From positions 1 through 35,618 of the forward strand of contig JAGTQI010000008.1 of NCBI GenBank assembly GCA_018396955.1: a DNA stretch of 35,618 nt, given 5' to 3'. The position numbers and the translations under genes are program-made. Below the pieces are notes generated by a model that did no database searches, was not told the DNA's origin, and saw nothing but the letters and a program-made list of their open reading frames with translations. The DNA comes from Candidatus Bathyarchaeota archaeon. GTDB lineage: Archaea > Thermoproteota > Bathyarchaeia > Bathyarchaeales > Bathycorpusculaceae. Positions 1-35,618 of the stretch are shown here, one piece after another. Position 1 is the first letter of the stretch. Each line of letters starts with the position of its first letter.

Positions 1-304
1 TGGGCAGAACCGCCCAACCAAAACCAAAACAGCCAACCTTCTTCAAGTTTTACAAGAGGCTGGTGTGCTCAATTTTGAGATGGAAACCGCTACACTTTAC
101 ACACTTGCTGCTCTTTACGGCCTAAGGGCTGGTTCAGTTTGCTCCGTCTACGCTAACAGATGCACTGGTGAATTTAAACCGGGAGAGGGCGAAGAAAACG
201 CAATAAAAGTAGCCAACGAAGCAGTGAAAATCCTAAACGAATGGGATGAAGAGAAGAAAACGAAAGGTAAGAAGTGGCTTTTTCCATCGCTTATTAGGGC
301 ATAA
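1..304 (+). CDS. udp: Uridine phosphorylase, C-terminal part (cut by window start)
   Basis: The reading frame is open from base 2 to the TAA at 302-304, about 100 residues, so the gene begins before the window. The GTG at 65 offered by the ORF track is internal. The translation carries NFEMETATLYTLAALYG, the nucleoside phosphorylase family motif in which the acidic residues contact the ribose of the substrate. Uridine phosphorylases split uridine with phosphate to uracil and ribose 1-phosphate in pyrimidine salvage, in the cytoplasm. The tail is charged and Lys-rich, as is normal. A purine-specific relative is possible because the N-terminal substrate residues are not visible. The tRNA-Ser gene follows 34 bases downstream on the same strand. 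Confidence 0.8.
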   Translation, partial: GQNRPTKTKTANLLQVLQEAGVLNFEMETATLYTLAALYGLRAGSVCSVYANRCTGEFKPGEGEENAIKVANEAVKILNEWDEEKKTKGKKWLFPSLIRA

Positions 305-338
305 CCCTTTTAGAATCTAAAACCTTTTAACTTGTAGG

Positions 339-461
339 GCCGGGGTGGCGGAGTGGTTAAACGCGCTGGCCTCGAGATCTCGCTAAACGCTTAGAAAGGG
401 GCTTTGACAAGGAAGCCAGTGGGCCTTCGGGCTCGCAGGGGTTCGAATCCCCTCCCCGGCG
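339..461 (+). tRNA. tRNA-Ser(CGA) with an intron in the anticodon loop
   Basis: The acceptor strand gccgggg (339-345) pairs with ccccggc (454-460), with discriminator G461. The T arm is agggg-ttcgaat-cccct (437-453). A long variable arm (gggcc-ttcg-ggctc) identifies a class II tRNA. The anticodon stem ctggc (366-370) pairs with gccag (415-419), and the anticodon CGA is at 373-375. About 37 bases (roughly 377-413) sit between positions 37 and 38, the canonical archaeal intron site cut by the splicing endonuclease. I did not resolve the bulge-helix-bulge unambiguously. CCA is not encoded. The gene borders the accessory island that follows. Confidence 0.93.
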
Positions 462-547
462 CTGTTTGCCAGCTAGTGCTCATTTCTAATAAATACCCTT
501 GGTTTACGACCTTCATGATTCAAATAATACTCTTAATCAAGGTTTGC

Positions 548-580
548 GCTTCCTGCTGCAGACTAAAGTTTACCTTTTCT
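548..580. repeat. Imperfect direct repeat, copy 1
   Basis: GCTTCC, six variable bases, then AGACTAAAGTTTACC-TTTTCT. A second copy lies at 1867-1897 in the same orientation. It differs in the variable bases and by one missing C. The two copies bracket the unrecognised two-gene cassette. This copy contains the stop codon of the 570-1103 gene, so the distant copy may be a duplicated gene end or part of an insertion footprint. Confidence 0.6.
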
Positions 581-1103
581 GGGCGAGGACGAATTCGGGT
601 TGAGGACAAAGTCCCTGGGTGTTATTCTTAAAAACGGGGCAATCCGTTGGGCTGCATAAGACAAGGTATTGACAAATCGTTGACAGTAGCGGACAGTATT
701 TTTCCTTTGCATCGGACAGCTCTCCAATGCACAATTTTTTAATGTGCAAGGCTGATGGGCTTAATGGGCATATGTCACATTTTTTCTTGCTGCAGAGTCG
801 AGCAAAGTCCCATGTTACATCAAATTGTTCAGGGTAAAGCCCCCTTTCATCCGCTTTATCCTTCAGATAGTTATAGACTTCTCTAATGGCCTTGGAAGGC
901 TTACCTTTACATTTTATGCCCATATCCTCGATATAGGGTTTTATTCTTTCAAAAAACTTGTTATTCCATGTATCGCCCGGCAGTTCAAGCTGATTAAGAT
1001 AAGGTTCAGGATTTCTCCATCTTTCTAAGACATAGTCTGGGTATTTCTCTCCATACTCATCCAACGCTTTACAAATGTAATTTCGATGGAAACTCCCTTT
1101 CAA
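570..1103 (-). CDS. Unrecognised protein with a C-terminal cysteine cluster
   Basis: This is a 177-residue protein that I do not recognise. It starts at a TTG six bases after the stop of the 1110-1715 gene, so the two are probably co-transcribed and translationally coupled. The N-terminal half is charged and helical. The second half is rich in cysteine (LCSKKKCDICPL, then further Cys in the LCIGEL, YCPLL, TICQY, VLCSP and DCPVF stretches). That spacing could bind zinc or an iron-sulfur cluster, but no known fold is evident. There is no signal peptide or membrane segment, so it is probably cytoplasmic. Its 3' end lies inside one copy of a direct repeat that recurs beyond the partner gene. The cassette sits next to a tRNA gene, typical of accessory cargo. 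Confidence 0.6.
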   Translation of the reverse strand: MKGSFHRNYICKALDEYGEKYPDYVLERWRNPEPYLNQLELPGDTWNNKFFERIKPYIEDMGIKCKGKPSKAIREVYNYLKDKADERGLYPEQFDVTWDFARLCSKKKCDICPLSPSALHIKKLCIGELSDAKEKYCPLLSTICQYLVLCSPTDCPVFKNNTQGLCPQPEFVLAQKR

Positions 1104-1109
1104 ATAGCT

Positions 1110-1715
1110 CTATAAGGCATCCCACGTTCGTTTACGCCAATCATCCATTTTTCCAGTGTTTCCATACGTGAGTTTATCGAGTGCGCAATACACATCCTTA
1201 ACCCATTTTTCATCGGGCGAATTTTTTGAATTTTCAAGCATATAGGTAACAAGGTTTCTGTCATATGCCTCTAACTTTAAGAGCGTTCTCTCAACGCGTT
1301 TTTTCAGCCGATGTTTTCTTCCAAACCTATGCCTGAAACGAAATTTTTGACCTACATGAAATTCAAAATTTTTCTTTCTGACATTACTCTTCGATTTTTT
1401 GAGTTCAATATGCTCTTTAATTATTTGTTTACAACTATCTCCTTTTCTATAATGGTAGGCAATGTGCGCCATTATTGGAAAAGCATTATTCCAAACTTTT
1501 TCTGCGGGCATCCCATAGGTGAAAATGCATGTTAACCAATGCGTAAGGACGATGTCGGCTGGTTTCAGCTCGTTTCCATTAACACCTACGGACGCTTTAC
1601 TAATCATTTCACGTATTTGCTTATCGTATTCCTTATCGTCTCTACTCCATCGAGCCCTATCCATCCAAGCAAAAAACTCCCAAAGCCTAATGAACTTGTC
1701 TTTTGTATGGACCAA
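1110..1715 (-). CDS. Unrecognised basic protein, first gene of two-gene cassette
   Basis: This is a 201-residue protein from a TTG start with ggggg about six bases upstream, a convincing ribosome-binding site. A TATA-like tttaaata at about 1750 lies the expected distance further up. I do not recognise the family. It has a predicted helical N-terminus (LWEFFAWMDRARW), a hydrophobic middle segment (DIVLTHWLTCIFTYGM) too polar for a sure membrane span, and a strongly basic stretch near residues 110-145 (FRFRHRFGRKHRLKKR) that suggests nucleic acid or membrane-surface binding. It is followed closely by the Cys-rich 570-1103 gene. Function unknown; the tight pairing suggests the two products act together. 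Confidence 0.6.
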   Translation of the reverse strand: MVHTKDKFIRLWEFFAWMDRARWSRDDKEYDKQIREMISKASVGVNGNELKPADIVLTHWLTCIFTYGMPAEKVWNNAFPIMAHIAYHYRKGDSCKQIIKEHIELKKSKSNVRKKNFEFHVGQKFRFRHRFGRKHRLKKRVERTLLKLEAYDRNLVTYMLENSKNSPDEKWVKDVYCALDKLTYGNTGKMDDWRKRTWDAL

Positions 1716-1866
1716 AATATTCCCCCAATTCTCTTTTAAGCGGCGGTATATTTAAAGGCAATCCAGACTCGGCACGGGTTGTAGCTGGCTCTAACAGCCA
1801 TGGCTAAAACCTAACACAATAAACTATCAACAATTCCACACACTTTTAAATTTTATGCGAACTACA

Positions 1867-1897
1867 GCTTCCCATATAGACTAAAGTTTACTTTTCT
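1867..1897. repeat. Imperfect direct repeat, copy 2
   Basis: GCTTCC, five variable bases, then AGACTAAAGTTTAC-TTTTCT. It matches the copy at 548-580, and the core of 14 bases is identical. The pair bounds a segment of about 1.3 kb holding the two-gene minus-strand cassette. Confidence 0.6.
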
Positions 1898-2303
1898 TGA
1901 TTAAGGGAAAAGGGGAGTTTAGGCTTTTATTAGTCCAGCCTTTCGCCGTAGTTCCGTAACGTATCTCGGTAGAACCTTGTAGCTTTGCACTTAAACTTCA
2001 TGTAAAGCCTTGCTCCTACGCTTTCCGATCAAAACCAACCGTCCTTGGGAAGATTCCCCCCAACAGTCAAACCAGAGAAAACCCTCAAAACATCCATTGC
2101 GGCTTTTCCTTCTGCCATACATAAGGTTTAAGTAAAAAGCTGAAAAACCGCAGCCTGACACCACAAATTCTGAAGAAACCAGAATTCCAGAAGCAGAGAA
2201 GCCGAGAAAAGAGGAGCTAACGGCAACAATTGCCACAATCCAAACAGCCCCTTTGCCTAAGCACAGAGGCGTCCACGCTAAAACACGTGGCAATGTTCAT
2301 AAC

Positions 2304-2312
2304 CTTATAAAT
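2304..2312 (+). promoter_or_regulatory. TATA-like element upstream of the YaaA-like operon
   Basis: CTTATAAAT in an AT-rich setting between gene debris and the first gene of the plus-strand pair at 2464-3310. It resembles an archaeal TATA box. The leader to the 2464 start would be about 130 bases, so another start site nearer the gene (tttaaaa at about 2345) is possible. Confidence 0.35.
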
Positions 2313-2463
2313 GTTTATTCCATTCGCTTTGGTTCGTTTTCCGTTTAAAATTTAACGATTTTTCTCGAAGCTTGATGATTTGTCCTCTTTTTATTTATTT
2401 TTTGGTTTTTGGAGCTGGTTGTATCTATTGGGTTTATTTGGTTTTTGGTTCTGGGTGTGTTTG

Positions 2464-2670
2464 ATGGTTGAGGCTTTGCAAACCGTTAAGCAGAAGTTGT
2501 TGGAATCTTTGGCTTTTGCAGGCGTCACAGCCGATGATATTGATAGCCTGTTTAAAATCGCCGAACCCTTAACCTGCTCAGTTTTATATGTTAGTTGGAG
2601 GAAGGAGCCATATTGGGTAATATTAAAAATCAGCCCATGGGAGGTTGATGAAGACTTCACCTGTGGTTGA
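2464..2670 (+). CDS. Small acidic protein upstream of the YaaA-like gene
   Basis: 68 residues from the ATG at 2464. I reject the upstream TTG at 2380 because the added residues are a biased F/W/L run from T-rich DNA. The protein is acidic and mostly helical in the first half (VEALQTVKQKLLESLAFAGV), with a likely beta segment later (CSVLYVSWRKEPYWVILKI). Its 3' end overlaps the start of the YaaA-like gene by more than 20 bases, which suggests coupling. No family recognised, and the gene may be a fragment. Confidence 0.5.
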   Translation: MVEALQTVKQKLLESLAFAGVTADDIDSLFKIAEPLTCSVLYVSWRKEPYWVILKISPWEVDEDFTCG

Positions 2671-3310
2671 AAAAGTTTTAATTCTTATTCCCTGCTCCAA
2701 ATCAAAAAAGCCAGGCGGAGCTCACGTTTACGAGAGGGCCAATTGTATCGTTAATCATCTGAGCCAAAGCGCTGGGAGACGGCTGATCGAGCTAAGAAGG
2801 CGTGTCGCCGTAGCACTTAGGGAAACGTTAGGACCTGACGTGGGCGTGGAAACAACTGAAACTCAAATCAAATTCATGAGGGCCTACGATAGGTATTCTG
2901 GAAACCTTTACAGCAAAATATCAAAAAGCGCCTGGGAAAAGATGAATCGCTCTCAAAATTTAGGCTTGGTGATAGTTTCCGCCTTATACGGAATACTTAA
3001 ACATAATGAGCTTATTAGGAACTACAACAGGGCGATGGATAGGGATAAAGTCGAAGGAGTGCTGCTTAAGACCTGGTGGAACAGGCAAGGCCTACATGAA
3101 ATTTTACTTGATTACACCGCAGATAACGAGATCAAAGTGGTTCACGATTTTCTCTCCAAAAACTACTCGGAAGCCATATGGCCACTTCAAAGCAGGGCAG
3201 AAGAACTTGGAATAGAATATGTAAAGCATGGCTATTCTGGGTTTGGGAGTGGAAGCAACTGCCGCAGAGGAGAAGATGTTGAAAGGTTGATTAAGACTTT
3301 CGATATATAA
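2648..3310 (+). CDS. YaaA/DUF6884-like protein (CSKSK motif family)
   Basis: About 220 residues. The N-terminus reads VLILIPCSKSKKPGG and the middle reads LVIVSALYGILKHNELIRNY. These are the two signature segments of the YaaA/DUF6884-like group, in which a Cys-Ser-Lys loop and a SALYG loop form the presumed nucleic-acid or nucleotide site. Bacterial YaaA limits damage from peroxide; in archaea related modules accompany DNA-modification and defence genes. I place the start at ATG 2648 because ggagg lies just upstream; TTG 2645 is also in frame. It lies in an island with GIY-YIG and UDG-like genes, pointing to DNA damage or defence, which is an inference. Confidence 0.7.
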   Translation: MKTSPVVEKVLILIPCSKSKKPGGAHVYERANCIVNHLSQSAGRRLIELRRRVAVALRETLGPDVGVETTETQIKFMRAYDRYSGNLYSKISKSAWEKMNRSQNLGLVIVSALYGILKHNELIRNYNRAMDRDKVEGVLLKTWWNRQGLHEILLDYTADNEIKVVHDFLSKNYSEAIWPLQSRAEELGIEYVKHGYSGFGSGSNCRRGEDVERLIKTFDI

Positions 3311-3325
3311 AGGCTTGTGGTGGAG

Positions 3326-4035
3326 ATGTCTAGACTTTGTCAATGGTTGCATGAGCAAATAGAACAGCTTCCTTTAAAAAAAATTCCCATTTAAATTGGA
3401 GTTTCTACCAGAAAACGGAATATACTTTTTCTATGAAGACGGAGAGTTTTGGGGGCACGGTGGAGAAAAACCGAGGATAGTTAGGGTAGGCACCCATAAA
3501 GATGGAAATTTTAGAAGCAGAATCGGTGAGCATTACCTCTTAAACGAAGCATGGATGAACTTTGACAAGAATAAGCCAAAACCCTCTGATAGAAGCATCT
3601 TCAGAAAAAACATCGGCAGAGCCCCTACTAAACAAGGATAATGATGATTACTTAAAAATTTGGGAAATAAATTTCACGCCAAGCAAAAACAAGAAATTAT
3701 ACGGTGATAGGCGAGAAATAGAGAAAGAAAAGAAAATAGAAGAAGCAATCACAAAAATTCTACGGGAAAAATTCTCCTTCAGATTCATAATTTTAGACCC
3801 ACATGTAGAAAGGATGGGCAGCAAAGGGCTTGAAAGCGCTTTAATCGGAACTTTAGCCAGCTGTAAATTGTGCAAACCATCTCCTAATTGGTTAGGAAAC
3901 TATTCTCCAGTTCAGAAAATAAGAGAGAGCGGATTATGGTTGGTGCAACATCTAAAAGCAGATCCCGTAAACGAAAAGGATAAAGAAATAATTTTGAAGG
4001 CGGTGGAAGAAACAAGAAAGTGGTTAAAACTTTGA
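3326..4035 (+). pseudogene. GIY-YIG nuclease-family gene broken by two frameshifts
   Basis: Three reading frames join into one protein if one A is removed from the A8 run at 3376-3383 and one C from the C4 run at 3622-3625. The corrected length is then exactly a multiple of three (about 235 residues). Part 1 starts at ATG 3326 right after ggtggag (MSRLCQWLHEQIEQLPLKK). Part 2 carries ENGIYFFYEDGE and RIVRVGTH, the GIY and YIG-like strands, then the helix residues RSRIGEHY. Part 3 has the acidic segment LESALIGTLASC and PNWLGNYSPV, typical of this GIY-YIG subfamily. As written, no full-length enzyme can be made. Either the gene is decaying or the assembly has homopolymer errors. It follows the YaaA-like gene by 15 bases. 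Confidence 0.8.
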
Positions 4036-4198
4036 TGGTTTGATGTTTAGCGTGATGAAATTGGCCAAGCAATCTTCTTTTTATGTAAAGATGCCTTAGA
4101 AATGTAGTTCCATATTCATCCAAAGAGTTTAACGTCAAAAAGGAAATGTGTCCGAAAATTTATTGTTGAAATGGTTACGTTTAAAATGTGTATGAGGA

Positions 4199-4797
4199 AT
4201 GATTATGGGTGCCTATGAAAGTTTGCGGGAACTAATTTGCGAAATTGAAAAATGTTTGGAATGTTATGGTGAGTTTAAGGGTTATCCTGAAGAGGATAGG
4301 GTTAGGATAAGGCGCTGGTGTAAGAGGGATCCCTGGTTTTCCCTCCGTATGGAAAAGTTAAAGGCTTTTTCGGAACAGGCGAGGTTTTCTTGATATGTGG
4401 AAGACCCTCAACGGGAACGTTTCCAGACAAAGCGGTTAAATTATTCTATGGATGTTTAGAGGATTATGGGCTTGAAGATGCACACATAACAGACCTTATT
4501 AAGTGCAGTCAAAAGTTAATGAAAGCGGAAAAGAGGTTGACAAAAAAATACGCAGACAAATGTTTCAAGCACCTTATCAGAGAAATCGAAATTTTAAAAC
4601 CAAAAACAATAGTGGCGGTGGGGCGAAAAGTCCATTCATATTTAAAAAACAATCTTCCACCACAGTATAGAAACCGGTTGTGTGAGCATAATATTACACA
4701 TTACTCTTATGCAAGTAGATATAAAAAGGAAGACAAGCTCAAGCAGGATGTTGAAACGGTGAAAAGGACATGTGTAAAGAATAAAAAGGCTAGTTAG
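4199..4797 (+). pseudogene. Uracil-DNA glycosylase superfamily-like gene with a frameshift
   Basis: The 64-residue and 135-residue ORFs are halves of one gene. Adding one T to the T4 run at 4337-4340 joins DPWF to FPPYGKVKGFFGTGEVFLIC, giving exactly 200 codons. The joined protein has an N-terminal Cys pair (CLECYGEF), a loop LICGRPSTG at the place of the UDG motif A, then DYGLEDAHITDLIKCSQ and EIEILKPKTIVAVG, which match the strand-helix pattern of the superfamily. The usual C-terminal HPS loop is replaced by HYSYASRY, so base specificity is uncertain. The family removes damaged bases or binds DNA ends. It may be inactive here. It is unlike the intact family 4 UDG at 23689. Confidence 0.7.
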
Positions 4798-5454
4798 GTC
4801 GAAGTTCGGGGCTCAGCCAGTTCAATACGGAACCAAACAAAAACGATATCTTCTTAATTCACAGCCAACGACATTTCTACTAGTCATCGTTAAAAAGCAT
4901 TTTTCCCATAATTAAAAATCGTTTAAAATCTCTGAAAATTCAGCCGGATTTCCTTTTTCCGCGATAATTTATCATTAGTTTTTTGTCGGGGTAAATGTCT
5001 AAGCAAAACAGCGTAATATCTCTAGTTTTTAAGATATTTTTCAAGTCTATTCAGGCTTTCATCCCTTATTCGTCGTTTATCCCAGTTTAACCATAAAACG
5101 CATCCTCTTTTAAGTCTACCTTCTTAATTTTCTTATGCCCTAGAGAACTGCGGCCGGACTTTTCCTTTCTGGTTTATATGCCCCCTATACGTTAATAAAA
5201 AGAAGCTTAACACTTCAAAAGGAAGAAAACAATAAAAAAGTATAGGAATAAAGATAAAGCGTTGAATTAAGGAGGATTTTGTCTGCAGAAAACTAAAAGG
5301 TGTCCGAAATTTTCCCATACTAAATTGACTCCGACATCTATCCTGTGCGTCTTAATAAAAGGCTTGGAGACAGCATAATGCCATTACAAGAAATTTTTAC
5401 TGACATTTAAAAACCGGAAACTGCAGAATAGTAAGTGTAGGAGGCGGAAGGAAA
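4798..5454. other. Gene-free stretch with a minus-strand coding remnant
   Basis: No intact gene. On the minus strand at about 5127-4940 two adjoining frames read GCVLWLNWDKRRIRDESLN and then DITLFCLDIYPDKKLMINY before a TGA at 4940. The join needs a one-base shift. It looks like the tail of a decayed gene, which I do not recognise. The rest is AT-rich. Another tgtccgaaa string occurs here (about 5301) as well as at 4149, probably by chance. Confidence 0.4.
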
Positions 5455-5643
5455 ATGCCTAAACCTGGAATGGCGGGCATATGCCTAAAAAAGGAAGTTG
5501 CTGAACTGCTGAGGGCCAAGGCAAAGGAAGCCAAAATGGGAATAAACGACTTTTTAAAGGCTGTTTTGGCAAAAACGCCTTTAAATGGACCTCCCGAGCC
5601 GGAGACGCGGGTTCAAATCCCGGCGGCCGCACCATTGTTTTGA
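5455..5643 (+). CDS. N-terminal fragment of a tRNA-targeting integrase, fused to tRNA-Gly 3' half
   Basis: 62 residues starting at ATG 5455 behind aggaggcggaagg, a strong ribosome-binding site. The first 40 residues ([20 protein letters not shown]) form a helical, RHH-like segment of the kind found at the front of archaeal integrases. The last 18 are a translation of the tRNA-Gly half-gene ([11 protein letters not shown]), then a stop. In SSV-type elements the attachment site lies inside the integrase gene, so integration splits it and leaves such an N-terminal stub overlapping the 3' half of the target tRNA. That makes this the right border of an integrated or excised element. Product activity is unlikely. 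Confidence 0.6.
5591..5634 (+). other. tRNA-Gly(CCC) 3' half: attachment-site remnant
   Basis: From the anticodon loop onward all parts have standard tRNA lengths: loop ctCCCga, stem gccgg, variable agac, T arm gcggg-ttcaaat-cccgg, acceptor cggccgc, discriminator A and an encoded CCA. The 5' side of the anticodon stem no longer pairs, and there is no D arm or 5' acceptor strand. A half-tRNA starting at the anticodon loop is the typical core of attachment sites used by archaeal tyrosine integrases. The intact partner tRNA-Gly is not in this window. Confidence 0.75.
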
Positions 5644-5660
5644 CAAAACATCGGCGCTTG

Positions 5661-5969
5661 TTATTTTCTCTTCCTGAACAGCTTAACACCTTCAACTTCG
5701 CATACAATGCTCAAATCCGGCCTCTATCAGCTCAGCCCGCTTGCTCAACAGTTCTCGTAGCCTTGCAAAATGTATTCATCGCCGTTTTCAGCGTGGATTA
5801 GCTGTGTATATAAGCGTGTTCTGATGTTTCTGTCCGAGCAGTTGCATGACGTAAAGTATATCTTTTGTCTTATGATATTCCATTGTTGCACTTCCAATGG
5901 CGAATTGTTATGAAAACTTATTCTCAGAAGCCTTGGGTTGCCAAGGTCAAAGGCTATCCTTTCTGTCAA
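5661..5969 (-). pseudogene. Decayed archaeal tyrosine integrase, C-terminal part
   Basis: Reading the minus strand across frames gives NPRLLRISFHN, then RHWK, ATMEYHKTKDILYVMQLLGQ, then LIYTQLIHAENGDEYI, KRAELIEAGFE and finally EVEGVKLFRKRK with a TAA at 5661. This is the familiar C-terminal run of archaeal tyrosine recombinases: the R-H-W-K box, the LGHK loop (here LGQK) and the YTQL segment with the nucleophilic Tyr. At least three or four frameshifts separate the pieces, so it is dead. It points toward the tRNA-Gly half-gene and toward the integrase N-terminal stub on the plus strand. It therefore comes from another element or from a rearranged copy. Confidence 0.75.
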
Positions 5970-6010
5970 GGTGTTTAAACATTTTGTCTAAGCAGCAAAA
6001 GAGAGAAATT

Positions 6011-6205
6011 TTGGGAATAAGTGAAGTCACATGGAAGTTTCAAATAACCATACCTAAAAGAGTTAGAGATAAATTCAGCCTTACTCATTCCCAAATGTTT
6101 GTTGGTGAGTCAGGTAGAAAAAAGCTTAAAATTTTCTCAAAGCTATCCTTGAGAAGCTTCCATCCTTCAGAAACATTATACTTTAAATCCTTTAATATTT
6201 TTTAA
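6011..6205 (+). CDS. AbrB/MazE-like DNA-binding ORF, possibly a remnant
   Basis: The ORF track lists 102 residues from 5897, but its first 38 residues are antisense to the integrase remnant. From the TTG at 6011 the protein reads SEVTWKFQITIPKRVRDKFSL, the swapped-hairpin N-terminus of AbrB/SpoVT antitoxins, which bind DNA as dimers and usually repress their own toxin operon. The second half after KFSLT is less like the family, and no toxin gene follows on this strand. It is likely an orphan antitoxin or a truncated one with a foreign tail. Confidence 0.5.
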   Translation: MGISEVTWKFQITIPKRVRDKFSLTHSQMFVGESGRKKLKIFSKLSLRSFHPSETLYFKSFNIF

Positions 6206-6474
6206 GTTCTGTAGGTTGTTCTGGGGGCGAAATTTGGTGACTTCACGCATAAAACGTCAGCCCATTTGAGTTTACTGAGTAAAAGGCGTTTCCAAAAATC
6301 TTCATTAAATGCTTCCGTCTCTCCTAAAGCCTTTGCTGAAATTTTTCCTCCGAGCCCTTCTTGAGCCTCTGCAAGTATGCCTTCCCAGCCTAAGGGAAAC
6401 TCTAATTAATATCTGCCTTGAATACGCTTTGAATTATAAAAGTCATAAAATGTACTTTTTTCTTCCTCATCCAT
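6202..6474 (-). pseudogene. Unrecognised ORF interrupted by one in-frame TAA
   Basis: From ATG 6474 the frame reads MDEEEKSTFYDFYNSKRIQG, meets TAA at 6408-6406, and continues in the same frame for 67 codons (LEFPLGWEGILAEAQEGLGG ... KLKWADVLCVKSPNF) to TAA at 6202. The second part has clear protein-like composition and needs no frameshift. A single nonsense change is therefore the simplest reading. A TATA-like ttatatc lies at about 6508-6514, the right distance for a near-leaderless start. No family recognised. It is convergent with the AbrB-like ORF, and together they could be toxin-antitoxin debris, but that is a guess. Confidence 0.5.
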
Positions 6475-6575
6475 TACAAAGACCTATTCGGATAGAACTT
6501 GTTTGATATAATAGTGAAATGCTGAGTGGTATGCTTGATTTGGGACGTGGTTAGTTGGGTGCAGTTAAGGAAAAA

Positions 6576-6583
6576 TTTATATT
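6576..6583 (+). promoter_or_regulatory. Thermosome promoter TATA box
   Basis: TTTATATT preceded by a purine-rich AAGGAAAAA that fits a BRE. Transcription would begin near 6605, about 20 bases before the TTG start at 6626, with AGGGGG between them as ribosome-binding site. Confidence 0.6.
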
Positions 6584-6625
6584 GTAATGCTGTTTCTCAT
6601 TGTGACGCGTTAGGGGGTTATTGGT

Positions 6626-8260
6626 TTGTCATCATCCGCATCAGCTGGAGTCCCGGTTCTCATATTAAAGGAAGGCTCAACCCGCTCGAGGGGTAGGGAA
6701 GCCCAACACACAAACATTATGGCTGCCCGCATTATAGCCGAAACAGTGAAAAGCTCTCTCGGCCCAAAGGGCATGGACAAGATGCTTGTGGACAGTTTCG
6801 GCGACGTGACAATAACTAGCGATGGCCGCACAATTTTGGATGAGATGGATGTTCAGCATCCAGCTGCCAAAATGATGGTTGAAGTGGCAAAAACACAGGA
6901 CAATGAGGCTGGAGACGGCACAACAACAGCCGTTATCTTAGCTGGGGAATTGCTTGCGAAGGCTGAAGAGCTTATAGGAAAGAACATTCATCCAACAATA
7001 ATAATTGATGGTTATAAGAAAGCCATGGAAAAATCCCTTGAAATTTTGGAGAAAATAGCCATACCAGTGGACCTAAACTCTCAGGAGTATTTGAGAAAAG
7101 CCGCCATGACTTCTATGGCAAGCAAGCTTGTCGCCGAGCATAGGGAATACCTCGCCGACTTGGCCGTTGGGGCAATTCTGCAAGTGGCGGAAAAAGAAGA
7201 CGGCAAATACAAAGTGGACGTAGACGACGTAAAGGTTGAGAAGAAGCCAGGCGAATCCGTTAGGGACACGATGCTCATAAACGGCATAGTCCTAGACAAG
7301 GAAGTCGTCCATTCAGGCATGCCCAAACGCGTGGAAAACGCAAAAATCGCCTTGCTGGACTGCCCATTGGAGATTGAGAAGACGGAGTTCGACGCAAAAA
7401 TAAATATTGAAAGCCCAGAGCAGATGGATGCCTTCTTAAGGCAAGAGGAAGCCATGCTAAAGGACATGGTGGAAAAGCTTGCTGCAGTAGGTGCAAATGT
7501 TGTGCTCTGCCAGAAGGGCATTGACGACATGGCACAGCACTTCTTGGCGAGAAAGGGCATTTTGGCGGTGAGGCGCATCAAGAAGTCGGATATGGAGAAG
7601 CTGGCAAAAGCTACTGGAGGCAAAATAATAACCAATTTAGACGACATGAGCCCCGCAGACCTGGGCTATGCAAGCCTTGTAGAGGAGCGGAAAATCGGCG
7701 ACGACAAAATGACCTTTGTTGAAGGATGCAAACACCCAAGGGCTGTCACCATCCTTATAAGGGGAGCGACGGAGCGTGTAGTGGAGGAGGCTGAACGCTC
7801 AGTGCATGACGCCCTATGCGTTGTCCGCGACATAGTCGAAGAGCCAAAAATCTTAGCTGGAGGAGGTGCCCCAGAACTAGAAATAGCCAGAGCCTTAAAG
7901 AAGTACGCTGAAACCCTTCCCGGAAGAGAACAACTAGCCGTTAAAAGTTTTGCAGAAGCCTTAGAAGCTATCCCGGCGACGCTGACTGAAAATGCTGGCT
8001 TAGACCCAATAGACATACTCTCAGAGCTGAGGGCAAAACACGAGAAGGGTGAAACATGGGCTGGAATCGAGGTACACTCCGGAAAAGTTCAGGACATGCG
8101 GGAAGCCGGGGTCTTTGAACCTATATCCGTCAAGAAGCAGGTGGTTAAGTCTGCAACTGAAGCAGCATCAATGATTCTGAAAATTGACGACGTTATAGCC
8201 GCTGGAAAGGCTAAAACTCCCCCGATGCCGCCTAAGGGTCCATCCGAAGGCGAATATTAG
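6626..8260 (+). CDS. ths: Thermosome subunit (group II chaperonin)
   Basis: 544 residues, normal for an archaeal CCT-type chaperonin that folds proteins in a double ring driven by ATP. The signature segments are all present: [13 protein letters not shown] near residue 45, [18 protein letters not shown], the nucleotide motif [15 protein letters not shown] near residue 95, and [15 protein letters not shown] near residue 410. The protein starts at TTG 6626 with AGGGGG 9-14 bases upstream, which fits the family N-terminus ([12 protein letters not shown]). The C-terminus ends [10 protein letters not shown] and lacks the usual Gly-Met-rich tail. The rpoK gene follows closely and is probably in the same transcript. 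Whether this is alpha or beta cannot be told from one subunit. Confidence 0.97.
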
Positions 8261-8302
8261 GCGCTGGGGAGTTAGAACACGTCTGGAAAAGAGAAGAAAA
8301 TC

Positions 8303-8545
8303 TTGATTGGTCCTCCAAGGCTTACGCGCTTCGAGAAAGCTAGAGTGGTTGGCGCAAGAGCCCTTCAAATATCCATGGGTGCCCCAATCCTTGTTGATGT
8401 CCCAGAAGGCTATTCAAGCCCAATAGACATAGCCCTAAAAGAGTTGGAGGCTGGCATACTGCCGATAACAATTAGGCGGACTCTTCCAGACGGCACTTAT
8501 CAGGATATCCCGCTCAAGTGGCTTCTTGAGGGAGAAAGGGAGTAG
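8303..8545 (+). CDS. rpoK: RNA polymerase subunit K (Rpo6)
   Basis: 80 residues with [20 protein letters not shown] and [20 protein letters not shown], the conserved core of archaeal Rpo6, homologous to eukaryotic RPB6 and bacterial omega. It helps assemble and hold the RNA polymerase clamp. The ORF-track start is TTG 8303. The frame extends up to an in-frame ACG at 8279 that sits seven bases after a good ggggag site, whereas TTG 8303 has only gagaag. The true start is therefore uncertain by eight residues. It follows the thermosome gene in the same direction. Confidence 0.95.
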
Positions 8546-8555
8546 ACAATCTCTT

Positions 8556-9038
8556 TTAATATTTTTTTGTTTTTGCAAGCTCCTTTGCCGTTTCAAGGGT
8601 TTTCCTTATCCTTGTCCAGTGGGCCCCCTGCCAGTAGATTTGCCCGCATTTTGGACATTGCCAGAACTCGTTGTAGTAGGCGTATGTTGTTTCTTCAACC
8701 TTGTCTTTAACGTTTTCTTTTGATGTTGGCTTTACTTGGGTGTTGCATTTTGGACAGCGGGAGGCAGCCATGTTTATGTCTAGGCTTATGCCGAATTTAT
8801 TGGCTAGTTGCGCCAGCTTTTCAGCTTCTGTTTTGCCGTCCACATAGAAGGCTTGCACGCCCTTTGCCGTGGCTTGTTGGTACAGCTCTAAATCCCTTGT
8901 CAGGAGTATACGTTTCTCCCTTTTTGCTATGGCAATCAGTTGCGCGTCATCCAGCTTGTTCGAGTATTTCACGTTGTATCCCAGCATCCTAAGCCAACGG
9001 GTGAGTTTTCCAAGCATGCCATCAACAATGAATTTCAA
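8556..9038 (-). CDS. Mut7-C RNase-fold protein with C-terminal zinc ribbon
   Basis: I start this at TTG 9038, not the ATG at 9089. That TTG overlaps the pyrC stop as TTGA, has gggag upstream, and gives the family N-terminus (KFIVDGMLGKLTRWLRMLGY). The core is the Mut7-C domain (formerly DUF82), a PIN-like nuclease fold with acidic residues at VDGML, KLDDAQLI and LLTRDLEL. Then comes a zinc ribbon with CPKCN and CPKCGQIYWQG. The family is predicted to cut RNA. It is the last gene of the rtcA/FAU-1/pyrC operon, an RNA-processing setting that supports this. It is convergent with rpoK, 10 bases apart. Confidence 0.88.
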   Translation of the reverse strand: MKFIVDGMLGKLTRWLRMLGYNVKYSNKLDDAQLIAIAKREKRILLTRDLELYQQATAKGVQAFYVDGKTEAEKLAQLANKFGISLDINMAASRCPKCNTQVKPTSKENVKDKVEETTYAYYNEFWQCPKCGQIYWQGAHWTRIRKTLETAKELAKTKKY

Positions 9039-10399
9039 GGTTCGTTTACGCTCCCGGTTTTTGCTTGAGCTTTGATTATTTTTCCGCATCCGGGTTTAGC
9101 CACTATTTCGCCTTCATCCATAACTAGTTTTCCACCTACAAAAGTTTTGACAACCATGCCCTTGACGCTTTTACCGTCGAAGGGTGAAAACTTCGCCTTA
9201 GAATGAAAACGAGAAGCATCGATTCGGAACTCCCTTTCCAAATCAACAGCCACCAAGTCGGCTCTAAAACCCTCCTTTAAGCTCCCAAAGCCCTTTAACC
9301 CAAAGATTCTCGATGGATCCTCCCCCATGAGCCTAACAATTTCGGCTATGCTAAGCCTTCCAGCATTCACCTCTGAAAGCAGTAATGGGAGGGTTGTTTC
9401 AAGTCCAGGGATGCCAACATTAACATTCCAAACGCTGTCGGCACTTTTCTCTGCCAGAGTGTGGGGTGCATGGTCTGAGCCAACAACGTCAACCCAACCG
9501 TTTTTTAAGCCTTCCCATAGGGCTTTGGTGTGGTTTTCGCTTCGAAGCGGAGGCATTGTTAGGGCTAATGCTCCCACACGCTTCAAATCTTCACGGGACA
9601 AGAGCAAGTGGTGCGGCGTAACCTCGCATGTTACTGGTAACCCAGCCTTTTTCGCTTCAACCAGTAGGTTTAGGCTTTGCTTTGTGCTTATGTGGCAGAA
9701 GTGCACCCGCGCCCTTGCCTCTCCAGCTATCTTTAGCACACGTTTAACTGCTTCAGCCTCAACCCTTTCAGAATGCGCCTCAAGAAAAGCCTCGACATCA
9801 CTTTTGCCTTCCCGCCTAAGCCTTTCTTCAACACTTTTAATTATGCCCTTGTCTTCGGCATGTATAGCAATCGGAATTCTTGAAGCCACTTTTTTGAAGG
9901 CTTTCGCAAGCGCATTGTCATCTTCTATGTTTAGTCCTCCCACTTGCTCACTTAGGAAAAGCTTGAAAGCCACTGCGCCGGCGCCAATTATCTCGTCTAT
10001 TTCATGTAGGCTTTTCGGGAACTCAGAGTAGAAGCCCACATTAACCAAAATCTTTTCCTCGGCTTTTTCCATCCTATTCTTCAGTGTTTCAGCGCTCATA
10101 GTGACTGGGCTGTTGTTAGGCATGTCCAAGACTGTCGTGAAACCGCCAGCCGCGGCGGCTGCCGTGCCGCTGTGGAAGTCTTCTTTGTAGGCTTTGCCCT
10201 CATCCCTCAGATGCACATGAACGTCAATCAAGCCTGGCAGAACAAGAAGCCCCTTAAGGCTGATTTCGGCTTCAGCCTTAGGCATCTGCTGTTCTTTTCC
10301 GATTTTCATTATTTTGCCATTTTTGATGGCTAGGCAGCACTCTGTAACTGTACCGTTCACGTAGGCTTTTAGGTCTTTTAATACAAGTTCAGCTTTCAA
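9035..10399 (-). CDS. pyrC: Dihydroorotase
   Basis: 454 residues, the class I size. Dihydroorotase closes carbamoyl-aspartate to dihydroorotate, step three of pyrimidine synthesis, in the cytoplasm. Zinc and catalytic residues are visible: DVHVHLRDE near residue 60, the lysine that is normally carbamylated in AVAFKLFLSE, His in IAIHAED, His in VHFCHIST, and Asp in GSDHAPHTL. It starts at TTG 10399, 35 bases after FAU-1 ends, and its stop overlaps the Mut7-C start by four bases. The only other pyrimidine synthesis gene in the window, pyrF, lies about 8 kb away on the same strand. An allantoinase or hydantoinase is less likely given the LRD motif and context. Confidence 0.95.
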   Translation of the reverse strand: MKAELVLKDLKAYVNGTVTECCLAIKNGKIMKIGKEQQMPKAEAEISLKGLLVLPGLIDVHVHLRDEGKAYKEDFHSGTAAAAAGGFTTVLDMPNNSPVTMSAETLKNRMEKAEEKILVNVGFYSEFPKSLHEIDEIIGAGAVAFKLFLSEQVGGLNIEDDNALAKAFKKVASRIPIAIHAEDKGIIKSVEERLRREGKSDVEAFLEAHSERVEAEAVKRVLKIAGEARARVHFCHISTKQSLNLLVEAKKAGLPVTCEVTPHHLLLSREDLKRVGALALTMPPLRSENHTKALWEGLKNGWVDVVGSDHAPHTLAEKSADSVWNVNVGIPGLETTLPLLLSEVNAGRLSIAEIVRLMGEDPSRIFGLKGFGSLKEGFRADLVAVDLEREFRIDASRFHSKAKFSPFDGKSVKGMVVKTFVGGKLVMDEGEIVAKPGCGKIIKAQAKTGSVNEP

Positions 10400-10434
10400 C
10401 TTTCCACTCTTGGCTGGAAAATAAATGCGGGAAG

Positions 10435-11859
10435 CTAAATAAATTTAGCCGAAAACTTCTCAACGAAGCTTTTTTCGGTTACCGCTGCAACAACACCTTT
10501 AACCTTCTCAAAAAGCGCCTCGCTTACAATACCTTTTTCTAGAGCTTTTTCAAGCTTTTCCATATCCACAACCTTTGTATCGCCGTTTGAGCGGATGCAA
10601 ACGTCCACTTCCAAGTCTACATAGCGCACCGCGTTTGGGTAGACCTCCACCGGCGTGTTGATGTTTATGTAGGCGCCTTTCCAACGTCCATTCTTCGAGA
10701 AGTAGTTGGTTATTATGTACCATTCGCCAAGCTTTGTTTGGCTTACTGCCTTATCGTCAGCCTCTTTGGCAACGCCTAAACCGTCGTAAAAGCCGTCTGC
10801 TTTAATGGTTCTGATGTATTTTAGCTCTTGGCTGTTTATGGTATCTATTTTTGCTTGTCCAAGATGAAAGACTGCGCCGCTGAATTTAACATGCTCTACA
10901 TCAACCGTTGAGCCTTCCTCTGGGAATTCTGTCCGAACATGCTCTTTTAGAAGTTTTTCAACCTCGCTTTTGTTTTGTCCCTTTTCTAGGAGTTTTTCAG
11001 CCATTTCTAGGGCTGCTGAAACCTTGCCACCACAGCTTTTGTAGAAGTGGTGTCCATCAATGGTTGGCGAAACAGAGGCTCTCAACGTGTCCAATTTTGC
11101 TTTTGAAAGGCTTGGAAACTCAACATCCATAAAATGTAAGCCTTCAACAATTAGGGCTGGTGCTTCAACTGAAGATGCTGATCTTTCTAAGGCTTTAGCT
11201 TTCTCGCAAAGTTTCGCCACTTCATCTTCTAAAAATGTTTTTGATGATTGGGCGGCTGGTTCCCGCCAAATTATTCCCCAACCTTCAGGTGCTAGCTTTT
11301 TTCCGAGCGCGTAAAGCTCAGCCCTTTTGTTTATATCCCTTATTTTTAGGCTTACACCGCCGTTGCTTTTCTGCGTTAGTATAGCGTAGTTTCCAACAAT
11401 CTTTAGTTGGGTTGTTAAAAATGGAGTTTTTCTTCCGATGTGTTTTCTTGCAACTTGGACTATTACGGTGTTTTGATTTTGGCTTTCTCTTGGGGCTTCA
11501 TTTCTTGGGAGAACGCCAACAACGTCTTCGCTTATTTTGACTTGAAATGTGCCGTTGCTTTCGCCTATAATTATGCCTTTGTATATGCCATCCACACTTA
11601 TGTTCCATTTTCTTGTTATAACATCTTCAAATGTGGAGTGTAATATTTTTTGGAGGGTTTTTGTGGCTTCTGGCGTGCCTAGCGCCACCACTCCTTGAAG
11701 GTCGTGTCTATCCTTTATTTTTAGATCTGGGGGCTCGTTGTTGTCCGGTATGCCAAACCGCACCTTTATGGTCTGGGATGGCTGGACTATTTGGAAGCCG
11801 TTTTCCAATAACAGCTTTGTTAGGGCTGTTGTGTATATTCCCCTAACCTTGGCTCTCAA
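10435..11859 (-). CDS. fau-1: RNase FAU-1 family (RNase E/G-like plus DUF402)
   Basis: 474 residues, matching the archaeal FAU-1 family. The N-terminal half has an S1-like RNA-binding region (VDGIYKGIIIGESNGTFQV ... VVGVLPRNEAP). The C-terminal part is a DUF402 domain (about residues 330-460, with GEWYIITNYF and VRYVDLEVDVCI). FAU-1 proteins bind AU-rich RNA and have been linked to 5S rRNA precursor cleavage. The start is TTG 11859, two bases after the rtcA stop, so translation is probably coupled to rtcA. Its place between rtcA and a PIN-like nuclease gene suggests an RNA-end-processing operon. Confidence 0.88.
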   Translation of the reverse strand: MRAKVRGIYTTALTKLLLENGFQIVQPSQTIKVRFGIPDNNEPPDLKIKDRHDLQGVVALGTPEATKTLQKILHSTFEDVITRKWNISVDGIYKGIIIGESNGTFQVKISEDVVGVLPRNEAPRESQNQNTVIVQVARKHIGRKTPFLTTQLKIVGNYAILTQKSNGGVSLKIRDINKRAELYALGKKLAPEGWGIIWREPAAQSSKTFLEDEVAKLCEKAKALERSASSVEAPALIVEGLHFMDVEFPSLSKAKLDTLRASVSPTIDGHHFYKSCGGKVSAALEMAEKLLEKGQNKSEVEKLLKEHVRTEFPEEGSTVDVEHVKFSGAVFHLGQAKIDTINSQELKYIRTIKADGFYDGLGVAKEADDKAVSQTKLGEWYIITNYFSKNGRWKGAYININTPVEVYPNAVRYVDLEVDVCIRSNGDTKVVDMEKLEKALEKGIVSEALFEKVKGVVAAVTEKSFVEKFSAKFI

Positions 11860-11861
11860 GG

Positions 11862-12899
11862 CTAGCCGACCTTCTCAACCTTGTAAAGCCCATTAACACG
11901 CTTAACATTGAATTTTACGCCTAAGAGGGTTTCAGCCAGCCAAATGTTCGTCTCCAAATGATCTGAAAGCGCTCTTGCTAAGTAGGCTGACCTGTCCTTG
12001 GCTAATGCCACGTATGGAATAAGCATGTCAGCCAAATGCACATCAACAGTAGCTTTAGAAGAAATTTCGGCGTGAAGTTTTTCAGCGGCTTCAACCCCAA
12101 CAGTCTCACTTGTTTTTCCAAGCTCCCCGATGGAGTCTGCGCCAACCACTACGCCCTTGTCAGTTTCAGTCCAAAGAACTAGGGAGCTCCCCTTTTGAAG
12201 TGAATTAGACCTGTCATTGACAATTTGAATTTCAGCCTTCAACCCAAAGCGTTCAAGGTATTTGTTTGCGGCTATTGCTTGGCGTTCAGCCACCCGCCTA
12301 TCTGCCAAAAAAGTGCAGACGGAAACGCCCTTAACGTTTTTTATGTTGCCGAAATCTTCTAGACATAGGGGTGTAAGCTCCTTGCAAGGCTCAACCGTTA
12401 GGGTTGCCTCCCCCATGCCCTTCGGGTAATAGCCATACTTGTGGACGGTTATTTCAGCGTTTATGCCCATCCGCTTCAAAACTGGCAGAAAAACAAACCG
12501 CAAATAGTTTATCGTTGGTGAGTGGGAAACATCTGTTCCACCCTTTAAGATGTGAAGGCGGACACTGCTTTTTGCGAAAATGCAGATGGGCAGAACGGTC
12601 ATAATTAGCATGGGTATGCTCCCAGCAGTGCCGATCTCAGCCTCAAAAATACCGCCTTTAACTTCATTTGGCGTGAACCAGAGTTCCCGAGAGTTTAAAA
12701 CAGCTCCTCTAACTTCGGCATCGCAAAGTTTAGCCGCTGTTAAAACAGCCTCTAAATGTTGTGGTCTCAAGCCGGGCTGTGGTCTGTTTTGGCGTATGTT
12801 GTATATGTGGAGGGGCTGTCCAAGAATGGAAGCTAGGGCTACCGAAAGCCTTAGTATTGTTCCGCTTCCGCTTTTTTGGCTTCCATCAATCTCAATCAA
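11862..12899 (-). CDS. rtcA: RNA 3'-terminal phosphate cyclase
   Basis: 345 residues. The start IEIDGSQKSGSGTILRLSVA, the QNRPQPGLRPQHL segment, LKGGTDVSHSPTINY and the C-terminal VDVHLADMLIPYVALA (with the His that becomes adenylylated) are the family hallmarks. The enzyme uses ATP to convert RNA 3'-phosphates to 2',3'-cyclic phosphates. TTG 12899 is the start. It is the first gene of the minus-strand operon leading to FAU-1, pyrC and Mut7-C, and is divergent from the plus-strand gene at 13002. No RtcB ligase gene is in the window. Confidence 0.96.
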   Translation of the reverse strand: MIEIDGSQKSGSGTILRLSVALASILGQPLHIYNIRQNRPQPGLRPQHLEAVLTAAKLCDAEVRGAVLNSRELWFTPNEVKGGIFEAEIGTAGSIPMLIMTVLPICIFAKSSVRLHILKGGTDVSHSPTINYLRFVFLPVLKRMGINAEITVHKYGYYPKGMGEATLTVEPCKELTPLCLEDFGNIKNVKGVSVCTFLADRRVAERQAIAANKYLERFGLKAEIQIVNDRSNSLQKGSSLVLWTETDKGVVVGADSIGELGKTSETVGVEAAEKLHAEISSKATVDVHLADMLIPYVALAKDRSAYLARALSDHLETNIWLAETLLGVKFNVKRVNGLYKVEKVG

Positions 12900-13001
12900 C
12901 CGTGGACCAGCCCCTTTCCCTGACGCTGCCGCGGGCTTTCACAGACAATAATTAAATACAGCTATATGGGTATTAAGCATTTGAAGAGCGTGAACCAAAC
13001 C

Positions 13002-13409
13002 ATGAGCACTGAGAAGGAGCACATCCAAAAACTCGCAGAAAAAGTAGACGAACTTCTCGTGGTTTTAAACAACATAGCAGAAGACCTACGAATAGTTTCA
13101 GCATCGCTAAGGTCCATAGCCGTTTCACAACTTGCCCAACCAACGCCAGCACCGGCAACGCCAGCTCCAGAAAAGCCTGAAGCAGAAAAACCCCTAGATA
13201 TCGATGACGTTAAAATGATGTTCCCGGAAGATCTGGAAGGGCTCTTAAACTTCGAGGACAAAGGCGAATACATCAAAATCACACCCCGCCAGTACCTAGG
13301 CGCCGAAAACTTTGCAAAAATAGCCCAAATAGCCAGAGGAGCCGGAGGAGACTACATAAGCGCCGGAAAGGAAAGCCACTTCCGCATACCAAAAAAGAGA
13401 TCTGGCTAA
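13002..13409 (+). CDS. Coiled-coil protein with Pro/Ala linker, unknown function
   Basis: I choose ATG 13002 over the track start 12966 because the TATA-like attaaata at about 12951 predicts transcription near 12978. The first 45 residues form a helix with coiled-coil pattern ([20 protein letters not shown]). A linker rich in Pro and Ala follows ([18 protein letters not shown]). The last 65 residues are a compact basic domain ([20 protein letters not shown] ... SHFRIPKK). I know no function for it. The domain could bind nucleic acid, judging by its charge. It ends in a four-base convergent overlap with acylphosphatase. Confidence 0.75.
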
Positions 13410-13681
13410 TATCTTATTTCGAAGTCTTGAAACTCGCCAGTATAATTCTCCCACAGCACATCCACTTTCGTGACTTTTGCACCGGGCGGCCCACGCCTAC
13501 AAAAATCTATAAGCTCTTTTACAGCCTCTTCTTCACCTTCAAAGATAGCCTCAACCCTGCCGTCTGGAAGGTTTCGAACCCAACCCTTAACACCTCGCAG
13601 CCTAGCCTCCCTTTTAGTTTCATATCTAAAAAACACTCCTTGAACACGCCCGCTTACAAAAATGTGCGCCCTAACTTTCAT
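13406..13681 (-). CDS. acyP: Acylphosphatase
   Basis: 91 residues, the standard size. It has the phosphate loop [14 protein letters not shown] with the catalytic Arg and, further on, [20 protein letters not shown] with the catalytic Asn. These enzymes hydrolyse acyl phosphates such as carbamoyl phosphate and 1,3-bisphosphoglycerate. It starts at an ATG and ends in a four-base tail-to-tail overlap with the coiled-coil gene. All catalytic residues are intact. Confidence 0.96.
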
Positions 13682-13832
13682 AGTGCCTTATCCACCATTT
13701 CGCAAAATTTTACAATATCTTAACCGTTTTATGACTTTCACTTTAACTTAACTCTCTCTGCGAGGTGGTTTTGTCGTTGCACCGCTTGCTTTTAAAAGAG
13801 TGAACGCCAACCGCTTTTTGGAGGCTTAACCT

Positions 13833-14168
13833 TTGCTGGAAGACAGTTGTGGAAGATTATTGGTTTACATTTCAAGCATGAGCAAACGCAAGGAAAGGCT
13901 AAAGACTGTGAGCACAGCTGTTGAGAAGACTGCCAGAATGTTGAATTTGGATGTTGAGGTTATCGCCTTAAAGAACGTAAACGTTCCAATTTATGTCTAT
14001 TATAAAGATGGCGAAAGCGAGCCTGTTCCAATTTACTGCGACAGAGAAAGAGAGGATAGCACAGAAAAAGTTTGCACAGCATTGAGGAGCATGATGTTTG
14101 TTTTATCCTTTCATCCAAAATATTCGGCTTTAAGAAAAATTAGAAAGGAGATTATCCGCTTTTCCTAA
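13833..14168 (+). CDS. Small conserved-looking hypothetical protein
   Basis: 111 residues from TTG 13833, supported by ggagg about eight bases upstream; ATG 13878 would be the alternative. It is mixed alpha/beta, with a strand-like VEVIALKNVNVPIYVYY, an acidic turn (DGESEPVPIYCDREREDSTE) and a helical end. Family not recognised. It overlaps the convergent 14152-14484 gene by 17 bases. A short uORF (TTG 13771 to TGA 13803) with its own gaggtgg lies just upstream and may be chance. Confidence 0.65.
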   Translation: MLEDSCGRLLVYISSMSKRKERLKTVSTAVEKTARMLNLDVEVIALKNVNVPIYVYYKDGESEPVPIYCDREREDSTEKVCTALRSMMFVLSFHPKYSALRKIRKEIIRFS

Positions 14169-14484
14169 ACTTTATTGACTGATTTTCAAGGGTTATCTCA
14201 TAAATCTGGTTAACATCGAAGTCTATGCCTAAACTCTCATATTCCTGCTCTGTTAGGAAAAGGATTATTTTTGGGATTGCGAACTGCACTCGTCCCGGAA
14301 AGATTGGCAGTTGCTGTTGAAGAGCTTGCAGTACATCCTGCACGACTTTCGCCTCCTCGGTTTGAGGTCTAATGGCAAACTGTGGTACTGGGCGTTCTTC
14401 AACAAGCTCTATGCGTTTCCCAAGGTTTCCATCAATGTCGCGAATAGACTCAATCTTGTTTACTCTAACGCGAAACATACCCAT
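14152..14484 (-). CDS. Hypothetical protein, possible arcadin-1-like domain
   Basis: 110 residues from ATG 14484. The layout is an N-terminal beta strand (FRVRVNKIESIRD), a conserved-looking ERPVPQFAI segment, a Gln-rich helix (VQDVLQALQQQLP) and a closing IILFLTEQEYESLG plus EITLENQSIKF. The middle and end recall arcadin-1, the small partner of the archaeal actin crenactin, but I recall that family only loosely and no crenactin gene is nearby. Function unproven. A short DNA- or nucleotide-binding domain is also possible. Confidence 0.6.
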   Translation of the reverse strand: MGMFRVRVNKIESIRDIDGNLGKRIELVEERPVPQFAIRPQTEEAKVVQDVLQALQQQLPIFPGRVQFAIPKIILFLTEQEYESLGIDFDVNQIYEITLENQSIKFRKSG

Positions 14485-14529
14485 CCACCCTAGAAAAGAA
14501 GGGCACGGCTATTTAGGGTTTTAGAGCAG

Positions 14530-14537
14530 TTTATATT
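14530..14537 (+). promoter_or_regulatory. TATA box of the first MFS gene
   Basis: TTTATATT about 35 bases before the TTG start at 14569. Transcription would start near 14560, giving a nearly leaderless mRNA; no ribosome-binding site is visible, which agrees. Confidence 0.5.
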
Positions 14538-14568
14538 TGTTGAATACGTTTTTGAAGTACGATTTCAG

Positions 14569-15804
14569 TTGTGGAATAAAATCAAGAGGGAATTTGCTTT
14601 CATACGGGGAAATTTTCTAGTGCTTCTTCTAAGCTACCTTCTATTCAATTTTGGTTATGCCATGACAACACCATTTGAATCGCCGTTCATAGAAAGCCTT
14701 GGAGCTACGCCTGCTGTAATAGGTGTTATCGGCGCCGTAGGCTCTATCATCTTATTCCTTGTCCGAATTCCAGGAAGTTATATGGCGGACAAACATGGAA
14801 GAAGACAAATAATTGTGACGATGACTTACGGTGTTGTCTTAGCAAATATCTTTTTCATTTTAGCTTATAACTGGATTTTTTACGCTCTAGGGGTGGTCAT
14901 CACAAACGTGTGTCTAATTTATCAGTCAGCCCTTGAAGCAATTGAGGCGGACTCGCTTCCACCTGAAAAGCGTGGTTTCGGGTACGCCGCCTTTAGAGTT
15001 TTGCCATTTCTGCCTTCAATATTTTCACCGTTAATTGCCGGAGCCATAATAAGTCGATTCTCCATAGACCCCGGAATGCGCATAATTTACGCTATCGTGC
15101 TCACTGTTGGTCTAGTTGCTGCTCTATTGCGTCATGCCTTTCTTAAAGAAACATTAAAAGAGCCAAAAGCCATCAGTGTGAAAGAGCTTAAGTTGGCGCT
15201 TAAGGACTCTGTTAGAGAAATTTTCGCTTCATGGGCGCTCATGCCTAGAAGTTTAGTTTTTCTCTTATTGTCAACTTTGATTGTGGCGTTCACGGACCCC
15301 TTCTTTTATCGTTTTGGCTCCCTTTATGTTTTGCAGGTCGTTGGGCTAAGTGAGATGGAGTGGAGTGCGGTAAACGCAATAAACCTAATGATAATGCTCA
15401 CGGTTGGACTTTTCTTCGGCAAGGCCATAGATGTTTTTGGAAGAAAGAAGGCCCTAATATTAGCCCACCTAATCTTCACGCCAACAACGGTTTTCTTCAT
15501 CCTCTCTAAAAGTTTTTTTATGCTTGGCATAGTTTACGCGTTCTTCGCCATAGCCTCTGTTCTTTTTGGTCCGGCAACAGCAGCATTACAAGCAGATATA
15601 GTTCCAAAAAAGATGAGAGGAAGAATAATGGGAAGTACAGGCGCCCTTTTTATCCTTGCCACTGCTTTTGGCTCTTTTGTAGGAGGAATACTATACGAAA
15701 AAATAGGTCCCACAGCTCCCTTTCTATTATGCGTCCCGTTAGATGTGGCTGCCCTACTTATAGTCTTATTCAAGGTTAAGGAACCGGATAAAAAGGAGGC
15801 TTGA
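14569..15804 (+). CDS. MFS transporter, intact copy
   Basis: 411 residues with about 12 hydrophobic spans, so an inner-membrane major facilitator. The loop between spans 2 and 3 has the family motif A (YMADKHGRRQIIV), and a second copy between spans 8 and 9 reads IDVFGRKKALI. Start TTG 14569 has a TATA box at the right distance. Substrate unknown; the family includes many drug and sugar exporters. It is a paralogue of the damaged MFS gene at 24947-26175 and serves as the template showing what is broken there. It ends four bases from the convergent guaAB stop. Confidence 0.9.
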   Translation: MWNKIKREFAFIRGNFLVLLLSYLLFNFGYAMTTPFESPFIESLGATPAVIGVIGAVGSIILFLVRIPGSYMADKHGRRQIIVTMTYGVVLANIFFILAYNWIFYALGVVITNVCLIYQSALEAIEADSLPPEKRGFGYAAFRVLPFLPSIFSPLIAGAIISRFSIDPGMRIIYAIVLTVGLVAALLRHAFLKETLKEPKAISVKELKLALKDSVREIFASWALMPRSLVFLLLSTLIVAFTDPFFYRFGSLYVLQVVGLSEMEWSAVNAINLMIMLTVGLFFGKAIDVFGRKKALILAHLIFTPTTVFFILSKSFFMLGIVYAFFAIASVLFGPATAALQADIVPKKMRGRIMGSTGALFILATAFGSFVGGILYEKIGPTAPFLLCVPLDVAALLIVLFKVKEPDKKEA

Positions 15805-15808
15805 ACGC

Positions 15809-17011
15809 TTACTCCATCTCAATGGTGGCGGGCGGTTTAGGCGTAACGTCGTAGTAAACCGCCGAAATATCGGGGCACGTTTCAATAATTTTATCTGCCG
15901 CCCTCTCTAAAGTTTTCCATGGTATCTCGGAGACCTGCGCTGTGAGGAAGTCCTTCGTTTGCACGGCCCTTATGCTTATGACGTAAGGCTTTTTCTCGGG
16001 CATTTCCTCGACAGCGTAGAGCACTCTCGTTATTGTTGGATTTTCGCTGGTTATCTTTGCTTGCAAAGCGACAAGCTTTGGTATATCCGTTTGGTAAGTT
16101 TTGCTCTCTGCTGTCTCAACCTTTATGCCGACAATTTTTCCATAGCGCCTCCCCCCGCCTTTCACACCAGTGGCTTTGTCCCTGAAAATCTTAACGTAAA
16201 CATTCCGGGATGGCACGTTTAAGAGGCGCGCAGCTGTTTCTTGCACATGTGACGCCGACGGCTCTGCTGGCGCCTCCTCATCATCTATTATTGCAGCGAA
16301 GTATTGGCTTGGCTTATGCTCAGCTAAGGCGCCCTCAACTATTGTCGTTGCCTTTTTCAGCGCCTCCAACTTCTCTGGACGGATTTCTCCCACAACCCGT
16401 ACCGACAAGCCTGGACCCGGAAAAGGTTGCCTTTCGGAAACTTCTGGTGGTAAACCAAGATGTCTGGCGACCATCCGCACTTGCTCCTTATAAAGCATCA
16501 ACAGTGGTTCTACGACTTTGAAACCGAATTTTTCCATGGGATTTATGCCTATCTGTTCCAAAACGTTATGCTGGGTTTTTACGCCGCCAACGGTTTCTAC
16601 AACATCAGCACGGATTGTTCCTTGCACTAGAAAGCGGCAATTTTCCTTTTTAGCTATCTCACTTAAGACTGTGTAAAAGGTTTCCCGAAACTTCTTCCGC
16701 TTTTCCTCAGCATCGCGTAAGCCTTTCATGGCGTTTAAGAAGCGTTCCTGAACATCAACTATTTTAACTGGCACTTTAAAAGGTTCTTTTGAAAGGATTT
16801 CAGCAACCCTTTCCGGTTCACCCTCCCGCATGAAGGCATCGTCCAAAATCACACAGACAAGGTTTTCGCCGACAGCCTTTCGGGTTAAAACAGCGCATGT
16901 TGTGCTGTCCACCCCGCCAGAAACAGCCACCAAAGCCCTTTCGCCGCCTATAGCCTTCCTTACCTCCATGATTTGTGCTTCAACAAATTTTTCGGGATTA
17001 AAGCTCTCCAT
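15809..17011 (-). CDS. guaAB: GMP synthase, ATP-pyrophosphatase subunit (GuaAB)
   Basis: 400 residues. It converts XMP to GMP with ATP and ammonia. The ATP loop is VAVSGGVDSTTCAV near residue 28, followed by the XMP-site segments FLVQGTIRADVVE and ERQPFPGPGLSVRVVGEIRP, and the C-terminal dimerisation domain ending DVTPKPPATIEME. It is longer than many archaeal subunits because of an insert of about 80 residues before that domain (HKPSQYFAAIIDDEEAPAEP ... GVKGGGRRYGKIVGIK). There is no glutaminase domain, so a separate GuaAA must supply ammonia; none is in the window. It follows the PUA-like gene by 20 bases, likely in one operon. Confidence 0.96.
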   Translation of the reverse strand: MESFNPEKFVEAQIMEVRKAIGGERALVAVSGGVDSTTCAVLTRKAVGENLVCVILDDAFMREGEPERVAEILSKEPFKVPVKIVDVQERFLNAMKGLRDAEEKRKKFRETFYTVLSEIAKKENCRFLVQGTIRADVVETVGGVKTQHNVLEQIGINPMEKFGFKVVEPLLMLYKEQVRMVARHLGLPPEVSERQPFPGPGLSVRVVGEIRPEKLEALKKATTIVEGALAEHKPSQYFAAIIDDEEAPAEPSASHVQETAARLLNVPSRNVYVKIFRDKATGVKGGGRRYGKIVGIKVETAESKTYQTDIPKLVALQAKITSENPTITRVLYAVEEMPEKKPYVISIRAVQTKDFLTAQVSEIPWKTLERAADKIIETCPDISAVYYDVTPKPPATIEME

Positions 17012-17031
17012 GTTTCGAGCTCCTTCGCCTT

Positions 17032-17475
17032 TTAGGTGATTAACTGATTTACTATTTCGCGGTTTATGTATTTACCGCCTCTCGGCACTTTTAGCACACC
17101 TAAAAGCTTCTTAAAAACCTCGAAAGACACGGGATTTTCAAGTTCACGGAAGTTTGTAAACCTTATGAATGTGGCTTTCTTTCGCCCTTCAAGAAAGGCT
17201 AAATATTCCTTGAAAGAGCTTAGGCAAGTTTCACCCCCATACTTTTCCCAAAGTTCCTTAAAGTCGCCTGCAACTCGCTCCAAGAAGTCGGCGATACCCT
17301 TAATCTGCATGGATGGACGCTTAACATAAAACAACAATTTTTCAGCCCTTTTTGGTCCAACAAGGTTTCTCCTAACGAAAGCGTGGGTTTTCTTGCCGCT
17401 TTTACACCTTTCACAAAGTCTACCCCACCATTTCTCGTCGGAAAGCAAAATGAACCCGTACTGCTCGTCTGTCAA
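17032..17475 (-). CDS. PUA/EVE-like domain protein (DUF365-type)
   Basis: 147 residues from TTG 17475. It has MTDEQYGFILLSDEKWWGRL, then KRAEKLLFYVKRPSMQIKGI and RKKATFIRFTNFRELENPVS, a pattern of strands that I associate with the archaeal DUF365 family and PUA-like (EVE/ASCH) folds, which bind modified bases in RNA or DNA. The assignment rests on memory of the family, not a search. It is upstream of guaAB on the same strand with a 20-base gap. Confidence 0.6.
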   Translation of the reverse strand: MTDEQYGFILLSDEKWWGRLCERCKSGKKTHAFVRRNLVGPKRAEKLLFYVKRPSMQIKGIADFLERVAGDFKELWEKYGGETCLSSFKEYLAFLEGRKKATFIRFTNFRELENPVSFEVFKKLLGVLKVPRGGKYINREIVNQLIT

Positions 17476-17712
17476 ACTGCAAACACCTGCACAAACTACG
17501 GTTATTTAGGTTTCAAAAATAATATTTTTGGTTAATCCACGCCTACCCCTGAACAAAATTTCACTTTTAAACATTAAAAGCCGCAAAGAAAGTAGCCAAG
17601 TTTGAGATAGACTTTTAAAAACAGCATTTCCCGTAGGCTTGAAAACGTGTGAAAAAGCCCTTTCCTCGGCTGTTAAAGTTTTTTAACAATCCTGCATCAT
17701 TGTCTCCTGCAA

Positions 17713-18075
17713 ATGGGGGAGATTCCTCTGAAGCCAGAAGATGCAAAAGCTCTCACCACAGCGTTAAACGAGTTAAATGATAGTTATGCGGACTTTCTCC
17801 AGTCCCTAAGCTGCACCGTGAGGGAGGTGAAGGCTTCCAAAAAGCTTTGGAAAAACGGCAACAAGCCATGGCTTTTTAAGCTGGGCTTAGCCTTAATAGT
17901 TTTTCCAGAACCCGTCCTAAGCGATGTTTTAGGAAGCCTCCTAATAGCCGCTGGAACCGTCCAAGAGGGAATCCGCCGCAGAGCCATATATGTAGAAGAC
18001 ATACCCAAAACATTTCAAAGTGTAATGAGGGAGCTTAGGGCTTCGGAGGATCGCATAATTGGTAGGCTTGTTTAA
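17713..18075 (+). CDS. Small putative membrane protein
   Basis: 120 residues from ATG 17713. The first 50 residues are a polar helix (DAKALTTALNELNDSYADFL). Two short hydrophobic segments follow (WLFKLGLALIVFPEPVLSDV and GSLLIAAGTVQ), then a basic, helical tail. This suggests a hairpin in the membrane with both ends in the cytoplasm. No family recognised. The RHH gene with its palindrome starts just downstream and could be regulated separately. Confidence 0.6.
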   Translation: MGEIPLKPEDAKALTTALNELNDSYADFLQSLSCTVREVKASKKLWKNGNKPWLFKLGLALIVFPEPVLSDVLGSLLIAAGTVQEGIRRRAIYVEDIPKTFQSVMRELRASEDRIIGRLV

Positions 18076-18078
18076 ATC

Positions 18079-18086
18079 TTATATTT
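18079..18086 (+). promoter_or_regulatory. TATA box of the RHH gene
   Basis: TTATATTT 3 bases downstream of the preceding stop codon. Predicted start of transcription near 18107, at the end of the palindrome, and before the gaggtgg ribosome-binding site at 18114-18120. Confidence 0.5.
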
Positions 18087-18090
18087 AGAG

Positions 18091-18110
18091 CATGTTATAA
18101 ACATAACATG
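18091..18110. promoter_or_regulatory. Perfect palindrome, candidate RHH operator
   Basis: CATGTTAT-AAAC-ATAACATG: two perfect 8-base arms around a 4-base spacer. It lies between the TATA box and the ribosome-binding site of the RHH gene, exactly where a repressor would block transcription. RHH dimers bind such palindromes, so autoregulation is the natural reading. Confidence 0.7.
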
Positions 18111-18126
18111 TTTGAGGTGGAGAAGC

Positions 18127-18279
18127 GTGAAACTCGTAACTGTGCTGTTACCTGAAGCCTATTTGGAGGGGCTGGACGAGCTTGTAAGGGCGAACATGTA
18201 CCCAAGTAGAAGTGCAGCTATAAGGTCGGCTGTAAGAGACCTTCTCAAAAAGGAGCTTTGGGAAAGGAAGGAGAGATAA
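18127..18279 (+). CDS. Small ribbon-helix-helix (CopG-type) transcription factor
   Basis: 50 residues, missing from the ORF track because it is short. It starts at GTG 18127 with gaggtgg upstream. It reads KLVTVLLPEAYLEGLDELV (the DNA-contacting beta strand and first helix), then MYPSRSAAIRSAVRDLLKKE, the second helix with the typical Ser-Arg-Ser N-cap of this fold. Such proteins act as dimers and bind palindromes; one sits in its own promoter. Its nearest neighbour downstream, pyrF, is convergent, so other targets are unknown. There is no metal-binding ACT domain as in NikR. Confidence 0.88.
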   Translation: MKLVTVLLPEAYLEGLDELVRANMYPSRSAAIRSAVRDLLKKELWERKER

Positions 18280-18293
18280 AACACAATCCCTTT

Positions 18294-19064
18294 TCATTTA
18301 ACGCTTAAAGCGATGTCCCTAATCCTTTTTGCAGTTTCAGCCGGATTTTCAGAAAGGGTTATCGCCCGCCCAACAATAAGGTAAGAGGCACCAGCCTTTA
18401 AGGCGGATTCTATTTCCCCTCCTTGAACGCCCACACCCGGCGAATAAATCGGGATTTTCCCAGCCAGAACATTGTACACCTCTTTTATTTTTTCTGGGTA
18501 TGTGGCGCCAACAACAACGCCATCCGCGCCCCATTCTAGAGCTTTTCGGGCAAAAACGATGTATTGAGGTGTTCTGTGCCCGCTTTTTGCGTCCACCACT
18601 ATCTGGCCGTAGCCCTCACCAGCACCTTTATGGCTCATGTAGGCGAGGAGAATAACACCTTTATTCCGATTTTTCGCAGCTTCGAAGACCGGTTTTAGGC
18701 CTTCTTCCCATCCGACAAAGGGATTAGCTATTAGAGCGTCAAAACCTGCCTCATAGTAGTACTCAGCTATTACGTGGTTCGTTGAGCCTATGTCGTTTAC
18801 CTTGCAATCCATTATCGTGGGAAGCTCTTTCTCATGCGCTTTTTCCAAGAGTTTTTGGACGCCGTTGAAGATTCCCAGCGGAAGAATCAAGTGGTGGTTA
18901 AACTTTACAGCGCAGACATAGGGATTGACAATGTCAATTATGTTCTCCGCCCTTTTATAGAGAGTTTGACGGTTTTCTGGCTTTTCGTAGGGGAAGTCTA
19001 AAGCCAAAACAATGTTTGACTCTCTTTCTTCAGCGGCTTCAGCTACTCTTTCTCGGAAGGACAA
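18294..19064 (-). CDS. pyrF: Orotidine 5'-phosphate decarboxylase
   Basis: 256 residues from TTG 19064. It catalyses the last step to UMP. The catalytic DxKxxD array is visible in MDCKVNDIGSTN near residue 88, and the phosphate-binding ends in IPIYSPGVGVQGG and YLIVGRAIT. The barrel strand LALDFPYEK starts the fold. It follows the B3/4 gene with an 18-base gap and is likely co-transcribed, an odd partner for pyrimidine synthesis. It is convergent with the RHH gene. Confidence 0.95.
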   Translation of the reverse strand: MSFRERVAEAAEERESNIVLALDFPYEKPENRQTLYKRAENIIDIVNPYVCAVKFNHHLILPLGIFNGVQKLLEKAHEKELPTIMDCKVNDIGSTNHVIAEYYYEAGFDALIANPFVGWEEGLKPVFEAAKNRNKGVILLAYMSHKGAGEGYGQIVVDAKSGHRTPQYIVFARKALEWGADGVVVGATYPEKIKEVYNVLAGKIPIYSPGVGVQGGEIESALKAGASYLIVGRAITLSENPAETAKRIRDIALSVK

Positions 19065-19082
19065 GCCTAAAGCACCCAGAAC

Positions 19083-19781
19083 CTACTTTGGGGTTGAGCT
19101 AAAAACCTTTATCGTTCCAATTTCTCCGCCGCAACACATCCCTATGTATTCTAACGCCAACTCCACAGCTCCTTCAAGTTGCTGGTGGGTTATTCCCGGC
19201 GCCCCATATGCCACTATAAGTATGTTTTTTGTTTTAAGCGTGATTTTTGTTTGGTCTGCGTCCCGATGGGGGTATATACACAAAACCCTTTTGGTGTCAG
19301 CTAAAACAAGCATGTTGCTTGCTAATGCCACCGGCTTTTGCATTCCAATACCGATGAACGTTTCGCCGTTTTCCGCAAACCGCACGTTGAAGGGCGGATG
19401 GAGCGTGTCTCTGTCGAAGCCGCTTATGGGAATTATAGTTTTCATTGAGGCCAAATTGTAAGCGTCCACAGCCGTTGAAATGGTCGGAAGCTCATCGCCG
19501 CGCAAGACACGCCTCAAAAGAGCTTCGCCCGACGGCCTTGTTTTAGTTGGGTCTATGTTGAGCTTCCAGTAAAAGTCTCTGTAGGCCCTCACAGTTGGGT
19601 TTTCCCTAAGCTCTTCAACATTATGTTGAGCCCTGACCTCGGTGAATAAGGCTTTTTTAAGCTCTTTAACTTTTTGGTTTTCCTTCTCCACCACAACATT
19701 GTTTATTGTCCCTATGCTTATGGCTAGTTGTGGAAATTTTGAGGAAACTTCGGCGCACCAGTGAACAGTGACAGACTGCAT
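19083..19781 (-). CDS. B3/4 domain protein (tRNA-editing-like)
   Basis: The track gives 300 residues, but the first 68 overlap the divergent transporter gene and its promoter. I start at ATG 19781 (QSVTVHWCAEVSSKFPQLAI), giving 232 residues. The body matches the B3/B4 domain of the phenylalanyl-tRNA synthetase beta chain, which hydrolyses misacylated tRNA: NPTVRAYRDFYWKLNIDPTK, RPSGEALLRRVLRGDELP, NLASMKTIIPISGFD. A stand-alone editing or amino-acid-binding role is plausible. It leads the pyrF transcript and is divergent from the DMT transporter across an AT-rich region. Confidence 0.88.
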   Translation of the reverse strand: MQSVTVHWCAEVSSKFPQLAISIGTINNVVVEKENQKVKELKKALFTEVRAQHNVEELRENPTVRAYRDFYWKLNIDPTKTRPSGEALLRRVLRGDELPTISTAVDAYNLASMKTIIPISGFDRDTLHPPFNVRFAENGETFIGIGMQKPVALASNMLVLADTKRVLCIYPHRDADQTKITLKTKNILIVAYGAPGITHQQLEGAVELALEYIGMCCGGEIGTIKVFSSTPK

Positions 19782-19861
19782 CTTGCTCAGCCCATACTTT
19801 ATTGATAAGGTTAAATATTTTAAATAGTTAGCAGTCTCTCCTTTGAAAGCTGGCTGACAGA

Positions 19862-20764
19862 ATGATTGGCGAATTGACCGCCCTTGGAGCGGCATTGTGC
19901 TGGACTTTCTCAGCCATGCTCTATAAAAAGGCTTTAACTGAGACCAAGCCGATTTCAGCGAATGTTGTGCGGTGCGCTGGAACAAGCCTTGTTCTTGTTT
20001 TGCTTTTTGCTTTGCTTAGGAGAATTCACACCTTTGCAAGTTTGCCAGCTCACGTCATTCTATTAGCTTCTATTAGTGGTTTAATTGGGTTGGGGTTAGG
20101 CGACACCCTTTACATGAACAGCCTTGAAATCCTAGGGGTTGCGCGGGCTGTTCCAATAACGTGTACGTATCCCCTCTTCAGCCTTGTTTGGGCTTACCTT
20201 TTCGCCGGTGAAACCATTACGTTGCCACTTGTTGTTGGCGCGGCAGCCATTGTTTTTGGAATTTGGCTTTTAGCTGGCAATGAAAAACAGAATAAAAAAG
20301 ACGGGAACAGACGGCAGATAAAAATTCGCAGTAAAGGCCTTGTCTTTGCCTTGGCGACGGCTATGGCATGGTCTGTGAGTATTTCAATGATTAATTTGGC
20401 TGTTAAAGCAACCGTTGGTTTGGAACAAGCCTACGCCATAAACACCCTCAGACTCGTGGCAGTAGCAGTTTTTCTGTTGGCTTTGGTTCCCTTTGGCGGT
20501 GTAAAACGTCATGTTAAAAGTATAAGGTTGAAGACTGCGGCTATACTTTGGGCTGGAGGCTTAATAGCCATAGGGCTGGGATGGTTCCTTCTAACAACAA
20601 GCTTCATCTATATCCCAGAATCACAGGCCGTGCCAATATCTTCGACGACACCTTTGTTTTCAGCTTTATCTGGCGTGATTTTTCTGCGTGAAAAGGTTAC
20701 TATCAAGATTGTTATAGGTTCCATAATGGTGGTGACTGGAATCTTCCTCATCTTCATGGAATAG
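19862..20764 (+). CDS. EamA/DMT-family transporter
   Basis: 300 residues in two EamA repeats of five spans each: IGELTALGAALCWTFSAMLY opens the first, and GLVFALATAMAWSVSISMIN opens the second after a cytoplasmic linker rich in Lys and Arg (NEKQNKKDGNRRQIKIRSKG). PITCTYPLFSLVWAYLFAGE and PISSTTPLFSALSGVIFLRE are the matching loop-span pairs. Members export or import amino acids, nucleotides or metabolites; the substrate is not evident. The start ATG 19862 is divergent from the B3/4 gene. Confidence 0.92.
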   Translation: MIGELTALGAALCWTFSAMLYKKALTETKPISANVVRCAGTSLVLVLLFALLRRIHTFASLPAHVILLASISGLIGLGLGDTLYMNSLEILGVARAVPITCTYPLFSLVWAYLFAGETITLPLVVGAAAIVFGIWLLAGNEKQNKKDGNRRQIKIRSKGLVFALATAMAWSVSISMINLAVKATVGLEQAYAINTLRLVAVAVFLLALVPFGGVKRHVKSIRLKTAAILWAGGLIAIGLGWFLLTTSFIYIPESQAVPISSTTPLFSALSGVIFLREKVTIKIVIGSIMVVTGIFLIFME

Positions 20765-20794
20765 CCCCGGTTTTTAATAAGTTTGTTGAAAAGG

Positions 20795-20802
20795 TTTATA
20801 TG
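20795..20802 (+). promoter_or_regulatory. TATA box of the asparagine synthetase gene
   Basis: TTTATATG predicts transcription near 20823, which coincides with the GTG at 20822 and precedes the in-frame GTG at 20831. A leaderless mRNA or the second GTG is therefore likely. Confidence 0.5.
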
Positions 20803-20821
20803 GTTGAACCTTTAATCGTCG

Positions 20822-21877
20822 GTGTGGGTCGTGGAGACCCAGCTTAGTGACATTGGAAAAATTTCTGAAAAGCAAAGCGTAAAACCCCTTTCCATTCTAA
20901 AGGAAACGATGAACCGCCACAAACTGCTTTCAAAGCCGGAATTATTGACTGTTGTTAAAATTGAAGCAAGCCTGCTAAAGGGTGCTAGGCGATACTTTGA
21001 AGAACATGGCTTTGTCGAAGTTGTTGTACCGCACCTAACAAGGGCGACTGGCGCATGCGAAAACATTGCCACAATGTTTGAGGTGGACTATTTTGGCAGA
21101 AGGCATTACCTAAGCCAAACAGCCCAACTCTACCTAGAGGTTTTAACGCCTTTCCTCGGCAAGGTTTGGTGCATTGGGCCAAGCTTTAGGGCTGAGCCAT
21201 CTGTGGATGAGCGCCACTTGACAGAGTTCACCCTCATAGAGTTAGAGTTCGCCGGAGACTTTAGGCAGCTTCTGGAGCACATTGAAGGCGTAATATGCTC
21301 AATGATTGGCTGCGTTCTTGCTGAACGCAAAAAAGAACTAGAACTTCTGGGCGTAGACGTGGACCGTTTAAAACGAGTTAGGAAGCCTTTCGAGAAGATA
21401 ACTTACACAGAAGCCATTGGACTGTTAGCAGACTACGGTGTCAAATGGGGCGACGACTTGAAAAGCATACATGAAAAAACGCTAGTTCAAATGGTTGGCA
21501 ATAAGCCGCTGTTTGTAACTCACTTTCCCAAGGCCATAAAATTCTTCAACATGCGGGAAAACGACGAAAACCCAAACATTGTTAATAGTGCAGATTTGCT
21601 GCTACCTGTAAGCGGGGAAGCTGTTGGCGCGGCTGAACGGGAATATCGCTACGAGAAGCTTTACCAGAGACTTGTGAACTCAACAATGTTTAAGCAGCTT
21701 ATCGAAAAGGGCGGAAGCATTGAAGACTTCGACTGGTACTTAGATTTCTACAAGGAGCACCGCGTTTTACATTCCGGTTGCGGCATAGGGCTCAACAGAG
21801 TGACACAGTATGTTTTGGAAGTTGACGACATTCGGGCAACTACAGCGTTTCCTCTAAACAGGGAGTCCATCCTTTAA
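20822..21877 (+). CDS. Archaeal asparagine synthetase (AsnRS-like catalytic core)
   Basis: 351 residues. It is the class II catalytic core of asparaginyl-tRNA synthetase without the N-terminal OB-fold anticodon-binding domain. Motif 2 is WCIGPSFRAEPSVDERHLTE followed by FTLIELEFAG, and motif 3 is HSGCGIGLNRVTQYVLEVDD. Proteins of this build (AS-AR, described in Pyrococcus) make asparagine from aspartate, ATP and ammonia. The first 45 residues are extra and not obviously part of the fold, so GTG 20831 may be the start. A true AsnRS is unlikely because the tRNA-binding domain is absent. Confidence 0.88.
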   Translation: MWVVETQLSDIGKISEKQSVKPLSILKETMNRHKLLSKPELLTVVKIEASLLKGARRYFEEHGFVEVVVPHLTRATGACENIATMFEVDYFGRRHYLSQTAQLYLEVLTPFLGKVWCIGPSFRAEPSVDERHLTEFTLIELEFAGDFRQLLEHIEGVICSMIGCVLAERKKELELLGVDVDRLKRVRKPFEKITYTEAIGLLADYGVKWGDDLKSIHEKTLVQMVGNKPLFVTHFPKAIKFFNMRENDENPNIVNSADLLLPVSGEAVGAAEREYRYEKLYQRLVNSTMFKQLIEKGGSIEDFDWYLDFYKEHRVLHSGCGIGLNRVTQYVLEVDDIRATTAFPLNRESIL

Positions 21878-21986
21878 ACCATCCCATCATCTTTTCTTTT
21901 CTTTGTCGCATGCCTTGAAGCGGTACAGTTTTATATCGGCATGTTTCTAGAGGTGAAACTTGGCGGACTGGAAGGGTAGTACATAA

Positions 21987-22754
21987 ATGTCTGTGTCTCC
22001 AAGTGTTCGCGAAGTTCTTGCAAGGCGAATCGCCGGCGAGATTATACTCTCTAACAAGCCGGGAGCAACCATGCGGAAATGGCGGGAACTCTTCGGCGTT
22101 TCGCAGACAACACTTTCGGACAAGATGGTGCTTTCGCCATCTGTCATAAGCGACTATGAAAGCGGAAGGCGAAAAAGCCCGGGAACAAAGTTTGTGCGCC
22201 GTTTTGTCTGGGCACTATTGAAGATTGATGAGGAGCGGGGGAGCCGCTTCACCCGTGAATTCGCGAAACTCACAAGCTCGCCCAGTATGGCTGTTGTTGA
22301 TTTGCGCGAGTTCCCCATTCCGGTGCGCGTAGAATATTTGTGCAAAGCCATTAAAGGCGAAGTTGTGGCTTGTTCAAGCCTAAACGTCCGAGATGTTTTA
22401 GGCTATACGGTTGTGGACAGCAAAAAGACCATTGAGACACTTTCGGGTTTTGAGTATTCCCAGCTTTTCGGCGCCACAACAGAAAGAGCCCTAATCTTTA
22501 CAAATATTGGAAATGAGAACTCACCTATGATGCTTATCCGAATGAGCAGCCTAAAACCAAAAGTTGCTGTTTTCCACGGTGTAAAGCCAGACGAATATTC
22601 AATTAGGCTGGCGGAGTACGACCGCATACCTCTAATATATTCTGCTCTGCCAACAGTCGAGCAGCTTGTAAAGTCTCTAAGGAGGCTTTACCGCATCGCT
22701 TTAAGAAGGAAGCTGGGTAAGGCAGTTCGACCACCCCCAAAAGTAAGCACATAA
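21987..22754 (+). CDS. HTH regulator of the COG1709 type
   Basis: 255 residues from ATG 21987. Residues 28-70 form an XRE-like helix-turn-helix (MRKWRELFGVSQTTLSDKMV, SPSVISDYESGRRKSPG). The remaining part is the archaeal COG1709 ligand-like domain (VRDVLGYTVVDS, FGATTERALIFTNIGNENSP, LKPKVAVFHGVK), whose signal is unknown. Just before the ATG an in-frame TTG to TAA micro-ORF of eight codons (21960-21986) ends immediately at the ATG, with gaggtg before it. A TATA-like ttttatatc is at 21929. It is followed by the DUF72 gene after 23 bases, likely the same operon. Confidence 0.88.
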   Translation: MSVSPSVREVLARRIAGEIILSNKPGATMRKWRELFGVSQTTLSDKMVLSPSVISDYESGRRKSPGTKFVRRFVWALLKIDEERGSRFTREFAKLTSSPSMAVVDLREFPIPVRVEYLCKAIKGEVVACSSLNVRDVLGYTVVDSKKTIETLSGFEYSQLFGATTERALIFTNIGNENSPMMLIRMSSLKPKVAVFHGVKPDEYSIRLAEYDRIPLIYSALPTVEQLVKSLRRLYRIALRRKLGKAVRPPPKVST

Positions 22755-22777
22755 GCATGTGCAAGGCGGTTTAAGCC

Positions 22778-23692
22778 TTGATAAAGGTTGGGTGTTGCGG
22801 CTTTCCAACAGGCATGAAACGCTACTTCGAAAACTACAGCCTAGTGGAGCTAAACAGCACATTCTACGAATATCCGAAGCTGGAAACAGTTGAGGGGTGG
22901 CGAGAAAAAGCACCAGAAAACTTCGAATTCACAGTCAAAGCCCACCAAGACATAAGCCACAAGGCGAAAATGAGGCTGGACGAAACAAGTAGAAAAGCCT
23001 TTGAAACCATGAAGCAGATATGCAAAACGTTAAAGGCGGAAATATTGCTCATACAAACGCCAAGCTCTTTCCGACCAGACAAACTTGGCGAAGCAGAAAA
23101 ATTCTTTAAGATCATTGACCGTGAAGGCTTAACGCTCGTTTGGGAAACACGCGGACCGGAATGGGAGAAACCAGAAGTTTATGAGAAGCTAAGTCAAGTC
23201 TTAAGCAGCCTAAACGTGGTACATGTAACAGACCCTTTTAAAGTTTTGCCAGCTTACACTAGCCAAACCGCCTACTTTAGGTTGCACGGTTTAGGCAAAG
23301 AATTATACTATTATCAGTACACTGATGAGGAGCTACAGCGGCTCGGCGAAATAGCCAGAAAATTTGAGGCAAAAAGCAAGACTGTCTACGTGTTGTTTAA
23401 CAACTTGTCAATGTTTGAGGATGGGCTACGCTTTATGCGGTACCTTTCAAGTGGAACATTTCCAAAAATCACGAGCTCTGTGGGCTTGGAATCTGTGAAA
23501 AGCGTGATTGAAAAAACCCGATATCCCGTGTCAAAAAGCATGCTGATCAAAAAGGTTGGCTGGAGGCTTGTGGAAATTGAAAAGGGTAAACAGGTTAGGC
23601 TTGCAGAACTGTTGGCAGAATTGCCATCAAAAACGTATAAGAACGCGGAAGAGCTGCTAAAGGAGTTGAAAGCTACTAAAAAGCTAGGCTAA
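22778..23692 (+). CDS. DUF72 (YecE-like) protein
   Basis: 304 residues from TTG 22778. DUF72 hallmarks are VGCCGFP at the start, LVELNSTFYEYP, ENFEFTVKAHQDISH, LLIQTPSSFRPD and the later TAYFRLHG. The fold is a TIM-like barrel without known activity. The C-terminus, from about residue 230, is an added helical segment (VRLAELLAELPSKTYKNAEE) resembling DUF2795-like modules. It lies downstream of the COG1709 regulator and overlaps the UDG gene tail to tail by four bases. DUF72 genes are often near DNA-repair genes, as here. Confidence 0.9.
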   Translation: MIKVGCCGFPTGMKRYFENYSLVELNSTFYEYPKLETVEGWREKAPENFEFTVKAHQDISHKAKMRLDETSRKAFETMKQICKTLKAEILLIQTPSSFRPDKLGEAEKFFKIIDREGLTLVWETRGPEWEKPEVYEKLSQVLSSLNVVHVTDPFKVLPAYTSQTAYFRLHGLGKELYYYQYTDEELQRLGEIARKFEAKSKTVYVLFNNLSMFEDGLRFMRYLSSGTFPKITSSVGLESVKSVIEKTRYPVSKSMLIKKVGWRLVEIEKGKQVRLAELLAELPSKTYKNAEELLKELKATKKLG

Positions 23693-24291
23693 ACCGCCAA
23701 ACCCAAATCTAGAATTTTCGCCTTGAGCAGTCTAAAGTCCTCAATGAGCAGTTGCTTGTATTTGGCGCTGTAAAGTCCAGCTGCTGGATGCAATGTTGGA
23801 AAAACCACCACAGCCAAGCCTAAAACATTCGCTTGATAAAATTTTCCTCTTGCTTCTGTTATGCCACGGAAAGGTATCCCTGCTTTTGTGAAAATGTAGG
23901 CTGTCGAATAGTTTCCAAGAGTGACCACGAGTTTTGGCTTTATAGCCATTATCTGCCGTTCCAAAAATGGTGTGCATGCCTCAATTTCAGCGGGTGCCGG
24001 CTCACGGTTTCCAGGCGGGCGGCACTTCAAAACATTCCCAATAAAGACTTGGCTTCGTAAAAGACCAGCCTCAGCCAAAAGCGTGTCTAAAAACTTTCCA
24101 GCAGCCCCAACAAAAGGCTCCCCCTTAACATCTTCCCAGTAGCCAGGGGCTTCACCGACAAACATTACTTTTGCGTTTGGGTCTCCCTCGCCCGGAACAG
24201 CGTTTTTGCGGTTTCTCCAAAGACCACACTTTTTGCAAGCCCTAACTTCTGAAGCAATAGCATCTAAGACAGCCGCTTTTGATAAGTCCAT
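23689..24291 (-). CDS. udg: Family 4 uracil-DNA glycosylase (4Fe-4S)
   Basis: 200 residues. It removes uracil from DNA to start base excision repair. The Fe-S ligands CKKC (near residue 19), NVLKCRPPGNREP and EACTPFL are all visible. Motif A is FVGEAPGYWED and motif B is FPTLHPAAGLY. The start is ATG 24291. It overlaps the DUF72 gene by four bases and is divergent from the retropepsin-like gene. It is complete, unlike the UDG-like pseudogene at 4199. Confidence 0.96.
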   Translation of the reverse strand: MDLSKAAVLDAIASEVRACKKCGLWRNRKNAVPGEGDPNAKVMFVGEAPGYWEDVKGEPFVGAAGKFLDTLLAEAGLLRSQVFIGNVLKCRPPGNREPAPAEIEACTPFLERQIMAIKPKLVVTLGNYSTAYIFTKAGIPFRGITEARGKFYQANVLGLAVVVFPTLHPAAGLYSAKYKQLLIEDFRLLKAKILDLGLAV

Positions 24292-24371
24292 GCTCTCTAG
24301 CCGGTTTTAGTGGTATGCTGGGAAGCACTTATTAGGATTGTCAGAAGAATAATTCAAATGAAGGCGCTAAA

Positions 24372-24779
24372 ATGGGCTATGTTAAGGTCAAGGTTAAGAT
24401 TCGAAACATCCACAAGCCAGAGCTGGAAGTTGAAAAAGAGCTTCTTGCTGATACGGGCTCAATTTACACGATGATTAGGCGAAGGTTTCTTGAAGAACTC
24501 CACATTAAACCGAGGGAAAAACGGAAATTCAAAACGGCTGATGGGAGACTTGTCGAGCGGGAGGTTGGAGCTGCAGAGATAGAGATAAACGGGCAAAGCA
24601 CATACTCAATCATAGTTTTTGGCGAAGAATCAGATGCAGAGGTGCTGGGCGTAACAACCCTTGAAGAGCTAGGACTGCAAGTTGACCCAGTGACAGGCAA
24701 GCTAAAACCACTAGAACTTTTACTCCTATTGCAATCTTTCGAACCAATAAAACATCCTCCACTAGCACGAACTGCATAA
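24372..24779 (+). CDS. Retropepsin-like single-domain aspartic protease
   Basis: 135 residues. It has the catalytic motif LLADTGSIYTMI near residue 25 and the second hydrophobic-hydrophobic-Gly segment VLGVTTLEELGLQVD near residue 90, the two hallmarks of clan AA proteases that act as homodimers. No signal peptide is seen, so it acts in the cytoplasm. Substrates in archaea are unknown. It lies between the UDG gene and the broken MFS gene. Confidence 0.85.
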   Translation: MGYVKVKVKIRNIHKPELEVEKELLADTGSIYTMIRRRFLEELHIKPREKRKFKTADGRLVEREVGAAEIEINGQSTYSIIVFGEESDAEVLGVTTLEELGLQVDPVTGKLKPLELLLLLQSFEPIKHPPLARTA

Positions 24780-24946
24780 TAAATATTATTTTTTATAACA
24801 ACAACGGTATGCTAATTAGGATAAACTGCAAACTAGAAATGCTTATAAGCAAAAGCTTTGATGATGGTTTATAGGACGCTGAAAAGCATGATTGTTCAGT
24901 GATTGTAAGTTTTTATGCGTCCTAAAAGTTAGATTTGGGGTTTCTG

Positions 24947-26175
24947 ATGTTAAAGAACTTCAAAATGGAGTTTAGCTTCATATCAGGGAACATTTTAATA
25001 CTTCTGGTTGTTTGGGCAATTACGGATTTCGCTAATTTTCTTCCAGACACCTATTATTCCCTTTACGTCCAGTCCCTTGGCGCCTCCCCACAAATTATTG
25101 GCTCAATTTTATCAACATCATTATTTGTTATGGCTTTTCTTCCCCTTTTGTCCGCCCAATAACCGCCAGCCAGCTGAAGAAAAGCCATAATTGTAGCTAC
25201 AAGCTCTGCCAGAGCCCTAATATACCTGTTTTCGCTGCCGCCCCAACTTGGCACTTTATCTTTTTAGGTGAAATGCTAATTGGAGTGGCCGCCCTCTCCC
25301 ATCCAGCGATGTCAGCGCTAGTCGCAGACTCCCTCCCACAAGATAAGAGGGGGCTTGGTTATTCACTTTCCATACTAGCTGGTGTAACCTCCATCCTTTC
25401 ACCAGTTATTGCAGGAACCCTCTACTTAAAATATGGAGTGGTGGTTGGCATGAGAACAGCCTATCTTATAGTTTCTATCTGCTGGCTTGCTTCCGGTGTA
25501 ATACTTCTAAAGTTAGAGGAAACCTTGAAGCTTGAAATAGCCGAGGCTTCCTTAACGAAGTTTTGGAAAGAATACCCTAAAGCCTTTAAAGAATGTATGA
25601 CGGTGTGGAGGTTTGTTCCTAAAACTATGCTTTACCTTTTCCTCATTTTCACTCCCCTTATGTTTTTTGTTCGCATGTGCATGCCCTACTACGTGCTTTA
25701 CGCAAACCGTTTCTTGAATGTGGATGAGCTTCAATGGGCGATCTTGCAAACTATATACTCCATAACCTTTTACTGCTTATTGATTCCCGTAGGCAAGCTG
25801 GTGGATACATTCGGTAGGAAAAAACCGCTTATCCTATCCTCAGTATTAGGAACGATTGGAATAGCATTGTTTCTACACGGGCACCCATCAGGATTATATC
25901 TCTTCTCTGTGTTTTCTGCAGCCTGCAACGCTTTAGCCTTCACAGCATATTCATCCATGCAAACCGACCTAACTCCAAAGGAGTATAGGGGAAAGTTGAT
26001 GGGTTTCTCAAATTTTTTCGACTGCATCCTAGGATGCATAGCGCTGCTTTTAGGCGGCATTCTATACGAAGCGGTTTCACCAATAGCACCATTCTTTCTA
26101 CTGCTTGTCACCATGACATCAACAGCAATAACAACAGCTATTTTTATAGTTGAACCACAAAAGAAAGAGGCTTAG
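24947..26175 (+). pseudogene. MFS transporter broken by a micro-inversion and a frameshift
   Basis: Starting at ATG 24947 (LKNFKMEFSFISGNILILLV) the frame stops at 25160. Inverting 25143-25175 in place gives MAFLQLAGGYWADKRGRKAI and runs on to IIVATSSARALIYLF. Adding one T to TTTT at 25229-25232 then joins it to AAAPTWHFIFLGEMLIGVAA and the long downstream ORF. The repaired gene has exactly 410 codons, 409 residues, close to the 411 of the intact paralogue at 14569, and aligns with it through the motif A loop. As written the product is a truncated membrane protein. Confidence 0.88.
25128..25190. repeat. 15-bp inverted repeats flanking the inverted 33-bp segment
   Basis: TTATGGCTTTTCTTC (25128-25142) and its exact complement GAAGAAAAGCCATAA (25176-25190) bound the segment 25143-25175. 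Only in the flipped orientation does the segment encode the MFS motif A. The repeats belong to the coding sequence itself (MAFLQ and RGRKAI), so no mobile element is needed to explain them. Confidence 0.85.
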
Positions 26176-26190
26176 CAAAATCCAAAAGGG

Positions 26191-26212
26191 CTAGCCGCTA
26201 TTGGCTGTTTTT
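26191..26212 (+). terminator. Hairpin plus T-run after the broken MFS gene
   Basis: agcc-gctatt-ggct followed by gtttttc, downstream of the MFS stop. The stem is only four base pairs, so it is a weak candidate; archaeal termination relies mainly on the T-run. Confidence 0.3.
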
Positions 26213-26213
26213 C

Positions 26214-26349
26214 TCAGCCATTTTCTCCATATAGCCAAAATTCTATAGAGAGTACGTTTTTGTTAAGCCAATCAGCAATAGATATGACTTGCTCTGAAAA
26301 TCTAGGGGGACTATCAATTTTGCAGTTCGTCACCACCAAAAATCGACGG
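26214..26349 (-). pseudogene. Coding remnant of an unrecognised protein
   Basis: The frame ending with TGA at 26214 reads RRFLVVTNCKIDSPPRFSEQ then VISIADWLNKNVLSIEFWLY, protein-like over about 44 codons, with no start codon other than a TTG inside and its front cut at the DUF1805 gene. It looks like the tail of a lost gene. I cannot name the family. Confidence 0.35.
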
Positions 26350-26658
26350 TTACAGCATGCGCTTTAAGGCTTCTTCGCCCCGCATTCCGGGCTGAACGCC
26401 TGCTCTTTTAGCTTTTGTTGTTGCAGCTTTAACTTCAGCGTTTAAAACGTCCTCGAAGGTTTTCACTCCGCTCACCATGGCGGCAGCTACGTCTAAGCGT
26501 TCAGCAGCTTCGATGTTTAGGAAGCCGCACATGACGAAGCCCTTCTCCGCTACAACCAGTACTAGTGGTGGTGAGTCTGGAAGCTCAACCCTAATGCCTA
26601 AGCAGATTTTATCGCCAATCTTAACTTGACTCACATTTATCAAGGGTTCACCAACCAC
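26350..26658 (-). CDS. DUF1805 protein
   Basis: 102 residues from GTG 26658. The central segment AEKGFVMCGFLNIEAAERLD followed by VSGVKTFEDVLNAEV and the end GMRGEEALKRML are characteristic of DUF1805, a small conserved fold with no settled function. The TATA-like ttatttaaa at 26682-26690 would start transcription close to the GTG, so the mRNA may be leaderless. The same AT-rich element faces the divergent phosphatidyltransferase gene. Confidence 0.88.
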   Translation of the reverse strand: MVGEPLINVSQVKIGDKICLGIRVELPDSPPLVLVVAEKGFVMCGFLNIEAAERLDVAAAMVSGVKTFEDVLNAEVKAATTKAKRAGVQPGMRGEEALKRML

Positions 26659-26681
26659 AACTCACATGTTATGTTGTAATT

Positions 26682-26690
26682 TTTAAATAA
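26682..26690. promoter_or_regulatory. Shared TATA-like element between divergent genes
   Basis: TTTAAATAA reads as a TATA box in both directions. It is about 31-38 bases from ATG 26720 on the plus strand and 24-32 bases from GTG 26658 on the minus strand, so one element could serve both genes. Confidence 0.45.
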
Positions 26691-26719
26691 GAATTGCCAC
26701 ACAGAAAAAGCGAAACAAT

Positions 26720-27334
26720 ATGCTGACAAGGCTTAAAGCCAAAGTGCAGTCAGCCATAAAAACACAAGCCCAAACAGCCAACAAATTAGGCTTAACACCA
26801 GACGTTATAAGCGCCATAGGCATTATGTTAGCTCTTTTCTCGGCAATAGCTTACGCTAATGGACGTCAAAACGTAACGTTAGCTTTGGCTGTTTTTCTGC
26901 TGCTTCTTTCCGGATATTGCGACATACTGGACGGCGCCTTGGCAAGGCTCTATCAAAAGGCAACATCTTTCGGTGGCTTTTTGGACTCGCTTCTTGACAG
27001 ATACGCTGACTCGGCAATTTATGTGGGCATAATACTGGGTGAACTGTGCTCGGCTTCGTGGGGGCTAATAGCCCTTATAGGCTCTTTGCTGGTAAGCTAT
27101 TCCCGTGCCAGGGCTGAAGCAGTGGGAATAAAAATGGAGACTGTTGGCTTGGCTGAAAGAGCTGAACGCATAATCATAATCGCAGTGACAAGCATAGCCG
27201 AAATATTCTTCGCGGGCGTCATAGAAGCTAGCATGATACTGTTAGCTGTGTTCACAAACCTAACAGTGCTGCAGAGGAGCCTATACGCGTATAAAACTTT
27301 AAAGAAGAAAGGAGAAGCTAAACCAGAAAGCTAG
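26720..27334 (+). CDS. CDP-alcohol phosphatidyltransferase (likely archaetidylinositol phosphate synthase)
   Basis: 204 residues, an integral membrane enzyme with about six spans. The catalytic motif D-G-x2-A-R-x8-G-x3-D-x3-D is intact in CDILDGALARLYQKATSFGG and FLDSLLDRYADS. It joins a CDP-activated archaeal lipid to an alcohol. The size and form suit the archaeal inositol-phosphate branch, but glycerol or serine acceptors cannot be excluded from sequence alone. Four-base tail overlap with the S26e gene. Confidence 0.92.
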   Translation: MLTRLKAKVQSAIKTQAQTANKLGLTPDVISAIGIMLALFSAIAYANGRQNVTLALAVFLLLLSGYCDILDGALARLYQKATSFGGFLDSLLDRYADSAIYVGIILGELCSASWGLIALIGSLLVSYSRARAEAVGIKMETVGLAERAERIIIIAVTSIAEIFFAGVIEASMILLAVFTNLTVLQRSLYAYKTLKKKGEAKPES

Positions 27335-27621
27335 AACCTTCTGCCAATGCGAAGCTTACGCTCTTCTCTGGCGCGAACCTTCACAATGCCGTAATGAACA
27401 GCGCATGAAACACAGTAGTATTTTGTGTCTACCGGCGCGGAAATGTATGCGCCCTTTTGGCGGAGTTCTTTGGCTAGGGCTGGGTCTACCAGAGAAAGCC
27501 TCCGCGTCACTTTTTTGGCTTTATCCCGCGGCACAAGCTCCCCACAGTTAGCACAATGGACAAAGCCACTTCTGCCCTTGGCGCCCTTCGATCTTCCACG
27601 ACTCTTCCTCTTATATGGCAT
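27331..27621 (-). CDS. rps26e: Ribosomal protein S26e
   Basis: 96 residues. It has the basic N-terminus PYKRKSRGRSKGAKGRSGFV, a zinc pair HCANCGELVPRDKA and a second pair YYCVSCAVHYGIVKVRAREE, the pattern of archaeal and eukaryotic S26e in the small subunit near the mRNA exit. The start is ATG 27621. Its TATA (agatatata, about 27668-27676) overlaps the end of the upstream DUF4438 gene. A 6-base inverted repeat, TGCATG-atatagc-CATGCA, lies between TATA and start. Confidence 0.96.
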   Translation of the reverse strand: MPYKRKSRGRSKGAKGRSGFVHCANCGELVPRDKAKKVTRRLSLVDPALAKELRQKGAYISAPVDTKYYCVSCAVHYGIVKVRAREERKLRIGRRF

Positions 27622-27644
27622 AATTCAACCCACAAGCGGTTCTA

Positions 27645-27663
27645 TGCATGATATAGCCATGCA
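27645..27663. repeat. Inverted repeat in the S26e leader or promoter
   Basis: TGCATG, seven bases, CATGCA. It is located between the TATA-like box and the S26e start. It could be an operator or an RNA hairpin for ribosomal-protein control, or chance, since TGCATG is itself close to a palindrome. Confidence 0.35.
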
Positions 27664-27666
27664 CGA

Positions 27667-28557
27667 CTATATATCTGTTCTCAATTTCAAAATGCAAGCA
27701 ATGTTAGCCCTAGAATCAATTCTAGGGATAATCTTCCCAGTAGAAGACGTGAAGAGGGTTGTAACGCCTGGACCATGCCCAGAAGTTACACAGTTCGTGT
27801 GAACAACTATGCCCACTGAAACCGCGCCCTTCCGATATATTCGCCCATAAGAATGGTCCGCATCCAATATGGCCACCAAGTCGCCGAGCCTCAAATCATC
27901 AAGTCTATACTCCTTCCTTGTGGCTTCATCAAAAAGTTGTATGTCATAATCCCCAGAATAAGTTTGGTTGGCGCCTAAACCAGAACCCATAATCGCCGCG
28001 GGAATAACATGCGTCACTGGAACTTCCAATTTGTCGCCAACAGGCTTCGGGTCTAAAGCCTCCAAGAAACGGGGATCCATATTCATAACCTTGATTTCTG
28101 GAAAGTCCAAAAGCTTTAAGCCGACGCCGAAAGCCTTCACTAGCACTTTGTCGCCAAGCATGAGCTTTTCAAGGGTTTCAGGCTGAAAGTCAACAAGCAC
28201 GTGCTCTATCCCGCCATGCTTGCCAGTGACGACGCCTTTCGCGCCTTTAGCGTCCCCAGAAACAACAACAGCCTCGTTTCCAACGCATGAAAGCACGTTT
28301 AGGGCTGTGTTTGCCCCACGACCAAAGGTAGGGTCATTCTCTTTGTTCTCTATGCTCACGCCAGGCTCAACGTGGTCCGCTTCCCAACCACAAGCCGGAT
28401 CGCCAACCCTCACATTGTAGGTTATTCCGCCAACGCCAGGCAAAACCATGGGCATCCCTTCGGCTGAAATGCTGTATATGCCCCTTCCATAAATCGGACT
28501 TACAACCTCGCCCACAACAGAAATCATAACGAGCTTGTCAACATTTGTCCTTAACAT
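27667..28557 (-). CDS. DUF4438 protein
   Basis: I start at ATG 28557 (LRTNVDKLVMISVVGEVVSP), since gaggag lies six bases upstream; the track start at 28587 adds ten residues of leader. The 296 residues match the DUF4438 family: GVGGITYNVRVGDPACGWEA, VSGDAKGAKGVVTGKHGG, VTHVIPAAIMGSGLGANQTY and the Gly-rich CVTSGHGPGVTTLFTSSTGK. Structures are known but the reaction is not. It is divergent from the CBS operon, sharing an intergenic region of about 110 bases. All conserved segments are present. Confidence 0.88.
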   Translation of the reverse strand: MLRTNVDKLVMISVVGEVVSPIYGRGIYSISAEGMPMVLPGVGGITYNVRVGDPACGWEADHVEPGVSIENKENDPTFGRGANTALNVLSCVGNEAVVVSGDAKGAKGVVTGKHGGIEHVLVDFQPETLEKLMLGDKVLVKAFGVGLKLLDFPEIKVMNMDPRFLEALDPKPVGDKLEVPVTHVIPAAIMGSGLGANQTYSGDYDIQLFDEATRKEYRLDDLRLGDLVAILDADHSYGRIYRKGAVSVGIVVHTNCVTSGHGPGVTTLFTSSTGKIIPRIDSRANIACILKLRTDI

Positions 28558-28670
28558 GGCTTTCTCCTCGACGGATAAAGTCAGCACCAGTCTTGGATAA
28601 TAAGTTTCCCCTAAAAATTATGTAAACACGGAGAACATAACAAGTTTTAAATGCCTCTTTATGTTTTGAG

Positions 28671-29306
28671 TTGAGTGAAAATAAGGCGCATAAAACTAGC
28701 AGTGGCGAAAAACAGATGGCTGAAATTGGTTTAAGGTCAAGAATGCTGGTTAGAGACGTCATGAGCAGCCCAGTGATAACTGTGGAGGAAAACGCCACAG
28801 CAAACCGCGTTGCAGAGCTCATGGACAAACATGGACTGGGATGCATAATAGTTACTAGCAAGGAAGGAAAACCCATAGGGATTATAACTGAAAGAGACTT
28901 GGTAACAAGGGTTCTTGCAAAAAACGTTAAACCCGACACCTTAAAGGCAAAAGACGTTATGACAACCCCCTTAATAACAATAGAGCCAGATGAAACAATA
29001 AGTGAAGCCGCCCGGAAAATGAGCAGACTAAACATTAGAAGGTTGGGCGTAGTCTACAAGGGACAACTCATCGGAATCCTCTCCAGCAAGGACATATTGG
29101 CAGTGATGCCAGAACTCATCGAAACGATACAGGAGAGAGCCCTCATAGAGGGAGAAAGCCTAACCCAAACAACCATAACAGAAGAGGAGGAAGAGTCTTC
29201 TTTGGCTGGATACTGCGACCGCTGCGGCGGATGGTCGGACAACCTTATAGAGGTGGATGGAGAATTCCTCTGCGAAGACTGCAGAGCCGAATTGGAAACT
29301 GAATGA
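28671..29306 (+). CDS. Two-CBS protein with C-terminal zinc ribbon
   Basis: 211 residues from TTG 28671; ATG 28716 is an alternative because the TATA-like ttttaaat at 28645 predicts transcription near 28674. Two CBS repeats follow (VRDVMSSPVITVEENATANR, AKDVMTTPLITIEPDETISE). After an acidic linker comes a zinc ribbon (YCDRCGGWSDN ... FLCEDCRAE). CBS pairs bind adenine nucleotides and regulate partners. The ribbon suggests binding to nucleic acid or protein. First gene of a four-gene operon; the next gene is 15 bases away. Confidence 0.92.
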   Translation: MSENKAHKTSSGEKQMAEIGLRSRMLVRDVMSSPVITVEENATANRVAELMDKHGLGCIIVTSKEGKPIGIITERDLVTRVLAKNVKPDTLKAKDVMTTPLITIEPDETISEAARKMSRLNIRRLGVVYKGQLIGILSSKDILAVMPELIETIQERALIEGESLTQTTITEEEEESSLAGYCDRCGGWSDNLIEVDGEFLCEDCRAELETE

Positions 29307-29321
29307 AAAAGGGGAGATTTT

Positions 29322-30107
29322 TTGCGTGTCAAAGAAGTGTTAAACGAAAGGCATCCATTCATTTATGATGATGAGCTTGCAACAAAGGCCCGCGCCCTCA
29401 TCCGTGACTTCTCCCTAAGAATACTGCCCGTTACAAACCGTGAAAGAAAACTTTTGGGGATAGTCTCCCGCGGCGCAGTTATGACCATATCCTCATCCGT
29501 TTCGCCAATAAAAGTGAAGGGCATAATGACAAACCCAAAGCATGTTGCCACAATAGAAGATGATGCTTTCCAAACGGTTAAGGCGATGCTGCGCGTAGAT
29601 GAATGGTGTACACCAGTTGTAAACAACCGGACAGAAAACCTGTTAAAAGGAGTTTTAGGCTTAGAAAACTTCATAGAAAACATAATAAAAACAAGCCCTG
29701 AAAAACTTGCAAAACCGGTTTCAGAAATAATGTCAACAAACCTTATAACGTGCTCTCCAGGCGACGAGATAGACGATGTCTGGCGCCTAATGCAAAACAA
29801 ATCTTTTGCTGGACTCCCCGTCGTAGCCAAAAACAGGCTTGTGGGCATTGTAACCCAAAAAGACCTTCTCGAAAGCGGAGCGCTTATGCCAACATTCGAG
29901 TCACACAAGGGAAGATTCAAAGCTTCAACGAAAATTTCAGCAGTTATAAAGACAAACGTGATAACTGTTCAGCCATCGGTAAAGGCGATAAGGGTTGCAA
30001 AAGTGATGGTTTCAAAGGATATTGGGCGAGTTCCAGTGGTGGACAAGGACGGAAGGCTAATAGGCATAGTGGACCGAGAAGACATAGCAAGGTTAATAAT
30101 CAAATGA
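29322..30107 (+). CDS. Four-CBS protein
   Basis: 261 residues, start TTG 29322 with ggggag upstream. Four CBS repeats are visible, opening MRVKEVLNERHPFIYDDELA, then KVKGIMTNPKHVATIEDDA, VSEIMSTNLITCSPGDEIDD and ISAVIKTNVITVQPSVKAIR. Each ends with the G-I/L-V-x-R/K-x-D/E type of strand-helix. No catalytic domain is fused, so it acts as a nucleotide-responsive partner. It follows the zinc-ribbon CBS gene by 15 bases and precedes another four-CBS gene by 12 bases. Confidence 0.93.
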   Translation: MRVKEVLNERHPFIYDDELATKARALIRDFSLRILPVTNRERKLLGIVSRGAVMTISSSVSPIKVKGIMTNPKHVATIEDDAFQTVKAMLRVDEWCTPVVNNRTENLLKGVLGLENFIENIIKTSPEKLAKPVSEIMSTNLITCSPGDEIDDVWRLMQNKSFAGLPVVAKNRLVGIVTQKDLLESGALMPTFESHKGRFKASTKISAVIKTNVITVQPSVKAIRVAKVMVSKDIGRVPVVDKDGRLIGIVDREDIARLIIK

Positions 30108-30119
30108 GAAGGGCTGAAA

Positions 30120-31028
30120 ATGAGTAGAGAAACTTTTAGGAGAACGCTGAGAGGCAAAGGACCGGTCTCATTGAAGGGTTCAGCAGCTAAAAAATGTGAA
30201 GGCGACGTGATGCACATAGCAAAAAGTCCGGTCATAACAATGGCTCCAACAACACCTATATATGATGCAATAAAAATAATGGCAAAAGAAGGATTCCGCA
30301 GAATCCCTATTGCTGATCCGGGCACAAAAACCTTGACTGGCATAGTAACCGCCACGGACATAGTTGACTATCTAGGAGGAGGCAAAAAATTCGAAATAGT
30401 CCAACAGAAGTTTTCAGGAAACATCTTCAAAGCCATAAACGAACCCATAAAACTCATAATGAACCAGAAAATTTTCACAGTAAAAATCACAGCGGATATA
30501 AGCGAGGCAATCCAGCTTATGAAGGAGGGGAATGTTGGCGGCTTACCAGTTGTAGACGATGGAAACCGTGTAAGGGCAATAATTACTGAAAGGGATGTAG
30601 CCAGCATATTCGCAGACAGAATAAGCGGAATAAAAGTTTCACAGCTAATGACTGAAAAAGTGATAACAGCACCGCCAAAAACAACAATCTTCGAGGCGGA
30701 GAAAACTATGATTGGACAAGGCTTCAGAAGGCTCCCAATAGTTTCAGACGGCAAAGTCGTGGGCATAATAACATCCATGGACATAATCCGCTTCTTCGGC
30801 TCGAAGATGGTCTTTAAACATCTAAAATCAGGAACAATAACGCAGGTTCTGAACACTCCAGTCCTTGAAATAGCAACAAGAGATGTTGTAACAATTGCAC
30901 CGGATGCGGATGTTGGACAAGCAGCAAAAATCATGAGGGAGAAGAACTTCGGCGCATTACCGGTCGTCCAAAATGAAAGACTTGTTGGCATAATAACCGA
31001 AAGGGACTTCTTTAAAATAATCGAGTAA
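30120..31028 (+). CDS. Four-CBS protein with basic N-terminus
   Basis: 302 residues from ATG 30120. The first 30 are basic and Ser/Arg-rich (SRETFRRTLRGKGPVSLKGS), possibly for nucleic acid or partner binding. Four CBS repeats follow: VMHIAKSPVITMAPTTPIYD, IMNQKIFTVKITADISEAIQ, LMTEKVITAPPKTTIFEAEK and VLEIATRDVVTIAPDADVGQ. It is the third CBS gene in a row, so the operon has ten CBS repeats. The Trm5 gene follows 17 bases later. Confidence 0.93.
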   Translation: MSRETFRRTLRGKGPVSLKGSAAKKCEGDVMHIAKSPVITMAPTTPIYDAIKIMAKEGFRRIPIADPGTKTLTGIVTATDIVDYLGGGKKFEIVQQKFSGNIFKAINEPIKLIMNQKIFTVKITADISEAIQLMKEGNVGGLPVVDDGNRVRAIITERDVASIFADRISGIKVSQLMTEKVITAPPKTTIFEAEKTMIGQGFRRLPIVSDGKVVGIITSMDIIRFFGSKMVFKHLKSGTITQVLNTPVLEIATRDVVTIAPDADVGQAAKIMREKNFGALPVVQNERLVGIITERDFFKIIE

Positions 31029-31045
31029 ATATTTTAGGCAATTTT

Positions 31046-32116
31046 ATGCAAAAGGAAGCACCCTGCCTCAAAGTTCCAAAAATTAACGGCGAAAAAGCCA
31101 TAACAACAGCCCACAAACTGGGACTCGTTAATAAAGAATTGGAAGTTCAAAGAGACAACAACTGCATTTACATTCCCCTCGCAAAAAGTCCCTCGCAAGA
31201 CGAAATTCAAGTCCTCCAAAAACAGGACATAAACCTTGAAATCACAAAATATACTTTTCCAGAAAGAAAAACACGTCTAAAAACACTTACGGAATTGTTA
31301 GAAGATAAACTGCCACCCCACTTATTGGCTTGTGTTCCCCGAGCCATGGACATTGTCGGCGACATAGCCATAATTGAAATCCCACCAGAACTTGAAGCCT
31401 ACAAAACGGAAATTGGAAATGCAGTCCTACAAGTCCATAAAAATCTGCGGACAGTTCTTGCAAAGGCTGGAGCAGTAAAAGGCGAATACAGGACAAGAAA
31501 GTACATGACAATAGCCGGAGAGCCAAAAACACGAACCATACATAAGGAACATGGGTGCCAGTACCATATAGACCTATCCAAAGCCTACTTTTCGCCTCGT
31601 CTATCCCATGAGCACAAGCGCGTGGCATCAATGGTTAGAGAAGGCGAAACAGTAATAGACATGTTTGCTGGAGTCGGTCCCTTCTCAATCCTTATAGCGA
31701 AAACCCACGAACATGTTAAGGTTTACGCTATAGACATAAACCCGGAAGCTATCGTCTTACTCGAAAAGAATATTAGATTGAACAGAGTGGAGGGGAAGGT
31801 TCACCCGGTTCTGGGCGACGCAAAACAAATTATTAAACAAAAACTTCGCGGACAAGCAGACCGCGTCATCATGAACTTGCCAGAAAAAGCCATAGAGTTT
31901 GTAGGAGCCGCATGTAAAGCATTAAAACCAGAGGGGGGCACAATACACTTCTATGGTTTCGTTACAGTAGAAGAACCCTTAGAAAGATTGGAGCAGCGGT
32001 TTAGGGAAGAGGTTGAAAAGTCGGGTAGAAGCGTGGTGAAAATCTTTTCCTCCAGAACCGTTCGCGAAACAGCTCCCTACGAGTGGCAAGCCGTTTTAGA
32101 CGCTGAGATTCGCTAA
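31046..32116 (+). CDS. trm5: tRNA (guanine-37 N1)-methyltransferase Trm5
   Basis: 356 residues from ATG 31046. It methylates G37 next to the anticodon to keep the reading frame. The C-terminal Rossmann fold has the SAM loop VIDMFAGVGPFSILIA, then YAIDINPEAIVLLEKNIRLN and the NLPEKAIEFV motif at the catalytic site. The first 60-70 residues fit the D1 recognition domain of archaeal Trm5, and the middle part has SPRLSHEHKRVAS just before the fold. It is last in the CBS operon and meets DUF371 tail to tail with a four-base overlap. Confidence 0.95.
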   Translation: MQKEAPCLKVPKINGEKAITTAHKLGLVNKELEVQRDNNCIYIPLAKSPSQDEIQVLQKQDINLEITKYTFPERKTRLKTLTELLEDKLPPHLLACVPRAMDIVGDIAIIEIPPELEAYKTEIGNAVLQVHKNLRTVLAKAGAVKGEYRTRKYMTIAGEPKTRTIHKEHGCQYHIDLSKAYFSPRLSHEHKRVASMVREGETVIDMFAGVGPFSILIAKTHEHVKVYAIDINPEAIVLLEKNIRLNRVEGKVHPVLGDAKQIIKQKLRGQADRVIMNLPEKAIEFVGAACKALKPEGGTIHFYGFVTVEEPLERLEQRFREEVEKSGRSVVKIFSSRTVRETAPYEWQAVLDAEIR

Positions 32117-32538
32117 ACCTCAACGATTAAAGTTATCTTAACCCTCTGCTCCGGGCTCTGAAGTCTCCTTACAAGAGCCCTTGACAGGTCGTAAGCCGCC
32201 TTATCCGCATTAATCGCCAAAGTTTTACCGCAAACGTATCCGCTTTTCCTCACAACCATATCTGTCGGATGCGACAATATGAGCTTTGGGCTCCCAAAAG
32301 CCTTCACAACATCAACAACTCCACCAGCATCTATGAGCATCGTAAGCCTCGCATTTTCTCTACAGAGAAAATCCCTAAACTCCGGTTTAAGATCAGAAAA
32401 ACCTTTGTCAGCGGAAACAGCGACAATACAATTCCCTCTAACAGATAGCTCTTTCTCCTTTGTAATTTCAAGCGTAGTTCTATGAGTAGCTCTGACATTC
32501 TTATGACCAGAGGCTGTTACGCATTCAGTTATCTGCAT
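32113..32538 (-). CDS. DUF371 protein
   Basis: 141 residues from ATG 32538. The opening TASGHKNVRATHRTTLEITK and the following GNCIVAVSADKG are the signature of DUF371, a small archaeal protein with no assigned activity. The end is KITLIVEV. It is tail to tail with trm5 and lies downstream of the two GNAT genes on the minus strand, 25 bases after the first, so it may be co-transcribed with them and with the ArsR/S-layer gene. Confidence 0.9.
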   Translation of the reverse strand: MQITECVTASGHKNVRATHRTTLEITKEKELSVRGNCIVAVSADKGFSDLKPEFRDFLCRENARLTMLIDAGGVVDVVKAFGSPKLILSHPTDMVVRKSGYVCGKTLAINADKAAYDLSRALVRRLQSPEQRVKITLIVEV

Positions 32539-32563
32539 AGGCTACACTTCTCAACTAGCTAGG

Positions 32564-33009
32564 TTATAACTCCAATTTCAAAATTATAGCGTCATGCCCA
32601 AATCCAAAATAGTCCTGCTGAAAACCCACAATACGAAAGCCAAATTTATAATAAAATGGTATTGCTGAGGCGCATTTATAATGGACCTCAGCAAACACCA
32701 ACCTCACATTTCTCCGTCTCAAAGCCTCCAATTCCTTCCGCAACAGCTTTTCGCCCACACCCTTACCCTGATACTCCGTGCCAACAGCCAAGTCTTCAAC
32801 AACCGCCGTAGAACCACAAACCCCAGCCTGCACATAACCAATAACCTTTCCACCCTTCACAGCCACGAAAGATCCGGATTTTCCTCCAAAACCTTGATGA
32901 TGCGCTTTTTATATTCCTCTTTAATTGCATGAGGATTCGCCAAAGGCGCCAGCTCTGAAACCTCAGCTATGTCACGTCCAGACATTTTCCTAATGAAAAT
33001 CTTTGACAT
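32564..33009 (-). pseudogene. GNAT acetyltransferase, split by a one-base deletion
   Basis: The 100-residue ORF is only the C-terminal part. The frame upstream, from ATG 33009 with ggag in front, reads SKIFIRKMSGRDIAEVSELA and ends at a stop in ENPDLSWL. Adding one base in the AAA run at 32868-32870 (a T-run on the coding strand) joins it to VAVKGGKVIGYVQAG, giving exactly 149 codons. The acetyl-CoA loop VGTEYQGKGVGEKLLRK is intact. GNAT enzymes move acetyl groups to amines or protein ends. It is the third gene from the ArsR/S-layer gene. Assembly error or true mutation is not settled. Confidence 0.78.
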
Positions 33010-33027
33010 TAAACCAGCTCCTTGCCC

Positions 33028-33473
33028 TCAGAGTTCTTTCGCAAGGTACAACGCTATTTTGGCATTACCATAGAGCTTCTCATTGTAGCCGCAGATTTTG
33101 ATGCCATTTTTTAAATAGAGACTTAAGGCTGGAATATTATCTATTGCTGTGTCAAACATAAGAACATGTGCACCATTTTCTCTTGCAAAATCCTCCACAA
33201 CCCTCAGTAATAGGGAGTTTATTCCCCTGCGCCTATAACCAATGTTAACGAGTAGGCTTATTACGTAAGCACTTTTATTCCACCCATAAAAATGCACTCT
33301 AGAAAAACCTACAATTTCGCCATTTTCCTTAGCGATAAAAAATCTGCAGTTCTCGTTGGGACTTTCAAAATTGAACATAGCCTCTAAATCTTCGTTTAAA
33401 GGCTCCATATTCTCTTAACCAGCTCTATTATTTTCGGCAGATCTGCCCTCTCTGCTGCACGAATCTTTGGCAT
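33028..33473 (-). pseudogene. Second GNAT acetyltransferase, also frameshifted
   Basis: ATG 33473 sits one base after the stop of the ArsR/S-layer gene and reads PKIRAAERADLPKIIELVKR before stopping. One added base at about 33409-33412 joins it to EPLNEDLEAMFNFESPNENC and the C-terminal ORF, giving 149 codons as in its neighbour. The fold strand CRFFIAKENGEIVGFSRVHF and the CoA loop LLVNIGYRRRGINSLLLRVV are typical GNAT. Tight coupling to the regulator upstream and 18 bases to the next GNAT gene support one operon. Confidence 0.75.
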
Positions 33474-33474
33474 T

Positions 33475-34440
33475 TTACTCTAAAACCTCTATTGAATCCA
33501 CTTTACCATCGCCATCCAAATCAAAACCTTGAATTACTTTAGCAAAAGTGTCCTCGCCCTTATAATTCCCCAACGTCTTGTCGTGGAGGTTTGTCAAGGC
33601 CAAAACACACGCCTTGGTGCCAACAGCCTTATTCCCAGCCAGAACCACAACTCGCTTGCTTTTATCCCATGGATTAACAATCTTCGCCACAAGCCCAACA
33701 GCATCAGCCGTATAAACCCGTCCAGTCTTAGTTGAAACCAAACCGCCAAACAAAAAACCTTGCTCAGATGGCTGCATGTTAAACTTTAAAGGCAGATATT
33801 CGTTTACCTCTTGTGTTAAAAGGTTTGTTCCAGGACCACCTACAAGAATAAGATTGTTCTTCTCCTCCTTCTCAGCCTTAACATCCACGTCAAGTTTCAC
33901 AGCAAAATCTTCAGGCATCCTAGTAAATTGCCCAAGAAAGAAAGCAAGATGAGAGGCATAATGCCCGTCCCGAGCGCTCGTTTTGAAAGGTCCATGAGGC
34001 GTCGGGCTACCCACAACAATTTTGCCATCAAAGCATCCATCTCTGCGAATAAACTCACGGAAAAATCTTTGGACTTGCTCGCTAACACTGACCAACGGAG
34101 GCCTTTCCATGGTTTTGTATCCTTTTGGCAGTTCTATCCCGAAGGCTGGTGAGACTGTCACGTAATATTTGGCTATGGCGCCCTTCTTTTCCTCCTGTTT
34201 CGCAACTGTTATGGCCCCAGCCTTAATCAACTTTCTTATATGATAGTAAACCTTCTGCTCGTGGATTCCGAGCTCTTTTGCAATTTCAAGGGGGTACATT
34301 GCCCTCTCATAAAGCATAACTAAAATTTTCCAGCTCAACCTATTCAAAATGAGCTTGAGCCTTTGCGGGTCGTCGAAAACTTTAATCTCTTTAATCATCT
34401 GCGTTTTGCCATCGTCGTGCAACAACATTTTTTTACCCAT
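33475..34440 (-). CDS. ArsR-type HTH protein with S-layer C-terminal-like domain and EF-hand
   Basis: 321 residues from ATG 34440. Residues 25-100 form a winged helix (LKLILNRLSWKILVMLYERA, then EIAKELGIHEQKVYYHIRKL). From about residue 130 comes a region like the S-layer C-terminal family (KIVVGSPTPHGPFKTSARDG, NLILVGGPGTNLLTQEVNEY, VKAEKEEK region, VVVLAGNKAVGTKACVLA). The end is GFDLDGDGKVDSIEVLE, a complete EF-hand loop. There is no signal peptide, so it is a cytoplasmic DNA-binding protein that borrowed a surface-type domain, perhaps a calcium sensor. It heads the operon of the two GNAT genes and is divergent from the MetE-like genes. Confidence 0.82.
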   Translation of the reverse strand: MGKKMLLHDDGKTQMIKEIKVFDDPQRLKLILNRLSWKILVMLYERAMYPLEIAKELGIHEQKVYYHIRKLIKAGAITVAKQEEKKGAIAKYYVTVSPAFGIELPKGYKTMERPPLVSVSEQVQRFFREFIRRDGCFDGKIVVGSPTPHGPFKTSARDGHYASHLAFFLGQFTRMPEDFAVKLDVDVKAEKEEKNNLILVGGPGTNLLTQEVNEYLPLKFNMQPSEQGFLFGGLVSTKTGRVYTADAVGLVAKIVNPWDKSKRVVVLAGNKAVGTKACVLALTNLHDKTLGNYKGEDTFAKVIQGFDLDGDGKVDSIEVLE

Positions 34441-34527
34441 GGTTTTCCATATGCATAAGCGATTCCGTTATTAAAATTTTTATCATGGTGAACAAAAATA
34501 ACTACAACAAGCATAAAGAGGATAAGA
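34441..34527. promoter_or_regulatory. Divergent promoter region, regulator versus MetE-like genes
   Basis: An AT-rich spacer of 87 bases. TTATTAAAATTTTTA at 34471-34485 can act as TATA for the plus-strand gene at 34528, and its complement for the minus-strand regulator. gagga at about 34518 serves as ribosome-binding site for the ATG at 34528. Confidence 0.4.
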
Positions 34528-35517
34528 ATGATCGGTTGCTACGCGACAGGCATAATGCCAAGGCCAAAGGAGCTTGTTGAAGCCACAAGAGCCTACGAAA
34601 GAAGAAAAATAAGCGCAGAAGAGCTTGAAAAAGCCTTCAAAGAAGCAACAATAAAAGTTATAGAGACGCAAGTCTCCGCAGAGCTAAACTATATCATAGA
34701 TGGAATGTTGAAATGGCAAGATTTGCTGAGACCATTCACCGAAAACTTGGAAGGCTTGAAAGCGGGAGCCCTCGCAAGATGGTTTAACAACAACACCTTC
34801 TATAGAAAGCCCATCGTTCAAGGAGAAATCAAGCTTAAAAAGGGCATAGCCGCAAAACTCGACTACGCCGAATATTTGCCAAAAAACATTCCATGGAAAG
34901 CCATATTGCCAGCGCCCTACACGTTGACGAGACTTTCGGAAAACAAATTTTACAAAAATGAAAGGGAACTGATGTTCAACTATGCGGAAATCCTAAGAGA
35001 CGAAATCGGAAAACTTGCGAAAAAGGGTTTTAAATACATTCAGTTAAGCGACCCAGCTCTTGTTTATAACCCATTTAAAAAACCACTTTCAAGGGATGCG
35101 CTTGCCGATATCGAAGAAGCCTTGAGAACAGCCGTTAAAAGTGCAAATGCAAAAACATGCTTGCAAACATTTTTCGGAGACTTTTCACAAATTATGCCAG
35201 AAGCCTTAAACTTTCCAGTTGACGACTTGGGGATAGACTTATACGAAACAAGTTTAGAAAAGTTGAAGGAATATGACTTTGACAAGGGTGTTGCTTTAGG
35301 AATTGTGGACGCCCGCAGCTCATTAGTGGAAGATGAAAATGAGCTTGCCAAGGTGGCCGAAGATCTTATCCAATCAATCTATCCGTCAAAGATTCGCGAC
35401 GTTTTTATCTGCCCAAACTGCGATTTAGAATTTCTTCCATGGGAAAGGATGGAGGAAAAAATAAGAGTCGTAGGCAGCGTAGCCAAGCGCTTGAATGTGG
35501 AAGTTGAGCATTCATGA
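34528..35517 (+). CDS. MetE/Mes-family protein, first gene of a pair
   Basis: 329 residues from ATG 34528 with gagga in front. It belongs to the cobalamin-independent methionine synthase superfamily: IGCYATGIMPRPKELVEATR, ILPAPYTLTRLSE, KGFKYIQLSDPAL, VALGIVDARSSLVEDENELA and ICPNCDLEFLPWERMEEKI. The H-x-C zinc pair expected before the barrel end is replaced by CLQTFFGDF, though the late Cys is kept, so it may not bind zinc alone. It overlaps the next gene by ATGA, a coupled pair as in archaeal core methionine synthases. The methyl donor is not predictable here. Confidence 0.8.
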   Translation: MIGCYATGIMPRPKELVEATRAYERRKISAEELEKAFKEATIKVIETQVSAELNYIIDGMLKWQDLLRPFTENLEGLKAGALARWFNNNTFYRKPIVQGEIKLKKGIAAKLDYAEYLPKNIPWKAILPAPYTLTRLSENKFYKNERELMFNYAEILRDEIGKLAKKGFKYIQLSDPALVYNPFKKPLSRDALADIEEALRTAVKSANAKTCLQTFFGDFSQIMPEALNFPVDDLGIDLYETSLEKLKEYDFDKGVALGIVDARSSLVEDENELAKVAEDLIQSIYPSKIRDVFICPNCDLEFLPWERMEEKIRVVGSVAKRLNVEVEHS

Positions 35518-35618
35518 ATAAGCTTCTTCCAACGCAAGAGATTGGAAGCTTAGCCAAACCAGCATGGAGAGTAAAAGGATACAGAGGCGACCCCTTATCA
35601 GAAAGCGAGATAGCCGAA
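35514..35618 (+). CDS. MetE/Mes-family protein, second gene of the pair (cut by window end)
   Basis: The first 35 residues (MNKLLPTQEIGSLAKPAWRV ...) begin at ATG 35514, overlapping the previous stop in ATGA. The opening QEIGSLAKP matches the front of the methionine synthase barrel, where the pterin or methyl donor binds. Zinc ligands lie beyond the window, so whether this gene provides the catalytic site is not visible. Coupling suggests a two-subunit enzyme. Confidence 0.75.
   Translation, partial: MNKLLPTQEIGSLAKPAWRVKGYRGDPLSESEIAE

Follow-up and report, generated by a model that had tools for sequence, protein, structure and literature searches.

Small ribbon-helix-helix (RHH) proteins of the Arc/CopG/NikR/ParD class repress their own promoters through symmetric half-sites. 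In haloarchaea, the cdrS gene is positioned directly upstream of ftsZ (PMC7439475, PMC8406309), and DNA binding by the RHH regulator CdrL is confined to the cdrS-ftsZ2 promoter (PMC7439475). Archaeal repressors usually act at or downstream of the promoter (PMC8406309). Here, we describe a bathyarchaeal RHH gene that carries a perfect palindrome in its own promoter, and we consider it probable that the encoded protein negatively autoregulates its gene. The DNA analysed (35,618 nt, hereafter the window) is contig 49 of a 1.37-Mb genome that is 91% complete; its named relatives are Candidatus Bathyarchaeota.

The RHH gene and the layout of its promoter

The gene is located on the + strand at 18127..18279, from a GTG start codon at 18127 to a TAA stop codon at 18277-18279, and encodes a protein of 50 residues. 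As the preliminary description of this DNA had pointed out, the gene is missed by the mechanical ORF list, in which the region is represented only by a 55-aa ORF with a TTG start that falls below the 60-aa cut. The assignment to the RHH proteins, made in the same description, was borne out by a match to the Pfam profile RHH_1 (PF01402) with an E-value of 3.9e-9 and a score of 36.6 bits, above the curated cut-off of 20.5. The AlphaFold model (pLDDT 90) has an extended N-terminus followed by helices at residues 10-21 and 28-48; together with Foldseek, this gives the strand-helix-helix fold of PF01402, the strand being only extended in the monomer model. The best PDB matches found by Foldseek were RHH domains (ParD and NikR; TM 0.67-0.91), with E-values of only 0.04 or above, which are weak because the protein is so short.

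Upstream of the gene, the + strand carries the AAA of a BRE-like element at 18074..18076, where columns -6 to -4 from the TATA box are A-rich and conserved in 35 promoters, and a near-invariant TATA box, TATATTT, at 18080..18086. The candidate operator, CATGTTAT-AAAC-ATAACATG, occupies 18091..18110 and is an exact 8-4-8 palindrome. It is followed on the + strand by the ribosome-binding site GAGGTGGAG at 18114..18122, which is recognizable from its sequence and falls in a conserved block of purine-rich columns; the palindrome does lie between TATA box and ribosome-binding site, as had been proposed. Judging by the usual TATA-to-start distance, transcription would begin at approximately 18108-18111. 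The palindrome would thus span approximately -20 to +1, with most of it outside the transcript.

The order of genes in this region (window 15809-19064) is conserved across the order, and comprises the guaA PP subunit, a 147-aa gene, a 120-aa gene, the RHH gene and a convergent pyrF. A pyrF gene was found near 43 of the approximately 50 RHH gene copies. The 120-aa neighbour includes a hydrophobic stretch and matched no Pfam family over the cut-off. We rejected a type II antitoxin function of the ParD kind, as no toxin gene adjoins the RHH gene, its conserved neighbours on the chromosome being the guaA subunit, p147, the 120-aa gene and pyrF. Elsewhere in the window, at 28671-31028 on the + strand, three consecutive genes resembling CBS-domain proteins are arranged in tandem.

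Conservation of the palindrome with the gene

Perfect 8-bp inverted repeats with spacers of 2-8 are no more than ordinary in this DNA, with seven in the window compared to a mean of 6.0 in shuffles. The palindrome is consequently not remarkable on its own, and the case for its function rests on comparative evidence. A repeat of the same kind fell inside the 67-bp promoter in 13 of 2000 shuffles, and the exact pair of half-sites is unique in the 1.37-Mb genome, where the closest other site has two mismatches.

Most of 60 relatives drawn from the family and the order encode the RHH protein with 80-100% identity. We aligned 35 promoters on the TATA box; most members of the family were represented, together with a small number from neighbouring families in the order. 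In this alignment, the TATA box and the A-rich block upstream of it were near-invariant, and both arms of the palindrome were conserved, at a constant distance from the TATA box (CAT follows TATA by 11 bases in most promoters). Further 5', the DNA was scrambled, at approximately 0.1-0.2 bit per column. Mere relatedness or synteny was rejected as the cause of this conservation: the synteny of pyrF and the guaA subunit is kept, yet the DNA 5' of the TATA box is nearly information-free. A symmetric site is, in short, conserved with the gene in the gene's own promoter, as is expected of an autoregulated RHH repressor.

A blind search for the palindrome in 61 genomes of the family returned ten exact matches in ten genomes, all ten of them before the RHH gene, whilst a reversed-pattern control gave few matches per genome. 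Genomes that had played no part in deriving the motif gave six matches with no or one mismatch, and five of these preceded the orthologue. The palindrome score reached p < 0.05 in 14/15 promoters of copies with at least 93% identity and in 27/38 promoters of copies with 85-93% identity; these p-values are conservative, since the background, made up of random stretches from the same loci, itself contains true sites. The palindrome was shifted or decayed in several copies within the family, and no palindrome was found before the gene in L010/L136, a close orthologue with 96% identity. Conservation beside orthologues, the check suggested by the preliminary description, thus holds for the family and for part of the order. 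A search upstream of 20 homologues, taken from other classes and from elsewhere in the phylum, did not find the palindrome, which was also absent before phylum homologues with 62-73% identity and before the Asgard homologues. On these comparisons, the candidate operator is specific to this bathyarchaeal lineage. Two of the Asgard homologues (L203 and L204, from Lokiarchaeota and Sigynarchaeota) have ACACGCGTG repeats 5' of the gene, possibly another operator.

A search of the genome with the palindrome led back to the promoter of the RHH gene. Within the window, the operator scored 29 bits, compared to 4 for the runner-up. When 41 genomes were searched with the profile, promoters of the RHH gene were the top matches, the remainder being weak and scattered. 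The further targets that had been expected from such a search did not appear as strong sites; only degenerate versions were detected, at cdrS-ftsZ promoters. We inspected 20 candidate other sites, most of which lay inside coding sequence (PurL, CysRS and others), and in G017 and G033 three or four candidates fell in a short GC-rich repeated element. The few intergenic candidates, such as the L272 site 21 bp ahead of a pyrK-like gene, were weak and non-recurrent. It should be noted that a short repeat containing GCATRTTATGTTCCTATTATRTTTTTGCCGATATCGCGCGC-like sequence, found in G017 and G033 (L267, L268, L273 and L277) in several intergenic or spurious-ORF places, mimics the operator half-site. 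Taken at the level of sequence, the palindrome appears to be essentially a self-only operator.

The ftsZ-linked paralogue and possible alternative readers of the site

A paralogue with 50-60% identity to the RHH protein is encoded directly upstream of ftsZ in the same lineage, the position of haloarchaeal cdrS, and represents the true cdrS. In a tree of 53 columns, poorly resolved inside, a split with support of 95/97 separated the ftsZ-linked clade from a clade of the RHH protein and its homologues across the phylum. At beta-strand position 7, the stand-alone RHH protein has Leu where its ftsZ-linked paralogue has Tyr. The incomplete genome of the window (G000) yielded no ftsZ and no ftsZ-linked cdrS, and both are present in both sister genomes; an assembly gap is the most likely explanation.

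The cdrS-ftsZ promoters contain a degenerate 8-4-8 site, CATATTTA-N4-ATAAYATG, approximately -73 from the start codon. The mean best score of this site was 5.65, compared to -5.7 in shuffles, of which the highest mean was -2.96. The same promoters carry CATATTT boxes 11 bp apart, the second and third of which form the degenerate site, so that one CATATTT box is additional to it. Three boxes of approximately CATATTTAAAA with 11-bp spacing are strongly conserved before the ftsZ-linked paralogue (L055-L074; for example L072, G018:C18:55660-55692), and probably serve CdrS itself as an operator or activator site. When the genome of the window was searched with the cdrS-promoter profile, the only match was the promoter of the RHH gene (E 0.036).

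These observations bear on the possibility that the operator belongs to a CdrS circuit, in which the RHH protein, the ftsZ-linked CdrS or both would bind both promoters, and the gene would form part of cell-division control, much as cdrS-ftsZ2 is controlled by CdrL in haloarchaea. We regard such sharing as a tentative proposal, compatible with autorepression. It draws on the position of the paralogue directly before ftsZ, the degenerate site in the cdrS-ftsZ promoters, that sole match of the cdrS-promoter profile and the resemblance of the RHH protein to the CdrS family; however, the cross-matches between the promoters are weak, Leu in place of Tyr at position 7 suggests diverged specificity, and the likeness may reflect one ancestral promoter or self-regulation by CdrS. 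Shared ancestry of both promoters explains the similarity of the sites equally well. Cross-regulation of cell division by the stand-alone RHH protein is a possibility, and a two-protein RHH circuit in Bathyarchaeota is put forward as a rather doubtful extension: the near-invariant, stand-alone sister of CdrS, held in check via its own dedicated operator, would also read the weak 8-4-8 site and CATATTT box in the cdrS-ftsZ promoter and so set the expression of FtsZ. If used, the weak cdrS-ftsZ site would provide a handle on the control of cell division in Bathyarchaeota.

Conservation beside a gene reveals a site and not its reader, and the palindrome might be bound by another transcription factor. 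We judge this improbable, given that the site is essentially confined to the RHH promoter genome-wide, as is typical of self-regulation, and that the geometry of the half-sites suits paired RHH dimers. A role in RNA, as a leader hairpin or as a terminator of the upstream gene, might be read from the folding of the strand, which is better than in shuffles (z -2.4), but is very unlikely: no T run follows the palindrome, the predicted transcription start leaves most of the repeat outside the transcript, and the arms do not covary, with 88.0% paired cells compared to 89.1% in shuffles. The lack of covariation led us to reject an RNA hairpin, and favours a DNA operator with separate half-site contacts over an RNA stem. 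Equally frequent as such repeats are in the window and in shuffles, a chance inverted repeat is scarcely credible when dozens of genomes keep the site at a fixed spacing amid scrambled flanks.

Probable autorepression and comparison with described regulators

The layout of gene and palindrome fits a self-repressing module, and autorepression by the stand-alone CdrS-like RHH protein is the reading we prefer. We infer that two RHH dimers would bind next to each other on the pair of CATGTTAT half-sites, whose centres are 12 bp apart, immediately 3' of the TATA box and covering the transcription start. Once abundant, the protein would block the pre-initiation complex or the loading of the polymerase. 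The 50-residue protein is much more conserved than autorepression as its sole task predicts, which suggests a further function. The palindrome represents a concrete, testable candidate operator for a near-invariant small regulator of a major uncultured archaeal lineage.

Amongst curated families, the best match of the RHH protein was CdrS (E 1.1e-9, residues 1-47), ahead of a weaker match to NikR. Its score against the CdrS equivalog model, which was made for haloarchaea, was 38.1 bits, below the cut-off of 100. Like CdrS, the bathyarchaeal protein is a short one-domain RHH protein, and its promoter site is symmetric, as is the DNA motif reported for CdrS. Unlike cdrS, its gene is located between the 120-aa gene and pyrF and not directly upstream of ftsZ; and whereas the 18 sites of Haloferax CdrS are mostly located upstream of promoters, the bathyarchaeal protein has one candidate site, downstream of the TATA box. 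CdrL of haloarchaea resembles it in having a single reproducible target, but this target is cdrS-ftsZ2, and the protein has a zinc-ribbon domain in addition; CdrL is not known to target itself, whereas the bathyarchaeal site is in the gene's own promoter. The cell-cycle repressor aCcr1 of the Sulfolobales, likewise a small archaeal RHH protein, was compared by family model and matched weakly (E 0.0022), with 17.9 bits against an equivalog cut-off of 60. With the Arc/CopG/NikR/ParD class the bathyarchaeal protein has its fold in common, but it is without a metal domain, toxin partner or toxin-binding tail. We propose, on family placement and phylogeny, the name stand-alone CdrS-like RHH protein for this sister of CdrS, rather than CdrS. 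The analysis also tells this stand-alone RHH regulator apart from the ftsZ-linked CdrS, two proteins that family models could confuse.
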